A stretch of DNA of 64,000 nucleotides from Salinarchaeum sp. Harcht-Bsk1 (lineage in GTDB: Archaea > Halobacteriota > Halobacteria > Halobacteriales > Salinarchaeaceae), in the NCBI RefSeq assembly GCF_000403645.1, contig NC_021313.1, positions 434,001-498,000 of the forward strand. Direction: 5' to 3'. The notes under the pieces were generated by a model. The model saw only the letters and a program-made list of their open reading frames with translations. It was not told the DNA's origin and ran no database searches. This document shows positions 1 to 64,000 of the stretch, piece after piece. Numbering within the stretch: position 1 is the first letter of the stretch; each line of letters begins with the position of its first letter. A program made the position numbers and the translations under genes.

Positions 1-167
<167 letters not shown>

Positions 168-232
168 GGCGAACCGGGGCCAGCGCGCCCCAGCGACGAA
201 ACGACCCCCTTCTGCGACCGAACGTTCCGGCG

Positions 233-239
233 CTTTTTT
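233..239 (+). terminator. Possible T-run terminator after gap
   Basis: A run of T directly after GC-rich sequence lies between the gap stop and the pgk start. Archaeal termination often uses such T-runs without a hairpin. No stem is obvious. Confidence 0.3.
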
Positions 240-264
240 GCCTCGCTCCCGCGCAGCAACGAGT

Positions 265-1554
265 ATGGCCGCGTTCCACACCACCGACGAACTCGATCCC
301 GGACAGCGCCTCCTCGTCCGGATCGACGTCAACGCGCCGATCGAGGACGGCGAGGTCCAGTCGACCCGCCGGTTCGAGCGCCACGCAGAGTCGATCCGCG
401 AGTTGCTCGACGCGGGGCACGCCCTCGCGATCATGGCCCATCAGGGCCGCCCCGGTCGAGACACGTTCACCGGCCTGGAACAGCACGCGTTCATCCTCTC
501 CGACCTCGTCGGCGAGGAAATCGAGTACGTGCCCTCTACCTTCGGCGAGGAAGCCGTCGAAGCGATCGCCGACCTGGAACCGAATCCCGACGCCGCGAGT
601 GCGGGCGCGGAGGATGCCGCCGGCGATGCCGACACCACCGGCGAGGCGATTCTCCTCGAGAACGTCCGGATGACCGACGGCGAACTACCCGAGGAGCCCC
701 CGGAGGTCAAGGCCCAGACGGAGTTCGTCCGCACGCTCGCGAAGGCCTTCGACGGCTACGTCAACGACGGCTACTCCGTCGCCCACCGTTCCCACGCCTC
801 GATCGTCGGCTTCCCCGAGGTGATGGATTCCTACGCCGGCCCCGTGATGGCCGACGAGTACGAGTACAACACCTCGGTCGAGCGCCGCGAGTTCGACGGT
901 GACGTGACGATGGTCCTCGGCGGCACCAAGGCCGAGGACGTCATCGCCGCGATGGACCACCTCGAGGACACCGTCGACACCTTCCTGCTCGGCGGCGTCG
1001 TCGGCGAACTGTTCCTCCGCGCCCGCGGCCATCCGGTCGGCCACGACCTCGAGGACGGTCCCGACCTCTACGACGAGAACTACGAGAAGAACGAGGACCT
1101 CATCGCCGACGTCCTCGATCGGTTCGGCGACCGCATCGAGACGCCGGTCGACCTCGCGTACGAGGACGAGAACGGCGAGCGCGCCGAGCACGCCGTCGTG
1201 GACGTCGAGGAGAAGACGGTCTCGTACATGGATATCGGTCACGAGACGGTGGAGGCCTACCGACCGATCGTCGAGGACTCCGCCGCGGTGCTCGTCAAGG
1301 GCGCCCTCGGCGTCTTCGAGGACGAGCGCTTCAGCTACGGGACGGTGGAAGTGCTCCGTGCTGCTGGCGAGTCCGACGCGTTCTGCGTCGTCGGAGGCGG
1401 CGACACCGCCCGGACCGTGCCGATGTACGATCTCGATCCGGCCGGCTTCGACCACCTCTCGATCGCCGGCGGCGCGTACCTCCAGGCGCTGACCGGCGAG
1501 GGACTCGTGGGCGTCGACGCGCTAGAACGGGCCGCCGAGCGGATGGACGGCTGA
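265..1554 (+). CDS. pgk: Phosphoglycerate kinase
   Basis: Cytoplasmic kinase interconverting 1,3-bisphosphoglycerate plus ADP and 3-phosphoglycerate plus ATP. The 429-residue product shows the N-terminal substrate segment (RIDVNAPIEDG, then RRFERH and AHQGRPG) and the C-terminal nucleotide-loop segment GGGDTART. An acidic, alanine-rich insert around residues 110-125 is typical of halophilic versions and makes it slightly longer than the usual ~400 residues. The ATG at 265 was preferred to an upstream in-frame TTG at 238 because homology starts shortly after it and the upstream codons give an atypical basic peptide. It follows gap, so two consecutive glycolytic steps are adjacent. Confidence 0.95.
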   Translation: MAAFHTTDELDPGQRLLVRIDVNAPIEDGEVQSTRRFERHAESIRELLDAGHALAIMAHQGRPGRDTFTGLEQHAFILSDLVGEEIEYVPSTFGEEAVEAIADLEPNPDAASAGAEDAAGDADTTGEAILLENVRMTDGELPEEPPEVKAQTEFVRTLAKAFDGYVNDGYSVAHRSHASIVGFPEVMDSYAGPVMADEYEYNTSVERREFDGDVTMVLGGTKAEDVIAAMDHLEDTVDTFLLGGVVGELFLRARGHPVGHDLEDGPDLYDENYEKNEDLIADVLDRFGDRIETPVDLAYEDENGERAEHAVVDVEEKTVSYMDIGHETVEAYRPIVEDSAAVLVKGALGVFEDERFSYGTVEVLRAAGESDAFCVVGGGDTARTVPMYDLDPAGFDHLSIAGGAYLQALTGEGLVGVDALERAAERMDG

Positions 1555-1571
1555 CGGACACGGGGAGCCCG

Positions 1572-3569
1572 ATGGGAACCGACGAATCGGACGACAGTGG
1601 CCCAGTCCGGATCGAGGGGTTCGGCCCCGGCGTCGACGGGTACTACGACGTCGGCGACCAGCTGTCGCGCTACCTCACCGAGACGGCGAACCGGTTCTTC
1701 ACCAACGAACGGACGACCAAACGATCGATCGACTCGAAGGCAGCCTTCGAGGCGCGGCGTGCGGACGTTCGATCGACGGTGCTGGCGAGCCTTGGCGGCT
1801 TGCCCGACCGACCCGACGACCTCGGCGTCGAGCGCCACGGGACCATCGAGCGGGCGGGCTATCACGTCGATCGGATCACCTTCGAGAGCCTGCAAGACTT
1901 CCACGTAACCGCGAACTGCTACGTGCCCGACGCCGACGGGCCGCACCCGGCCGTGCTCTTCTCGTGTGGTCACCTCGGACCGGCGAAAACTGACGAGCTA
2001 AACCAGCAAGCGTGCATCGAACTCGTCCGACAGGGGTTTGTCGTCCTCATCTACGACCCGATCTGTCTCGGCGAGCGTCGCCAGTACGACGCGCCCGACG
2101 CGAGCGATCCACACGTCCACTCCGGCGTGTACGGCCACTCCTACGCCGGCCAGCAGTGCTACTTCGCTGGCGGCAACGTCGCCCGGTTCATGATCGCCGA
2201 CGCCCAGGCGGGACTCGACTACCTCGCGGAACGAGCAGACGTCGACGAGGGTCGACTCGGGGCGACCGGTACGTCCGGCGGGGGGATCCTCACCACGTAT
2301 CTCGGATTGCTGGACGACCGCGTCGCTGTCGCGGCGCCGTGTTGCGCGGTCTGTGAACGTTCCGAGTGGCTCGCGACGGGGAAGACGGGGGACCCCGAAC
2401 AGATCCTGACGGGTGCGATTCCCAACGGCGTCAACGCCGACGACGTCCTCACCGGGATGGCTCCGAAGCCGGTCTGCATCGGTGCCGCCGCCTCCGATTT
2501 CTTCCCGATCGAGGGCGTCGAGGAGGTGGCTGACCGCGCCGAGCGAATCTACGAGCTGTACGACGCCACCGAGCGCCTCGAGGTGATCGTGGCCGACGCC
2601 GGACACGCGTCCGTGTACGAGATCGGAGCGGAGCTATTCGCGTGGTTCTGTGCGCACCTCGGTGACGAGCCATACACGCCGATCGAAGGGCACGATCTCG
2701 CTGACGAAGACGCGCTTCGGTGCACCGCGACGGGGAGCGTCCGGGCCGCGTTCGAGGACGAACGCTCACTCGGCGACGTGGTTGCAGCATTCGTCGACGA
2801 GCGACGGAACGCGGCAGCCTCGATCGACGACGGATACGACCCCGAACGAATCGAGGGCGCGCTTCGGGAACGACTGGACCTCGCTCGCGATCGCTGCGAG
2901 CGAAACCCCAGAGTCACGGCTCGACAGGAGGTCGGCGATCTCGACGTGCAGCGCATCTTCTTCATGAGCGAGCGCGATCCACCGATCGTCGTAACCGGCG
3001 TGCTCGTTGCGGATCCAAACACCGCCATCGATCGTCCGGCGGTGCTCTGTTTCGACGAGGGGACTGGTGCGCTCCCCGCCCGGAGCGACGAGGTGATCTC
3101 GATCGCCAGAGAGCACGGCGCTGCCCTTGTCTTCGATCCACGCGGCGTCGGCGCAGTCCGGCACCGCGAGATCCCGACGTGGTACGCGTTCGGGCCGAAC
3201 GACCACGACCAGATCTACGGCACCGAGTACACGCTCGGCCACCGAGCGCTGGAACTCGGAGGATCGCTGTTCGGAGATCGGGTGTTCGACGTCACCAGGG
3301 CGGTAGCATTCCTCCGGTCAGAAACTGCCGCGGACGACGTCCACCTCCTCGGCGAGGGCGTCGCCGCGTATCACGCGCTCTACGCAGCCGGCACGACCGA
3401 CGCCGTCGGGTCCGTCGAGTTCCGGGACCTCGGACCAAGTTTCTACGAGCGAGCGACCGGGGAGTACCCCTACGACCCGCGACTGCTCGTCGACGACGTA
3501 CTCGGCGAGGCGGACGTCCCGGCGGTCCTCTCGGCGCTCGACGACCGTGGCGTCCTGGTCGACCGATAG
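1572..3569 (+). CDS. Two-domain alpha/beta hydrolase (acetylxylan esterase / dienelactone hydrolase-like)
   Basis: 665 residues, starting 17 bases after pgk. The N-terminal half is a complete alpha/beta hydrolase: oxyanion-side strand PAVLFSCGHLG (~126-136), nucleophile elbow GTSGG with Ser ~235, acid ASDFFP with Asp ~309, and GHAS with His ~345. The first domain resembles the acetylxylan-esterase/Abhydrolase-7 type, so an ester substrate is likely but unknown. The C-terminal half (~residues 460-665) repeats the same fold pattern (PAVLCFDEGTG, then ALVFDPRGVG), but at the expected nucleophile elbow it reads LGEGVAA, with Glu where Ser is expected, so this copy is probably non-catalytic. No signal peptide is visible, so it is probably cytoplasmic. 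Substrate cannot be deduced. Confidence 0.75.
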   Translation: MGTDESDDSGPVRIEGFGPGVDGYYDVGDQLSRYLTETANRFFTNERTTKRSIDSKAAFEARRADVRSTVLASLGGLPDRPDDLGVERHGTIERAGYHVDRITFESLQDFHVTANCYVPDADGPHPAVLFSCGHLGPAKTDELNQQACIELVRQGFVVLIYDPICLGERRQYDAPDASDPHVHSGVYGHSYAGQQCYFAGGNVARFMIADAQAGLDYLAERADVDEGRLGATGTSGGGILTTYLGLLDDRVAVAAPCCAVCERSEWLATGKTGDPEQILTGAIPNGVNADDVLTGMAPKPVCIGAAASDFFPIEGVEEVADRAERIYELYDATERLEVIVADAGHASVYEIGAELFAWFCAHLGDEPYTPIEGHDLADEDALRCTATGSVRAAFEDERSLGDVVAAFVDERRNAAASIDDGYDPERIEGALRERLDLARDRCERNPRVTARQEVGDLDVQRIFFMSERDPPIVVTGVLVADPNTAIDRPAVLCFDEGTGALPARSDEVISIAREHGAALVFDPRGVGAVRHREIPTWYAFGPNDHDQIYGTEYTLGHRALELGGSLFGDRVFDVTRAVAFLRSETAADDVHLLGEGVAAYHALYAAGTTDAVGSVEFRDLGPSFYERATGEYPYDPRLLVDDVLGEADVPAVLSALDDRGVLVDR

Positions 3570-3665
3570 GCGGCGCCCCTCGGCGAGTCGGAGCCGATCG
3601 GGGATCCTTCTACCGGGCACCTATCGGACGGAACGAATCGCAAAAACGGTGGGCTGAAGCGCGAT

Positions 3666-4889
3666 CTACTCGGCCAGCCGCTGTGAGACGAGCTCCTGGA
3701 TGTCGTCCCGGAGCTCCTCGACCTCGATCTCCTCGAGGACGGGCACGAAGAAGCCCTCGACGAGCATGTCGCGGGCGGCCTTCTGGTCCACGCCGCGGGA
3801 AGTCATGTAGAAGAGGTCCTCCTGGTCGACCTGGCCGACGGTCGCGGAGTGGGAGGCCTCGGTGTCGTGGTTGTTGATGATCAGCTTCGGCGAGGCGTCG
3901 GCCTCGGACTCGTCGCTGAGCATCAGGGTGTTCTCGCGCTGGTAGGAGTTGGTGTCCCAGGCCATCGAGCCGACGTCCTGGACGCCCTCGTAGACCGAGC
4001 GGGCGACGTCGTCGACGACGCCACGCATGACGAGGTCCGCCGTCGTGTGCTCGGCGCGGTGCCAGACTTTCGAGTCGAGGTCGAAGTGCTGGTCGTCGTG
4101 ACCGAAGAACGCCCCGACGATCTTCGTCTCGGCCCCGTCTCCGTTGAGTTCGGTGGAGACCTCGGTCTTCGTCAGCCGGGAGCCGAGGTTGCCGTCGACG
4201 AACGAGACCGTGGAGTAGGTCCCGGCGTCGGCGCGCTTGAGGGTGTAGTTGTAGGTCTCTTCGTCCAGGTTCTGGAGCGCGCCGTACTGGACGTGGGAGT
4301 TCTCCCCTGCGGCGACCTCGACGACCCCGCTGTAGAAGCGCTCGCCCTCGACCTCGGTGTCACCGGTGGACTGTCGCTCCAGAATCGTGACGGACGACGA
4401 TTTCTCCGTGACGACGAGCGTGTAGTTGAACAGCGACTGGCTGTTCATTCGCGTCCGGATCGCGACGTCCTCGGCGTCGACCTCCTCGGGGACGTAGATC
4501 ACGGTGCCAGTCGAGAACAGCGCCGTCGAGAGCGCCGTGAGGTAGTTCTCCTGGGGATCGACGACGGAGCCGAAGTGCTCCTCGAGGACGTCGGGGAGCT
4601 GCTCGACCGCTTCCGCGATCGAGAGGACCTCCACGTCGTCGGGGCCCTCCTGGTCCTTCTCCTCCGCCGCGTTCAGCGGGTCGACGAAGGACTCGTAGTC
4701 CAGATCGTAGAGGTTCGTCCAGGTCCGGCCCGGCGTGCGAATCACGTCGGGCATGTCCAGGTCCTCGAGCGCGTCGAGGGCCTCGAGGCGAGTCTCGAGG
4801 AGCCACTCGGGCTCCCCAAGCTCCTCGGAGATCTGGCGGACTGTGCTCTCGTCGACCGCGGTGTGTACCTGCGTGCTCATGGCGGACAT
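3666..4889 (-). CDS. sufD: Fe-S cluster assembly protein SufD
   Basis: 407 residues, last gene of the sufC-sufB-sufD operon. SufD pairs with SufB on the SufC ATPase to form the scaffold that builds and delivers Fe-S clusters. The C-terminal half carries the SufBD beta-helix core with the conserved segments HHTEAS-type (here NNHDTEASHSATVGQ) and YMTSRGVDQKAARDMLVEGF, shared with SufB. Its start codon is one base after the sufB stop, so translation is probably coupled; an alternative ATG lies three codons downstream (4880). Length is normal for the family. Confidence 0.92.
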   Translation of the reverse strand: MSAMSTQVHTAVDESTVRQISEELGEPEWLLETRLEALDALEDLDMPDVIRTPGRTWTNLYDLDYESFVDPLNAAEEKDQEGPDDVEVLSIAEAVEQLPDVLEEHFGSVVDPQENYLTALSTALFSTGTVIYVPEEVDAEDVAIRTRMNSQSLFNYTLVVTEKSSSVTILERQSTGDTEVEGERFYSGVVEVAAGENSHVQYGALQNLDEETYNYTLKRADAGTYSTVSFVDGNLGSRLTKTEVSTELNGDGAETKIVGAFFGHDDQHFDLDSKVWHRAEHTTADLVMRGVVDDVARSVYEGVQDVGSMAWDTNSYQRENTLMLSDESEADASPKLIINNHDTEASHSATVGQVDQEDLFYMTSRGVDQKAARDMLVEGFFVPVLEEIEVEELRDDIQELVSQRLAE

Positions 4890-4890
4890 C

Positions 4891-6321
4891 TTACCCGAGG
4901 CTTCCCTCCATCTCGAGCTCGATGAGGCGGTTGAGCTCGACGGCGTACTCGATCGGCAGTTCCTCCGTGATCGGCTCGATGAAGCCCGAGACGATCATCT
5001 GTTTTGCGTCGTCGTCGTCCAGCCCGCGGCTCTGGAGGTAGAACACGTCCTCGTCGCCGATCTTCCCGACGGTGGCCTCGTGGGCGACGTCGACCTTCGA
5101 CTCCTCGATCTCCATGTACGGCATCGTGTCGCTGGTCGACTCGTTGTCGAACATCAGCGCGTCACACTCGACGGCGGTCGAGGAGTCCTCGGCGCCGTCG
5201 GCGATGTGGACGAGACCGCGGTAGTTCGTGCGGCCGCCGTCCTTCGAGATGGACTTGGACTCGACGGTCGAGCGCGTGTCCGGGGCGTTGTGGTAGACCT
5301 TCGCGCCGGTGTCGATGTCCTGGCCCTCGCCGGCGAACGCGATGGTGATGTGGTTGTCGCTCGCGCCGCGGCCCTTGAGGATGGTCGAGGGGTACAGCAT
5401 CGTCGCCTTCGATCCCATCGAGCCGGAGACCCACTCCATGCGCCCGCCCTTCTCGGCGATGGCGCGCTTGGTGTTGAGGTTGTAGGTGTTCTTCGACCAG
5501 TTCTGCACGGTCGAGTACTGGACGTGGGCGTCCTCCTTGACGAACACCTCGACGCCGCCGGAGTGGAGGTTGTGCGCGGCGTACTTCGGTGCCGAGCAGC
5601 CCTCGATGTAGTGGACCTCGGAACCGGGCTCGGCGATGATCAGCGTGTGCTCGAACTGGCCCATCCCCTCGGAGTTCATCCGGAAGTAGGCCTGGACGGG
5701 CATCTGGACGGTGACGTCCTCGGGCACGTAGACGAAGGAGCCGCCGGACCAGACGGCGCCGTGGAGCGCCGCGAACTTGTTGTCGCTCGGCGGCACGCAC
5801 TTCGTCATGAAGTACTCCTTGACGAGGTCGGGATGCTCCTGGACGGCCTCGTCCATGTTGCAGAAGATGACGCCCTTCTCCTCCCACTGCTCCTGCATGT
5901 TCTGGTAGACGACCTCCGATTCGTACTGGGCGCCGACGCCGGAGAGTGCCTTCTTCTCGGCCTCGGGAATGCCCAGCTTGTCGAAGGTGTCCTGGATCTC
6001 TTCGGGCAGGTCGTTCCAGTCGTCGGTGGCGTCGCGCGCCTCCACGTCCGGTCGGATGTACGGGACGATCTGCTCGATGTCGAGGCCCGAGAGGTCGGGC
6101 GCACCCGGCCAGTCGACGGGCATCGGCAGCTCGTGGTACTGCTGGAGCGCACGGAGGCGTCGCTCGAGCATCCACTCGGGCTCGTCTTTGTCCTCGGAGA
6201 TGAGTCGGATCGTCTCCTCGTCGAGGCCCTTCCCCGACGTCACCGCGGCGGACTGCTCCTTGCGGAAGTCGAACCGTTCCTCGGTGTTCGTCTGCTGAAG
6301 TTCGTTCTCGTCTGAGCTCAT
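4891..6321 (-). CDS. sufB: Fe-S cluster assembly protein SufB
   Basis: 476 residues, the usual SufB length. SufB is the scaffold subunit of the SufBCD complex. Characteristic segments are visible: the N-terminal region EDKDEPEWMLERRL, the middle GGSFVYVPEDV strand, and the C-terminal CDALMFDNES, EATVGKIGDEDVFYLQSRG and AKQMIVSGF blocks that define the SufBD core. It lies between sufC (68 bases upstream) and sufD (one base downstream), all on the minus strand. It is distinguished from SufD by its longer N-terminal part and by the ECDAL motif. Confidence 0.95.
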   Translation of the reverse strand: MSSDENELQQTNTEERFDFRKEQSAAVTSGKGLDEETIRLISEDKDEPEWMLERRLRALQQYHELPMPVDWPGAPDLSGLDIEQIVPYIRPDVEARDATDDWNDLPEEIQDTFDKLGIPEAEKKALSGVGAQYESEVVYQNMQEQWEEKGVIFCNMDEAVQEHPDLVKEYFMTKCVPPSDNKFAALHGAVWSGGSFVYVPEDVTVQMPVQAYFRMNSEGMGQFEHTLIIAEPGSEVHYIEGCSAPKYAAHNLHSGGVEVFVKEDAHVQYSTVQNWSKNTYNLNTKRAIAEKGGRMEWVSGSMGSKATMLYPSTILKGRGASDNHITIAFAGEGQDIDTGAKVYHNAPDTRSTVESKSISKDGGRTNYRGLVHIADGAEDSSTAVECDALMFDNESTSDTMPYMEIEESKVDVAHEATVGKIGDEDVFYLQSRGLDDDDAKQMIVSGFIEPITEELPIEYAVELNRLIELEMEGSLG

Positions 6322-6389
6322 TGATCGATCATGGTCGCTCCGCGGGTATAGTCCTGTTCACGGTGCGTGCTTCGCGTAACCGTCATTGG

Positions 6390-7313
6390 TTACGCGGCCT
6401 CGTAGACTTCCTCGCGCACCCAGTCGTACCCCTTGTCCTCGAGCTTCTCCGCGAGCTCGGGACCGCCGCTCATGGCGATCTTGCCGTCGAGCATGACGTG
6501 GACGCGGTCGGGCTCGACGTAGTCGAGGATGCGCTGGTAGTGGGTGATCTGGAGGACGCCGGTGCCCTGCTCGTCGCGGAGGGCGTTGATGCCGTCGGAG
6601 ACGTCCTGCAGGCGGTCGATGTCCAGCCCGGAGTCGATCTCGTCGAGCACGGCGATCTCCGGCTCGAGGATCGCGGCCTGGAGCACCTCGTTTTGCTTCT
6701 TCTCCCCGCCGGAGAAGCCGGCGTTGAGGTACCGCTGTGCGAAGGACTCGTCCATGTCGAGCAGCTCCATCTTCTCCTGGAGGATCTGCTGGAACTCCGC
6801 GACGCCGACGTCGCCCTCGTCGGCGGGGCCTTCCATCGGGGAGGTCTCGTAGCCCTCGTCATCCTCGCCCTCGTCGTCTGCCTCCGCTTCCTCGTCTTCG
6901 TCCTCGAAGAGCTCCTCGCGCTCCTCGAGCTTGGCGTTCAGCGCGGTGCGGAGGAAGTTCGCCATCGTGACGCCCTCGATCTCCGCGGGGTACTGGAAGC
7001 CCAGGAACACGCCGAGTGCGGCGCGCTCGTTCGGTTCGAGCTCGAGCAGGTTCCAGGTCTGCTTGTCCTCGGGGATCTCGACGTCGCCGCCGAAGTCGCC
7101 CTCCTCGAGGTGCAGGAGGACCTCACCGCCGGTGACCTCGTACGCGGGGTGACCCGCGATGACCTTCGCGGTCGTCGACTTCCCGCTCCCGTTCGGCCCC
7201 ATCAGGGCGTGAATCTCGCCGGCCTCGACCTCGAGGTCGACGCCTTCGAGAATCACTTCGCCGTCCTCTTCGGCCACTCGGGCCTCTAGTTGGCTGAGTT
7301 CGAGTCGTGCCAT
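6390..7313 (-). CDS. sufC: Fe-S cluster assembly ATPase SufC
   Basis: 307-residue ABC-type ATPase that drives conformational change in SufB-SufD during cluster assembly. Walker A is GPNGSGKST, the signature is FSGGEKKQNE and Walker B is IAVLDEIDSGLD, the DEIDSGLD form being diagnostic of SufC. Between Walker A and the signature, at about residues 117-155, there is an extremely acidic insert (FEDEDEEAEADDEGEDDEG region) that makes the protein ~50 residues longer than bacterial SufC. The ATG at 7313 was chosen over an upstream in-frame TTG (7325). It is the first gene of the suf operon. Confidence 0.95.
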   Translation of the reverse strand: MARLELSQLEARVAEEDGEVILEGVDLEVEAGEIHALMGPNGSGKSTTAKVIAGHPAYEVTGGEVLLHLEEGDFGGDVEIPEDKQTWNLLELEPNERAALGVFLGFQYPAEIEGVTMANFLRTALNAKLEEREELFEDEDEEAEADDEGEDDEGYETSPMEGPADEGDVGVAEFQQILQEKMELLDMDESFAQRYLNAGFSGGEKKQNEVLQAAILEPEIAVLDEIDSGLDIDRLQDVSDGINALRDEQGTGVLQITHYQRILDYVEPDRVHVMLDGKIAMSGGPELAEKLEDKGYDWVREEVYEAA

Positions 7314-7325
7314 CTTGTCGGTCAA

Positions 7326-7581
7326 CTAGAGGGCCCGAGGCGCCCATAATGCTTTCGTAATCGACCGCAAAGCGCTTTCAGAATCGCCAAAATATTTTCT
7401 CGATACGCGTGGCACTGAAAAGGCAGGCGGACAGAACGGGGCTTGTCTGTGTCGGAAGGAGTTCCGATGCCAGCTCAATTGCGGTTCAGCGTAGTTTCGC
7501 AGCATACAGACACAAGACTCCCGTGATTCTTACGGAGTTAGGCGTGTTGCCACTTAGAACACCGAGTTCCCCGATATAGTA
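7326..7581. other. Gap between the accessory island and the suf operon (suf promoter region)
   Basis: 256 bases without a gene. It should carry the sufC promoter reading leftward; an A/T-rich patch (AAAATATTTT) at about 7389-7399 and a CATAATG at ~7346 are candidate TATA elements but neither is convincing. The part at 7400-7581 has the lower GC of the island and marks its left edge. Related TTGTCTGTG and CAGACACAAG words at ~7443 and ~7505 form a loose inverted pair. Confidence 0.4.
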
Positions 7582-8331
7582 TTACTCGGCTGCATCAAGG
7601 AAGCGGGAGAGACTGAGAATATGTAGCCAGTTGCTGGAATTGTATTCAGACTGAATAGAATCATTGATACGCTCAATGAGTGGTGGCTGGTCAAATTCAT
7701 CGAGTGAATCCGGGAGCTCGCCGCCATCCGTCGCAAGGTATCTCCCGAGTTCCCCATCCTCACCAAAGTCGTCGGCGTCGGAAGTCGTAAACGCATTTCC
7801 GTACTCATCGACGTGCCAATCAGCTGCGTGACAGAGAATCACTCGGTCATTTCCGTTTTTAATATCAATCTTAAATCGATCCTCAAGAGATTGGTGGAAA
7901 TCTGTATCACGTACGGTGACTAACGCATCTTCCTCATCAAACAGCAATTCGACCCCCCGTTCGTAGGTTCGCTTTCGCTCATTTAGCCGGCGGAGGGCCT
8001 CTAGCTCTGAATGCCTACGTAACAGAGAATCCCGATAGTTGCGGAGAGCCCCTCGGTCATTATCGGTCAAGAATTCAAGGCTGCTGAAAGAATAGTCTTC
8101 AAGAGGATTATCTGCAGCAAACTCTTCGCACTTATCAATGGCTTCCGCTCGTCGTTTAGCGACATTGCGGTATTCTTCCTCGGCGCATTGACATGTCGCT
8201 TTCACAATAGAGGTATATTCTTCAAACAGCTTTTGCGCCTCTGGAACCGCATCCTTCGTGTAATCATACATGACAGAAGTGTCAAGGAAAACCTCCCCAG
8301 TCTTTATCGAAGGATATGTTCCTTCACTCAT
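7582..8331 (-). CDS. PIN-like nuclease of the accessory island
   Basis: 249 residues. The N-terminus GEVFLDTSVMYDYT is the beta1-Asp motif of PIN-fold (VapC-like) ribonucleases (Asp ~17). Acidic residues follow in a charged helix (EEEYRNV, ~51-57), and a C-terminal block RVILCHAADWHVDEYG then SDADDF supplies the later acidic positions, as in PIN domains. The ~100-residue charged helical insert makes it larger than a VapC toxin. The ATG at 8331 overlaps the stop of the upstream gene (ATGAGTGA, eight shared bases), so the two are translationally coupled; an upstream ATG at 8391 lies inside that gene and is less likely. It is the last gene of the five-gene operon. PIN assignment is by motif only; RNA or DNA as substrate is unknown. 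Confidence 0.6.
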   Translation of the reverse strand: MSEGTYPSIKTGEVFLDTSVMYDYTKDAVPEAQKLFEEYTSIVKATCQCAEEEYRNVAKRRAEAIDKCEEFAADNPLEDYSFSSLEFLTDNDRGALRNYRDSLLRRHSELEALRRLNERKRTYERGVELLFDEEDALVTVRDTDFHQSLEDRFKIDIKNGNDRVILCHAADWHVDEYGNAFTTSDADDFGEDGELGRYLATDGGELPDSLDEFDQPPLIERINDSIQSEYNSSNWLHILSLSRFLDAAE

Positions 8332-9475
8332 AATTGTCACCAGATGTTGGTTCCAACTCCAATTCCCGAATGGCAGCTTCGTCAATAACATTCATGAACT
8401 GTTCAGCGGAATTGTTCTCAATAGATGCGCCAGCATAGCCATCTATTGCGGGCAGCAGCCCTCTTTGATTGATGTTTTCCCGTAGCTCATCAATTTGGCC
8501 TGGGCAAGTTGATGCAAACGTCGCAAAGCGCTCGCGAGAACCTTCTCGCCAGGAGGTTGCCTGTGGACCTACCACAGTCGCATATGAGATATATCTGGCA
8601 ATCCATTCCCAGATAGTTGCATCAAGAAATTCATCAATCTGCTTCAAGGTCCGGTAATGCATTGGCCTAATTTCGGTTAACTCTAGGTCGGTCAACGATA
8701 ATAGAACATCTTCGATCAGATCGGTAAATGTGGTGACGGGATCAATGAGACCGTCGGGTACGATTGGACTCGAGCGAATAGCCAGTCGAAGTTCAACAGC
8801 TGCCTGCCCAGCCGTCTGGAGGTATGTATCTGGTGTCCAGTCAAGTTCAAGCTCCGTCGAGCCGGTGAGTAGGTCGGCCCGGTTACGCTCTGCCAATCGT
8901 GCCGTTTCGAATGCGCGCCCGAGGACCTCCCTAAGGGATAGATTGGCTAGATACAAGTCACGAAATTCCGACGGTGCAGTTTCAGTATAATACGGTCGCA
9001 GAAACTCAATATTCGACATTTTTGCCCAATGTTCCGCGTCCAACGGTGGTGTCAATTCTGACTGAGTGAAAAACTGCATGAAATCGATTGTGCTCTTTGA
9101 TGCAATATCATGCTTTGACGGGGGAACTCCTGTTCCCTCCTCAGGGACTAGCAACTCAACCGGAGGTTCAAAAGGTCCCAGAGACATTTCCTCATCGTCG
9201 ATACTATTGTTGGGAGTCTGATCGGGAGAGAAAGCCGCGCGGGAAGTGCTGGCTGTCTGTACACAGCCATATTTGTACCAGCTTCTGGTCACTGGCGACT
9301 GCTGACCCTCTTTAGACATGATAGAGCCGACAGAGTGGTTGAGAGCTATGTCGACATACTTCTGCTTCTTCACCTGCGTCCCATGTTCCCAGCTAAGGTT
9401 TTGTCCCTCAACTGCATCACGCAGGCCATCGCGAATCCGCTCAATGATATCCTCCTCGGTAAGTTCGTTACTCAT
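8324..9475 (-). CDS. Uncharacterised protein of the accessory island
   Basis: 383 residues; I do not recognise a family. It is acidic, has no membrane segments or signal peptide, and is mainly helical in the C-terminal two thirds (for example the region LSLREVLGRAFETARLAERN and later WEWIARYISY). Residues ~85-115 are a Pro/Ser-rich linker. It is preceded by a strong Shine-Dalgarno sequence (GAGGTGA, six bases before ATG) and its stop overlaps the PIN gene start, so it is a committed member of the operon. A structural or specificity role with the HerA-NurA pair is inference only. Confidence 0.7.
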   Translation of the reverse strand: MSNELTEEDIIERIRDGLRDAVEGQNLSWEHGTQVKKQKYVDIALNHSVGSIMSKEGQQSPVTRSWYKYGCVQTASTSRAAFSPDQTPNNSIDDEEMSLGPFEPPVELLVPEEGTGVPPSKHDIASKSTIDFMQFFTQSELTPPLDAEHWAKMSNIEFLRPYYTETAPSEFRDLYLANLSLREVLGRAFETARLAERNRADLLTGSTELELDWTPDTYLQTAGQAAVELRLAIRSSPIVPDGLIDPVTTFTDLIEDVLLSLTDLELTEIRPMHYRTLKQIDEFLDATIWEWIARYISYATVVGPQATSWREGSRERFATFASTCPGQIDELRENINQRGLLPAIDGYAGASIENNSAEQFMNVIDEAAIRELELEPTSGDNYE

Positions 9476-9481
9476 TGGATT

Positions 9482-9488
9482 TCACCTC
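9482..9488 (-). promoter_or_regulatory. Shine-Dalgarno site of the 383-aa island gene
   Basis: GAGGTGA is complementary to the archaeal 16S 3' end and ends six bases before the ATG at 9475. It supports the chosen start and internal translation initiation within a polycistronic message after the 97-base gap downstream of the NurA-like gene. Confidence 0.6.
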
Positions 9489-9572
9489 GACGGGCGAATC
9501 CGCGATTAGCCCTCTTGGCTATCCTTATATTCATCGCAAAGTGGTATACTTCTTGTTGTTCTACAATCCTGT

Positions 9573-10940
9573 TCATCGTGCAACCTCCTCAGCGACTCGA
9601 CCGAAAACCCTACGGCCGAGTTCTTCGGGGATTGAAGCAGCTTCATGTGCCAAGACGAGTGGAATCAGTCCATCTTTGTGCTGAACCGTCCGAAGCCTCT
9701 CTAGTAGGCTGACTGCGCGAGCTAACTCCGTGTAAGCATCCACATTTTGCACAATCTCACCCTTCTTCTCACCCAGTCGGCCCCCTTGATATCGGCGTGG
9801 AATAAGAAACGGAAGACAATGTCCAGTTCCATTGCCCTTCCCCGATTTGTAAAGGAAGTTCTTCCCGTAGTACGTCTTTTTGGCGTAATCCTTCGTCCGA
9901 TCGCCAGCGATAACGTGCTCATAGATATCATCGTTCGAGAAAGGCAATACCGTCGGTCCAGTTAGGTAATCTCGAACCTCCTGGGCATACGCTGCGAAGT
10001 CGCCTGTTTTGTGTATGCCCATATATACGAGAGGTTCACGATTAGTGTCCCGAAGAAATCTCTGAAACTGAGATAGTTTATTATGGAGGGGCTGGTGAAT
10101 CCACGCTGCGGTGTCGAATTGGGCCAATGGGCCATCCTTGATGAAAGCCGTTGTTTCCAGCTGCTCAGGATTCTTGTTCCAGATGCTATCAGCTGCTCCA
10201 AGAAGTACCATATGTTCAATGAGTCCCATCAACACGTTCAAAGCGGCCTCATTAGACTGTGACCCCGCCACCCGCTCATGGACCCTGAGTGGATCTGTTG
10301 GGTAGATGTTGGCCCCGCATTTGGGACAGGTATCGGGTTTTGTTGAGTTAATAAACTGCTGCCCGTAGGTACAGTCCTGTGCAGGACATTGTTCTAGCCG
10401 AATGCGACCGTGGGTGACAAGTCGATTGGCACGGTCCAGAAGGTCATAGTAAATATCGAACAACGATTGCCCGAATACCTCCTTTTGCTGAAAATTCTGA
10501 AACGTCATCAATCTCCAGCTTTCGTGCACTGTTGGCGCGTTGTATCTGGTGTTCGTGCTCGGTAGCGCCATCCGGACATGATGTTCCTCTCCGAGATTTC
10601 GGACCTTCGACGGGGTCACGTAAGCTTGTCGCGCCTGCTCATCAATAGTGGTCAAATCGAGTTCGACAAGGGCGATATCAATGACGCCGATTCGCTTGTC
10701 GAACCGAGGATCGCCGACGGGAACCTCGACTCGAGAACCGTCTAGTCCGTATACACTAACGAAAGGAGGTCCGAGATCTTCAGCACCGGGCAAATCACGA
10801 ACCGGTACCGAGTCGAAGGCGTTCGCCTCCTTAGGCGATGGTGGATTATATTTGAATTCCCCGATATCCTCAATGAGTGTTTCATCCTTGATACTCTCCA
10901 CATGACCGATGCTGTTGGGAACCTGTGTTGGGTAAGGCAT
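9573..10940 (-). CDS. NurA-like nuclease with embedded zinc ribbon
   Basis: 455 residues. VYGLDGSRVEVP with the DGS motif at ~67-69, followed by a strand GVIDIALVELDL, and a later KDGPLAQFD (~268-276) match the metal-binding motifs of the NurA 5'-3' nuclease domain, the standard partner of HerA. Between them sits a four-cysteine zinc ribbon (CPAQDC at ~185-190 and CPKC at ~205-208), which ordinary NurA lacks. The C-terminus has LVLAHEAASI, consistent with the last NurA active-site strand. It starts two bases after the HerA stop, so the pair is translated together. Expected activity is DNA end resection or degradation dependent on HerA; specificity is unknown. Confidence 0.7.
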   Translation of the reverse strand: MPYPTQVPNSIGHVESIKDETLIEDIGEFKYNPPSPKEANAFDSVPVRDLPGAEDLGPPFVSVYGLDGSRVEVPVGDPRFDKRIGVIDIALVELDLTTIDEQARQAYVTPSKVRNLGEEHHVRMALPSTNTRYNAPTVHESWRLMTFQNFQQKEVFGQSLFDIYYDLLDRANRLVTHGRIRLEQCPAQDCTYGQQFINSTKPDTCPKCGANIYPTDPLRVHERVAGSQSNEAALNVLMGLIEHMVLLGAADSIWNKNPEQLETTAFIKDGPLAQFDTAAWIHQPLHNKLSQFQRFLRDTNREPLVYMGIHKTGDFAAYAQEVRDYLTGPTVLPFSNDDIYEHVIAGDRTKDYAKKTYYGKNFLYKSGKGNGTGHCLPFLIPRRYQGGRLGEKKGEIVQNVDAYTELARAVSLLERLRTVQHKDGLIPLVLAHEAASIPEELGRRVFGRVAEEVAR

Positions 10941-10942
10941 GA

Positions 10943-13078
10943 TCAGTCTCTATCCGCGGGCCGGGAAACGATAAACTCACCATCCTTCTTCACTCCGAAC
11001 TGGGTGTTATTCCTCACCCACTCAGTGTCGAACATCGAGACCTTGATCGGAACAATATGTTCGCCGGAATATGTCTTAGCGCGAGCATAGCCAACAGTCT
11101 CCACATTACGAATTGATTCAGCGAAATCCTCAAAGTTGTAGTACTTACTCAACTCGTTTGTTTCGCGTTTGCTATTGATATGAGTTACAATCCAGTTTGC
11201 TGTATTCGCACGAACTCGTGCATCAACACTGGTTACCTCCTGCGTAGAATAGGCCATTCCAATCTCAAATTTTGCTCCCTCTTTGGCGAGCGTAACAAAC
11301 GGATTCATACTTTCGTTCTCCCTGTACTCCTCAAAATGCTGATGGGCTTCTTCCAGGTATACCTGAATCTTCGGTAACTCCTCATCAGGTTCAGCATCTC
11401 GAAACCGCTCCATTGATTCATCAAGAAGTTTTCCTACGATACGTTCCTTCTCAGACGTGACTACCTTCTCCAAACCATTGGAAATGTCGACGATAACCAT
11501 CTCACCATCTGCGAGCAGGTCGTAGATCTCTTGTGCCACGTCCTCATCCCGATCGGGGTTGTGGTATTTCCGGAGATCTGTTAGCTTCTGGTAACCACTC
11601 TGACTTCCAGAAACCCGCAACATCTCAAGGACATTATCCAGTTCATCATCAATCCAATCTCCATCACCCGAATGTGCATCATTAATTTCATCTGTGTTGT
11701 GAGCAACTGCCTCCCAAAAATCGACTAATGTATTGGTTCCTTGATAATACCCGAGCGGAACGCCATGATATTCATTCTTCTCATGATTTTCCCTCGCGTG
11801 ACTGTTAATTTCATCAAGAACGTCATCGTTTACAGAGATGTACTCAGTGGCGTCACTCCCCTCCGGATAAGCCTCCTCTCCTATTGCCTTGGAAATGACA
11901 GCTATATATGCACTTAACCGCCATTCATGCCGATTCCGGTCACCACCCTCCAATTCTTCGATTTCGGAAGGACTCTTGATTTCTGTTGATAGAAAACGAC
12001 CTATATAGTCCGCATTTTCTCCGAGCAGTTCTCGCCGCACATACTCTTTCACAACATCCAGATTGGACCGAGATAGGAGATTTGTCCGAAGCGGACGGAA
12101 CCGATCGGATTCCTCTTCAGCTGCAAATTTGTATACCGTCGAAATCTTCCCCGATTCATCATATAGTTCCCCAAGAGCACATTCTCTATCCTGGTCGTTT
12201 GTATAAGCGTATTCGCCACTGGGATCAAAAATGAGTTGACCTATCCCAGAATCATGGTTTTCTATGGCCCCTGCGATAATTTTCATCGTATTTGATTTCC
12301 CCTTCCGAGTCATTCCGAACACAGCAGTTTTGGCACCAATAAATTCATCAACATCAAAATACATGCCAACATCATCATGATCCCCCCAGATATCCGTCGT
12401 TGTATAGCGGACATTCCCTAGTTTTACAGGATTGTTGTCGGCGGTTGTCGGATAGCTCGCTATCCACTGGAGTGCGTCATCTTTGGGTTTATAGACAACA
12501 TAGTGACCGGCTGAGAAGAAGGTCTGAACATCACTTGTCAGAGTCAGTTCCTCTTCACCATCTTTATTCGTTGTTTGATGAAAGGTACCGAGAATCTTCG
12601 TTTGAACACCCGAGTATTGCATCTCACGTCGAGTGAGTACGTCAACGAAGTCCTCAGGGGACGGCGTTCCACCTCCATCACCAGTGATTGCCTCCCGCAT
12701 CGCATCAAAACGATTTGTGCGAAGTCGTCCTTCTTGAGGGATATCGGCTGGCTCTGTGACTCGTAGTAGAAGAGCATGAGTTGATCCCGTATCTGATGGG
12801 TCGGGGCGCTCAAATTGCGTTGGCTCCTCTGGAAGACGATGGGCGTTTTGAACGTCTTCTTCTGCTACAATCTCATCTCCCTCAAGAAGAGGACGTGCGA
12901 TGAGCAGCGTATGTTTGGGGAGACCACCGGCATCCTGTGTCCACTTGTCGTTCGTTAGAATATTGCATTTTTCGTACCCTGTAGAAAATACACCACCGAC
13001 GTGGTCTGCATCTTGAAGCAGCTGATCAATAGACATCTCAGTGCGTGAAGGAAGGCTAAAACCACTGCCGGAACTCAT
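10943..13078 (-). CDS. HerA-like DNA translocase ATPase
   Basis: 711-residue FtsK/HerA superfamily ATPase. Walker A is GMTRKGKSNT (~255-264), followed by LIFDPSGEY; Walker B is VYLEEAH (~573-579), and the STQEVTSVD sensor and ANTANWIVTHINS blocks are typical of HerA-type hexameric motors. The N-terminal ~240 residues are an expanded HAS-barrel-like region. HerA pumps duplex DNA into an associated NurA nuclease; here the NurA-like gene starts two bases downstream. A long insert between the Walker motifs (~350-480) is larger than in housekeeping HerA. Together with the methyltransferase upstream, this argues for a defence rather than a repair role. A separate Mre11-Rad50 operon lies nearby. Confidence 0.8.
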   Translation of the reverse strand: MSSGSGFSLPSRTEMSIDQLLQDADHVGGVFSTGYEKCNILTNDKWTQDAGGLPKHTLLIARPLLEGDEIVAEEDVQNAHRLPEEPTQFERPDPSDTGSTHALLLRVTEPADIPQEGRLRTNRFDAMREAITGDGGGTPSPEDFVDVLTRREMQYSGVQTKILGTFHQTTNKDGEEELTLTSDVQTFFSAGHYVVYKPKDDALQWIASYPTTADNNPVKLGNVRYTTTDIWGDHDDVGMYFDVDEFIGAKTAVFGMTRKGKSNTMKIIAGAIENHDSGIGQLIFDPSGEYAYTNDQDRECALGELYDESGKISTVYKFAAEEESDRFRPLRTNLLSRSNLDVVKEYVRRELLGENADYIGRFLSTEIKSPSEIEELEGGDRNRHEWRLSAYIAVISKAIGEEAYPEGSDATEYISVNDDVLDEINSHARENHEKNEYHGVPLGYYQGTNTLVDFWEAVAHNTDEINDAHSGDGDWIDDELDNVLEMLRVSGSQSGYQKLTDLRKYHNPDRDEDVAQEIYDLLADGEMVIVDISNGLEKVVTSEKERIVGKLLDESMERFRDAEPDEELPKIQVYLEEAHQHFEEYRENESMNPFVTLAKEGAKFEIGMAYSTQEVTSVDARVRANTANWIVTHINSKRETNELSKYYNFEDFAESIRNVETVGYARAKTYSGEHIVPIKVSMFDTEWVRNNTQFGVKKDGEFIVSRPADRD

Positions 13079-13140
13079 TGCTTTTGGAAAAGGAACCTAC
13101 CCACTAATTTCTTCCCGTTCAAGTCTCCAATCAGCTAAGC

Positions 13141-13163
13141 CAATAAATCGATAGACAGCTGTC
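13141..13163 (-). promoter_or_regulatory. Possible internal promoter and palindrome before the HerA-like gene
   Basis: In the 93-base gap between methyltransferase and HerA-like genes, a TATA-like TTTATT (13142-13148 on the minus strand) lies next to a perfect 10-base palindrome GACAGCTGTC at 13154-13163. This could allow the nuclease part of the operon to be transcribed separately from the methyltransferase. It is based on sequence pattern only. Confidence 0.3.
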
Positions 13164-13171
13164 GACTTCCT

Positions 13172-14629
13172 TCAGACCCAAGGAACGTTGATACTATCTG
13201 ACGCTGGCAATGGTTGTTGATGTGCCGACAGGATTAGACAGCGGTCGAGTTTGCTCATTGCCTTTTCCTCCTTCGCGTCCTTGCTGTACTCGTATCGTAG
13301 CTGATTTGTCATGGCATAGTTCCGTGTGTCAAGGTCGTACTCGTCGTTGAGAACACGCCGCGGGATTAAGTCTGTATGTTCAACCGCCTCTTCGGCGAAT
13401 AACTGCGCTGTGTTAAAATACTCTGTGCGATTTGCCAATACCTTACGGACATCCCCGACAACAATGACCGCATAACCGTCGTCTGTTAATACCCGTTCGA
13501 TCTCCATAAGAGTGCCTCGGACAAACTCCTTGTACTTACGTTCGCTCTCTGTGATTGTCAATTCCTCTCGCTCAGATTCTCGGTCGGCATCAAGCCACCA
13601 GAGTCGGAGCCAATTATTCCAGGAATAATCCAATACACGCATGTACGGTGGTGAAGTCAGCAAGAGGTCAACACTGCCATCCGGGAAAGGCAAATCCCTG
13701 CAATCAGATTTTTCTATCCAAGTGGATACATCGTCAGGGAGGGCATCCAGTTCCTCTGATACCAGTTCTTGCTTTGTCATCGCCGATGTACGTATCTCTC
13801 GATTTGGCCGTTCGAGATCGTGTTTCTCAGCGTAATCTCGAACATAATCGACCGAACCAGAGAATGTGTCCCGGGTGGAGAGGGAAAGGAACATCTCAGA
13901 AGGACCGTGCAGTACGCCCGAGATTATGGCATTCAAATAATTTGCCTCGCCGGTTTCTTCGTCACGAAGTACCTCTCTCACGGCAAGTAGCTGCTTTAGG
14001 GTATAATCGGAGAAGAACACTGGTGGCCGATCATCATTAAGAAGTTCAAGTGGTGAGTCAATTGTCTCAGCCTTTTTTAATACATGATCGATATAATCCT
14101 CGAATTCCGGAGTCGACATAGGATTGCACTTCGCCTGCGTGAGTGTACTTGCATACTCAAATGCATCACTTCCCCACCCGTCACGGTCGTTAAGAATTGC
14201 TTCCAATGGAACAGTACCGCCCCCGGCGAAAGGATCACACACTACATCGCTTGGATCCGAGAACCTCTTAATAAAATAGTGGGCCAGTGCAGGCGGAAAA
14301 CCACCAATATATGGCGCAATCGTATGAAGTGGATTACCCCACCCCCGGGGTGCATTTCGCCAGGAGACTGGCAGATCTGAGACGTTAGTCCAGGGGACAT
14401 ATAGTCGAGCTTCCCAGGTTAGGGGCAGCTCCTCACCGTGACGGTCAACTGCACCGATATCCGCAAGTTGGCTTAATCTCCGCCAGGCAGTCGATTGGGC
14501 ACAGCCGACTTTTGTGGCCACCTCTCCAGTAGTCAAAGATCCTTCTTCAGCCTTGAGAGCCTGCATAAATGCTTCATTCTCGTATTCCCGGCCATTCCGC
14601 TCACTTGGCGAGGTTCGTTCAATACTCAT
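13172..14629 (-). CDS. DNA (N4-cytosine or N6-adenine) methyltransferase with N-terminal winged helix
   Basis: 485 residues. The SAM-binding motif I is DPFAGGGTVPLEA (~132-144) and the catalytic motif IV is TSPPYM (~325-330), in the order I then IV. The SPPY form is commonest in N4-cytosine enzymes, though N6-adenine cannot be excluded. Residues ~30-65 (LTTGEVATKVGCAQSTAWRR) form a helix-turn-helix, so the enzyme carries a winged-helix domain that could be a DNA reader or autoregulator. It is the first gene of the island operon. No restriction endonuclease of classical type is adjacent; the HerA-NurA pair is the likely effector. The ATG at 14629 was chosen over 14677 because the residues before it are an atypical basic leader crossing a palindrome. 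Confidence 0.85.
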   Translation of the reverse strand: MSIERTSPSERNGREYENEAFMQALKAEEGSLTTGEVATKVGCAQSTAWRRLSQLADIGAVDRHGEELPLTWEARLYVPWTNVSDLPVSWRNAPRGWGNPLHTIAPYIGGFPPALAHYFIKRFSDPSDVVCDPFAGGGTVPLEAILNDRDGWGSDAFEYASTLTQAKCNPMSTPEFEDYIDHVLKKAETIDSPLELLNDDRPPVFFSDYTLKQLLAVREVLRDEETGEANYLNAIISGVLHGPSEMFLSLSTRDTFSGSVDYVRDYAEKHDLERPNREIRTSAMTKQELVSEELDALPDDVSTWIEKSDCRDLPFPDGSVDLLLTSPPYMRVLDYSWNNWLRLWWLDADRESEREELTITESERKYKEFVRGTLMEIERVLTDDGYAVIVVGDVRKVLANRTEYFNTAQLFAEEAVEHTDLIPRRVLNDEYDLDTRNYAMTNQLRYEYSKDAKEEKAMSKLDRCLILSAHQQPLPASDSINVPWV

Positions 14630-14633
14630 AATC

Positions 14634-14647
14634 GTACGAGAGCGTAC
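14634..14647. promoter_or_regulatory. Palindrome immediately before the methyltransferase start
   Basis: Perfect inverted repeat GTACG-AGAG-CGTAC, ending four bases before the ATG of the winged-helix methyltransferase. Its position over the transcription/translation start suggests an operator, possibly for the gene's own winged-helix domain (inference). Confidence 0.45.
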
Positions 14648-14808
14648 TTCTTCATGCCAGGATTTCCTCGACACCATTGAAAAACATTGGCCTTAGAAGT
14701 AACTAGTGAGATCTCGTGGCCGGTTGCTAATTCGTAGAATTGACTTTGAAACACCTGCCCTTCCGATGCGGCCGGTTCACTGGGACAAATCCGCGGGGCG
14801 ACAGACCC

Positions 14809-17592
14809 CTACATGAACCCCGACAGCCCAGTCTGCTCCTGCCCGCTCTCGACTTCTTCCCACGACACGTCCAGGGCCTCCAGGATCCGCTCGATCGGGC
14901 CCTTGAGCGTCTTGTCGAGCATCTTCTCCCAGTCGATTTCGAACTCCTCGGGGAGTTGGTCGGCGTACTCGATGCAGATGACGCCGTCCCCGGCCTCCAC
15001 GTCCCGCTTGAACTGGAGGTACATGTCGTCCTCCTGCGGGTTGAACCCGCGCTGGTTCTCCAGTCGGCGGAAGAACTCGGGGTGGACGTCCTCGAGGTAG
15101 AGCCGCTTGGGTTTGCTCCCCCGATCGAAGTTCGTGCCGAGCATGAGATTCGCGTACTTCGCGCCGCGGACCTGCGCGGTGTCCGTGTCGTAGTTGTCGA
15201 GGCGCTTGCCGATGCCGCCGGGGATGCCGACCTCGACGGGGTCCACGTCGCCGTTCTTGAATCGATCGATCGTCTCGTGGACGTAATCGGTCACCGTATC
15301 GATCGGCTCCCCGCGCACGATCATGTCGATCACTTCCAGCTGGACCTCCTTCGTGATCGGCGCGATGTCCGAGCGCTGGTACTCGAAGCCCGTGATGTCC
15401 ACGTCGTCGACTTCCTTACCCTCCTTCCAGACGATGTGGCCGGCGTAGCGCTTCTTCTTCCCCGCCTGGAAGAATCGTCGGTAGAGCTTCTCGAACTCGA
15501 TCTGGAAGCGGTGCTCCTCGGCGTTCAGCTCTTCGAGCGCGAACTCGTCGTAGGCGCCGTTGATGTGCTCCTCGATCTCGAAGGACTGCTCGATGGCCTC
15601 CTCCGTGGAGACGTCACCGCCCAGTTCCAGCATCACCGAGTCGGTGTCCCCGTAGACGACCTGGTGGCCGATGTCGTTGGCCGCCTCCTCAGTGAACTCG
15701 ATGACCTCGCGGCCGGTCGCTGTGACGGCAGCGCCCATCTCCTTGTCGTAGAGGCGGAAGCGCTCCCAGCCCAGCACGCCGTACAGCGAGTTCATGATGA
15801 CCTTCACGGCGGCCTGCTGGCGGTCGAACCGGTCGTAGTCCGCCGAGTCGGGATCGTGCTCGTTCCGGGCCGCCTTCTTCGACTCCCGCTCGCTCAGCAG
15901 CTCGTCGACCATCTCGCGGATGATGCCGTCCGGCTCCTTCTGGAAGTGGGTCCCGTTGGGCGCGACGAACGTCTCGCCGTCGTAGTTCGCCGGATCGACC
16001 TTCGTCTCCGGCGACGCGTTCGTCGTCACCATGCACATCGGGTAGAGGCTCTTCAGGTCGAGGACGCTCACCATCTCGCGGACGCCCGTGATCGGATCGA
16101 AGACCGCGCCGCCCTCGTAGTCCTCGCTCTCCTGCTGGCCCTTCGAGGGCAGCACGAACTCGCCGTTGACCTTGTGGAGGACGTACATGTCGACGGCGTC
16201 ACCGGGCGTCGTCGCGTCCTCGAGTTTGCAGCCGACGAACGTGCGGACCTCGTCCCAGAACGCGATCACGTCCTGCTTGCGGTCGAGTTCGACGCACAGC
16301 TCCACGTCGCGGACGTTGTACTCGAGCAGCCGCTCGGGGTCCTGTTCCCAGAGGTCGCCGAGGTCGCCGGTGTAGCGCTCCTTGCCGACGCCCAGCTCCT
16401 CCTCCGCGACCGCGTCCAGTCGATAGGAATCCAGTTCCGAGAACTGCGTGCGCTGGTAGGCGTAGAGCAGGTCGAAGACGACGCGGCCCTTGACGTCCGG
16501 CGCGCCCCAGTTCGAACGCCAGACCTCGTCGACGCGGGAGAGTCGCTCGATCGAGAGGTCCTCGTCGACGTCGGGCCAGCTACCGACCTCCTCCAGCCGG
16601 TCGAGGACGTAGGGCATGTCGAAGTCGTCGAAGTTCCACCCGGTCATCACGTCCGGGTCGGTCTCCTCGACGTACGTGAGGTACGCGTCGAGCATCGCTG
16701 CTTCGCTCTCGAAGGTGCGGACTTCGACCGCTGCGTCGTCGGTGATGGGGTCGTAGTCGAGGTCGCCGACGTCGCCGCCCCACTCGGCGTCCTCGCCGGG
16801 GAAGACCCAGCCGACGTACTCGTCGCGAACGGAGTCGTGGGTCGTGAGACAGACGATCGGCTCCTCGCCGTCCTCCGGGAACCCGCTCCGATCGTCGACC
16901 TCGATGTCCAGCGTGTGGACCCGGGGCTCGGCGAGGACGTCGACTGGCTCCACCTCCTCGTGGTGGATCGTGATCGGCGCGTTCACGCCGTCTGAATTGC
17001 CGCCGTCGCTCGCGCCAGCGCCGCCTCCCGTTGTGCTCGCACCACCGTCCTCCCTGCGAGCGGGGACGCGAATGCCGCTCTCGACCCCGTGGTCGATGAG
17101 GAATCGGTTGGGGAACAGCACGTCGGCCTCGTAGTGGTCGAACTCGTCGCGGACCTGCCCCACGTCCCGTGGCGTCCGACCGTAGATCTTCAGGAGGTCG
17201 TCACCGCGAATGGATTCGAATCCTCCCTCCTCGTAGTCGACGATCCCGTCGTAGGTCGCGAGCTCGTTGGGGTCGACCGAGTCCACCGGGACGTAGAAGT
17301 ACGGCTGAAAGCCGCGGACCCGGACGTGCTCGCGCTCGCCATCGGCGGTTCGCCCGAAGACGTGGACGATCGGCGTCTCGTCGCTCCCGCTGCCCTCGAT
17401 GGTGTAGTCGACCTGCATCACCCGGAGGTCGACCGTCCCCTGGGCGTCGGGGAGCGTCTCGACCATCGGGTCCACGACGTCTCCGCTCGCACCGTCGTCC
17501 GCACCGGCGACGTACTCCGCCTCGGCCTCGGGCCGTGCGTCCTCGCCCGAATCGGCCCAGGACGAGAGGTCCTGCTGGCCCGCGTCAGTCAT
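14809..17592 (-). CDS. polB: Family B DNA polymerase
   Basis: 927-residue replicative/repair DNA polymerase with 3'-5' exonuclease. Exonuclease motifs are TLDIEVDD (Exo I) and MTGWNFDDFDMPYV (Exo II). Polymerase motifs are DLKSLYPM (motif A), KVIMNSLYGVLG (motif B) and VYGDTDSVM (motif C, the YGDTD metal site). The three polymerase motifs are uninterrupted, so this allele lacks the inteins frequently inserted at those sites in haloarchaea. A Gly/Ala/Ser/Asn-rich linker around residue 185-205 is a halophilic insertion. The ATG at 17592 gives a family-like N-terminus and has a TATA-like GTTTTTG about 30 bases upstream. It borders the accessory island downstream. Confidence 0.97.
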   Translation of the reverse strand: MTDAGQQDLSSWADSGEDARPEAEAEYVAGADDGASGDVVDPMVETLPDAQGTVDLRVMQVDYTIEGSGSDETPIVHVFGRTADGEREHVRVRGFQPYFYVPVDSVDPNELATYDGIVDYEEGGFESIRGDDLLKIYGRTPRDVGQVRDEFDHYEADVLFPNRFLIDHGVESGIRVPARREDGGASTTGGGAGASDGGNSDGVNAPITIHHEEVEPVDVLAEPRVHTLDIEVDDRSGFPEDGEEPIVCLTTHDSVRDEYVGWVFPGEDAEWGGDVGDLDYDPITDDAAVEVRTFESEAAMLDAYLTYVEETDPDVMTGWNFDDFDMPYVLDRLEEVGSWPDVDEDLSIERLSRVDEVWRSNWGAPDVKGRVVFDLLYAYQRTQFSELDSYRLDAVAEEELGVGKERYTGDLGDLWEQDPERLLEYNVRDVELCVELDRKQDVIAFWDEVRTFVGCKLEDATTPGDAVDMYVLHKVNGEFVLPSKGQQESEDYEGGAVFDPITGVREMVSVLDLKSLYPMCMVTTNASPETKVDPANYDGETFVAPNGTHFQKEPDGIIREMVDELLSERESKKAARNEHDPDSADYDRFDRQQAAVKVIMNSLYGVLGWERFRLYDKEMGAAVTATGREVIEFTEEAANDIGHQVVYGDTDSVMLELGGDVSTEEAIEQSFEIEEHINGAYDEFALEELNAEEHRFQIEFEKLYRRFFQAGKKKRYAGHIVWKEGKEVDDVDITGFEYQRSDIAPITKEVQLEVIDMIVRGEPIDTVTDYVHETIDRFKNGDVDPVEVGIPGGIGKRLDNYDTDTAQVRGAKYANLMLGTNFDRGSKPKRLYLEDVHPEFFRRLENQRGFNPQEDDMYLQFKRDVEAGDGVICIEYADQLPEEFEIDWEKMLDKTLKGPIERILEALDVSWEEVESGQEQTGLSGFM

Positions 17593-17722
17593 GGTCAGTG
17601 CGTAGGTGAGCCCCGACAAAAACCTCGGGGTTCCGACGCGGAGGTGGGTCGCGACGAGCCGACGGTGCCACCGCCCTGTGGCCCGTTCTCCCCCCGGTCG
17701 TTCGTTGGTTCCGTCGCGGATC

Positions 17723-17728
17723 TTTATA
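17723..17728 (+). promoter_or_regulatory. TATA box of the quinone oxidoreductase gene
   Basis: TTTATA centred ~28 bases before the ATG at 17754, the spacing expected for a leaderless haloarchaeal transcript. Confidence 0.6.
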
Positions 17729-17753
17729 CCGTTCCTGGACGAATCGACCGGCT

Positions 17754-18716
17754 ATGCAGGCAGTCCGCTACCACGAGCACGGCGACGCGTCGGTGTTACA
17801 GGTCGACGAGGTTTCGGATCCGAGTCCCGACGCCGACGAGGTGGTCCTGTCGGTGGCCGCAGCCGGCGTGAACCCGGTTGACACGTACTTCCGGGAGGGG
17901 TCCTACGAACCGTTCACGCTGCCGATGATCCCGGGCGTCGACGCTGCCGGCGTCGTCGAGTCGGTTGGCGACGACGTCGATGGCTTCGACGTCGGCGATC
18001 GCGCGATCGCGACGGGGCTCGGAAGCGCCCACCTCGGTGGCTACGCTGAACGGGTCGCCGTGCCGACCGATCGCGTCGCGCACCTCTCCGACGGCGTCGA
18101 CCTGGTCGAGGCCGGAGCAGCGGGCGTCGCCGCCGTCACCGCCTGGCGCGCCCTCATCGACCACGCCGGACTCCAGCCGACCGAGCACTGCCTGATCCAC
18201 GGCGGGAGTGGTGGCGTCGGACACGCCGCCGTGCAGATCGCCAAGGCGGCCGGCGCGACGGTCGTCACGACCGCGGCGCCCCGGTACCACGCTCGGCTCG
18301 AGTCCCTGGGCTCCGACGTCGTCCTCGACTACGATCGAACGGACCTCGCGGACGCCGTACGCGATGCGAGCGACGGCGGCGTCGACGTCACGCTCGACCA
18401 CCGGCTGGACGACTACCTGCAGTTCGACGCCGACGTCGCCGCGCACGAGGGACGCGTCGTCGGCATCGGAGAGAACGACCCGGTCGTCGGCTTCGAGAAC
18501 GACAGTCCGGCCCGGGGCAAGGACCTCCGCTTCCAGTTCATGAGCATGTTCAACACGCCACGGCTGGCGGAGCCACTGGAACGCGTCGCCACCCTGCTCG
18601 ACGACGGTGCGCTCTCGGTCGAGGTCGAACAGACGTACTCACTCGAGAATGCCGCGGCTGCCCAGACCTCGGTGATGACCGACTCGTTCCTGGGGAAACT
18701 CGCGATCACGCCCTGA
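17754..18716 (+). CDS. qor: NADPH:quinone oxidoreductase, zinc-independent MDR family
   Basis: 320-residue medium-chain reductase, cytoplasmic. The N-terminal catalytic domain has GVNPVDTYFREG and MIPGVDAAGVVESVG, and the Rossmann segment HGGSGGVGHAAVQIAKAAGA gives the nucleotide-binding glycine motif GGSGGVG. No structural-zinc cysteine cluster is present, which places it with quinone reductase/zeta-crystallin rather than zinc alcohol dehydrogenases. It is expected to reduce quinones or other alpha,beta-unsaturated carbonyls with NADPH. It appears monocistronic: it has its own promoter and is followed by palindromic sequence. Confidence 0.88.
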   Translation: MQAVRYHEHGDASVLQVDEVSDPSPDADEVVLSVAAAGVNPVDTYFREGSYEPFTLPMIPGVDAAGVVESVGDDVDGFDVGDRAIATGLGSAHLGGYAERVAVPTDRVAHLSDGVDLVEAGAAGVAAVTAWRALIDHAGLQPTEHCLIHGGSGGVGHAAVQIAKAAGATVVTTAAPRYHARLESLGSDVVLDYDRTDLADAVRDASDGGVDVTLDHRLDDYLQFDADVAAHEGRVVGIGENDPVVGFENDSPARGKDLRFQFMSMFNTPRLAEPLERVATLLDDGALSVEVEQTYSLENAAAAQTSVMTDSFLGKLAITP

Positions 18717-18758
18717 TCGGCCGATCCAGGGCGAGACGGCCACCCTGGCCGCTCTGCA

Positions 18759-18827
18759 CCGATAGTTCTCGTTCTGGAGAGCGAGATTATCGGTCGGCTC
18801 ACCGACGCGTCTCACGCGTGATAATCG
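18759..18827. repeat. Nested inverted repeats after qor
   Basis: Three adjoining palindromic units: CCGATA...TATCGG (18759-18793, 11-12 bp imperfect stem), GTCGG-CTCA-CCGAC (18793-18806) and the doubled ACGCGT ... ACGCGT followed by GATAATCG. It lies 43 bases after the qor stop, so it may work as a terminator or as a regulator-binding region. The GATA/TTATCG words recall the arrays around the cupin gene at 50.5-51.2 kb. Confidence 0.45.
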
Positions 18828-18962
18828 AATCGCAAGCGGGCGTCGGGCCACAACCCATATATGGCCGGAGTGGTCGAACGGCCCGAAGGGTTAAGAACCG
18901 CCCGAGGGCGTGGCGATAAGGGCTTTATTCGGTTCCCTCTTCTTCGGTGGTAGGTGACGACG

Positions 18963-19142
18963 ATGCCAGAAACCCCGCCGTCCGACGGCACCGAGGTCGA
19001 GCCCGAGGAGCGGCCGCCGGAGGAGACCGTCGACTTCGTCGAAACGTACGAGACCGACGACGGGATCGTGTTCTACGACGTCGACAATCCGCTCGCGTGG
19101 CTCGAGTCCGATCAGGTTGTGCCCCTGGACGAGACACTGTAA
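18963..19142 (+). CDS. Small acidic haloarchaeal protein
   Basis: 59 residues, with no cysteine pairs or membrane segment. The first 20 residues are Pro/Glu-rich and presumably disordered; the rest (VDFVETYETDDGIVFYDVDNPLAWLESD) looks like a short folded segment. Small proteins of this type are common and conserved in haloarchaea, but no function can be assigned. A TATA-like CTTTATTC lies ~36 bases before the ATG, leaving a short leader. An in-frame GTG nine bases upstream is an alternative start. Confidence 0.6.
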   Translation: MPETPPSDGTEVEPEERPPEETVDFVETYETDDGIVFYDVDNPLAWLESDQVVPLDETL

Positions 19143-19232
19143 GCCCTCGGTGCCGGCGATCGCCGTCGCCTTCCTGCCATGGTGACCCCAGGCCTTGGTC
19201 ACCCTCTGACCCGTACTGCCACAACGTGTGGC

Positions 19233-19238
19233 TTATTT
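19233..19238 (+). promoter_or_regulatory. TATA box of the 115-aa membrane protein gene
   Basis: TTATTT centred ~25 bases before the GTG at 19261. This spacing favours the GTG at 19261 over the GTG at 19228. Confidence 0.5.
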
Positions 19239-19260
19239 CGCGTGCTGTCCTACGTCCACT

Positions 19261-19608
19261 GTGTTCGGAGAGGAGCCCGAAGCAGAGCGAGAGGCCGTTC
19301 CGGACGAGCCATTTCGCGACGACGAGGAGCCCGAGGATCCGGGTGCGATCGAAGCAGAGCCGGAATTCGACGTTCGTACCGGTGAGGACCTCGTCGACGA
19401 CCTCCCCTCCGGCGCCGAGGTCCCCGCCGACGTCCGGAAGGTCTTCTGGTCCTCCGTGTTGCTCCTCAAGGTGGCACTCGTCTCGCTCACGCTCGCGGCC
19501 CTGTTGGCGTACTTCCGTGGCCAACTTTTGCTGGCCGCCGGACTCGCGGTGCTCGGCCTCCTGGCCGGGACGCGAACCGTGCTGAAGGTCCGATCGTACA
19601 CCGAGTAG
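19261..19608 (+). CDS. Small two-helix membrane protein
   Basis: 115 residues. An acidic cytoplasmic N-terminal half (residues 1-55, rich in Glu/Asp/Pro) is followed by two close hydrophobic helices: VFWSSVLLLKVALVSLTLAA and a second one containing LLLAAGLAVLGLLAG. The C-terminal tail KVRSYTE is short and basic. It resembles small uncharacterised haloarchaeal membrane proteins; no function can be proposed. The GTG start is chosen from promoter spacing. It lies 49 bases before the next gene on the same strand. Confidence 0.65.
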   Translation: MFGEEPEAEREAVPDEPFRDDEEPEDPGAIEAEPEFDVRTGEDLVDDLPSGAEVPADVRKVFWSSVLLLKVALVSLTLAALLAYFRGQLLLAAGLAVLGLLAGTRTVLKVRSYTE

Positions 19609-19657
19609 CGGGTCCCCCAGCCGAAACTGCTTCCCGGCACCCACGCCACGAACAGGT

Positions 19658-20086
19658 ATGAACACGGTCGAGGACGAGTCCGGACGACGCTTCCTCCTGG
19701 TCAAGCGGTCCGCAGATTCCTGGCTCGTTCGCGATCCCTCGACGGGAGCGGAGTCCTATCGCGACGCCGCCGAGCTAACGATAGTCGAGGACGCCTCGGC
19801 ACTCGAGACGGCGAGTGAAGGCATCGATCCAGCCGTCCGCCGGTTGCTCACCGCCGTCCACAGCGAACGAATCCTCGGTCTCGTCGTCACGATCGTCGAT
19901 CGCGACGCAGTCGCTGTCCGCGAATTGCTCGATACCACTACGCTCTGTGAATCGGACCTCCACGGCGCGATCGCCGAACTCGTCGCCGCTGGCCTGCTCG
20001 CCGAGACGACCGTCGCCGGCGAGCGAGGCTACGAGGCGACGGAACTGGCGGCGAGTGCAGTCGAACAGCTTCGATCGGAAGAGTAG
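19658..20086 (+). CDS. Haloarchaeal protein with C-terminal winged-helix-like region
   Basis: 142 residues. The N-terminal third (RRFLLVKRSADSWLVRDPSTG) looks like a small beta domain; the C-terminal part contains LCESDLHGAIAELVAAGLLAETTVAG then YEATELA, a winged-helix pattern. It may be a DNA-binding or protein-protein adaptor. It is convergent with rad50, separated by an 81-base GATCG-rich gap. Confidence 0.6.
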   Translation: MNTVEDESGRRFLLVKRSADSWLVRDPSTGAESYRDAAELTIVEDASALETASEGIDPAVRRLLTAVHSERILGLVVTIVDRDAVAVRELLDTTTLCESDLHGAIAELVAAGLLAETTVAGERGYEATELAASAVEQLRSEE

Positions 20087-20155
20087 CCCCGATCGGGGGA
20101 GTGGCGCCGATCGAGACCGTCGATCGCAGCGGTTGCGCCGATCGGGGGTAGCCGA
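20087..20155. repeat. CGATCG-rich palindromes between convergent genes
   Basis: A perfect 12-base palindrome CCCCGATCGGGG begins directly after the stop at 20086. GCCGATCG recurs at ~20106 and ~20137, the latter extended to GATCGGGGGTAG. The position between two convergent genes suggests a shared termination or spacer element. Confidence 0.4.
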
Positions 20156-20167
20156 TCCGCGGACGGC

Positions 20168-22837
20168 TCAGTCGTCCAGCGCCGCGAGGTCGAGCGGGCC
20201 ACGATCGACCGTCGCGCGGTTCGTGCTCGGATCCTTCCGGACCCGGACGTGAGCGTCCGCCGCGTCGAGGAGTTCGTCGTCGTGGCTGACGACCAGGATC
20301 TGCTCCACGCCGAGATCGGTCATCGCGTTGATCAGCTCCACGAGCTTGCCGACGTGGCCCGAGTCGAGGAACACCGTCGGTTCGTCGAGGATCAGCGGCG
20401 GCATCGGTGCCGAGCCCTCGATCCCCTCCGCGAGCAGCCGATAGATCGCACACCGGAGGCTGAGGTTGAACAGCGCTCGCTCGCCCCCGGAGAGCTGCGT
20501 CGGCGCGAGCGGTTCGCCGTCGCGCTGGTAGACGGTGAGTTCGTAGTCGCCGGAGAGTTCGATGCGGTCGTAGGCGTCGTTGCGATAGACGAGCTCGAAC
20601 GTCTCGTTGAGCAGCCGTTCGAGGTGGGCGACGTTGCGCTGACGAAGTTCGGCACGGAGGTCGCCGTAAGTCGCCTCCAGCTCCTCGGCCTCGGCCTTGA
20701 GCGATTCGAGGGCGTCGCGTTCCTCCGCGAGGGACTCGTGGCGCTCGCGGAGGGACTCGAGTTCGTCGATCTCGGCCTTCACGCGGCCGATCTGGTTCTG
20801 TAGCTCGTCGCGGCGCTCCAGCTTCGCCTCGAGTTCCTCGGTCGCGTCCTCGAGGTAGGACTCGGCGCGTTGCTTGTCCTCGCGGGCCTCCTCGATTCTG
20901 TCCTCGTCGTAGGCGTCCTCGATCTCGGCGACGCGCTCGCGACGCTCGCGGAGCGTCTCACGACGTTCCTCGTTCTGTTCGGCGAGGAGTTCCCGGCGTT
21001 CGCGGAGCGAGTCCATCTCGTCGGCGAGGTCGGCGAGTTCCTCGATGGCCTCGAGGAGGGCGTCGAGTCGTTCCTCGCGGTCCCGAAGTGACTGCCGTTC
21101 CTGGTTGAGTTCGGCGATCGCCTGCCGCTCGTCGTCGACGGCCTCGCGTTTGGCCTCGGCAGTCTCCCGGGCCGCTTGGGCGTCCGCCTCCAGTTGCTCC
21201 GCGTCCTCCCGCAGCGTCTCCACGCGCGCTCGCTTGTCCTCGATCGTCGTCTCGCGTTCGGAGAGGAGTTCGGTCACCGAATCGCGGCGCTCCTCGAGGC
21301 GATCGATCTCCTCGGCGGCGTCGACGAGTTCCTCCGCCCGTTCGAGCCGCTCGGCGAGCGTCTCGCGACGCTCGTCCAGTTCCTCGATCTCCTCCTCGAT
21401 CGCTTCGCGCCGCTCGCGATCCTCGCCGAGTGCGTCGACGTGCGGGGAATCCTCGACGGGTTGGCCGCACTCGGGACACTTGCCTTCCTCGAGGAGTTCC
21501 TCGCCGCGTTCGATGCGGTCGACGACCGCCTCGCGATCGGCGCGGCGGTCAGCGAGTTGGTCCTCGACGTCGCCGATGGCGCCCTCGATCTCGGCAGCGT
21601 GTTCCTCGGCCCCCGCTTGCTCGACCGGTGCGTCCTCGAAGCGCGCACGCAAATCGCCGAGTTGCTCCTCGAGGTCCTCGACGCTCTCCCGGCGCTCGGC
21701 CAGGGTCGCCTCGTCGTCCTCGATCTCTGCCTCGAGTTCCGCGGCCTGCTCGCGTTTGGCCTCGGCCTCGGCTTCGCACTCATCGGCGTCCGCTTCGGCG
21801 TCCTCGGCGTCGCTGGAGAGCTCCTGGATCGCGAGGCGCTGTCCCTCGAGTTCGTCACGCAGTTCGTCGTCGCGGGCTTCGACCGCCGTCAGCGCCCCTT
21901 CCACAGCCTCGGCCTCCGCCTCGTCGACCTCGCTCTCGGCGAGCAGTTCGTCCCGGCGCTCAGAGAGTTCCTCGCGTCGATTCCGGCACTCCGAGAGCCG
22001 TTCCTGAAGTTCGTCGCGTGTCTCTTCAGTCCCAGCGATCTGCTCTTCCTTCTCCTCGATTCCCTCGCGCAGCTCCGCGAGCTCCTCGCGCTTCTCCGCG
22101 AACTCCTCGAGCACCGATGCCGCGTCGGCCTTCGTCTCCTCGGCCTGCTCGATCTGGGCTTCGACGTGGTCGATCTCGTCTTCGACCTCGCCGAGGTCGG
22201 TCTCCAGTTCGTTCAACTGGGCGTGGAGGTCGGCGTCCTCTTTCTCCTCGATCTGCTCCTCGATCCCCGAGACCTCGCCGCGAACCTCACCCAGAGCGTC
22301 CTCCACGGCGAGCCTGGCGTCGCCAGCCCGATCGCGGTACTCTTCGAGTGCTCCGAGTTGGAGCAGTTCGTCGATGGTGTCCTGGCGCTCGCTCGGCGTC
22401 GCGTGGATGAGTTTGTTGACCTCGCCCTGCCGGACGTAGGCGCAGTTGACGAACGCCTCGGCGTCCATCCTGAGCAGGTCGGCGATCGACGCCCGGACGT
22501 CGCGAGCACCCTCGATCGTGTGCTCGGGCGTCTCCAGTACACACTTCGCTGTGGTCGCACGCTCGCCTGTCGCTCGGACGCGGCGTTCGATCCGGTACTC
22601 GGCGCCGTCGTGGGCAAACCAGACCTCGACCTCGGCGTCGTCGGCGCCGGTCGAGACGAAGTCCTCGAGCGTCTCGTCGAGCGCTCGGGCGCCGTAGAGC
22701 GCGAAGAACGCGCCCTCTAGCAGCGTCGTCTTGCCGCTTCCGTTCGGCCCGTGGACGACGGTGACGCCGGACTCGAGGTCGACGTCGGCCTCGCCGTAGC
22801 ACCGGACGTTCTCGAGGCGGACGCGCTGGATCCTCAT
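20168..22837 (-). CDS. rad50: DNA double-strand break repair ATPase Rad50
   Basis: 889 residues. ABC-type N-terminal head with Walker [10 protein letters not shown] (~30-38), long heptad coiled coils (~180-740) folded back at a zinc hook CPEC (~454-457), and a C-terminal head with signature [13 protein letters not shown] and Walker [12 protein letters not shown]. Rad50 bridges and processes DNA ends with Mre11. The ATG at 22837 begins the family sequence [15 protein letters not shown]; a much longer upstream extension was rejected. It starts 16 bases after the mre11 stop, so the two form an operon. The very high Glu content is normal for haloarchaea. Confidence 0.97.
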
Positions 22838-22853
22838 GCAGACACCTCCGCGC

Positions 22854-24329
22854 TCACAGGTACTCCTCCATAGATGCCTGACTCTCCTTCTCCGCGGGGG
22901 CGTCGTCGCTCGATTCGCTGGTTCCGTCAGGCGAGGCGCCGGGATCGTCTGTTGTGCCGGCATCGTCCGACGACGTGCTGGGCCCGTCCGTGGTGTCGGG
23001 ATCGTCCGCGAGCATATCGGGATCAGCCGTGGACGTCCCGGGATCCGCACTCGATCGACCGGAATCGACGTCCTGCGTCGCGGTATCGGCAGCCGATGGG
23101 GCCGTATCCGACTCGGAAGCAGCCCCGTCGTCGACTGATTCCGACCCGGATTCGTCACCGTCCTCGGCGACGGGCGATGTGGGCCGATCCTCCTCTGGCA
23201 CTGGTTCGAACGCTTCCAGCCCCGCCTCGCGGTGCTCGGCAACGCGTCGTCGTGCGGACCCGCGGACGTTCGAGTCTGCGATGGAGCCGTCGCGAACGAC
23301 TCGATCCAGATCGCGCGCCGCGGAACTCAACCCCATCTCGCGGACACGCTGGCGGACGGCCTCGTCGGGATCCGCGAAGGAGACCTCGAGGTCGTCGTCC
23401 TCGGCGGTCTCGACGTCCCTGCGATCGTTCACTCGGGCGACGATCGCGCCCTGCTCGCTGGCGAGTTCCTCGATCGGGCCAGGTGCGATCGGTTCGCCCT
23501 CGCCCTCGACGGTGACGATCGTCACGGCGTCCTCGTGGTCGTGCTCGCGAACGCGCTCGCGGACGACCTCGGCACCCTCGCCGTCGGCGAGTTCCACGTC
23601 GACGAAGACGAACTCCCGCGTCTCGAGCGTTCGGCGAGTGATCCGGAGGCCGCCGTCGTCGACCGTGACGACGTTGTAGCCCCGATCTGCCCGCTCGCTC
23701 GCGCTCGCCCGCTCCGTCGACCCGGGATAGGTCACCCAGGTGTCGCCGACCTGCTGCTTTCCGGGAATGTGGTTGTCCCCGAGCAGCATGGCGTCGAAGT
23801 CGACCGTCGCCGCGTCGAGGACGTGCTCGGTGTCCCACTCCGCGGGGTCGAACGGGCCGAAAAGGCCGTGAGCGACGAGTGCCGATCGTGCCGCGTCGTG
23901 GCCGTCGAACTCGTACCCCAGCTCGTCGCGTTCGCTCTCGGGCACGTGATCGAGGCCGTAGAGCGCGAGGTCGTCGCCCTCCTCGCCGACGACGCGGGGC
24001 TCGTCGTCGAGGCGCTCGGCGAGATCGAGATCAGCGAAGAGGTCGAGCCACTGTCCCGAGCGCTTTGCCTCGTGGTTGCCGACGATCGCGAGAAACGGAA
24101 TCCCGGCGGCGCGCAGTTCGCGGAGTGCGGCGACGACGCCCTGGAGGTCCTGGAGGTCGGGCCGCCGGTCGTGGAAGAGGTCGCCCGCGTGGACGACGGC
24201 GTCGACGTCGTCGGCGATGGCGTCCTCGACGACCGACTCGAAGCCCCGGAGGAAGTCCCGACGGCGGCGGGGATCGTGGTACTGCTGGTAGCCGACGTGG
24301 GTGTCCCCGGTGTGGAGGACTCTGGTCAC
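22854..24329 (-). CDS. mre11: DNA double-strand break repair nuclease Mre11
   Basis: 491 residues. Calcineurin-like phosphoesterase motifs in order: GDTHVG (~8-13), GDLFHD, GNHEAK and LLGDNHIPG, which bind two Mn ions and form the nuclease site. After ~residue 370 comes a long disordered tail rich in Asp, Ser, Thr, Gly and Pro, ending in a short conserved-looking MEEYL that probably contacts Rad50 or DNA. The GTG at 24329 yields [13 protein letters not shown], the normal N-terminus; upstream in-frame codons would add a non-homologous leader. It is the first gene of the mre11-rad50 operon. Confidence 0.96.
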
Positions 24330-24422
24330 ACCCGAGTACTGCCAGCCCGCTCCCTTAGCAGTTCCGCGAGCGCGGCGAAAGTGAACCTCGCTCTGCCGGG
24401 GCTCCAGCCCTCGGCGAGCCAC

Positions 24423-25796
24423 TCAAACCAGCGGTTCGACGATTTCGCGGCCCGCCGCGAGCAACCCGTCGATGCGGTCGTCGGACTCCGCTTCCGCGTA
24501 GATCCGGAGCTTCGGTTCCGTCCCGCTCGGCCGGACGAGCACCCAGGTGCCGTCGGCGAGCATGCACTTCACGCCGTCGGCAGGATTGACCGACTCGACT
24601 GCAGCGCCAGCGACGGCGTCGGGCAGTTCGTCTTCGAGCGCCGCCATCACCGGCTCCTTCCGGTCGTCGGGGCAGACGACGCTCACGCGGTCCTGCCGGA
24701 GGTTGCCGTAGGCAGATCGAAGCCGCTCGATCCGATCCTGCAGCGGCTCCTCGGCGTGTGCCGCCGCCGCGAGCACTGCCGCGAGCGTGCCGTCCTTCTC
24801 CCGGACGTGCCCACGAATCGAGAGCCCGCCGCTCTCCTCGCCGCCGATCAGCGCATCGTCCTCTGCCATCGCCTGCGCGACCCACTTGAATCCGACCGGC
24901 GTCTCGGCGATCGCCTCGTCGTGGTCCTCGGCGATCCGATCGATCAGGCTCGACGTCGAGACCGTCCGGACCGCCGGTCCCGTATCGGACTGCAGGAGGA
25001 ACTCGTAGAGCGCCGCGAGCAACTCGTTGGCGTCGAGGAAGCCGGCCTCGGTCACGATCGCGACGCGGTCGGCGTCGCCGTCGTTGGCAATTCCGAGGTC
25101 GACCTCCCCGGCTTCGACCATCTCGGCCAGTTCCTCGAGCATCTCCGGTTCGGGATTGGGCTCCCCGCCACCGAAGGTCGGATCCCGGGTACAGCGCAGG
25201 CGGAAGACGTCCGCCCCGGCGCGTTCGAGCGCGTCGTCGGTCACGCCGCGACCGCTCCCGTGAATCGCGTCGTAGGCGACCGTCAGACCGTCGAGGTCGG
25301 GCGCGAGGAGGTCGAGCACCGCGCCGATCTGGGACTCGATCAGGTCCACCTCGCGGATCTCGCCCTGTGCGCCCTCGTTCGAAGGTTCGGGCTCGCGAAG
25401 CCCGGCTTCGATCCGCTCGGTGACGGCCGGCAGCGCCGGAGCGCCGTCGTGCGGGATGAACTTCACGCCGCTGTACTCCGGCGGGTTGTGCGAGGCCGTC
25501 ACGACGAACCCGCCGGCAGCGTCGCGCTGGACGATGGCGAGCGCGACCGCTGGCGTTGGGCAGTCCCGGTCCGCGAGCAACACGTCGTGCCCACCGGCCG
25601 CGAGCACGCGAGCGATCTCCTCGGCTCGCTCGCGAGCACCGTCCCGGGCGTCGTACCCGATCACGATCTGCTCGCCGTCGAGTCCGTCCTCGGCCAGCAG
25701 GTCCACCACCGACTGGGCGATGGCGTGGAGTCGCTCGGGCGTCACGAGGTCGGAATGGGCACGCCACCCGTCGGTCCCGAACGAGATTTCGTCCAT
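24423..25796 (-). CDS. Phosphoglucomutase/phosphomannomutase family protein
   Basis: 457-residue alpha-D-phosphohexomutase. The N-terminus has FGTDGWR; the phosphoserine loop is TASHNPPEYSG; the Mg site is NDGDADRVAIV; the sugar-binding loop is GGEESGGLSIRGH; and the C-terminal phosphate-binding loop is VRPSGTEPKLRIYAE. All four active-site loops are intact, so it should interconvert hexose-1- and -6-phosphates or phosphohexosamines; which sugar cannot be told from sequence. The ATG at 25796 was chosen as the family start; a TATA-like GCTTTTT is ~29 bases upstream, so it likely has its own promoter between scpA and mre11. Confidence 0.93.
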   Translation of the reverse strand: MDEISFGTDGWRAHSDLVTPERLHAIAQSVVDLLAEDGLDGEQIVIGYDARDGARERAEEIARVLAAGGHDVLLADRDCPTPAVALAIVQRDAAGGFVVTASHNPPEYSGVKFIPHDGAPALPAVTERIEAGLREPEPSNEGAQGEIREVDLIESQIGAVLDLLAPDLDGLTVAYDAIHGSGRGVTDDALERAGADVFRLRCTRDPTFGGGEPNPEPEMLEELAEMVEAGEVDLGIANDGDADRVAIVTEAGFLDANELLAALYEFLLQSDTGPAVRTVSTSSLIDRIAEDHDEAIAETPVGFKWVAQAMAEDDALIGGEESGGLSIRGHVREKDGTLAAVLAAAAHAEEPLQDRIERLRSAYGNLRQDRVSVVCPDDRKEPVMAALEDELPDAVAGAAVESVNPADGVKCMLADGTWVLVRPSGTEPKLRIYAEAESDDRIDGLLAAGREIVEPLV

Positions 25797-25884
25797 ACCC
25801 GACAGGTCGATGGCCCGCGGCAAAAAGCTTCGTCAGACCAGCTTCCGGCGGTCCATACGCAACGCTGTCGATCGAGTTCGCCGG

Positions 25885-26979
25885 TCAGTCCGCCACCGCA
25901 CCTTCGACGCCGAGGTCCGCCGTGGGATCCTGAATCCAGAGGTCGCCGAACAGTTCGTCTTGCTGAAGTCTGACCTCGCTTCGATTCGCGAGGAAGAGGA
26001 TGGCGAGGAAGGTGTGGACGCGCGATCCCCCCGAATCCTCGACTTCCCGGAAGAGCACCTCCGGCCGCCCGGCGTCGTAGTGCTCGGTGAGTTCGGCCCG
26101 GACGGTGTCGATAATCTCCTCGATGTCTTCGCCGTGCGTCCGCTCCGTCACCTCCGCCGCAGTCGGCTCGCCTTCCATGCGGCGGTCGTCGTTCATGTGG
26201 TAGTCGACCGTCTGGGTGCCGCGGTCGAAGCCCGCCGGCGAGCCACTGGTGTCGTACTCGCGGCCCTCCTTCCACCAGGACCCGCGCTCGGCCTCCCGGA
26301 GTTCTCTGACGAGTTCGTCGAGCGTCTCCGGGGTGCCACGGACGTGCTTGCGCTGGAGCCGACGGTCCATCTCCGCTTCGAGCGAGTCGATCGGGTCGAA
26401 CGCCGGCGGTGCGTCCTCTGGCGATTCCATCGGAGCGTCCCAGGGGTCCTCGGCCTGCTCCTCGGCCGCGTCGGGTTCGAGCAGGACGTCGCTCTTCATC
26501 CGCACCAGCACGGAGGCGTAGAACAAGGCCCGGCCGGACTCGCGGAGACTGCCCTCCTCGAGCGCGGCGAGGAACTCCTCGGTCACGTCGACGACGTCGA
26601 CGTCCCACGGATCGATCTCCCCGTCCTTCGCCAGCTGGACGAGGAGTTCGATCGGCTCGACTTCCTCGTCATCGTCGTCCGCGTCGACGCTGTCGGCGTC
26701 GTCCTCGCCGTCTCCGGTATCGCCGATACCCGCCTCCTCAGCCAGGTCGTCGGCGATGAGGTCCTCTGCCTCGACGGGCCCAGCCGATGCGTTCGGCGTG
26801 CCGGTCTCCAGCGTCGCAGCACCGCCGTTGGCCGCAACGTCCTCCTCGTCGATCGCGTCGGGTTCGTCTTCGTCCGCTCCGGGCGGCGTCCGCTCCTCGT
26901 GACCGGCGATGTCCAGCGGAACGTCGTCGGACTCGTCCTCGGCCGACTGCGCCGCCTCCCCGGGAGTCCCGTCAGTCAT
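25885..26979 (-). CDS. scpA: Segregation and condensation protein ScpA
   Basis: 364-residue kleisin partner of SMC. Residues 1-105 are an acidic disordered extension; then comes the kleisin N-domain (EPIELLVQLAKDGEIDPWDVDVVDVTEEFLAAL), typical of ScpA helix bundles that bind the SMC neck. The C-terminal winged helix is at FLAILFLANRSEVRLQQDELFGDLWI. Its start codon overlaps the smc stop by eight bases, so it is translationally coupled to smc. No ScpB gene is present nearby, as is usual in many archaea. Confidence 0.9.
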   Translation of the reverse strand: MTDGTPGEAAQSAEDESDDVPLDIAGHEERTPPGADEDEPDAIDEEDVAANGGAATLETGTPNASAGPVEAEDLIADDLAEEAGIGDTGDGEDDADSVDADDDDEEVEPIELLVQLAKDGEIDPWDVDVVDVTEEFLAALEEGSLRESGRALFYASVLVRMKSDVLLEPDAAEEQAEDPWDAPMESPEDAPPAFDPIDSLEAEMDRRLQRKHVRGTPETLDELVRELREAERGSWWKEGREYDTSGSPAGFDRGTQTVDYHMNDDRRMEGEPTAAEVTERTHGEDIEEIIDTVRAELTEHYDAGRPEVLFREVEDSGGSRVHTFLAILFLANRSEVRLQQDELFGDLWIQDPTADLGVEGAVAD

Positions 26980-29900
26980 CGGCGGGCACCCCCTCGTTCG
27001 CGAGGTCGATGCCCGTCACTGCGCTCACGTTGTCGTCCTGCATCGTCACCCCGATAGCGCGCTCGGAGCGCTCGAGCATCGCGGAGCGGTGGGAGACGAC
27101 GACGAACTGCGCGTCGCCGGCGAGTTCGTCGACCATCTCGCCGACGCGCTCGGCGTTGGCGGCGTCGAGGAAGGCGTCGATCTCGTCGAGTGCGTAGAAC
27201 GGCGCGGGGTCGAACCGCTGGATCGCGAAGATGAAGGAGAGCGCGGTGAGGGACTTCTCGCCGCCGCTCATCGCCTCGAGGCGCGCGACCGGCTTGTCCG
27301 CGGGCTCGGCCTTCATCGTCATGCCGCCCTCGAAGGGGTCCTCCTCGTCTTCGAGGACGAGTTCCCCAGTCCCGTTCGAGAGGCGCTCGAAGATGCGCTG
27401 GAAGTGCCCGTCGATGGCCTCGAATGCTTCCATGAACGCGTCCTTCTTCTGGCTCTCGTAGGACTCGATGCGGTCGGTGATGCCTTCGCGTTCCTCGACG
27501 AGCGTGTCTTTGCGCTCCTGGAGGTCCTCGAGGTCGGCCTCGACGGCGTCGTAGTCCTCGATCGCCTTCATGTTCACCGGTTCGAGGCTCGCCATCTCGG
27601 ATTCGAGTTCGCCGATCCGACGCCGGACTTCGTCGTGGTCTGGGACGTCTTCGGGGTCGTACGCGTCGACCTCGGCCTCCAGTTCCTCGATCTCCGCGTC
27701 GAGGGTGCTCGCACGCTCGCGTTGTTCGTCGAGTTCCGTGCGCGCGGCCTGGAGTTCGGATTTCAGTTCGTCGCGAGCGTCGACGGCCTCCTGGAGCGTG
27801 TCGCGAAGCTCCGTACGATCCTCCTTGAGGTCGGAAAGCTCCTCTTCGAGCGCGAGGATCTCCTTGCGGGTCTCCTCGAGTTCGGCCTCGTGCTCCTCGA
27901 TCTGGTCTTCGAACTCGGCGATCTCGTCCTGCTGGTCGGCCTTCGTCGCCTGGGCCTGCTCGATTTCGTCGTTGAGGTCGTCGATGGCGTCCTCGGCGTA
28001 GCCCTTCTCGAGTTCGTACTCGTTGCGGCGGGCGTCGAGGGCGTCCATGCGGTCCTCGAGGTCGGCGATCTCGCCCTCGATCTCCTCGGCTTCGGCGGTC
28101 AGTTCCGGGACCTCCGAGTCCGCCAGTTCGCTCTCGATCTCCTCGATCTCTTCGTCGAGGTCGGCGATCTGGCCGTCGACCTCGTCGATCGACTCCTCCA
28201 GTTCGTTCATCTCCTGGTCGACGGCCTCGCGCTGGTCCTCTAGCTCCGCGACGCGCTCCTCCTGGGCCTCGATCTCCTCGCGAACGTCGGCCATCTCGTC
28301 CTCGACGCGGTCGACGTCGGCCTGGAGCGACTGGACCTCCTCCGTGGCGTCGGAGCGGCGATCCCGGGCGCTGTCGATGCGCTCCTCGAGGTCGCGGATC
28401 TCGGATTTCAGTTCGCTCCGGCGCTCCTGGAGGTCGTTGATCTCCTCGGCGACTCGCTCGAGTTTGCCCTTCCCGGTCTTGGTGAAGGAGTAGCGGGAGC
28501 CACTCGTCGAACCGCCGGTCATCGCGCCGGACTTCTCGACGAGGTCGCCGTCGAGCGTGACCATCCGGAACCGGCCCATGTAGTGGCGAGCCGTCTCCAT
28601 GTCCTCGACGACGAGCGTGTCCCCGAGCACGTAGGAGAAGATCCCCTCGTACTCCCCGCCGAAGTCGACGAGGTTGTACGCGAAGTCGACGACGCCGGGG
28701 TCGTCGGGCGCGCTCGGCAGCCCACGCTTGTCCATCTCCGTCAGCGGCAGGAAGGTGGCGCGCCCCGCGTTCTGGGCCTTCAGGTACTCGATGCACTCCT
28801 CGCCGACGCCGTCGTCGTTGACCACGACGTTCGCGAGACGGCCACCTGCAGCGGTCTCACAGGCCGTCGCGTACCGATCCTCGACACTACCGAGCTGGGC
28901 GACCGTGCCGTGGACGCCCGGCTTGTCGGCGTTCAGGATCGTGGAGACTGCGCGGCCGTAGGAGGAATCGCCGTTGTCACCGGCCTGGGCCTCGAGCTGC
29001 GCGTACTCCTGTTGTTTCGCCTGGATCTCGTCGTCGAGAGCGTCGAGTTCCTCCTGTTGCTCGCGTTTCTCCGCCTGCAGGTCGTCGACGACCTCGGCGA
29101 TGTTCTCGCGGTTGGCCTCGGCCTTGCGCAGCTCCGATTCGAGGTCGTCGCGCTCGGCTTCGAGTTCGGGCAACTGCTCCTCGAGGGATTCGCGCTCTGC
29201 CTTCGCCTCGTCGATCTCGCTGGAGCGACGACGGGCCTGGTCGAGGAGTCGATCCTGTTCGCGCTGGAGCTCGTTCTTCTCGCTGCGGAGCTCCTCCCGG
29301 TCCTGCTTGTGGGTCTGGAGCTCGTCCTTCAGCGCCTCGAACTCGGTGTCGACGGCGTCGATCTTCGCCTCGACGTCCTCGAGGGCCTCCTGGCGCTCCT
29401 CCAGTTCCGACTTGACCGAGGACTGCTCGACCTTCGTCTCGCGGATCTGGCGTTCGAGTTCGTCGATCTCCTCGTTCTTCCGGTCGAGTTTGACGAACGC
29501 GTCCTTCCGGCGGGCCTCGGCCTCCTCGATCCGTTCTTCCGCGAGTTCGATCTTGTCCTCGAGGCGTGCGATGGAGTTCTGGATCGCGTCGACCTCGCGT
29601 TTGAGCTCCATCTGCTCGTCCTCGCCCTTGCGCTCGATCTCGGCGTTCAGATCCTCGAGATCCTCCTGCAGCCGCGTGACGCGCCCCTGGCGCTCGTCGA
29701 GATCGGATTTCAGCTCCTCGAGGTCGGCCTCGCCGGCCTCGATCTCGTCCGCCAGTTCCTCGCGTTCCTCGCGCTTCTCCTCGAGTTCGGCGGCCTTGAG
29801 GTAGCCCTCGTACTCTTTCTTCTCCTCACGGAGGTCGCGATACTCGAGGGCGGTCTCACGCTCGTCGGCTAGCTGGTCGAGGCGTTCTTGCTTCTCCTCG

Positions 29901-30544
29901 ATCCGGAGTTCGGCTTCGTCGATGCGCTCCTGGACGACCTCGAGTTCCTCCAGGGCGTCGGCCTTCTTCGCGTCGAACTCCGCGACGCCGGCAATCTCGT
30001 CGATGATCTCCCGGCGCTCGCCCGACGTCATGTTGATGATCCCCGTAACGTCGCCCTGCATCACGACGTTGTACCCCTCCGGGGTGACGCCGGCCTGGGC
30101 GAGCAGGTCCTGGATGTCCGAGAGGTTGACCGAACGGTCGTTGAGGTAGTAGTACGAGTAGTAGTTGTCCTCGGTTTCCTTGACGCGTCGGCGAATACGG
30201 ATCTGCTCGACGTCGCCGACTTTCTCCGTCCCGGCGGCGTTGACGACCTGCGCCCTGGAGAGCTTGCCGTCGCCGTTGTCGAGAACGACCTCGACGGTGG
30301 CCTCCTTCGGGCCGGGGGAGTCAGCACCTGCCTCGTGGCCCGGATTATAGATGAGATCCGTCAGTTTCCGGGCACGGATACCTCTGGTCCGTGCGAGGCC
30401 GAGCGAGAAGAGAACGGCGTCGATAATGTTGGATTTGCCAGATCCGTTGGGCCCGGAGATGGTCGTGAAGTCCTCGTAGAGCGGGATACGGGTCTTCCGT
30501 CCGAAGCTCTTGAAGTTCTCGAGGACGATTTCCTGGATGTGCAT
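26972..30544 (-). CDS. smc: Chromosome segregation ATPase SMC
   Basis: 1190 residues. Head domains: Walker A GPNGSGKSN (~31-39), signature MSGGEKSLTAL and Walker B FYALDEIDAFLDAAN. Two long coiled coils flank a hinge around residues 505-680 (GRLANVVVNDDGVGEECIEYL region and GDLVEKSGAMTGG). SMC forms a ring with ScpA that compacts and segregates the chromosome. It lies in an operon with a small coiled-coil gene 29 bases upstream and scpA overlapping downstream. Confidence 0.97.
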   Translation of the reverse strand: MHIQEIVLENFKSFGRKTRIPLYEDFTTISGPNGSGKSNIIDAVLFSLGLARTRGIRARKLTDLIYNPGHEAGADSPGPKEATVEVVLDNGDGKLSRAQVVNAAGTEKVGDVEQIRIRRRVKETEDNYYSYYYLNDRSVNLSDIQDLLAQAGVTPEGYNVVMQGDVTGIINMTSGERREIIDEIAGVAEFDAKKADALEELEVVQERIDEAELRIEEKQERLDQLADERETALEYRDLREEKKEYEGYLKAAELEEKREEREELADEIEAGEADLEELKSDLDERQGRVTRLQEDLEDLNAEIERKGEDEQMELKREVDAIQNSIARLEDKIELAEERIEEAEARRKDAFVKLDRKNEEIDELERQIRETKVEQSSVKSELEERQEALEDVEAKIDAVDTEFEALKDELQTHKQDREELRSEKNELQREQDRLLDQARRRSSEIDEAKAERESLEEQLPELEAERDDLESELRKAEANRENIAEVVDDLQAEKREQQEELDALDDEIQAKQQEYAQLEAQAGDNGDSSYGRAVSTILNADKPGVHGTVAQLGSVEDRYATACETAAGGRLANVVVNDDGVGEECIEYLKAQNAGRATFLPLTEMDKRGLPSAPDDPGVVDFAYNLVDFGGEYEGIFSYVLGDTLVVEDMETARHYMGRFRMVTLDGDLVEKSGAMTGGSTSGSRYSFTKTGKGKLERVAEEINDLQERRSELKSEIRDLEERIDSARDRRSDATEEVQSLQADVDRVEDEMADVREEIEAQEERVAELEDQREAVDQEMNELEESIDEVDGQIADLDEEIEEIESELADSEVPELTAEAEEIEGEIADLEDRMDALDARRNEYELEKGYAEDAIDDLNDEIEQAQATKADQQDEIAEFEDQIEEHEAELEETRKEILALEEELSDLKEDRTELRDTLQEAVDARDELKSELQAARTELDEQRERASTLDAEIEELEAEVDAYDPEDVPDHDEVRRRIGELESEMASLEPVNMKAIEDYDAVEADLEDLQERKDTLVEEREGITDRIESYESQKKDAFMEAFEAIDGHFQRIFERLSNGTGELVLEDEEDPFEGGMTMKAEPADKPVARLEAMSGGEKSLTALSFIFAIQRFDPAPFYALDEIDAFLDAANAERVGEMVDELAGDAQFVVVSHRSAMLERSERAIGVTMQDDNVSAVTGIDLANEGVPADD

Positions 30545-30573
30545 GCCTTCTGGGCCCGTTGAGGGGCCGGCGC

Positions 30574-30882
30574 TCAGGCGACGATGATGTCGTCGCCCAG
30601 CTCACCGGTCCCCTCGGTCTCTGCTGGTTCCTCACTCTCCGCCTCCTTATCCGCTTCGACTGCCTGTTCGACCTCGTCGGGCGCCGCCTCCGTGGTCGGT
30701 CCGTCCTCTGCTGGCGCCTCTCGGATCGGCGTTTCCTGCACGACGTCGGCTGCGTCGACGTCTAGCTTCGATTCGATCACGCGGAGCCGCTCTTTGGTCT
30801 CCACGAGCTCCTCTGTCAGTCCCTCGATCGTCGACTCGAGCGCCGAAACCGTCGTCTCGAGCTCCTCTACCCGGTTCGACAT
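30574..30882 (-). CDS. Small coiled-coil protein upstream of smc
   Basis: 102 residues. Residues ~3-47 form a leucine-rich heptad coiled coil (VEELETTVSALES then LTEELVETKERL), followed by an acidic disordered tail ending ELGDDIIVA. No catalytic motif. It is the first gene of the likely smc-scpA transcript, with a TATA-like CTTATG ~28 bases before its ATG. A role as an SMC-associated adaptor is only suggested by position. Confidence 0.65.
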   Translation of the reverse strand: MSNRVEELETTVSALESTIEGLTEELVETKERLRVIESKLDVDAADVVQETPIREAPAEDGPTTEAAPDEVEQAVEADKEAESEEPAETEGTGELGDDIIVA

Positions 30883-30993
30883 ACAGTAACGCCCCCGCGC
30901 CAGCGGCATAAGTATTCGTCAGACATCACTCCGATACCCGATACGTTCCAGCTGCTTCGCGGACGCTGACCGGATCCCATCAGTGACGCCGCT

Positions 30994-31422
30994 CTACCCA
31001 GGACGGATCGTCCCCCGACCGAGTTCCACCCGTTCGTCGTCGCCGGTCCAGACGACGGCAATGGAGTCGCCGGGAGCCACGTCGTCCAGCACCAGTTGGT
31101 GCCCCCGAGCGACGATGTCCGGCCCCTGGCCGCCGAGTTCCGTCCACGTTCCGCGGGGCTCCCCGTTGACCTCGACGACGATCGATTCGGGATTCACCGC
31201 GTCGCCCCCGGCGTGTGAGACGTTGGCGGCGACGCCGTCGGATCGGTCGATCGTCTGGACCTCGAACGCCGCGGTCGGCGCCCCGCCACCGCCGCCAGTT
31301 CCCCAGACGACAGAGGCCGCAGTGACGCCGATGATCGCGAGCAGGAGGACTGCACCGATGCCGATCGCGACCAAGAGCAGCAACCGGAACTGCTCCCGGG
31401 AGAGCCCTTCGGAGTCTGCCAT
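30994..31422 (-). CDS. Archaeal type IV pilin-like membrane-anchored protein
   Basis: 142 residues. A single N-terminal hydrophobic helix (LLLLVAIGIGAVLLLAIIGV, ~14-33) is followed by a Gly-rich linker and a beta-rich extracellular domain (VSHAGGDAVNPESIVV, RGHQLVLDDVAPGDSIAVVWTGD). The outer domain matches haloarchaeal pilin N-terminal-domain proteins, which carry the same ISHxGGD-type strand. A clear prepilin-peptidase site is not obvious before the helix. The ATG at 31422 was preferred to 31470. No pilus assembly genes are adjacent. Confidence 0.55.
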   Translation of the reverse strand: MADSEGLSREQFRLLLLVAIGIGAVLLLAIIGVTAASVVWGTGGGGGAPTAAFEVQTIDRSDGVAANVSHAGGDAVNPESIVVEVNGEPRGTWTELGGQGPDIVARGHQLVLDDVAPGDSIAVVWTGDDERVELGRGTIRPG

Positions 31423-31659
31423 GGACGGGGTTAGGAGGGCAGCGTGGTAAGCGCCTCGTCTCGCCCCCACGGCCGAAGGGCGACTCCCGGGGGCGTTCGA
31501 TCGTGACCGTCAGCTTAGCAGGCCGCCTGTAGGCACTGGTGGTTTCCCCGGCCGACTCCCTCGGACCACGGGCGATGACATCGTAACCACGTGCCGAGAA
31601 AAGCCAAATAGCTCGCTCGAAGCCCCCGACGTGGAACTACCTGCAATCAGCAGCGACGG

Positions 31660-32760
31660 TCAGAGATGGCCCATCTCCTCGAGGCGCTCGGGGAGGTAGG
31701 TCTCGGTCACGAAGTCGAGCCCGTGGGAAGCCAACGCCTGCTGTTCGGACTTCTTCTCGATGTCGAGCTGGAGCTCGATCTGTTCGCGCCAGTAGTCGGT
31801 CTGGAAGCGCGGGTCCTCGAGTTCGCTCTCGAGGGCGTTGACGTCCGAATCCGAGAGCGGGTCCGTCGGCAGGTCGTACTCCACGATATCCTCGGGCTGG
31901 ATGCCGATGAACTCCGCCTCCGGCGTCGCGAGGTACTCCGAGAGGTGGGCGGACTTGATCGATCCGTACGCGACCGAGCCGTAGATCCGGTAGGACCAGG
32001 GGTCACCGTCAGTGAACACGACGACCGGCAGATCGAGTTCGTCGTGGAGGCGCTTCGTGAGTCGGCGGGTCGCTCGCGCCGGCTGGCCGCCGAGGTGGAC
32101 GACGATCGCGTTGTACTCCTCGTCGAAACCGTTCTCGACGAGGCGGTCCCGCATGCCGCCGGTCTCGACGCACATGACGAACTCGGCGTCGTGATCCAGG
32201 AACTCGATCGTGTCAGGGTTGTTCGGGATCTGGTAGCCGCCCTGACCGACGTCGAGCTGGCAGTGGATCTCGCGGTCGCCGCGGTTCGTCTGTTCGCGGA
32301 GGTGCAGCGGTCCCATCACCTTCGCGCCGGACTCCTCGGGCCGCATGTGGAAGTCCTCGCGGGTGACCTCGGTGACGATCTCCAGGTCCTCGACGAGCTG
32401 GTTCGACTCGTCCTGATCGTTGAACTGCGCCTCGTCGTTGTCCCAGGATTCGGAGAGGTAGTACAGCTCCCGGAGCGTCGAGGAGCGGTCCTGGTCGAGC
32501 TGGTCGGCGAGGAAGTCGACGGTGTAGACGGCCTTGAGGAGCTTCCGCGCCCCGCGGACGCTGTTTGCGGATCTGGTCGACGTCCGGTCACCGTAGACCC
32601 AGACGTCCTCCTCCTCGGAGTACTCGATGTTGGATTTCGTCCGGGTCGGGATCGTCATGTTCGGAATCTCGCCGGCGTTCATCTGGTCGTAGATGTCCGC
32701 GGCGAGGTCGATCAGCTGCTCGCGGGCCTCTTCCTCGTTGAGTCGGGTGTCGGCTGTCAT
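31660..32760 (-). CDS. top6A: DNA topoisomerase VI subunit A
   Basis: 366-residue Spo11-like subunit that makes the DNA double-strand cut. The catalytic tyrosine region is [12 protein letters not shown] (Tyr ~100/101) in the CAP/WHD domain; the Toprim domain has [10 protein letters not shown] (Glu) and [19 protein letters not shown] (DxD). It functions as a heterotetramer with Top6B to relax or decatenate DNA with ATP. It is 32 bases downstream of top6B. The ATG at 32760 fits family length. Confidence 0.95.
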
Positions 32761-32792
32761 TGGTGTAGTGGTAAGGTGATCGAACTGGCTGG

Positions 32793-35258
32793 TCACTCGC
32801 TCACGGTTAGCTTCGCGTCCTCGACGCCGTCGACCTGGAGGTCGTACTCGGCGTCGGCGTCGGTCTCGTACGCGAGGGTGGCCGACTCACCCCCGCCGAC
32901 GGAGGGCTCCCAGGTGAGGAAGTACTCCCCGTCCATTTCGGTGACGCTGGCGTCCCCGGAGACGTCCCGCGGTTCGGCAGTGACGATTTCAGTGAGTTTG
33001 GGCGACTCCGAGCGATCGCTATTGTTCTCGACGGTGACCGAGACCGCCGTGCCGTCGCCGTTCTCCTCGACCTCGCGCTCGATAAGGACGTTGTTCATGA
33101 TGCGGGCTAGCGCGTCGTCGAACATCGGCTCGTCCTGCTCGGTGACTTCCGCGACTTTCGTGGCCATCTGGGGCAGGATCTCCGCGAGCTTGTTCTGTTT
33201 GCGCTTGCGCTGTTGCATCGACTGGCGCTTGTTGAGGAAGGATTTGAGCTCCCGAGCGGCCTCCCGGATCGCCAGTTCGATCTCGTCCTCGATCGCGGGC
33301 ACGTTCGCCACGGCGTCCTTGGACTCGCTGGTGAAGGGGACGTTCGTCGACGCGACGTGGATCATGACGACGGCCGGGCCGTTCGGGATGCCCGAACCGC
33401 CGGGCTGTTCGAGGTTGTAGTTCCGCCACCCGATCGACTTCACCACGTCCGTCGTGGCACACGCACCGCGCTGATAGACCAGCGGGACGCGGTTCGCGAA
33501 GCGCATCACGTCGACGGAGCCCTCCTCGTCGATCTCGCCGCCGTACGCGATGCCGGCCTCGACGATGAACGGATCGCCGCCGTGGACGTCGGCGTCCCGC
33601 GTCGACGCGGCGTAGAAGTCGGCGTCGTATTCCTTCTTGAGACCGGCCTCGATCAGCTCGTCAGTGATCGGCGCGAGACAGGAGGTCGGCGGCGCCATCA
33701 CGTCGACGGCACGCATCCCCTCCAGCAGCGCGCTCGCGGCGTCGCGATCGTCCGAGAGCGATCGGACTTTCGGCGGGTCGTCTGGAACCGTCCGGGTGAT
33801 CTCCCAGATCGCCTCGACGATGTTCTCCCGGGCGGTGTCGCCGATCGAGGCGTCGTCGTCCTGCTTCTCGGTCATGTCCGCCGACCTGGCGACGTAGTCC
33901 TCGAGGTCGTCTCGGGTCAGCCGGTCGCGCTCGCCGGTCTCGTTCGTGAGCTTCTCGGCGATCCGACGGGCCAGTCCCTCGACCGTCGCGTCGTCCTTCC
34001 GGTCGCTCGTCGCGTCGTTGACCAGCGCGTAGACGTCGGCACGGCGTCGGGTTTCGGCGTCGGGATCGACATCGGCAGCCTCCGCGTCGGCTGCAGCAGC
34101 ATCGCCCGTTACCTGCCCCCAGACGGCTTCGACGGCGTTCTGTCGGACGGTGCTGCCGAACGCCTTCGGATACTCCTCCTCCACGGCGTCGCCTGCGTTG
34201 TCGACGATCGTCTCGAGCGCGTGGTAGCTCACTCGCTCCCGTTCCTCGAGAACGTTCGCGATTCTGTCCGCGAAGTCTGCGGTCGCCTCCTTTCCCTTGT
34301 TGGAGACGGCCTGCTGGACGGCACGACGGACGTCCGCGTCCTCGTGGGCCCCCGGCGTCGACCACGACAGCTCGCGGCCGTAGTGCTCGTCGCGGAACGA
34401 GTCGATGATGCCGTCGGCGGTCTTTTTGCCCACGCGGGTGAACTCGCCCTGGAGGAAGCCCGAAACGGAGTGTGAATCCGTCGACTGGAGCATCTTGAGG
34501 AGCGTGCCCAGTTCGACGCCGTGTGGGTGAGGACGAATCTCGTCGGTCTCTGCGGGAAGTTCGTCGGTCGCTCGTTCGAACTTGAGCGGCTCGTCGAGCC
34601 CGGGTTCGCGAAGTTCGAGGCGGGCGTGGGGGTTGACGACGGCGGTCGCCCGAATGTAGTTCCGAAGCTGTTGGCGGGCCCGCATGTTCGCCTCCATCTC
34701 GAGTTCGATCCGGGTCCCGTGGGGTCGGTCCCAGGTCGTCTCCTCCTCGGCGCGGATCTCGGGCTCGTTCTCGTCGGTGTCGATGATCAGTTCGAAGTAC
34801 TGGGCACGCTCGGCACCCTTCGGCCGACTCGTGATCTTCGCGGGTTTCCCGCTGGTGAGTTGGGAGTAGAGCACGGCCGCGGAGATCCCGATCCCCTGCT
34901 GCCCGCGGTTCTGCTCGCGAACGTGGAATCGCGAGCCGTACAGCAACTTTCCGAAGATCTTGGGCAACTGTTCTTTCGTGATCCCCGGCCCGTTGTCCTC
35001 GACCGTGAGCCGGTAGTAGTCGCCCACTTCCTCGATCTCCACGTAGATGTCCGGCAGAATACCCGCTTCCTCCGTCGCGTCGAGCGCGTTGTCGACCGCC
35101 TCTTTGACGGCTGTGACGAGTCCTCGGGCCCCGCTGTCGAACCCGAGCATGTGCTTGTTCTTCTCGAAGAACTCCGCGATGGAGATGGCTCGCTGCGTCT
35201 CGGCGAGCTCCTCGGCGACCCCCTCCTCGGCGCCGAGGGTCTGCTGGAAGGACGTCAT
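32793..35258 (-). CDS. top6B: DNA topoisomerase VI subunit B
   Basis: 821-residue GHKL ATPase subunit of Topo VI. The Bergerat fold shows EAVDNALDA (N box), VEDNGPGI (G1) and the [10 protein letters not shown] lid segment; the transducer domain follows. Compared with the ~530-residue archaeal minimum, there is a long Asp/Glu/Ala-rich middle region (~350-520) with repeats of helix-rich sequence, as in other haloarchaea. The C-terminal ~90 residues form a beta-sandwich-like extension ([20 protein letters not shown]). The ATG at 35258 starts the family sequence; a TATA element lies ~29 bases upstream. Confidence 0.95.
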
Positions 35259-35282
35259 TACGGTCCGGGTAGCGGCCGGCGT

Positions 35283-35290
35283 GGTATAAG
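35283..35290 (-). promoter_or_regulatory. TATA box of top6B
   Basis: CTTATACC (minus strand) centred ~28 bases before the top6B ATG, implying a leaderless topo VI transcript. Confidence 0.55.
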
Positions 35291-35481
35291 TCGTGCGCAA
35301 CCAGGGTGAAAGTGGAGCCGGAAGCGATCGACGGCGGTGCGGTCGAGATAGCGGACGTGGGATCGCTACCCACTCGACAGGATCGTATTCCGGTCGTAGC
35401 ACCTGCGCGAAAGCGGTCGCGCCCCTTCTTGAACGCGGTATCCTTCGGTCGCGTTCGCCCCGAAGAATAGTCGTTCCTGCT

Positions 35482-35505
35482 CGCTCGCGCGCGAGCGCGC
35501 ATGCG
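35482..35505. promoter_or_regulatory. Palindromic alternating purine/pyrimidine tract upstream of gyrB
   Basis: A 16-base palindrome (CGCTCGCG and its complement, 35482-35497) runs into GCGCATGCG, giving 20 bases (35486-35505) that alternate purine and pyrimidine except at one A (35494). It ends five bases before the gyrB TATA element. Such tracts can flip to Z-form or melt under negative supercoiling. Confidence 0.5.
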
Positions 35506-35509
35506 GGGA

Positions 35510-35515
35510 TTTATG
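35510..35515 (+). promoter_or_regulatory. TATA box of gyrB
   Basis: TTTATG centred ~34 bases before the gyrB ATG, giving a leader of roughly 8-10 bases. Confidence 0.55.
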
Positions 35516-35546
35516 ACCCCTCCCCGTCAAGGCGGAATCAGGTTTT

Positions 35547-37523
35547 ATGAACGGCGAGGATCCGGCCTACGGCGCCGAGGAAATTCAGGTGCTGGAAGGC
35601 CTCGAGGCCGTCCGGAAACGACCCGCGATGTACATCGGGTCAACGGACGGTCGGGGGCTCCACCACCTGGTCTACGAGGTCGTCGACAACGCGATCGACG
35701 AGGCGCTGGCGGGCTACTGCGACTCGATCGGCGTGACGATCCACGACGACGACTCCGTCACCGTCTCCGACGACGGTCGCGGGATCCCGGTGGACACCCA
35801 CGCCGAGTACGACCGGCCGGCCGTCGAGGTCATCATGACGGTTCTCCACGCCGGCGGGAAGTTCGACAACAAGTCCTACCAGGTTTCCGGCGGGCTCCAC
35901 GGCGTCGGCGTCTCCGTGGTGAACGCCCTCTCCCAGCAGCTCGACGTCGAGGTCAAGCGCGACGGCGCGCTCTGGCGCCAGTCGTTCCGCGGCGGCGAGC
36001 CCGCGGGCGACCTCGAACGCGTCCGCGACCTCGAGGACGAGGAGGACACGGGCACCGAGATCCGCTTCTGGCCGGACGACGACATCTTCGAGACCACCGA
36101 CTTCTCCTTCTCCACGCTGGAGAACCGGCTCCGCGAACTTGCCTTCCTCAACTCCGGCGTCCAGATCGTCCTGACCGACGAGCGAGACGTCGATGAGGAT
36201 GCGGAGGCCGAGGACGATGCAACAGGTGAACCGACCCGCTCCGTCTTCGAGTACGAGGGTGGCATCCGCGAGTTCGTCCAGTACCTCAACGAGACGAAGT
36301 CCGTCCTCCACGAGGACGTGATCTACTTCGAGGATTCGGAGATCGCTGCCGGCGCGGAAGGCGAGGTTCACGTCGAAGTCGCGATGCAGGCCACCGAGGA
36401 ACTCCAGGGGTCACTGCACGCCTTCGCGAACAACATCAACACCCGTGAGGGCGGCACGCACATGACGGGCTTCAAGACCGCGCTCACGCGGACGATCAAC
36501 GACTACGCCACCGACGAGGGGATGCTGTCGGACATCGACGGCACCCTCAAAGGAGACGACATCCGCGAGGGGCTCACCGCCGTGATCTCGATCAAGCACC
36601 CCGACCCGCAGTTCGAGGGCCAGACGAAGACGAAGCTCGGGAACTCCGAAGTCCGCGGCGTCGTCGAGAGCGCCGTCCACGAGCACCTCGGCACGTACTT
36701 CGAGGAGCACCCCGACACCGCTCGTGCGGTGATTTCCAAGGCCGTCGAGGCCGCGAAGGCACGGATGGCAGCGAAGAAGGCCGAAGAACTGACCCGGCGG
36801 AAGTCGGCGCTCGAGAACACCGCACTTCCCGGAAAGCTCTCCGATTGCCAGGTGCAGGACCCCAACGAAGCGGAGCTGTTCGTCGTGGAGGGCGATTCAG
36901 CGGGTGGCTCCGCGAAGCAGGCCCGGAACCCCGAGAATCAGGCCGTCCTCCCGATCAAGGGGAAGATCCTCAACGTTGAGAAACACCGCCTCGATCGGAT
37001 CCTCGAGAACAACGAGATCCGGTCGCTCATCACGGCGATCGGTACCGGGATCGGCGACGAGTTCGACATGGAGGAGGCCCGCTACAAGAAGATCATCATC
37101 ATGACGGACGCCGACGTCGACGGCGCCCACATTCGGACGCTCCTCCTCACGCTGTTCTACCGCCACATGCAGCCCCTGCTCGAGGCCGGCTACGTCTACG
37201 CCGCCAAACCACCGCTCTACCGGATCCGCTACCGTGGCGACACCTACGACGCGATGACCGACGCCGAGCGGGATCGCATCGTCGAGGAGAAGTGCGACGG
37301 TAACCCCACCCAGGTCCAGCGGTTCAAGGGCCTCGGCGAGATGAACCCCCAGCAGCTCTGGGCGACGACGATGAATCCGGAGAACCGACGGCTCAAGCGC
37401 ATCACGGTCGAGGACGCCGCCGCGGCGGATCGCATGTTCTCGGTGCTCATGGGCGACGCCGTCGAACCGCGGAAGCAGTTCATCGAAGAGCACGCCCCCG
37501 AGGCAGAGTGGGTCGACATCTGA
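35547..37523 (+). CDS. gyrB: DNA gyrase subunit B
   Basis: 658 residues. GHKL ATPase motifs [26 protein letters not shown] and [15 protein letters not shown], then the Toprim domain with [14 protein letters not shown] and [19 protein letters not shown]. Gyrase uses ATP to introduce negative supercoils with GyrA. An acidic halophilic insert ([10 protein letters not shown], ~213-222) interrupts the transducer. It is divergent from topo VI with a shared 288-base control region, and gyrA follows after 92 bases. Confidence 0.97.
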
Positions 37524-37605
37524 CCGATCAGGGCCGAATTTCCCACTACTATCCAGCCACACATGACACGATCTTCACGACCCCTGACGCAGCGGACGAC
37601 TCGAC

Positions 37606-37612
37606 GAGGTGA
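37606..37612 (+). promoter_or_regulatory. Shine-Dalgarno site of gyrA
   Basis: GAGGTGA ends three bases before the gyrA ATG. It indicates internal initiation on a gyrB-gyrA transcript rather than a leaderless mRNA. Confidence 0.55.
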
Positions 37613-37615
37613 GCG

Positions 37616-40207
37616 ATGAGCTCCGACCTGCCACAGGAGAACACCATCGAGGCCGCCGACGTGGAAGCGGTCCGCGTCGAGGACGAGATGGAGCAGAGCT
37701 ACATCGACTACGCGATGTCGGTCATCGCGGGCCGGGCACTCCCAGACGTCCGTGACGGTCTCAAGCCCGTCCACCGGCGCATTCTCTTCGCGATGCACGA
37801 GATGGGCGTCACGAGCAACTCTGGCCACCGGAAGTGCTCCTCGATCGTCGGGGAGACGATGGGTGACTACCACCCACACGGCGACAGCCCGATCTACGAC
37901 GCCCTCGTGCGGATGGCCCAGGACTTCTCGATGCGGTACCCGCTGGTCGACGGCCAGGGGAACTTCGGGTCGATGGACGGCGATCCGCCCGCGGCGATGC
38001 GGTACACGGAGGCCCGGATGTCGGAGATCTCCGAGGAACTGCTCGCCGACATCGAGAAGGACACCGTCGACTTCCAGTCCAACTACGACGACCGCCTCCA
38101 GGAGCCGGAGGTCCTCCCCGCCGCGTTCCCGAACCTGCTGGTCAACGGTGCGTCGGGAATCGCGGTCGGGATGTCGACCAACGTCCCACCGCACAACCTC
38201 GGCGAGGTGATCGACGCGGTCGTCCACCTCATCGACAACCCAGACGCGACGGTCCGGGACCTGATGGAGCACGTCCCCGGCCCCGACTTCCCGACGGGCG
38301 CGAACATCGTCGGCCGGGACGCCATCTACAAGGCCTACTCCGGCGGCCGCGGCCGGCTACGGCTCCGCGCGGAGTACGAGGTCCAGCGGGACGAGAACGG
38401 CAAGGACCGGATCGTCGTCACCGAGTTGCCCTACCAGCAGAACAAAGCGCGGATGGTCGAGCGGATCGCCGAGGACGTCAACGACGGGACGATCGAGGGG
38501 ATCTCCGACCTCCGCGACGAGTCCGACCGCGAGGGCGTCCGCGTCGTCGTCGAGTGCAAGCGCGGCGCGAACGTCGAACTCGTCGAGAACCAGCTGCTCG
38601 AACACCACCTCGAGCGCACGTTCAGCGTCATCCTGCTCGCGCTCGTCGACGGCCAGCCCCAGGTCCTCACGCTCAAACAGGCCCTGCAAGAGTACGTCGA
38701 CCACCGTCGCGAGGTCGTTCGCCGACGTAGCGAGTACGACCTCGAGGAGGCCGAACACCGCGCCCACATCCTCGAAGGTCGGCTGCACGCACTCGACAAC
38801 ATCGACGACGTCGTCGAACTGATCCGGAACTCCGAGGACCGCGCCACCGCGGTCGAGGGGCTCCAGGAGGAGTTCGAGTTCACCGAGGAGCAGGCCATGC
38901 ACGTCGTGCGGATGCAACTCGGCAGCCTGACCTCGATGGAGGCCCAGGAGATCCGCGAGGAGTACGAGGACGTACAGGCCGAGATCGAGCGCCTCGAGAC
39001 GATCCTCGGCGACGAGGAGGAGCTGATGGCCGTCATCAAGCAGGAGCTCCGCGAGGTCAAAGACGAGTACGACGACGACCGGCGGACCCGGATCGTCGAG
39101 GACGACGGCACGGTTACCCACGAGGACCTCATCCCCGAGGAAGAGTCCGTCTTCGTCCTGACCGAGCAGGACTACGTGAAGCGCATGCCCGCCGCGCGGT
39201 TCGACGACCAGCGCCGCGGTGGCAAAGGGGTGATCGGCGCCGACGTCAAGGAGGGCGACCGCGTCTCCAGGGTGTTCACCGCGAACACCCACGACCACCT
39301 CCTCTGGTTCACCGAGTCCGGTGAGGTCTACGAAACCCGCGGCTTCGAGATCCCCGAGATGGGGCGGACGGCCCGCGGCACGGCTGCCATCAACTTCCTC
39401 GACCTCGAGGACGGGGAGACGATCGCCACCGTCCTGGCCTACGACGAGATCGACACCGACGGCTACGTCGTTACGGCGACGAAGAACGGGTACGTCAAGC
39501 GGACGGTTGCGACAGCCTTCGAGAACGTCCTCTCGACGGGGATCATCGCCGCTGACGTCGATCCCGACGACGCGATCGTCGACGTCGCGATGACCTCCGG
39601 CGACGACGACCTCCTGATCGCCAGCGAGCAGGGGATGGCCATCCGCTTCCCCGAAACCGATGCCCGCGCGATGGGCCGGAGCGCCCGCGGGGTGGGCGGA
39701 ATCGAACTCGTCGGCGACGACGAAGTCGCCGGCGTCACCGCGATCGACGATCCCAGCGGCGAGTTGTTGACGGTGACCCGGAACGGCTACGGCAAGCGCA
39801 CGAAGCTCACCGAATACCGGCCGCAGTCCCGCAACGGCAAGGGGCTCGTCGACATCGAGACCGTCGACCGTAACGGGCCGACCGTCGCCGTCGAGGCCGT
39901 CGACGCCGACGACCACCTCGTGCTCTACTCCGAGGACGGGCAGATCATGCGGACCCGCGCCGCCGACGTCTCCGTCGTCGGCCGGAACACGATGGGCGTC
40001 ATCGTGATGGGCATCGAGGAGGGTGACGCCGTCGCGGACGTCGCCGTGCTGGACGTGAGCGAAGCCGACGATTCGGACGAGGAAGGCGCGGACGATGACG
40101 CCGACCAGGTCGCCGACTCGGCACCCGAATCCGAGGAAAGCGGGGCGGAGCAGGAGGAGTCCGCCGGCGAAGCCGCCGACGGGAGCCAGGCCGCCGACGA
40201 AGAGTAG
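37616..40207 (+). CDS. gyrA: DNA gyrase subunit A
   Basis: 863 residues. N-terminal [22 protein letters not shown], the winged-helix breakage domain with catalytic Tyr in [11 protein letters not shown], the tower and coiled-coil gate, and a C-terminal pinwheel of repeated blades (for example [23 protein letters not shown] and [12 protein letters not shown] segments) that wraps DNA. The RRGGKG segment is the GyrA box, which distinguishes it from Topo IV ParC. The last ~45 residues are a disordered Glu/Ala/Asp tail. Confidence 0.97.
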
Positions 40208-40574
40208 CACGCTCCGCAGACGGCAGCGCAACGTTTTTCACGATCTCGGCGGAAGAAAGGAGTATCCGATGACCATTTCCTGCTGACCGGGAGCGTTCGT
40301 CGCTGGCACGTGAGCACCACGCTCTCGTGCCGTCCCGGCAGTTGCTCGTCGCTCCGACACCGTCGGAGCAACGTGCTTCGCAGTTCTGGATCGACGGCTA
40401 CGAGACGGTTGCAGGGACTGCCGCGACGCGCTCTCGACGTACGACACGTTCGAGCGACGCGTCCGTCGGGACCGGACCGGGTGCGACCGAGGAGGGTTAC
40501 CGGCACAGATGCCGGGGGTCGCACTCTATCGAGGCCGCGACGGATCGAATCGAGAGCGACAGCTATCGACATCC
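40208..40574 (+). other. Gene-free gap between gyrA and hflX
   Basis: 367 bases. Open frames here are short and lack recognisable protein character. A purine-rich GGAAGAAAGGAG lies at ~40250-40261. No clear TATA box was found for hflX. Confidence 0.4.
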
Positions 40575-41984
40575 ATGCAAGCAATCGCGGTACGAAGACG
40601 ACGAGACGAACCGATCGACGCGACCGAGTTACGCGGCCTCGCCGAGACGGCAGGCTACGAGGTGATCGAGACAGTCGGTCAGCGGCGCGCGGAGGATTCG
40701 ACCTACCACGTGGGCCGCGGGAAGGCCGAGGAGCTGGCCGACCTGGCAGCAGAAACGGCCGCCGACGCAATCCTGGTCGACGACCGGGTGACTCCACAGC
40801 AAGCCTATCACCTCGAGGAGCTGTGTCCGCCCGAAACGCGAGTGCTCGGCCGGTATCGGCTGGTCCTCGAGATATTCGCGGACCGGGCGACCGACCGGGC
40901 CGCCCAGTTACAGGTCGAACTCGCCGAACTACGGTACGAACGCAAGCGGGTGCGGGCTGCGCTCAAACTCGAAGAGGACGCCGCGAACGAGCGCCGAACG
41001 CTGGGCGAGTTCGAGGCGAGCGAACAGGGCGAGATCAAACACGTCGACGAGCGAATCGAGGCGCTCGAATCGGCGCTCGAATCGACGCAGGTAGTCGTCG
41101 AACAGCGTCGCGAACGGCGGAGCGAGCAGGGATTCGATCACGTCGCCGTCGCGGGCTACACCAACGCCGGGAAGTCGACGCTGTTGCGCCGACTGGCCGA
41201 TGACGAGGCGATGACTCACGGATCACGTGGTGCGAACGACGATCCGAGCGCGCCGTCAGGAGACCCGATTGTTGCGAGCGAAGATCAGAGTGCAGCGAAC
41301 GACGATCCGACTGCGGCGAACGACGCCAATTCGAAGCACGACGACCTCGCCGAGCGCGTCACCGTCGAGGACCGGCTCTTCGAGACCCTGGAGACGACGA
41401 CCCGCCGAGCGACGATCGAAGGCCGCCGGGTGCTGCTCACCGACACGGTCGGCGTCGTCAGCGACCTGCCACACTGGCTCGTCCGATCGTTCCGATCGAC
41501 GCTCCGGGCGGTGGGGACCGCGGACGCCGTGTTGCTGGTGCTCGACGCGAGCGCCCCGGTCGATCGCTTCGAGACGCGACTGGCGACGGCGATCGAGACG
41601 CTGACCGGGCGGACCGACGCACCGGTGCTACCGGTGTTGAACAAGGTCGACGCAACGGACGAGGGGACGGTCGCGGAGCGACGGGAGCAGGTTCGGGAGC
41701 GGCTGCCCGAGACGGAACCGATCGCGATCAGCGCACTGGCGGGATCCGGCATCGATACGCTCGGGCGGCGGCTCGATGACGCCTTGCCGGCCGAGCGAGT
41801 CGAGTTGACGCTGCCGAACTGCTCGGCGACCATGGGGCTGGTATCGAAAGCCTACGACGAACTGTCGGTCGCGGACGTCAGCTACGAGGGTGACACGGTC
41901 GAACTCCTCGCGAACGGTCACCCAGCCGCGGTGGAGCGGCTTCGAGGGCAGGCCGAGGAGCTACCGGAATCGCCGGCCCAGTGA
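40575..41984 (+). CDS. hflX: HflX-type ribosome-associated GTPase
   Basis: 469 residues. N-terminal HflX domain (RRAEDSTYHVGRGKAEEL, LEIFADRATDRAAQLQVELAEL), then the GTPase with G1 GYTNAGKST (~194-202), G3 DTVGVVSDLPH and G4 NKVD. HflX binds the ribosomal 50S subunit and GTP. Two oddities: the glycine-rich segment between the domains (usually GPGETQ-like) is replaced by GEFEASEQGEIK, and an Asp/Asn/Ala-rich insert of ~45 residues (~212-258) is placed between G1 and the G2 segment VEDRLFETLETTTRR. The ATG at 40575 was preferred to 40509 because homology starts there. Confidence 0.9.
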   Translation: MQAIAVRRRRDEPIDATELRGLAETAGYEVIETVGQRRAEDSTYHVGRGKAEELADLAAETAADAILVDDRVTPQQAYHLEELCPPETRVLGRYRLVLEIFADRATDRAAQLQVELAELRYERKRVRAALKLEEDAANERRTLGEFEASEQGEIKHVDERIEALESALESTQVVVEQRRERRSEQGFDHVAVAGYTNAGKSTLLRRLADDEAMTHGSRGANDDPSAPSGDPIVASEDQSAANDDPTAANDANSKHDDLAERVTVEDRLFETLETTTRRATIEGRRVLLTDTVGVVSDLPHWLVRSFRSTLRAVGTADAVLLVLDASAPVDRFETRLATAIETLTGRTDAPVLPVLNKVDATDEGTVAERREQVRERLPETEPIAISALAGSGIDTLGRRLDDALPAERVELTLPNCSATMGLVSKAYDELSVADVSYEGDTVELLANGHPAAVERLRGQAEELPESPAQ

Positions 41985-42097
41985 GCGCCACACCTGGTTT
42001 CCCGCGTGACAGTGTGACGTGCTTCGCCGGTCCATCACCATCGATGTACGAAACTGTCGGTACGTATTAGTGCGAGCGGCGACGCCATTCGGTCGGT

Positions 42098-43258
42098 ATG
42101 CCAGCAGACGACGGTTCGTTCGGCAGCTACGGGGGACGCCACGTTCCGCCAGTGATGGAGGAGCCACTCGACCACCTCACAGAGGCATTCGAGAACGTCG
42201 TCCTGGGCGACGACGAGTTCAAAGCGAACTTGCACGCGACGCTGGAAGAGTACGCGGGTCGGCCCACGCCGCTCTACCACGCGAAGGGGCTCTCGGATCG
42301 CTTCGGCGCGGAGATCTACCTCAAGCGCGAGGACCTGCTCCACGGCGGCGCGCACAAGATCAACAACACCGTCGGGCAGGGCCTCCTCGCGAGGGCCGCG
42401 GGGAAAGAACGGCTCATCGCCGAGACTGGCGCGGGCCAGCACGGCACCGCGACGGCGATGGTCGGCGCGATGCTCGACCTCGACACGGAGATCTACATGG
42501 GCAAGAAGGACGTCGAGCGCCAGAAGATGAACGTCTTCAGGATGCGGCTGATGGGCGCCGAGGTCAACGAGGTCACTCGCGGCGGCGAGGGGCTCGCCGA
42601 CGCCGTCGACGCCGCTCTCGAGGATTTCGCCCAGAACGTCGAGGACACGCACTACCTCGTCGGCTCCGTGGTCGGACCGGATCCGTTCCCGCGGATGGTC
42701 CGCGAGTTCCAGTCCGTCATCGGTCGGGAGGCCCGCGAACAGATTCAGGAGCGCGAGGGGCGGCTCCCCGACGCCTGCGTGGCCTGCGTCGGTGGCGGGT
42801 CGAACGCGATCGGACTCTTCCACGCCTTCCGCGACGACGAGGAGGTCGACTTCTACGGGGCCGAGGGCGGCGGTGAAGGCGCGGATTCGAAGCGCCACGC
42901 GGCACCGCTCGATACCGGTACCGACGACGTCATCCACGGGATGCAGACCCGCGTGATCGACGAGGACGTCGAGGTGCACTCGGTGTCTGCTGGCCTCGAC
43001 TACCCCGGCGTCGGCCCCGAGCACGCGATGTTCCGGGAGATGGGTCGCGCGGAGTACCACGCCGTCACCGACGACGAAGCGATGGACGCCTTCCGGACGC
43101 TCTCCGAGGAGGAAGGGATCATTCCGGCACTCGAGACCAGTCACGCCATCGCGCTCGCCGAAGATCTCGCCGACGAGCACGACGTCATCGTCGTCAACTG
43201 CAGCGGCCGTGGCGACAAGGACATGGAGCAGGCCGCGGAGCTGTTCGACCTCAGCTGA
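42098..43258 (+). CDS. trpB: Tryptophan synthase beta subunit
   Basis: 386-residue PLP enzyme condensing indole and serine. The PLP lysine lies in GGAHKINN (Lys ~87), preceded by YLKREDLLH; the phosphate loop is GGGSNAIGLF and the serine region ETGAGQHGTATA is complete. Sequence and length fit TrpB1, the form that works with TrpA. However, no trpA or other trp gene is adjacent, so it is either an orphan copy or the trp genes are split. A TATA-like TATTAG lies ~32 bases upstream. Confidence 0.93.
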   Translation: MPADDGSFGSYGGRHVPPVMEEPLDHLTEAFENVVLGDDEFKANLHATLEEYAGRPTPLYHAKGLSDRFGAEIYLKREDLLHGGAHKINNTVGQGLLARAAGKERLIAETGAGQHGTATAMVGAMLDLDTEIYMGKKDVERQKMNVFRMRLMGAEVNEVTRGGEGLADAVDAALEDFAQNVEDTHYLVGSVVGPDPFPRMVREFQSVIGREAREQIQEREGRLPDACVACVGGGSNAIGLFHAFRDDEEVDFYGAEGGGEGADSKRHAAPLDTGTDDVIHGMQTRVIDEDVEVHSVSAGLDYPGVGPEHAMFREMGRAEYHAVTDDEAMDAFRTLSEEEGIIPALETSHAIALAEDLADEHDVIVVNCSGRGDKDMEQAAELFDLS

Positions 43259-43422
43259 ACGCCTGCACCGATCCGACGGGCAAAGCAGCCAACGACGCTC
43301 TGGAAGCCTCCTTCACACCTACCCGGAAACGGCTCGGGAGTCGAGCGAAGCCGTTCGACGACCGAATCTCACGACACCCGTGATTTGTGCAGACGACCTC
43401 GATCACAGTGGGCAGCCGGCAC

Positions 43423-43953
43423 TCAGATCTCGGTGGCCCAGAGCCGGTAGTCCTCGTCGTACCCGAACCCCTCGACGAAGATGCGATCGACGACCTGCCC
43501 GATGCGATCCGGGTCAGCGTAGGCCGTGACGCGGAGGTTCCGCCCCTCCGCCTCCTCCGGGGACGCCTGTTCGTCGATCGTGAACGCACCGGCAGTGGAG
43601 AGGACGTCGGTGATCCGGTCGTACTCCTCGTCCGTGCAATCGAGGTTGAGCTGGGACTCGGGATCGCTGAACTGGATCCAGGCAGGAGCGTCGGGCTCGC
43701 CGTCAAGGGTTCCGTCACCAGAGTCGGCCTCGGGGACGTCGGGGGCGGGGCGTTCGGCATCAGAGACGACGCTGTCTGCATCCTGGACGGCGTCGTCGCC
43801 ATCGATAGCGGCGTCGTCCGTCGTCGCGTGATCCGGCGGTGGGGAGCCAGCCTCGAGGGTGCAGAAGACGCTCCCGCGTTCGCGGTGGGCGCGGATCGCG
43901 TCGGCGACGAGCGCACGACGATCGTCGGGGGTGCTCGCGTCGAATCTGGTCAT
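43423..43953 (-). CDS. Uncharacterised haloarchaeal protein
   Basis: 176 residues. Two conserved-looking parts, RFDASTPDDRRALVADAIRAHRERG at the N-terminus and a C-terminal domain (IQFSDPESQLNLDC, then RITDVLSTAGAFTIDEQ and NLRVTAYADPDRIGQVVDRIFVEGFG), are joined by an Asp-rich linker (~50-85). The C-terminal part suggests a small alpha/beta fold. No known catalytic motif. The ATG at 43953 gives the more typical N-terminus. It is divergent from the next membrane-protein gene. Confidence 0.55.
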   Translation of the reverse strand: MTRFDASTPDDRRALVADAIRAHRERGSVFCTLEAGSPPPDHATTDDAAIDGDDAVQDADSVVSDAERPAPDVPEADSGDGTLDGEPDAPAWIQFSDPESQLNLDCTDEEYDRITDVLSTAGAFTIDEQASPEEAEGRNLRVTAYADPDRIGQVVDRIFVEGFGYDEDYRLWATEI

Positions 43954-44111
43954 GGTGGTAGCTGCGCAGCAACGGTGGAAAAGCCACCGAACCGCGAACC
44001 TCAAGACAATACCGCAGAAGCGACGAATGATCGCCCGTCCAGCGGCCCCTCCAAGTACTTGGCGAGTGGCTACAAGGGACTGGCTGCCGGTTCGTCCGAT
44101 GGATTCGAAGT

Positions 44112-45002
44112 ATGGGATGGAAATACAACCTGTACAGTGCGTTGCCGATATTCGTGTTCCTGATACTCGGCGTGCCCGCGGCGCTCATCTACTCTGGAAA
44201 CGCCGAGCCATACGTCGAAGCCTCCCAAATGCCAGTCCACGCGGGATACGGCTTCATTGGGCTGATCGGGTCGGTGTTCGCGACGGCGATCTTCAGCGGG
44301 ATCCTCGTGAACCGATCGTTCGTCCGGACGGGGAAGTCACTCGGGCTCTCGAAGGAAGGCGGCGGCCTGTTCGGCGGTCCGCCGAACTTCGTCGGCGAGA
44401 AGCGCGGCCGGCCCGTGCGCGTCGAGACCTGGAAAGAACGGCACTCGAGCGGGGGAGAAGGGGGAACCTCGACTACGACACACACGCGGGTGCTGGCCGA
44501 ACTCGATCGCCCGATGTCCGAGGGGTTCATCCTGATCGAAGAGGGGTCCGGCTCCGATGCAGATGCCATGGACGACGTACCGGACGAAGCCGAGGTGGTC
44601 CCGGTCGGCGACGGCTACGCCGTGATCGGTGCAGCGAACGAACCGATCGCCCGAGAGATACTGACCCAGGAGGTCGACCTGGCGCTCCAGGTTCCAGGCA
44701 GCCCCGACGGGGTGACCGTCGGCGATCCCGCCGAGACCATCCTCGACGCGCTCCCCGAGGATCTAAGCACCATGGGGGGGTTCTTCGGCAATGCCATCGA
44801 GGAGCGGCTCCGGGAGGAGATCAGTGCCGACCCGGCGACGGTGAGTGACGAGCGGCGGGGGCTCCCGCTCGTCACCGACCGACTCGAAGCGCGAATCGAT
44901 GCGATGGTCACCGTGGCGGAGGCGGTCGACGCCGCGGACGCCGCCAAGCGGCGAACCGGTGCCGAGCAGACCACTGGAGACGGGGCCGAACGAGCCGCGT
45001 GA
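44112..45002 (+). CDS. Membrane-anchored uncharacterised protein
   Basis: 296 residues. Two N-terminal membrane helices ([18 protein letters not shown], ~10-27; [20 protein letters not shown], ~46-65) are followed by a soluble domain of ~220 residues that includes [13 protein letters not shown] and [20 protein letters not shown]. The latter pattern (a strand-rich domain comparing or reading a value) occurs in uncharacterised haloarchaeal proteins. The tail is Ala/Asp/Glu-rich. Topology suggests a cytoplasmic soluble domain. No function assigned. Confidence 0.55.
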
Positions 45003-45079
45003 GACGGGCGAAGCACACGACGGGAGAGAGGACGCTCGTCCAGTGCGTGAAGCGGCCGGACGAACCGAATCCTGCAACG

Positions 45080-45085
45080 TTTTAC
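45080..45085 (+). promoter_or_regulatory. TATA box of adk
   Basis: TTTTAC centred ~27 bases before the ATG at 45109; implies a leaderless adk transcript. Confidence 0.5.
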
Positions 45086-45108
45086 GCGCCCCCGGACTTC
45101 GCTTGAGT

Positions 45109-45741
45109 ATGAGCCAGCCGAAGATCCTGCTGCTTGGTGCACCGGGCGCCGGCAAGGGGACGCAGAGTTCGAATCTCGTCGAGGAGTACGGCGTCGAGCA
45201 CGTCACGACTGGCGACGCACTCCGCGCGAACAAGGACATGGAGACCGAGCACGGAACGCCTCGCTCGTTCATGGAGGCGGGCGAACTCGTGCCCGACCCG
45301 GTCGTCAACGAGATCGTGCAGGCAGCCCTCGACGACGCGGACGGCTTCGTCCTCGACGGCTACCCCCGGAACCTCGACCAGGCGGAGTACCTCGCCGAGA
45401 TCACGGATCTCGACGTCGCGGCCTACTTCGAGGTCGCTGACGAGGAACTCATCGACCGGTTGACCGGCCGCCGCGTCTGTGAGGACTGCGGTGCGAACTT
45501 CCACGTCAAGTACGCGCCGCCCGAGGAGGAGGGCGTCTGCGACGAGTGCGGCGGCGACCTCATCCAGCGGGACGACGATACCGAGGAGACCGCCCGCGAG
45601 CGACTCCGCGTCTTCGAGGAGAACACCCTGCCAGTCGTCGAGTTCTACGACGAGGAGGGCGACCTCGCACGCATCGACGGCGAGCAGGCCCCCGACGAGG
45701 TCTGGGCGGACCTCGAGGCCGCGATCGAGGACGCGCTGTAG
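45109..45741 (+). CDS. adk: Adenylate kinase
   Basis: 210 residues. P-loop GAPGAGKGT (~10-18), AMP-binding TTGDALR and [10 protein letters not shown], and a lid with four cysteines (CEDC ... CDEC) that binds structural zinc. It converts ATP plus AMP to 2 ADP. The next gene is a DUF106/EMC3-like membrane protein, an adjacency common in haloarchaea, where cytidylate kinase and truB usually follow; those are absent here. The ATG at 45109 gives a P-loop in the normal position. Confidence 0.95.
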
Positions 45742-45905
45742 CTCGTTTCGCGATTCCCTATCAACACAGTGTTCGCTCCCGGGCAAGTTCGTTCAGCGAG
45801 GGACTCCAGTCATCGTTCTGGAAAGCCGCTGCGCGTCGATGACGTTGGAATCCGCGAGGGGACCGATGTGAAAGGTTGATTACGGCCCCTTCATTAACTT
45901 CGGCA

Positions 45906-46832
45906 ATGGCACGGACCGCGCGGAAGGTACAGGAACTCGTCGCGGAGGGCGAAGACATGGAGGACGCCCTCCGGACGGTCCACTCGGTCGCGACCGCCAA
46001 CGGTGGCAGCGTGACCTGGGAGGACGTCGACGGCGACCTCACGAGTGGCCAGTGGGGTCGCATCATCGAAACGGGGCTCCTCAAGAGCGCTGACGACGGG
46101 TTCGAACTCACTGATCCCGACGGCGTCTCCGCTGCGCTCGACGGCGACGCCGACGCGGAGGTCGTGGACCTCGACTTCTCCGACATTCCCGAGATCGACG
46201 AGGAGGCAGAGGAGGCAGCCTCCTGGTCGCAGTGGGACAAGATCGCGGCGGTCGGCGCCGTCATGATGATGGTCGGGTACTACTTCGACCCCGTCCAGAA
46301 CGCTGTCGGCGGTGTCATCGACCTCGCGCTTGGACCGCTGCTCGACGTGCTCCCGTTCTACCTGGTGATCTTCGCCGTTGCACTGCTCACCGGTCTCTAC
46401 TCCTCGCTCCTGATGGCGAACCTGATGGACCAGGAGACGATGTCGGTCTACCAGGACCGGATGAGCGCCATCCAGGACAAGCGCAAGGAGGCCAAGGAGC
46501 GCGGCGACGACGAGGCGGTCGAGCAGATCCAGGAGAAGCAGATGGAGATGATGGGCGATCAGCTCGGGATGATGAAGTCGCAGTTCCGTCCGATGGTCTG
46601 GGTCATGCTGCTGACCATCCCCGTCTTCCTCTGGCTCTGGTGGACCATCGGGCAGGGCAACGTCGGCACCGAGGGCAAGCCAGACATGATCATGCCACTC
46701 GCCGGCGGCGTGAACTGGAACGAGGGGATCATCGGCCCGATGCGCGCGTGGATCGTCTGGTACATCGGCTGCTCGTTCGGGTTCGGGCAGATCCTCCGAA
46801 AGACGCTGAACATCCGGTCCTCCCCGAGCTGA
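45906..46832 (+). CDS. DUF106/EMC3-like membrane insertase family protein
   Basis: 308 residues. The N-terminal ~100 residues are an acidic soluble region (helical, KVQELVAEGEDMEDAL). The core has a membrane helix (DVLPFYLVIFAVALLTGLYS), a cytosolic charged hairpin (RMSAIQDKRKEAKERGDDEAVEQIQEKQ) and two more helices (MVWVMLLTIPVFLWLWWTI; IVWYIGCSFGFG), the signature arrangement of the Oxa1/YidC/EMC3 superfamily archaeal branch. Such proteins insert small membrane proteins. The long N-terminal domain is an addition. A TATA-like TTGATTA lies ~28 bases before the ATG. Confidence 0.85.
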   Translation: MARTARKVQELVAEGEDMEDALRTVHSVATANGGSVTWEDVDGDLTSGQWGRIIETGLLKSADDGFELTDPDGVSAALDGDADAEVVDLDFSDIPEIDEEAEEAASWSQWDKIAAVGAVMMMVGYYFDPVQNAVGGVIDLALGPLLDVLPFYLVIFAVALLTGLYSSLLMANLMDQETMSVYQDRMSAIQDKRKEAKERGDDEAVEQIQEKQMEMMGDQLGMMKSQFRPMVWVMLLTIPVFLWLWWTIGQGNVGTEGKPDMIMPLAGGVNWNEGIIGPMRAWIVWYIGCSFGFGQILRKTLNIRSSPS

Positions 46833-47065
46833 TCGGGCGTACTGACCTCCGAACCCTTCGGTCCCCGGTTCGTTCTAACTGCACGACGTCGACGAGCGAT
46901 AGCGATCGATTCCGCACTCGTCCCGTCGCGACTTCCACGGGACCCAGGTGCCGACCGGGACGGTGACAGGAGGCCGAGTAGTTCGGTCAAAATCGCCTTG
47001 CGACCGTCCGCCGGCGCGCCTCGTGGTCACAACACTTTTTCCCTCTCCCTGTGACCGTGCGTCCA

Positions 47066-47875
47066 ATGGTCGAACCGAACGAGCTGCTCGAGGAGGTCGT
47101 CCGGGAGGTCGACGGCGTACTGTTGTTCGCGCCGACGGCGTCCTACTACGAGCGGTTCGTCGACGCGGAGATCGACGTCGTCGTGGTCGCGAGCGAGAAC
47201 GACATCGACGCCGACGAGTTCGTCGAACTCCCCGTCGCCTTCAAGGACGTCTACGATCGGGTTCGCTTCGGGATCGAGGGCGCGCTCGAACAGGACCTGC
47301 TCGCGGACGGCGACGTCGTCGCCTGCGTCTCCTCCGTCTTCGACGAGGAACTCGACACCGTCTCGCGGGTCCGGGTCGACGCGGACTCGACGTCGGGGGT
47401 CTACGACCTCTTCGCGAACACCCGGGCGGAGCCGGACGTGCTTCGGTCGGTCCTCGAACTGGTCATCGAACTCGGCAAGAAGGGACAGAAGGGCCAGCCC
47501 GTCGGGGCGCTGTTCGTCGTCGGGGACGCAGGCAAGGTGATGAACAAGTCCCGGCCGCTGTCCTACAACCCCTTCGAGAAGAGCCACGTCCACGTCGGCG
47601 ACCCGATCGTGAAGGTGATGCTCAAGGAGTTCTCGCGGCTGGACGGCGCGTTCGTCATCTCGGACGCCGGGAAGATCGTCTCGGCGTATCGCTACCTCGA
47701 GCCCTCCGCGGAGGGCGTGGACATCCCGAAGGGGCTGGGGACCCGGCATATGGCAGCGGGAGCGATCACCCGGGACACCAACGCGACGGCGATCGTCCTC
47801 TCCGAGAGCGACGGGATGGTGAGGGCGTTCAAAGGTGGTTCGCTCGTCCTCGAACTGGATCCGGAGGAGTACTAG
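47066..47875 (+). CDS. dacZ: Diadenylate cyclase DacZ (c-di-AMP synthase)
   Basis: 269 residues. The C-terminal DAC domain contains the two catalytic motifs, LDGAFVISDAG (DGA, ~193-195) and GTRHMAAGAIT (RHM-A version of RHR, ~227-230), preceded by GALFVVGDAG. It condenses two ATP into the second messenger c-di-AMP, which in haloarchaea is linked to osmotic homeostasis. The N-terminal ~110 residues form the archaeal DacZ-specific domain. The last codon is followed directly by the ATG of an MscS channel gene, so the two are co-transcribed. A T-rich TATA-like element lies ~29 bases upstream. Confidence 0.9.
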   Translation: MVEPNELLEEVVREVDGVLLFAPTASYYERFVDAEIDVVVVASENDIDADEFVELPVAFKDVYDRVRFGIEGALEQDLLADGDVVACVSSVFDEELDTVSRVRVDADSTSGVYDLFANTRAEPDVLRSVLELVIELGKKGQKGQPVGALFVVGDAGKVMNKSRPLSYNPFEKSHVHVGDPIVKVMLKEFSRLDGAFVISDAGKIVSAYRYLEPSAEGVDIPKGLGTRHMAAGAITRDTNATAIVLSESDGMVRAFKGGSLVLELDPEEY

Positions 47876-48673
47876 ATGGCACCCACGGTCCAGCTTCCGG
47901 AGACGGAGCAGATCCCCGAGTGGCTACTGGACTGGCCGATCGTGCTGGTGTCGCTGATCGTGCTCGTCGGCGTGCTCGCCGGGTTCCTGCTGGGCCGGGT
48001 GAGTCGAAGCGTCCTCGAGGCCGCTGGTATCCCGGAGTCCGTCGAAGGGACGGCGTTCGAACGGACGGCACAGAGCCTCGGCACGTCGACGGTGTCGATC
48101 GTCTCGCGGCTGCTCTCCTGGTTCGTCTACGGCGTGACGCTCCTCGCCGCCATCTTCGCGTTCCAGCCGACCGATACGAACTGGCTCTGGCAGCGGATCG
48201 TCGCGTTCATCCCCCAGGTGTTCATCGCGTTGCTGGTCGTCGTGCTCGGGTTCGTCGTCGCCGACAAGGCCGAGTTGCTGGTCAGCGAGCGCCTCCGCGG
48301 CGTCAAGCTTCCCGAGGTCTCCGTGCTGCCCAAGATCGTCAAGTACAGCGTCCTCTACGTCGCTTTCCTCGTCGCACTGGGCCAGATCGGCGTGGCGACG
48401 GGGGCCCTGCTCGTGCTGCTCGGGATCTACGTCCTCGGCGTCGTCCTCCTCGGTGCCGTCGCGACGAAGGACATCCTCTCCGCCGGCGCGGCGGGGATCT
48501 ATCTCCTCTTGCGAGAGCCCTACGGCATCGGCGATCGCGTCACCATCGGGGAACGCGAGGGCGTGGTGCAGGAAGTCGGCGTGCTCGTCACGCACCTGGA
48601 AGACGAGGATGCCGAGTACGTCGTTCCCAACGACAAGGTCTTCGAGCACGGCGTCCGTCGCCTGCGGAACTGA
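47876..48673 (+). CDS. MscS-type mechanosensitive ion channel family protein
   Basis: 265 residues. Four hydrophobic segments (IVLVSLIVLVGVLAGFLLG; LLSWFVYGVTLLAAIFAF; FIALLVVVLGFVVA; and the paired TM region VALGQIGVATGALLVLLGIYVLGVVLLG), followed by the MscS beta domain (REPYGIGDRVTIGEREGVVQEVGVLVTHLEDEDAEYVVPND). The pore-lining helix region with its Gly/Ala content and the YVVPND motif are typical. It would release solutes on hypo-osmotic shock. The start codon abuts the dacZ stop (no gap), so it is translationally coupled to c-di-AMP synthesis. Confidence 0.9.
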   Translation: MAPTVQLPETEQIPEWLLDWPIVLVSLIVLVGVLAGFLLGRVSRSVLEAAGIPESVEGTAFERTAQSLGTSTVSIVSRLLSWFVYGVTLLAAIFAFQPTDTNWLWQRIVAFIPQVFIALLVVVLGFVVADKAELLVSERLRGVKLPEVSVLPKIVKYSVLYVAFLVALGQIGVATGALLVLLGIYVLGVVLLGAVATKDILSAGAAGIYLLLREPYGIGDRVTIGEREGVVQEVGVLVTHLEDEDAEYVVPNDKVFEHGVRRLRN

Positions 48674-48754
48674 CCGAGGCGTTGCCCTGCTGATGGCCCC
48701 CGGACTGGGCAGCGAGTCGTCTGTGGCAGTAGCACCGTACAGGAACAAACGTGC

Positions 48755-49282
48755 TCAGTCCAGGTCCTGCGCTTCGTCGGTAGCGATCGGTTCGGCGGGG
48801 ACGCCTGCAACCGTCGCGTCCGCTGGAACGTCCTCCGCCACGAGCGAATTCGCTGCCACCTGGGCACCTGGCCCGATTTCGACGCCAGGGAGCACGATCG
48901 CCCCCGCTCCGATCATCGCGCGTTCGCCGACGACGACCTCCCCGGTCCGGTACTCCTCCTGGAGGAACTCGTGACAGAGGATCGTCGCATCGTACCCGAC
49001 GATCGCGTGCTTCTCGACGGTGATCAGTTCCGGCCAGAACACGTCCGGCGTGGACTCGAGCCCCCAGGCGACGCCCTCGCCGACGCCGACGCCGATCCGG
49101 CGGAGCAGCCAGTTCTTGAGCCTGAGGCTCGGTGAGATCCGACACAGGACGATCACGGCGTAGTTGAGCATCACCCGCAACGGATGCTTCGCGTCCGGCC
49201 AGTGGTACAGGGAGTTGCGCGGCCCCGTCGTCGGATGGCGCGAGAGTCCGTGGTGGCGGCGCTCGGCCTCGTCGTCGCTCAC
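48755..49282 (-). CDS. Hexapeptide-repeat acyltransferase
   Basis: 175 residues. A left-handed beta-helix is visible from ~110 (VVVGERAMIGAGAIVLPGVEIGPGAQVAANSLV), which is the hexapeptide-repeat signature of maltose/galactoside O-acetyltransferase-like enzymes. A short hydrophobic segment (VMLNYAVIVLCRISP) precedes it. Acyl donor and acceptor are unknown. The GTG at 49282 gives the likely start, since the upstream frame overlaps E1 alpha. It follows E1 alpha by 103 bases on the same strand. Confidence 0.7.
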   Translation of the reverse strand: MSDDEAERRHHGLSRHPTTGPRNSLYHWPDAKHPLRVMLNYAVIVLCRISPSLRLKNWLLRRIGVGVGEGVAWGLESTPDVFWPELITVEKHAIVGYDATILCHEFLQEEYRTGEVVVGERAMIGAGAIVLPGVEIGPGAQVAANSLVAEDVPADATVAGVPAEPIATDEAQDLD

Positions 49283-49385
49283 GCCAGCCCGTTTGCGGGG
49301 GAGGGTATAGTGGGTTTCCCTGTGGATGGCGATTCCGGGTCGTCGCAGGCCGTCGAGCGTCGGGGAGCAGGCGCCTGGAAACGGA

Positions 49386-50522
49386 TCACTCGTCTCTGGT
49401 GAGTGCGTCGTCGCCGTGTCGCTCGCGGAGTGTAGCCAACTCCCGGTGCTGTTCGCCGAGCCGTGCAGGCTGCTCCTCGTAGACGTGCTCGAACATCGAG
49501 AGCGGGTCGGCCTCGACCGCCTCCGCCGCGTCGATCGCCTCGGCCACCGTCTCCTCGATACGCGACTCGATCCCATCGATGCGATCCCCGTCGAGACGCC
49601 CCGTCCGCCGGAGGAACGTCTCCATCCGGTCGATCGGGTCCAGTTCCTTCCAGCGCTCGACCTCGGCCTCGTCCCGGTACGCGCTCGGGTCGTCGGCCGT
49701 GGTGTGCGCACCGTAGCGGTAGGTTAGCGTCTCGATCAGGATCGGTTTGCTCGCGCGGCCGACCGCCTCGTCCACGAGAGCGGGGTCCGGATCACGGGCT
49801 TGCTCGGCCGCGGCCCTCGTCGTCTCGTAGACGGCGAGGGGATCCATCCCGTCGACCTGGATACCGCGGAAGCCGTACGCCTGGGCTTTCTGGGCGATCG
49901 TCGCGCTCGCGGTCTGGTCCTCCCTCGGGACCGAGATGGCCCACTGGTTGTTGTTACAGACGAAGACCACCGGCGCGTCGAAGACGCTCGCGAAGTTCAG
50001 CCCCTCGTGAACGTCGCCCTCGCTCGTCGCGCCGTCGCCGAACTGACAGCAGACGACGGCGTCGTCGTCCTCGTAGTCGATCGCCATCCCGAGGCCAGCG
50101 GCGTGGGGGACCTGCGAACCGATCGAGATGTTGAGCGGCAACACGGTGGCGTCCGCGAGCGTGGCGTTGCCCGCCTCGTGACCCATCCAGTACTGGAGGT
50201 AGCCACCGACGACGCCCCGGGAGAGTGGAATTCCGTGTTCGCGGTACTGGTAGACCATCCAGTCCTCGGGCGCGAAGGCGTAGGTCGTTCCGACCTGGGC
50301 GGCTTCCTGGCCAGCCAGCGGTGCGTAGGTCCCCATCCGACCCTGGCGCTGGAGGCTCACGCACCGCTCGTCGAAGCGCCGGTAGAGGCGCATGTCGGCG
50401 TAGAGCGCGACGAGTTCGTCGTCCGTGAGGTCTGGCTCGTACCCCGCGGCGAGTTCGCCGTCGGCGGAGAGCAGCGTGAGCGGATCGTCGTGCGGGCGAT
50501 CCAGGAGGTCCGCGGCGTCCAT
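49386..50522 (-). CDS. 2-oxoacid dehydrogenase E1 component, alpha subunit
   Basis: 378 residues. TPP-binding motif GDGATSEGDVHEGLNFASVF ending in NNN (VFVCNNNQWAIS), and YREHG/GHEAGNA segments typical of pyruvate or branched-chain 2-oxoacid dehydrogenase E1 alpha. Substrate specificity is undetermined. It is an orphan: E1 beta, E2 and E3 are absent from the window. ATG at 50522 was preferred; a GTG at 50546 is possible. Directly upstream is a tandem 25-base repeat array that probably controls it. Confidence 0.88.
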   Translation of the reverse strand: MDAADLLDRPHDDPLTLLSADGELAAGYEPDLTDDELVALYADMRLYRRFDERCVSLQRQGRMGTYAPLAGQEAAQVGTTYAFAPEDWMVYQYREHGIPLSRGVVGGYLQYWMGHEAGNATLADATVLPLNISIGSQVPHAAGLGMAIDYEDDDAVVCCQFGDGATSEGDVHEGLNFASVFDAPVVFVCNNNQWAISVPREDQTASATIAQKAQAYGFRGIQVDGMDPLAVYETTRAAAEQARDPDPALVDEAVGRASKPILIETLTYRYGAHTTADDPSAYRDEAEVERWKELDPIDRMETFLRRTGRLDGDRIDGIESRIEETVAEAIDAAEAVEADPLSMFEHVYEEQPARLGEQHRELATLRERHGDDALTRDE

Positions 50523-50544
50523 GCGTGGCTCGAAGGCGCGGGGC

Positions 50545-50645
50545 ACAATATGTGTCGGGGTTGGTGCTCCGATACGTGTCGGTGGTTATCGATCCGATAC
50601 GTGTCGGTGGTTATCGATCCGATACGTGTCGGAGGTTGGCATCGA
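50545..50645. repeat. Tandem 25-base operator-like repeats upstream of E1 alpha
   Basis: Three copies beginning at 50568, 50593 and 50618 with period 25. Each holds CCGATACGTGTCGG, a near-palindrome (arms CCGA/TCGG, core ACGT), and TTATCGA in the first two. A degraded fourth copy lies at ~50546-50567 (AATATGTGTCGGGG). The array occupies the promoter region of the E1 alpha gene. Confidence 0.75.
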
Positions 50646-50688
50646 GTGACGAGGTCGGTCGCGGCCGGGCGCCGCTCCCCCGACAGTG

Positions 50689-51027
50689 CTACTCCTGCCA
50701 ACTCGGATTCGTCCGTGGCGGACTGAACACGTCGATGCCACGAACGGTCGTCTCGCCACGGTTCTCCGCGCCGTGGGGCTCGTCGGCGGGAATCGCGTAG
50801 GTGTCGCCGGGACCGACGACGAGCTCCTCGTCGTCGAGGAGGAAAGTCAATTCGCCCTCGTAGACGACGCCGGTCTGCTCGTTGTCGTGGCTGTGTTCCG
50901 GGACGACGGCGCCGGGTTCGATCGCGAACCCCTGGACGTTCATCCGCTCTTCGCCGGCGAGCAGCGAGAGGTGGACGCCGTCGACGGCCTCGGTCGCGTC
51001 GTCTTCGTCGAAGTGTTCGACTTCCAT
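50689..51027 (-). CDS. Cupin-domain protein
   Basis: 112-residue single-domain cupin. Motif 1 has PEHSHDNEQTGVVYEGE (His-x-His and Glu/Gln ligands) and motif 2 has GDTYAIPADEPHGAEN (His). The intact metal ligands suggest a metal-binding enzyme or small-molecule sensor; substrate unknown. It is preceded by its own leaderless promoter (TATA at 51052-51057) and four degenerate 32-base repeats. It may be transcribed into E1 alpha downstream, though that gene has its own repeat region. Confidence 0.85.
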   Translation of the reverse strand: MEVEHFDEDDATEAVDGVHLSLLAGEERMNVQGFAIEPGAVVPEHSHDNEQTGVVYEGELTFLLDDEELVVGPGDTYAIPADEPHGAENRGETTVRGIDVFSPPRTNPSWQE

Positions 51028-51051
51028 GGTCCGGGCAACGTGGCCCGCCAG

Positions 51052-51057
51052 AATAAA
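51052..51057 (-). promoter_or_regulatory. TATA box of the cupin gene
   Basis: TTTATT on the minus strand, centred ~28 bases before the cupin ATG at 51027. Confidence 0.55.
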
Positions 51058-51098
51058 CGTAGGTGGCGGGGCAAGCGAGTCGACGAAGACCGACCACC

Positions 51099-51225
51099 AG
51101 CGCGGATACAGTCGATGACGATCGACCGGAAGCGTGTGTAGAGTCGAAGAAGACGGAACGGAGCGTCGGTAGTGTGGGCGAACACCGAACGGAAGCGTCG
51201 ATAGCGTCGGCGATTATCGAACGCC
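51099..51225. repeat. Four degenerate 32-base tandem repeats upstream of the cupin gene
   Basis: Units start with AGCG at 51099, 51131, 51162 and 51194; a fifth AGCG at 51226 continues the spacing into the cheC end. Shared pattern: AGCG, then G-TA--GTCG--GA, then TCGAACGGA or a variant. The last unit contains GATAGCGTCGGCGATTATCGA, which aligns with the 25-base unit upstream of E1 alpha (GATACGTGTCGGTGGTTATCGA). It lies ~70-200 bases before the cupin start. Confidence 0.6.
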
Positions 51226-51232
51226 AGCGCCG

Positions 51233-52516
51233 TCACTTCAGATCGTCGTACGCGGCGGGTTCGAGCGCGTCCGGGTCCGAGGCCGCTGTCCTCGCTTCCG
51301 GCATCGACATCTCGCCGAGCACCTGGCGGAACGAGTGCTCCTCCGGGATCGCGTAGAGGTCGCAGTTGATCTCCCGGCCCGCGGCGCGGACGGTCGCATC
51401 GAGGAGGAATGCGTACTCCTGGCTCGGGCCGAGTCGATCGACCAGCGAGCCGAGCGTGGCCGAGGCGGTGTCCTCGACGATCTCCGGGGGATTGTGCTGG
51501 ATCTTCCGGTCGAGCGTGTTGGCCCAGCCGTCGATGAAGCCGCTGGTCATGATGTTGCCGATCTCCTCGATCGCCGAGCGGTGCTGGTCGGTCAGGCCCG
51601 GCTCCGACGTCTCGATCGGGAGCAGGGCGTCGCCGACGTTGATCGCAGAGTGCTCGTCGAAGAGGATGACGATGAAGCCACCGGGCGCGGCCTGAAGCTC
51701 CGCGACGGAGCCGATCCGCTGGGCCGACGGCGCGTGGCGGGAGACCTCCGGGATCGGAACGAACGTCGTCCGGCCGACTTCGACGTCGATCTGGATTCCC
51801 GTCATACCACTGAGCTTGTCGGCGGCCCGGCCCGCACCGCGCTTGGTCATCTCCGTGAACGCGGAGAGCTTCTCGATGGAGATCGGGAACTCCTGCTCGG
51901 GGACGGCCTCGCCGACGACCGCTGCGAACGAGCTCCGCTCGGGGAACATGTATATGTGGAAGTCGATACCGGCGTCGGGTGACGCTGGATCGTCTCCGGA
52001 CGCGTCTCGGGGCGCCTGGAGCTGGCTCGTGAAGGTGAGCGCCGTGCGTCGATCGTCCCACGTCGGGACGCTCCCGGGAATCACGTCGCCAGCCGCGCCA
52101 GAGATGTACGTCGGCGGCCCGAGCTGGAGCCGGGTGTCGAAGTGGTTGGCCCAGGCGTCGACGAACCCGCCGGTCATGATGTTGGCAACCTCGCTGACGG
52201 TGCTGCGGTCGAGGGTCGCGTCGACGTCGTCCCAGTGCTCCGGGACGATGCGTTCGAGGAGTCGGCCGGCGCTCTCGCGGTCGAAGACGAGCACGATCGA
52301 GCCCTCCATGCCGCCCTCGAAGCCGATCTCGACGCCGACGAACGTCGCGTCGTCGTCGAACCGGTCAGCGATGTCGCCGGCCGGAACGAGGTCGGCGCTC
52401 GTGACCTCGACGGACGTCTCGGTGTCGCTGAGCTGTGCGAGCGAACTGGCCGCGCTGCTCGCGCCACGGTTCGCGAGTTCGTTGAACGTGCCCAGCGTTT
52501 TCACGTCGACGCGCAT
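51233..52516 (-). CDS. cheC: Double-domain CheC-type phosphatase
   Basis: 427 residues containing two CheC-like halves. Each has the phosphatase helix with Glu and Asn three residues apart: EVANIMTGGFVDAWANHF (~115-132) and EIGNIMTSGFIDGWAN (~313-328). CheC dephosphorylates CheY-P and tunes taxis adaptation; a two-domain form is known in haloarchaea. The CheY gene starts two bases upstream on the same strand, so target and phosphatase are co-expressed. Confidence 0.88.
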   Translation of the reverse strand: MRVDVKTLGTFNELANRGASSAASSLAQLSDTETSVEVTSADLVPAGDIADRFDDDATFVGVEIGFEGGMEGSIVLVFDRESAGRLLERIVPEHWDDVDATLDRSTVSEVANIMTGGFVDAWANHFDTRLQLGPPTYISGAAGDVIPGSVPTWDDRRTALTFTSQLQAPRDASGDDPASPDAGIDFHIYMFPERSSFAAVVGEAVPEQEFPISIEKLSAFTEMTKRGAGRAADKLSGMTGIQIDVEVGRTTFVPIPEVSRHAPSAQRIGSVAELQAAPGGFIVILFDEHSAINVGDALLPIETSEPGLTDQHRSAIEEIGNIMTSGFIDGWANTLDRKIQHNPPEIVEDTASATLGSLVDRLGPSQEYAFLLDATVRAAGREINCDLYAIPEEHSFRQVLGEMSMPEARTAASDPDALEPAAYDDLK

Positions 52517-52518
52517 GG

Positions 52519-52881
52519 TCAGTGGGCGACTGCGTCGTCGATTGCTTCGAGGACGTTCGGCTTCTGGAACGGCTTCGTGATGTACCCGTCAGCGCCCGCC
52601 TTGATCGCCTCCTTCATCATCTCTTCCTGTTCGACGGAGGTACACATGATGACGCTGGCGCCCGGCGATTCGTCCTTGATCGCTGCGGTCGCCTCGATGC
52701 CGTCACGGATCGGCATCGCGATATCCATCATCACGACGTTGGGCTCCGCCTCCCGGTAGAGCTCCACCGCCTCGACCCCGTTTTCCGCCTCGCCCACGAT
52801 GTGGTGTTCCTCGTCGAGGATCTCCCGGAGGAGATTTCGCATAAAGTCCGAGTCGTCGACGATCATCACGTTCTCTGGCAT
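52519..52881 (-). CDS. cheY: Chemotaxis response regulator CheY
   Basis: 120-residue single receiver domain. Acidic pocket IVDDSD, phospho-acceptor Asp in VVMMDIAMP, conserved Thr/Ser at IMCTS and Lys in ITKPF are all present. Phosphorylated CheY switches the archaellum through CheF. The ATG at 52881 starts the receiver domain; longer in-frame starts add no known sequence. It is upstream of cheC by two bases. Confidence 0.95.
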   Translation of the reverse strand: MPENVMIVDDSDFMRNLLREILDEEHHIVGEAENGVEAVELYREAEPNVVMMDIAMPIRDGIEATAAIKDESPGASVIMCTSVEQEEMMKEAIKAGADGYITKPFQKPNVLEAIDDAVAH

Positions 52882-53092
52882 ACGAGCTACCAGTCGTTCC
52901 ACAGACCGTACCAAAAGGGTGTTCCCCCTGTTATCACGTGGGAAAATTAGCTGGACAGATTCGGGGTATGCTTCACACGTCGTTACGGCTGCTCACACCT
53001 CGTATCGATAGCTGAAGCGAGCGACCCTGCGAACGTCGATAGAGTTCGTCCGCAACGAGCGCTGCTAAAATCCGTCCTGCCGAGACTGGCGA

Positions 53093-54652
53093 TCAGCGGT
53101 GGAGCCAGCGGTTGTCGCCCTCGTCCCAGGAGTCGAGCACGTTCTCCTGGACGTCGCCGGTGATGCGAGCGACGTAACGGAGACTCGTGGTGTGGTGATC
53201 CATGGTCAACGCGCCGGTCCCGGCCGGCTCGTCCTCGTCGACGGACGCTTCCGGGTGCCCGTCGACGAACTCGCGGAGCTGGTCGGCGGCCCGGTGGCCG
53301 ATCCAGCCCACGTTCTCGTAGTACGTGATCGCCCGATGGGCACCTGACGGGCTGCTCTCGGTAACGAGGAACTCGATCCACTCCATCACGAGCAGGTCCG
53401 ATACGTAGCCCGAGGGGAGTTCGCGGAGATACGGCTTCTCTCCGCCAGCGCCGCCCATCGCCGGCTGACGGGCTCCGGTACGCGGCGGCTGTGGTGCAGG
53501 CTGTGACGCCGGCTGAGCGGGAGGCTGGTGTGCGCCCGTCTCGTGGGCGGGCTCCGGTTCCGGTTCCGGTTCCGGTTCCTCGGCCTGGAGTTCGTCGTCC
53601 TCCTCGAATAGTGCATCGACGCGCTCGTCGGCGGCGCCCTCGTCGTCCACGCCTCCCTCGGTTGCGTGCGTATCTTGCTCGTCTTCGATTTTGGCCGGTT
53701 CTTCGACAGGGTTGGGTTCGACTTCCTCCTCGGTCTCCGATTCCACCTCGGTCTCCTGTCCGACCTCGGCCTCCGGCTCCTCGTCGGCCGCTGCATCCTC
53801 CTCGCTCCAATCCGCGCCGTCCTCGTACTCCTCACGGAGTTCGTCGAAGCTCTTTGCACCACCCTCCTCGTCCGTCGGGGCGTCGTCACTCTGTGCCATG
53901 GATTCCTCTGTGTCGTCGGCGTCCTCCTCCTCCTCCTCTTCCACCTCCGGCGCCTCGTCCTCTTCCGGCACCTCGTCCTCTTCGAAGTCGTCGTCAAAGA
54001 ACTCCTCCGCATTCGCATCCGTCACGTCCTCGTCGAGTTGGCCGGGCTGCTCCTCGTCGTCTTGTCCCTGGTCGAACAGACCCAGCGACGCACCCTCGCC
54101 CCCGGCGAACCCGTTGGCTCCGTCCTCGTCCACGAAGGGGTTGACCCCCTTGGTGACCATCTTGTAGATGTCCAGGAGTTTCCTGACGTTCTCCTCGATG
54201 TCGTCGACGGACTCCGAGATCTGCTCGTTCTCCGTTCGGACGGTCGATACAGTCGACGAGATGCTCGAGAGTTCGTCCTCGATCTCGTCGACGCGCCCCT
54301 CGAGTTCGCGAACCTGCGCGGACCCGCCGCCACCAGCATCGTCCATCCCGCCGACGTCGAACTCGTCGAAGGCGTCGCCACCACCCTCGTCATCGTCGAA
54401 CGCGAACTCGTCGCCGCCGTCGTCGTCGCCCATACCGGCGATGCCACCGTCGCCAGCGGTCTCGGGCTCGTCGAACATCCCGCTTCCAGCGTCGCCGCCG
54501 GATTCGTCGGCGCCCTCGGGCGGATCGTCGTCACCGAGTATCCAGTCCGTGACGCCGAGCACGCCGAGTGCCGCCAGGGAGCCGGCGACGGCGGCCGGGC
54601 TCGCGACGGCGACGGCAGCGTCGGCGAGCGGGGCGGGATCGAGCGCCACCAT
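53093..54652 (-). CDS. Archaellum accessory protein, ArlC/D/E-like
   Basis: 519 residues. A short hydrophobic N-terminus (ADAAVAVASPAAVAGSLAALGVLG) is followed by an acidic linker, a coiled-coil with ENVRKLLDIYKMVTKGVNPF (the ArlC/FlaC signature), a very acidic disordered region (~190-400), and a C-terminal ArlD/E domain (PSGYVSDLLVMEWIEFL then YYENVGWI and WDEGDNRWLHR). It combines C- and D/E-type features in one chain. These proteins form the cytosolic switch ring that receives CheY-P via CheF. No other arl genes are visible; cheY-cheC and cheF genes are neighbours. Confidence 0.8.
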   Translation of the reverse strand: MVALDPAPLADAAVAVASPAAVAGSLAALGVLGVTDWILGDDDPPEGADESGGDAGSGMFDEPETAGDGGIAGMGDDDGGDEFAFDDDEGGGDAFDEFDVGGMDDAGGGGSAQVRELEGRVDEIEDELSSISSTVSTVRTENEQISESVDDIEENVRKLLDIYKMVTKGVNPFVDEDGANGFAGGEGASLGLFDQGQDDEEQPGQLDEDVTDANAEEFFDDDFEEDEVPEEDEAPEVEEEEEEDADDTEESMAQSDDAPTDEEGGAKSFDELREEYEDGADWSEEDAAADEEPEAEVGQETEVESETEEEVEPNPVEEPAKIEDEQDTHATEGGVDDEGAADERVDALFEEDDELQAEEPEPEPEPEPAHETGAHQPPAQPASQPAPQPPRTGARQPAMGGAGGEKPYLRELPSGYVSDLLVMEWIEFLVTESSPSGAHRAITYYENVGWIGHRAADQLREFVDGHPEASVDEDEPAGTGALTMDHHTTSLRYVARITGDVQENVLDSWDEGDNRWLHR

Positions 54653-55014
54653 TGTACTGTAACGCGGGCCGATTATCACTTCAAGATTTCGGCTGTTTGA
54701 CCGACATACCGTACATTACTAACCGTCTGTTCCGGAAATTTGCTATCGTGCAAGATCTCGGAGATCGCCGTATAGACACCTTTTCCCCGCTATTTCTGGC
54801 CGATAACGGCAAGGCCAAATCCAATCATTTCGAGGGGCGACCGTCGGACCGAAGGTGCCGTGGTTATCTCACACGATAATTTCAGGTTCATCGTTCCAGC
54901 TCGATCGAGGGAATTGCCAGCCCGTTCCCGGTCGCCTGGTCGAAGCAAGCGAGGGCGGTGGAGAAGGTGCCGGAACTGATATGTGACGCCGTGTCGAATC
55001 GGCCACGAACGTCG
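54653..55014. other. Divergent promoter region of arl-like gene and cheF
   Basis: 362 bases with locally lower GC. A TATA-like GATAAT lies ~26 bases upstream of the 54652 start (minus strand). For the plus-strand cheF gene, GTTATCTCACACGATAATTT (~54863-54882) is a possible promoter, leaving a longer leader. No gene is supported. Confidence 0.4.
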
Positions 55015-55917
55015 ATGTCCGGATCCGTGGTCGCGGATTTCGTCGCCGAAGCCATCTACGCTGGCGTCGAGGGCGACGAGCCGACCCAGGCCAGAGTGCT
55101 CCTCTCGGAGGACCAACTGGTACTCGCCGGCGACGGCGGCCGGACCAGCATCGACCTCGACGACGTGTTCGACGTCGTCGTCAGCAAGATTCCCGACGAC
55201 CTCGGCAGCTTCCTCGACCAGTCCGTGCTGGTCGCCTACGCCGCGGACGGCGAGCGACGGACTGCGGTCATCCGCGGCGATCACGAACGGATCGACCGAT
55301 TCTCGCTGTTCCTCCACAAGGCGATCCTCCGGTCCGAACCGGCCGAACTTCGGCATCCGATCCGCGAAGGCGGTCGCGTCCGCGATCCCGCTCCGCAGAC
55401 GGTGGCAGTGCTTCCCGGCGAGGACGCCGTGCGATTCCGGAGCCAGGAGACGGACCTCAACGTGGCACTCGACGATGTCGTCGAGATCGACTACAGGCAG
55501 GGGAACGGCGGCGACCGTCCGACGCTCGTGGTCCGGCACCGCGACGGCGACGACGTCGTGACCTCCGAGATCGTCCAGGACGACGCGAATCGCCTGAACG
55601 TCCTGACTCGACACCTCCGATCCGAGTACTACAGAGCAGACGAGGTGCTCCAGGAACTGGACCTCGAACGGGTAGAGCAGCGAGCGCTCGTCGCTCTCTA
55701 CGCTGGCGTGGCCCCCGACGCACTCGGAGCCGTGCTGGACACCGATGACGGTGACGACGGACGGTCGGGCGGCCTTGGCGAGTCGTCACGGCAACCCGTC
55801 GACCCCGAGTCGGTGCTCGCCGGACTCGTCGATCGGGAACTGGTGACCGACGACGGGACCCTCACGCACGACGGCGCGCTCGTGGCGATCCACCGGATCG
55901 ACGAGGTCGAGGACTGA
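55015..55917 (+). CDS. cheF: Taxis protein CheF (copy 1)
   Basis: 300 residues. The N-terminus SVVADFVAEAIYAG and LLSEDQLVLAGDGGRTSI, the middle RFRSQETDLNVALDDVVEIDY and RQGNGG region, and the C-terminal RVEQRALVALYAGVAPDALG helix match the CheF family, which couples CheY/CheD/CheC to the archaellum. The ATG at 55015 was chosen from family starts; GTG codons at 54958/54967 would add an unmatched leader. It is convergent with a second CheF. Confidence 0.8.
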   Translation: MSGSVVADFVAEAIYAGVEGDEPTQARVLLSEDQLVLAGDGGRTSIDLDDVFDVVVSKIPDDLGSFLDQSVLVAYAADGERRTAVIRGDHERIDRFSLFLHKAILRSEPAELRHPIREGGRVRDPAPQTVAVLPGEDAVRFRSQETDLNVALDDVVEIDYRQGNGGDRPTLVVRHRDGDDVVTSEIVQDDANRLNVLTRHLRSEYYRADEVLQELDLERVEQRALVALYAGVAPDALGAVLDTDDGDDGRSGGLGESSRQPVDPESVLAGLVDRELVTDDGTLTHDGALVAIHRIDEVED

Positions 55918-56010
55918 CGCGTTTGCCGGCCTGGCTGTGTCCGCCGTCGTCCTGTCGAGAGGGATTGGGCCAACGCGTTTGAAGGAAGTGTGGAGTCACG
56001 TTGTGTGGAA

Positions 56011-56082
56011 ATGCGTGGCGGCGCGGTGGAAGAAATGCGTGGCGGCGCGGTGGAAGAAATGCTTGCGGCGCGTTGAGAGGAG
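56011..56082 (+). repeat. 24-base tandem repeat between the two cheF genes
   Basis: Two exact copies (56011-56034 and 56035-56058) of a unit beginning ATGCGTGGCGGCGCGG, with a degraded third copy to 56082 and a weaker match just upstream (GTGTGGAA). It lies between convergent genes. In one frame it would encode a 21-residue peptide with a repeated MRGGAVEE unit, but no ribosome-binding site is seen. Confidence 0.8.
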
Positions 56083-56147
56083 AGGCGTGGCGCCGAGTCT
56101 GGTCGAGTCGTACCCATCGTCCCGTGATCGGCAACCAGATCGGCGCG

Positions 56148-57032
56148 CTACTCGTCGTCCATCGCACCGCCGGCGATCTTCCGGCCGCGCGCCGTCAGTT
56201 CGACTTCGCGGCGCATGCGAACCTCGTTGAGCGCGTCGAGTTCGACGAGTCGTTCGTAGATCTCCTCGACGCGGTCGACTTCCATGCCGACGAAGTCGGG
56301 AATCTCGAAGGGGGAGACGCCGGAGTGTAGCGCCATCAGCACCTGCTTCTCGTCGACGTTGAGATCGACGCCGATCGCGGACCGAGCCTCGCCCTCCTTG
56401 AGCAGGGACTCGAGGAAGCGGATCTGCCGTTCGTCGCCAGAGAGGTAGGTCTGGACGCTGGTGCCGCTGGGTTTGGAGTGCTCGACCTTCAAGACGCGTC
56501 GCTCTTCCGCGTCGAGGTCGCCGACCGAGAGCGTTTGCTCGCCGGTGGTCAGTTCGGAGATGTCGTCGAGTTCGATCTCGGCGAGCGTGCCGTTCGTGAG
56601 TGCCACGTTGAGCAGATCCGGCTCGGTCTTGAGCTGGGCGGGGTGCCACTCGGTCCCCTGAAGCACGCCGCCCTCGACGGCGGGGTGTCGAGCGAAGACG
56701 CGCTCGTGGTCGAGCAGGGCGCTGTAGAGGTTCTCTTCGAGTTCCTCGGGGTTCGCGGCGGTCGTGACGAGGAGGACCTGTTCGCCGACCCGAACGCTGG
56801 TGTAGTGTGACACCCGCGCGATCGACTGGTTCACGTCGTAGCGACCGCCGAACTCGTCGACGGACTCCAGCGGGATCGTCCGCGTCCCTTCGTTGCCCGC
56901 GAGCACGAGCCGCTCGCTGGAGAGTAGCACCCTGCCCTCGATCCACCCGACGTCGTCGAGGGTTCGTCCGTCTTTGACGACCTGGAGGAATCGACCCGCG
57001 CCGTCCAGGAGGATCCGCTCAGTTCGACTCAT
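56148..57032 (-). CDS. cheF: Taxis protein CheF (copy 2)
   Basis: 294 residues, paralogous to the convergent copy. N-terminal GRVLLSSERLVLAGNEGTRTIPL, central LLNVALTNGTLAEIELDDISEL and a C-terminal winged-helix-like region (KQVLMALHSGVSPFEIPDFVGM, RIYERLVELDAL type) are the CheF pattern. The C-terminal block is more complete than in copy 1, which has a Gly/Asp-rich interruption there. Two neighbouring CheF paralogues are known in Halobacterium, where both bind CheY and archaellum proteins. Confidence 0.85.
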   Translation of the reverse strand: MSRTERILLDGAGRFLQVVKDGRTLDDVGWIEGRVLLSSERLVLAGNEGTRTIPLESVDEFGGRYDVNQSIARVSHYTSVRVGEQVLLVTTAANPEELEENLYSALLDHERVFARHPAVEGGVLQGTEWHPAQLKTEPDLLNVALTNGTLAEIELDDISELTTGEQTLSVGDLDAEERRVLKVEHSKPSGTSVQTYLSGDERQIRFLESLLKEGEARSAIGVDLNVDEKQVLMALHSGVSPFEIPDFVGMEVDRVEEIYERLVELDALNEVRMRREVELTARGRKIAGGAMDDE

Positions 57033-57145
57033 GCAGGCCGCTCGCTCGGAGGGTTGTCACACTGCGATAATAGCGCTTGCGGCAGTCGGCGTCGATTCGA
57101 TCGCCGGTCGTCGGCTACCGGCGACTTCGAAGTAAGTTGAGCTCC

Positions 57146-57505
57146 TCACGTCGTGGGGCGGTCCTGGCCCCGCCCGGTGATCCGCAGCAGCTGCTTCGCG
57201 CGGTCCGCCTTCGCGAGCAACACTTCGGTCAGCGTCGGCGGATTCTGAATCCTCGTCGCGTCCACCACGGACTCTGGAAGGAACAGCGTGTCCCGTGGTA
57301 CCCCGTCCTCCCCGTGTACGGGCACGTGGCGCTCGTGGACCTTCATCACGAGCGGGGCGTCGAGCCGTTCGAGCCCCTCGCCAGTGGCGTAGAGTTCACG
57401 ATTGACGTGCTCGTGCTGGTCGCGATCGATCACCGCTGCGTCGCCGTCGGTCGGCTGCACGTACAGCCGGCCGAGGTAGTAGCCGCTCGAGAACTCCTCG
57501 AACAT
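57146..57505 (-). CDS. Small conserved haloarchaeal protein
   Basis: 119 residues. MFEEFSSGYYLGRLYVQP then VNRELYATGEGLERLDAPLVMKV and LAKADRAKQLLRITGRG form a compact single domain found in haloarchaea (similar to proteins annotated DUF5802). Function unknown. Its promoter region contains a good TATA box and a GTGTG...CACAC inverted repeat. Confidence 0.65.
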   Translation of the reverse strand: MFEEFSSGYYLGRLYVQPTDGDAAVIDRDQHEHVNRELYATGEGLERLDAPLVMKVHERHVPVHGEDGVPRDTLFLPESVVDATRIQNPPTLTEVLLAKADRAKQLLRITGRGQDRPTT

Positions 57506-57516
57506 GTGGCCCAAAC

Positions 57517-57533
57517 GTGTGAATGAGCCACAC
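57517..57533. promoter_or_regulatory. Inverted repeat in the leader of the 119-aa protein gene
   Basis: GTGTG-AATGAGC-CACAC lies between the TATA element (57556-57563) and the start codon at 57505, near the expected transcription start. It is a candidate operator. Confidence 0.35.
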
Positions 57534-57555
57534 AGACATGAACGTGTTTGCCAAG

Positions 57556-57563
57556 ATTTATAT
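57556..57563 (-). promoter_or_regulatory. TATA box of the 119-aa protein gene
   Basis: ATATAAAT on the minus strand, ~55 bases before the ATG, so the mRNA should have a leader of ~25-30 bases rather than be leaderless. Confidence 0.5.
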
Positions 57564-57898
57564 CGTATCTCAAACCGACGGATAGGCCGGCACCGGTATT
57601 GGTGGCGCCCTCGAGGTCACGACCGTGTTTCATCGACGCCGGATTAGTTGCTTTGGACGATGTCGCACACGTGGGCCGCCCCGGGAACGTGACAGATTCT
57701 CTCCCGCCGGATCGGAGTCCGTTCACCGGCTGTAGTAGCTCGGTGCTACTCACGAAACCGTCGGTCAGCAGTATCGAAATGGTCGGCGCTCCACCGGCGA
57801 TAAACGCTCTCGACCGAGCAAACGAACGTTTCGCCACCGCGTGAACGGTCAGAACGAATGTGCCCTTTTTTGCTGACGGGATGCTTGGCGACAGTTAC

Positions 57899-58684
57899 AT
57901 GCGAACGCGCCTCGCCCTCGTCCTCGGGCTCCTGCTCGTCGGCGTCGTCGCGGTCTCCATTCCTGCCGTTGCACAGGACGGCAGCGCGAGCACCACGAAC
58001 GACAGCGTGGACAACGTCACCGTCGGCCAGTCGATCTCCGGCTTCATGCAGTCGACGGAGGCGAGTGCCGAGAGCGACGTCGACCAGGGGGTCTACGAGG
58101 CAGAGTACGAGATGGCCAACGCGAGCGAACGGGCCGCACTCGTCGAGGAACGATCGGACAGCCTCGAAACGCGCTTCTCGAACGTCGAGGACCGGATCGA
58201 GCGACTCCAGGCACAGCGCGACGACCTGAATCCCACCGCCTACCGCGCCCGGATGAGCGCCGCAGCCGCCCAGCTCCGTGGGCTCGAGTCCAGCGCGAAC
58301 GCGACCGGTGAGGACGCTGCCGCGGCCGGCGTGAACGCGACGCGTCTGGAAACCCTCCGGACTCGTGCGAGCGAACTCGCCGGCCAGGAGGTCGCAGCGA
58401 TCGCACGGAGTCTCGCTGGCGTTACCCCGGACGCCCCTGGACAGGGTCGCTCGCACGATCCGGGCCAGGTCGACGATCCGGGAGCACCGAACGGCACGCC
58501 CGGTGCGTCGGGAAACGAAACCGGTCAGCCTGACGGCCCTGGCGCCGGAACCGGTGGACAGGGAAACGGGACTGACGCCGGTTCCGGTCAGGGGACCGGT
58601 ACGGGAAGCGATCGAGGGACCGGGAGCGACCAGGGTACTGGAAGCGACCAGGGCACTGGAAGCGACCAGGGCACTGGAAACTAG
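57899..58684 (+). CDS. Secreted coiled-coil protein with Gly/Asp repeat tail
   Basis: 261 residues. A Sec-type signal peptide (TRLALVLGLLLVGVVAVSIPAVAQDG; cleavage likely after AVA) is followed by an alanine/glutamate-rich coiled coil (~55-175) and a low-complexity tail of Gly, Asp, Gln, Ser and Thr ending in three tandem GSDQGT units encoded by an 18-base DNA repeat. It would be exported and probably surface-associated. Similar haloarchaeal proteins are uncharacterised. The TAG stop is followed in frame by sequence of the same composition. Confidence 0.65.
   Translation: MRTRLALVLGLLLVGVVAVSIPAVAQDGSASTTNDSVDNVTVGQSISGFMQSTEASAESDVDQGVYEAEYEMANASERAALVEERSDSLETRFSNVEDRIERLQAQRDDLNPTAYRARMSAAAAQLRGLESSANATGEDAAAAGVNATRLETLRTRASELAGQEVAAIARSLAGVTPDAPGQGRSHDPGQVDDPGAPNGTPGASGNETGQPDGPGAGTGGQGNGTDAGSGQGTGTGSDRGTGSDQGTGSDQGTGSDQGTGN
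58613..58680 (+). repeat. 18-base tandem repeat in the tail of the secreted protein
   Basis: Units of GGAAGCGACCAGGGCACT or near copies, three clear and one or two degraded upstream, translating to GSDQGT repeats. Confidence 0.7.
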
Positions 58685-58893
58685 AGCACGGGGAACCAGA
58701 ACAGCGGGACTGAACGAAAAGGAACGGTTGCAGGCGGGATCCTGTCCGGTGGCCTGCTTCCTCCAGCCTCGCTATCGACACCACGGGGGATTGCCCACAG
58801 GGTAAGCGCGGTCTACGAACAGGGACCCGATCGACCACCCGACGGCTCCGTGCAGACACCCTTTTGCCGCCAGGGACGAAATCAACACGCCAG

Positions 58894-59559
58894 ATGGACT
58901 CCGCCGCGCTACTGGACCTGCTGGGCAACGAGAACCGGCGCCGGATCCTCCGGTTACTCGCCCGCAAACCCTGCTACGTGACGGAGATCAGCGAGTACCT
59001 CGGCGTGAGTCCGAAGGCGGTGATCGACCACCTTCGGAAGCTCGAGGACGCGGGACTCGTCGAGAGCCACATGGACGAGCGGCGTCGCAAGTACTTCCAC
59101 ATCTCGCGAAACCTCCGGCTCGAGGTCAACGTGTCGCCCTACGAGTTCGGCGCCAAGAGCGCCTATCCGGCGAGCCGGAGCTTCGACATCACGGCCTGGC
59201 GGCACCTCACCGTCGACGTCTCGCTGGAGGAGAACGGCCACGATCCGGGCGAGCTGGCCAGCGAACTCAAAGAGCTCCACGACCTCGAGAACGAACTCTC
59301 GATGGCACAGCGCTGGGTCCAGGGCCGGATCACCGAGACCGTCGAGGACCTCACCGACGCCGTCGACGGCGACGCCGACGGCGACGGACGACTGCACGCC
59401 GACGTGCTCGTCACACTCGCCGACGGCAAGCAGGACACCACGGAACTGTCGGAGGCAGTGGATGCACCGCCGACGGTCGTCGAGGAGAGCCTCGTCGCGC
59501 TCGCCGAGCAGGGGATCGTGGACCGCGACGAGGACGGCTGGTATCTGCGCGAGGAGTAG
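58894..59559 (+). CDS. ArsR-family transcriptional regulator
   Basis: 221 residues. An N-terminal winged helix (LLDLLGNENRRRILRLLARKPCYVTEISEYLGVSPKAVIDHLRKLEDAGLVES) is typical of ArsR/HTH_20 regulators. The C-terminal half is a second helical/winged region (TELSEAVDAPPTVVEESLVALAEQGIVDRDEDG). No metal-cysteine pair is visible, so the signal is unknown. It is 82 bases before gatD. A TATA-like CCCTTTTG is ~31 bases before the ATG at 58894. Confidence 0.85.
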   Translation: MDSAALLDLLGNENRRRILRLLARKPCYVTEISEYLGVSPKAVIDHLRKLEDAGLVESHMDERRRKYFHISRNLRLEVNVSPYEFGAKSAYPASRSFDITAWRHLTVDVSLEENGHDPGELASELKELHDLENELSMAQRWVQGRITETVEDLTDAVDGDADGDGRLHADVLVTLADGKQDTTELSEAVDAPPTVVEESLVALAEQGIVDRDEDGWYLREE

Positions 59560-59641
59560 GGGAGACTGGAGCGGGATTCGTCGTCGGTACGCGTCCGCTC
59601 GAACGGGAGGGTTCAAGAGCCGCCGGACGGAACCAGCGTCC

Positions 59642-60925
59642 ATGAACGCAGGCGACCGGGTTCGCGTCGACCGCGCGGACCAGACGTACGAGGGTGTGGT
59701 GCTGCCTTCCTCGACGCGCGAGCACCTGGTGGTGAAACTCGACGGTGGCTACAACGTCGGCATCGACCGCGAGGACGCCGACGTCGAGGTGCTCGAGACG
59801 GACGTCCACCAGATCGAAGACGCGCAGACCGACGCCGACGGGCGGACGGAGGTCTCCTTCGACGCCGATCTTCCGACGATCGCGCTCATCTCGACCGGCG
59901 GCACCATTGCCTCGACCGTCGATTACCGAACGGGCGCCGTGACGGCCCGCTTCGACGCCGAGGACGTGCTCCGGGCGGTGCCGGACCTCGCGGGGCGGGC
60001 GAACTACCGCGGGCGCGTCGTCGCGAACATCCTCTCGGAGAACATGACGCCCGACGTGTGGACGGACCTCGCACAGGCGATTCACGAGGAAGTCGAAGAC
60101 GGCGCGGACGGGGTCGTCGTCATGCACGGCACGGACACGATGCAGTACTCCGCCGCGGCGATGTCGTTCATGCTCGATTCGCCGGTGCCGATCGTATTCA
60201 CCGGCAGCCAGCGATCGGCGGATCGCCCCTCCTCGGACAACGTGATGAACGCGGTCTGTGCCGTCGAGGCCGCGAAGTCTGACAGTTCTGAGGTCCTCGT
60301 CTGTATGCACGCCGCCGAATCCGACGACGTCTGCGCGCTCCACCGCGGCACCCGCGTCCGGAAGAATCACACCTCCCGCCGGGACGCGTTCGAGACGATC
60401 GGCGCGAAGCCACTCGGAGAAGTCGACTACGACGCGGCGAGCGAAACTGACGATCCGAAGACCGCGGCGGGCGTCAGTTTCCGGCGCGAGTACGCCGAGC
60501 GTGGCGAGGTCGACCTCGCCCTCCACGACGCCCTCGAACCGAACGTCGACCTCGTGAAGTTCGCGCCCGGCATGAACGAGCGGATCGTCGAGATCGCTGC
60601 CGAGGACGCCGCCGGCCTCGTGATCGAGGGAACCGGCCTCGGCCACGTCAACACGGATCTGGTCCCGATCCTCGAGAACGCGATCGACGCGGGCACGCCG
60701 GTCGTGATGACGAGCCAGTGCATCGAGGGCCGGGTCTGCGATCGCGTCTACGACACCGGACGTGACCTGCTGGACGCAGGCGTGGTCGAGGGCGAAGACA
60801 TGCTCCCGGGCACCGCGACGGTGAAACTGATGTGGACGCTCGCGAATCGACCGGACAGCGTCGCGGAGACGATGCGAACGCCGATCGCTGGCGAAATCCA
60901 GGAACGATCGACGCCCTGGCTGTAG
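59642..60925 (+). CDS. gatD: Glutamyl-tRNA(Gln) amidotransferase subunit D
   Basis: 427 residues. An SH3-like N-terminal domain (GDRVRVDRADQTYEGVVLPSS, KLDGGYNVGI) precedes an L-asparaginase-type glutaminase domain: ALISTGGTIAS (~82-91), VVMHGTDTM and AAKSDSSEV segments. GatD supplies ammonia to GatE in archaeal Gln-tRNA(Gln) synthesis. The N-terminal SH3 domain separates it from plain asparaginases. GatE is not in the window. The ATG at 59642 gives the correct N-terminus. Confidence 0.95.
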   Translation: MNAGDRVRVDRADQTYEGVVLPSSTREHLVVKLDGGYNVGIDREDADVEVLETDVHQIEDAQTDADGRTEVSFDADLPTIALISTGGTIASTVDYRTGAVTARFDAEDVLRAVPDLAGRANYRGRVVANILSENMTPDVWTDLAQAIHEEVEDGADGVVVMHGTDTMQYSAAAMSFMLDSPVPIVFTGSQRSADRPSSDNVMNAVCAVEAAKSDSSEVLVCMHAAESDDVCALHRGTRVRKNHTSRRDAFETIGAKPLGEVDYDAASETDDPKTAAGVSFRREYAERGEVDLALHDALEPNVDLVKFAPGMNERIVEIAAEDAAGLVIEGTGLGHVNTDLVPILENAIDAGTPVVMTSQCIEGRVCDRVYDTGRDLLDAGVVEGEDMLPGTATVKLMWTLANRPDSVAETMRTPIAGEIQERSTPWL

Positions 60926-61244
60926 CGGCACACAACGGCTGCCGGTGTTCAGTTGGACGAACAGTCGGCACCCCGCTACCAGCTGTCACTCGATAAGTAC
61001 TACAGAGTGATATCTATGCACGGAGGGCGGGGGTGGCCCAGACTCGTCGAATGCCGTCCCTGACGGCGGTTTCTGCCAGAATCATCGCAGTGTGGTAGCA
61101 ATTTACACCGCCTGTACTGATATTTTGTGATGGCAATGAATAAATGTGTGGTTACAGCCATTCGAATACGGAGCAACGGAACAGAATCAACTGTAGGCGT
61201 TGTGGAATCTTCGGTGTGATCGTTCCGTGCTCCGAACCCTACGC
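60926..61244 (+). other. AT-enriched gap before the secreted chitin-binding protein
   Basis: 319 bases. The right part (61090-61180) is A/T-rich with ATGAATAAATG at ~61136-61146 as a possible TATA element. That would imply a ~80-base leader. No gene or RNA is recognised; the tRNA-like GGGGGTGGCCCAGACTCG at ~61030 does not fold convincingly. Confidence 0.35.
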
Positions 61245-64000
61245 ATGGAACGAACTCGACGCGGAATCCTACGATCAGTATCAGTACTCTCCGCGCTGGC
61301 GGTCGGCGCGAGTGCAACAGCATCGGCAGCGGACTGTAGCTCGGCCCCCGCGTGGGACGAGACGGTCCTCTACTCGTCCGGCGACCAGGTCCAGCACCCC
61401 GACGGCGACGGGATCGACGTGCTCTGGAAAGCCGAACTGGACTCCCGGAACGCCGAACCGTCCCGATCGAGTTCCTACTGGAACTACGTCGGCGACTGTA
61501 GCGGCGACACCAACACCGCGCCGACCGCCTCGTTCACGACCGACGTGAGCACGCCCGAGCCCGGCCAGGACGTCTCCTTCGACGCGTCGGGATCGGGCGA
61601 CTCCGACGGCTCGATCGCCTCGTACAGCTGGGACTTCGGCGACGGTTCGTCGGCAACGGGACAGACGGCCACCCACAGCTACTCGTCGACCGGTGATTAC
61701 GACGTCATCCTCACCGTCACCGACGACGACGGCGCTTCCGACACGTCCACGAAGACCGTCTCCGTCACTGATGGCTCCACGAACCAGTCGCCCAACGCGT
61801 CCTTTACCGTCACTCCGGCAGATCCCGGAACGGGCGAAACCGTAACCGTCGACGCGGCAGACTCCTCGGACTCGGACGGGACCATCGCGAGCTACGAGTG
61901 GGACTTCGGTGACGGCACGACGGCGAGTGGACAGACCGCCAGTCACAGCTACTCGTCGACTGGCGACTACTCGATTTCGCTGACGGTCACCGACGACGAC
62001 GGTGCGACCGATTCGAACACCACAACAGTGACCGTCTCCGATAGTGGCAGCGGTGGCCAGTGCGAGGGGGTTCCAGCCTGGGACTCGGCCGCGACCTACA
62101 CCGGCGGTGACCAGGTCACCCACGACGGAGCCCTCTGGACGGCCGAGTGGTGGACGCAGGGGACCGAACCGGCCGAGAGCGAGAACGTCTGGACGCTCGA
62201 GGGCGATTGCAGTGGCGGCAACGAGACGCCGACGGCGTCGTTCACGACCGACGTGAGCACGCCCGAGCCCGGCCAGCAAGTCGGCTTCGACGCGTCGGGA
62301 TCGAGCGACTCCGACGGCTCGATCGCCTCGTACAGCTGGGACTTCGGCGACGGCTCGTCTGCAACCGGGCAGACGGCCACCCATAGCTACTCGTCGTCGG
62401 GCGATTACACGGTCACCCTGACCGTCACCGACGATGCAGGTGCGACCGACAGTGCGTCGACGATCGTCTCTGTCAGCGAGCAGGCCACCCAGATCACCAT
62501 CGACAGCAGCGTCGACGGCTGGGTCGGTGTCACGCCCTCGGAGATCGACGGCCAGACGAATCCGGCGATCGATCTCGTCTCCGGGGAACCCTACGCGTTC
62601 ACGTGGAACAACGTCGACGGCGTGCCCCACAACCTCACGATCCGGAACGCAGCAGGAGACGCCTTGCTGCAGACGGAGACCGTCGGCGAAGCAGGGCAGA
62701 GTCGAACGCTGGAGTTCACGCCGACCGAGGAGATGGTCGAGTACATCTGTTCGATCCACCCGCAAGCGATGGTCGGGGATCTCGCGATCGACGGGAACCA
62801 GCCACCCACCGCAACCCTGTCGGTCGATCCGACGAACCCGAGCCCCGGTCAGTCGGTCTCGTTCGACGCGTCGGGCTCCACGGACTCCGACGGCACGATC
62901 AGCAGCTACGAGTGGACGTTCGGCGACGGTGCCACTGGCACCGGCCAGAGCGCTTCACACACCTACAGTGACGCGGGCGAATACACGGTTCAGGTGACCG
63001 TCACGGACGACGGCGGTGCAGCTGCGATCGCGAGTTCGACGATCACCGTCGGCGACCCCAACCAGGGCCCGACTGCGTCGTTCACGACGAGCCCGTCCTC
63101 GCCCGACCCAGGGCAGTCGGTCTCGTTCGACGCCTCCGGGTCCTCGGACTCAGACGGAACAATCAGCAGCTACGAGTGGGACTTCGGTGACGGCACGACG
63201 GCCACCGGCGAGACGGCAACGCACACCTACGCCGATGGCGGCTCCTACGAGGTGACGCTGACGGTCACGGACGACGCCGGAGCCACGGACTCGACGACGT
63301 CGACCCTCGGGATCGGCGGGGACGTGTCGGCCAGCACGACGCTCTCGGAGTTCTACTCTGCGTACGACGAGGACTTCAACCACGAGTACACCGAGGGCGG
63401 CGTTTCCGGACTGCTGAAAAACGAGTTGAATCCCGATGCGAGTGAGTTCGGTGCCGACGTCGATGCGATCTCGAACAACGCCGGCGACGGTTCGATGGAA
63501 CTCGGCTCGCTGGGCGACCGGGGACTCGAGTTGGTCAAGCGCTTCGACGCCGATGGAGTCCCACGCGAAACGACCGGTCGGCTCATGGCGTGGCTGACGG
63601 GGCTACCCACGCAGACGGAACCGGTCCCGTTCAACGACGGCGAGGGTCGAGACGGCGGCCTGACCGCCGACGCCGGACCAGTGTCGGCAACGAACGATCC
63701 GTCGGTGCTCGTACAGGACACCTGGCCACGTGGCGAGCAGTTCGACGACGTCTACCTCCAGCCCCAGCGAGTCGACTGGAGTAGTAGCGTCAGCGACAGC
63801 CAGTACACCAACACCGACAACCCGATCATCGACGCGGTGAAGGACAAGGTCCATCCCGTCACGGGCGAGACGCTGGGTTCGGGCTTCACCTCGAACGCGC
63901 CGCTAGAGGCCACCGCCGAACTCCACGACGACGGCTGGATCTTCGACATGTCGATGATCTTCAAAAACACCACGGACGTGCCGGTGCTGATCGACGGCGC
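61245..64000 (+). CDS. Secreted chitin-binding/PKD/cupredoxin protein (partial, runs off window)
   Basis: About 918 residues are visible with no stop. A Tat-type signal (TRRGILRSVSVLSALAVG) is followed by a CBM5/12 (chitin-binding type 3) domain with paired cysteines (~30-86), two PKD domains with SWDFGDG/EWDFGDG motifs (~92-262), a second CBM5/12 (~270-320), a third PKD (~322-405), a cupredoxin-like domain (~412-515) with copper ligands in HNLTI and ICSIHPQAM, two further PKD domains (~522-690), and a C-terminal region of unknown type. Export through Tat fits a folded, cofactor-bearing protein. The arrangement suggests binding of chitin or a related polymer outside the cell; no glycoside hydrolase domain is seen yet. 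The unknown C-terminal part may be catalytic. Confidence 0.8.
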   Translation, partial: MERTRRGILRSVSVLSALAVGASATASAADCSSAPAWDETVLYSSGDQVQHPDGDGIDVLWKAELDSRNAEPSRSSSYWNYVGDCSGDTNTAPTASFTTDVSTPEPGQDVSFDASGSGDSDGSIASYSWDFGDGSSATGQTATHSYSSTGDYDVILTVTDDDGASDTSTKTVSVTDGSTNQSPNASFTVTPADPGTGETVTVDAADSSDSDGTIASYEWDFGDGTTASGQTASHSYSSTGDYSISLTVTDDDGATDSNTTTVTVSDSGSGGQCEGVPAWDSAATYTGGDQVTHDGALWTAEWWTQGTEPAESENVWTLEGDCSGGNETPTASFTTDVSTPEPGQQVGFDASGSSDSDGSIASYSWDFGDGSSATGQTATHSYSSSGDYTVTLTVTDDAGATDSASTIVSVSEQATQITIDSSVDGWVGVTPSEIDGQTNPAIDLVSGEPYAFTWNNVDGVPHNLTIRNAAGDALLQTETVGEAGQSRTLEFTPTEEMVEYICSIHPQAMVGDLAIDGNQPPTATLSVDPTNPSPGQSVSFDASGSTDSDGTISSYEWTFGDGATGTGQSASHTYSDAGEYTVQVTVTDDGGAAAIASSTITVGDPNQGPTASFTTSPSSPDPGQSVSFDASGSSDSDGTISSYEWDFGDGTTATGETATHTYADGGSYEVTLTVTDDAGATDSTTSTLGIGGDVSASTTLSEFYSAYDEDFNHEYTEGGVSGLLKNELNPDASEFGADVDAISNNAGDGSMELGSLGDRGLELVKRFDADGVPRETTGRLMAWLTGLPTQTEPVPFNDGEGRDGGLTADAGPVSATNDPSVLVQDTWPRGEQFDDVYLQPQRVDWSSSVSDSQYTNTDNPIIDAVKDKVHPVTGETLGSGFTSNAPLEATAELHDDGWIFDMSMIFKNTTDVPVLIDG

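What the first reader, a model, noticed from the sequence alone, without database searches (positions are those of the whole stretch)
61245..64000. Tat-exported chitin-binding protein with an internal cupredoxin domain
Two CBM5/12 modules and five PKD domains surround a blue-copper-like domain (His in HNLTI; Cys-His-Met in ICSIHPQAM), and the chain ends in an unrecognised region. Carbohydrate binding plus a redox-type copper site in one secreted protein suggests oxidative attack on, or electron transfer at, an insoluble polysaccharide such as chitin.
Basis: partly seen in the sequence, partly recalled or inferred. Interest (0 to 1): 0.62.

Follow-up and report, generated by a model that had tools for sequence, protein, structure and literature searches.

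The report
Copper-fused chitin-binding protein, new domain
A salt-loving archaeon secretes a chitin-gripping protein that joins an electron-carrying copper domain to a previously unannotated domain, and that domain turns up as an unrecognised part of both the chitin-digesting and the cellulose-digesting gene clusters of many such archaea.

Summary
The gene (window 61245 onward, 1058 aa, ending 421 bp past the window) encodes Tat signal, a divergent CBM5/12, PKD x2, CBM5/12, PKD, cupredoxin, PKD x2, and a 366-aa C-terminal domain (CTD). The cupredoxin has all four type-1 copper ligands (H462, C502, H505, M509) and a confident cupredoxin model.

The unrecognised C-terminus is the real find. It matches nothing in Pfam, NCBIfam or PDB sequences, and Foldseek found no full-length fold match. 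It occurs in 42 of 392 Halobacteriales genomes, with invariant His, HPQRD and HVE residues, usually C-terminal to a targeting module. In the chitin subfamily that module is CBM5/12, and many genes sit beside GH18 chitinases. In a second clade it is mostly a module shared with neighbouring GH5/GH10 cellulases. So the CTD takes the catalytic-domain position in both chitinase and cellulase clusters, as a polysaccharide-active auxiliary enzyme would.

The cupredoxin fusion is confined to one CTD clade spanning two haloarchaeal families, with its domain layout preserved. Best reading: a chitin-anchored auxiliary protein whose CTD acts on crystalline beta-1,4-glycans, with the cupredoxin exchanging electrons with it. 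That the CTD is redox-active is inferred. It is not an AA10 LPMO.

The parts
61245..61331 (+). Tat (RR) signal peptide, MERTRRGILRSVSVLSALAVGASATASA
   Evidence: translation; same RR signal in relatives and in the chitinases
61335..61499 (+). Divergent CBM5/12 module, residues 31-85, Trp-Trp pair lost
   Evidence: no Pfam hit; 20-bit match to a profile of relatives' CBM5/12 modules
61512..61766 (+). PKD domain 1
   Evidence: PKD_4 stretch
61794..62048 (+). PKD domain 2
   Evidence: PKD_4, two stretches in 61500-62051; boundaries approximate
62076..62192 (+). CBM5/12 module, residues 278-316
   Evidence: PF02839 above cut-off
62220..62465 (+). PKD domain 3
   Evidence: PKD_4
62475..62804 (+). 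Cupredoxin domain, residues 411-520, with H462, C502, H505 and M509
   Evidence: PF00127 above cut-off, A2 conservation, model, Foldseek
62805..63050 (+). PKD domain 4
   Evidence: two PKD_4 stretches in 62802-63320; boundaries approximate
63060..63305 (+). PKD domain 5, residues 606-687
   Evidence: PKD_4
63321..64000 (+). Conserved C-terminal domain (CTD), residues 693-1058; continues 418 bp beyond the window to G000:C1:498418. Conserved H894 is in the window; invariant H950, H986 and H1030 lie beyond it
   Evidence: A1 alignment, 43-sequence invariance, model, cluster contexts

Best explanation
This is a secreted auxiliary protein of chitin breakdown. The CBM5/12 modules hold it on chitin and the PKD domains act as spacers. 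The CTD is the working domain, acting on insoluble beta-1,4-linked polysaccharide. The embedded type-1 copper domain exchanges electrons with the CTD, so the CTD most likely works by an oxidative (metal-dependent, LPMO-like) reaction. Shown by sequence or model: secretion signal, chitin-type targeting module, cupredoxin with an intact ligand set, and a conserved CTD taking the catalytic-domain position in chitinase and cellulase clusters. Inferred: that the CTD is an enzyme, that it is redox-active, that it binds metal through its invariant His residues, and that electrons pass between the two domains.
For: (1) The CTD is in 42 of 392 Halobacteriales genomes; 29 of those 42 carry GH18 chitinases against 34 of 350 others, Fisher p = 9e-17, genomes not independent. 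Eleven of the other 13 carry GH9 cellulase, which is in only 1 of 38 sampled CTD-negative genomes. (2) Fifteen CTD genes lie within 5 kb of a GH18. Thirteen of 15 inspected loci of the second clade lie beside GH5, GH9 or GH10 genes. (3) The targeting module is swapped to match the partners: CBM5/12 with PKD as in the GH18 chitinases, or a module whose best matches in adjacent GH5/GH10 proteins are about 40-76% identical. (4) G352 and G380 hold one CTD of each type, placed in separate clades. (5) In 43 CTDs with pairwise identity down to 34%, H256, Q258, R259, D260, H292, Y296, R299, Y302, Q305, H336 and E338 (CTD alignment numbering) are invariant and H200 is kept in 42. (6) The cupredoxin keeps its ligands, and the domain layout is co-linear between two families, with CTD 78% and cupredoxin 70% identical against 41-68% for most other modules. 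(7) The nearest other cupredoxin in the genome is fused to a PQQ glucose/sorbosone-type dehydrogenase domain, a redox enzyme family. (8) A Salinarchaeum strain on chitin degraded it visibly without measurable reducing sugars (PMC4569967). This is only suggestive; the authors ascribe it to large oligomers.
Against: Only one CTD clade has the cupredoxin, so a redox role for the whole family rests on what looks like one fusion event. The geometry of the invariant His residues could not be measured. The CTD has no sequence or profile similarity to an LPMO and no N-terminal His. In this genome the gene is 350 kb from the nearest GH18, and the inspected cupredoxin-bearing loci of the other genus are not in chitinase clusters either. 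There is no expression or biochemical evidence.
Confidence: 0.42

Rival explanations
1. The CTD is a new glycoside hydrolase (or lyase) family whose members specialise on chitin or cellulose. It may supply an activity the neighbouring enzymes lack. The cupredoxin in one clade is an unrelated add-on.
For: Catalytic-domain position beside GH18, GH5, GH9 and GH10 genes; invariant D140, D260 and E338 and nearly invariant E263 could serve as catalytic acids; most members have no redox domain.
Against: Three strictly invariant His residues and one nearly invariant one are unusual for a hydrolase site. A cupredoxin retained with intact ligands across two families is unexplained. No similarity to any Pfam glycoside hydrolase.
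Confidence: 0.27
2. The CTD is not an enzyme. It is a large binding or loosening module (expansin-like) that disrupts crystalline chitin or cellulose for the neighbouring hydrolases.
For: The only Foldseek matches below E 0.001 are CBM3 beta-sandwiches, with poor superposition; in cellulose clusters some CTDs occur with no obvious CBM at all (L106, L107, L109, L071).
Against: The conserved polar residues (HPQRD, HxxPYxxRxxYPxQ, HVE) look like an active site, not an aromatic binding face. CBM-like modules are already present in most members.
Confidence: 0.2
3. The copper domain serves electron traffic between the cell's redox chain or a secreted PQQ dehydrogenase and a separate enzyme at the chitin surface, as proposed for Cbp2D/Cbp2E-type proteins. 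The CTD is a neighbour on the chain, not its redox partner.
For: Many cupredoxins of this kind in haloarchaea sit on PQQ dehydrogenase-like proteins. The other genus with the fusion also encodes true AA10 LPMOs with CBM5/12.
Against: The window's own genome has no AA10 LPMO, so no known external acceptor exists there.
Confidence: 0.11

Closest known systems
Type-1 (blue) copper cupredoxins, especially fused cupredoxin domains (Hyphomicrobium denitrificans three-domain nitrite reductase; amicyanin; cupredoxin domains of haloarchaeal PQQ dehydrogenase-like proteins)
   Same: Fold, ligand set H...C-x2-H-x3-M in the haloarchaeal homologues, and fusion to a larger enzyme
   Different: Embedded between PKD domains of a chitin-binding protein and fused to an unclassified domain
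AA10 lytic polysaccharide monooxygenases of haloarchaea (G058, G102, G171, G343, G346)
   Same: Secreted, with CBM5/12 modules, in chitinolytic haloarchaea; the AA10 family acts on both chitin and cellulose
   Different: True haloarchaeal AA10s start the mature chain with His after the signal. The CTD is C-terminal, has no N-terminal His, no PF03067 match and no profile similarity
CBM-bearing redox proteins Cbp2D and Cbp2E of Cellvibrio japonicus and redox proteins of Teredinibacter (PMC12542752, PMC8981238, PMC10916295; abstracts seen, details from memory)
   Same: Same working idea: a polysaccharide-directed secreted protein with an electron-transfer domain serving breakdown of insoluble polysaccharide
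   Different: Those concern cytochromes and other redox domains; here the redox domain is a cupredoxin, there is no CxxCH haem motif in the chain, and the CTD matches no domain in the libraries searched
Chitin-binding proteins lacking a GH18 domain reported in Natrarchaeobius chitinase clusters (PMC12343721)
   Same: Secreted proteins with chitin-binding domains beside GH18 genes; probably includes CTD members, since genomes G196 and G343 have CTD genes in such clusters (that these are Natrarchaeobius is inferred)
   Different: The text read describes them only as lacking the GH18 catalytic domain; it reports no conserved domain, no cellulose-side counterpart and no cupredoxin fusion

Membership tests
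Cupredoxin / type-1 blue copper | Two His, one Cys and one Met ligand in the canonical order | tested here: met
   H462, C502, H505, M509; invariant or at least 90% conserved in 31 homologues; aligned to amicyanin
Cupredoxin / type-1 blue copper | Greek-key cupredoxin fold | tested here: met
   model pLDDT 96.5; 160 PDB matches with E <= 0.001, the 50 listed being cupredoxins or proteins with cupredoxin-fold domains
Cupredoxin / type-1 blue copper | Binds copper; blue absorption; redox-active | not testable with these tools
   needs purified protein
CBM5/12 | Pfam PF02839 match with conserved aromatic residues | tested here: met
   met for residues 278-316; the N-terminal copy fails Pfam and has lost the Trp-Trp pair
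AA10 LPMO | Match to LPMO_10 (PF03067) | tested here: not met
   none in the own genome; none in the window part of the protein or in 30 CTDs
AA10 LPMO | Mature N-terminal His (His brace) | tested here: not met
   mature chain begins near ADC after the Tat signal; true haloarchaeal AA10s show AAA-HGA or AAA-HGS
AA10 LPMO | Oxidative cleavage of chitin or cellulose | not testable with these tools
   needs an assay
GH18 chitinase | Glyco_hydro_18 domain | tested here: not met
   no PF00704 match in the protein
Cbp2D/Cbp2E-type redox protein | c-type haem motif CxxCH | tested here: not met
   no CxxCH in the 1058-aa translation
Cbp2D/Cbp2E-type redox protein | Needed for growth on insoluble polysaccharide | not testable with these tools
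   needs a deletion strain

The most novel reading that the evidence does not exclude
The CTD is a new class of oxidative, metal-dependent polysaccharide-cleaving enzyme, an archaeal counterpart of LPMOs with an internal rather than N-terminal His site, with chitin and cellulose clades. The window protein would be a self-contained version with its own copper electron donor on the same chain.
Probability: 0.27. Interest if true: 0.92.

Novelty: new variant of a known kind. Interest (0 to 1): 0.68.

Why it matters
Haloarchaea grow on crystalline chitin and cellulose with known GH18 or GH5/GH9/GH10 enzymes, and few have a recognised LPMO (6 of 392 here). A conserved, unannotated domain that goes with chitinases in one part of its tree and cellulases in another is a strong candidate for a missing component of archaeal polysaccharide breakdown, and it gives specific residues to mutate. 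The cupredoxin fusion gives the first hint of what it does.

Tried and rejected
Surface-anchor C-terminus: rejected, since the CTD is a 366-aa conserved domain standing where the catalytic domain of neighbouring enzymes stands. AA10 LPMO membership: rejected. The CTD as a second cupredoxin: no profile similarity (hhalign probability 0.3%). Known family: no significant Pfam, NCBIfam or PHROGs match, and the best profile match to PDB sequences was a designed protein at E 0.32. Known fold: no full-length match; partial CBM3-like sandwiches with rmsd 5-10; nothing in viral models. Mutual exclusion of CTD and AA10: not seen; 4 of the 6 AA10 genomes also have the CTD. CTD outside Halobacteriales: none in the phylum sample, in plasmids other than Halocatena or in viral contigs; bacteria were not searched as whole genomes except by a pattern scan that needs close relatives. 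Empty-site test for recent gain using the downstream amidohydrolase: uninformative, since the congener lacks that gene.

Full report
Setting. The window is G000:C1:434001-498000 of a 3,255,260-bp single-contig haloarchaeal genome. The gene starts at ATG 61245 and ends 421 bp past the window. Upstream is a GatD/asparaginase-type gene, and 37 bp downstream on the same strand an Amidohydro_2 gene; neither has an obvious link to chitin.

The observation. Pfam gives five PKD domains, one clear CBM5/12 and a Copper-bind domain. The first CBM5/12 is real but divergent: no Pfam hit, 20 bits against 65 with a profile of relatives' modules, an insertion, and loss of the Trp-Trp pair. The cupredoxin has H462, C502, H505 and M509. 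In 31 haloarchaeal homologues H, C and H are invariant and M is at least 90% conserved. Its model has pLDDT 96.5. Foldseek returns 160 PDB matches with E <= 0.001, led by the fused cupredoxin domain of a three-domain copper nitrite reductase (TM 0.78, rmsd 2.4).

Where the cupredoxin comes from. Homologues are widespread in haloarchaea (59 of 117 genomes). Many belong to roughly 700-aa proteins with a Tat-like signal, the cupredoxin and a glucose/sorbosone-dehydrogenase-type domain. The nearest one in this genome is of that type, 44% identical, with PF07995 confirmed. The domain therefore looks like a redox module shared with PQQ dehydrogenase-type proteins (inference).

The C-terminal domain. 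Residues 693-1058 have no significant match to a Pfam, NCBIfam or PHROGs family or to a PDB sequence. The model is confident overall (pLDDT 83.5, pTM 0.88; helices then a beta-sandwich). Foldseek finds only partial CBM3-like sandwiches with poor superposition and nothing convincing among viral models.

Distribution. The CTD is in 42 of 392 sampled Halobacteriales genomes (20 of 95 genera). No genome outside the order matched in a phylum-wide sample. A copy on a Halocatena salina plasmid is annotated 'hypothetical protein'. Across 43 CTDs (median pairwise identity 48%, minimum 34%) H256, Q258, R259, D260, H292, Y296, R299, Y302, Q305, H336 and E338 are invariant, and H200 and E263 each have one exception. 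In the window protein, add 694 to these numbers.

Genomic company. Of the 42 CTD genomes, 29 have GH18 against 34 of the other 350 (Fisher p = 9e-17; shared ancestry inflates this). Eleven of the other 13 have GH9, which was found in only 1 of 38 CTD-negative genomes sampled. One of the remaining two, G326, has GH5-type genes directly beside its CTD gene. Fifteen CTD genes lie within 5 kb of a GH18. Around the clustered loci inspected the CTD gene lies in the same orientation as its chitinase or cellulase neighbours, often at the end of the row (Pfam identities).

Module swapping. In the chitin type the CTD follows CBM5/12 and PKD, exactly as GH18 domains do next door. In most of the cellulose type it follows a module of about 140 aa, without a Pfam family, whose best matches in neighbouring GH5/GH10 proteins are about 40-76% identical. 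The tree puts the cellulose-context members in one clade (100/99). G352 and G380 carry one member of each kind. Thirteen of 15 inspected loci of that clade have GH5, GH9 or GH10 genes beside them. This two-sided association with both main beta-1,4-linked structural polysaccharides is the strongest evidence for the CTD's role.

The cupredoxin fusion. It was seen only in G000 and in one genus of another family (G058, G102, G171). These CTDs group together (90/81), consistent with a single fusion. The whole layout aligns almost without gaps; CTD identity is 78% and cupredoxin 70%, against 41-68% for most CBM and PKD units (PKD3 is 72%). Retention of the ligand set argues that copper binding matters.

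Interpretation. Shown: secretion signal, chitin-type targeting, intact cupredoxin, conserved CTD in catalytic position in both kinds of cluster. Inferred: the CTD acts on insoluble beta-1,4-glycans (I put this near 0.85); it is an enzyme rather than a loosening module (about 0.75); it is oxidative and partnered by the cupredoxin (about 0.4). It is not an AA10 LPMO by sequence, profile or N-terminus. Genuine AA10s with CBM5/12 exist in 6 of 392 genomes (four of them read here), four of which also have the CTD, so the CTD does not simply replace them; this genome has none.

Literature. Salinarchaeum grows on chitin, and its preparation degraded chitin without measurable reducing sugars (PMC4569967); the authors explain this by large oligomers, and oxidised ends would also fit, so it is only a hint. 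Natrarchaeobius chitinase clusters are reported to hold chitin-binding proteins without a GH18 domain (PMC12343721), which probably include CTD proteins. No held paper found joined a cupredoxin to chitin-binding in archaea. CBM-bearing redox proteins are an established idea in bacteria, which is why I rate this a new variant of a known kind, with a categorically new enzyme as the open possibility.

Limits. There is no coordinate-level view of either site, no thorough bacterial genome search, no expression or biochemistry, and the phylogenetic dependence of the co-occurrence counts was not corrected. In the window's own genome the gene is 350 kb from the nearest GH18, so the link to chitin there rests on the CBM5/12 module and the family.

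Noticed in passing
L056:3111-5114 (-), G000:C1:1145111-1147114: Tat-exported protein with a cupredoxin followed by a glucose/sorbosone-dehydrogenase-type domain (PF07995); possible source of electrons for, or origin of, the window protein's cupredoxin.
   Followed up: partly
L061:7223-8896, inside a GH18 cluster: Subtilase (Peptidase_S8) with PKD and a weak C-terminal CBM5/12 match between chitinases and the CTD gene; a chitin-targeted protease fits attack on protein-coated chitin.
   Followed up: no
L057:6814-8391 (-), L058:9751-12030, and the GH18s genes of L061, L062, L063, L069: Recurrent short, partial GH18-like proteins with CBM5/12 and PKD beside full GH18 chitinases; reduced-length GH18 domains are also noted in PMC12343721.
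   Followed up: no
L037 residues 26-180, L067, L068, L070, L108, L111: Module of about 140 aa without a Pfam hit (VVHEFDGG...VRFNFWQG...), shared by GH5, GH10 and CTD proteins in haloarchaeal cellulase clusters; a candidate new carbohydrate-binding module.
   Followed up: partly
G000:C1:2679104-2680375 and matching hits in G058, G102, G171, G196, G343, G346: Weak GH9 group (about 76-92 bits) found in chitin-degrading genomes; possibly a GH9 enzyme acting on chitin oligomers rather than cellulose.
   Followed up: no
L071 and L113 (second CTD copies of G380 and G352): Two genomes carry one CTD of the chitin type and one of the cellulose clade.
   Followed up: yes
G036:C2:3192-8294 and L078: Haloarchaeal proteins with two or more cupredoxin repeats in one chain, one in a 1753-aa frame.
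   Followed up: no
L009:15002-17705: Genes resembling a phenylacetate-degradation (Paa) set downstream of the finding, judged by eye from the translations.
   Followed up: no
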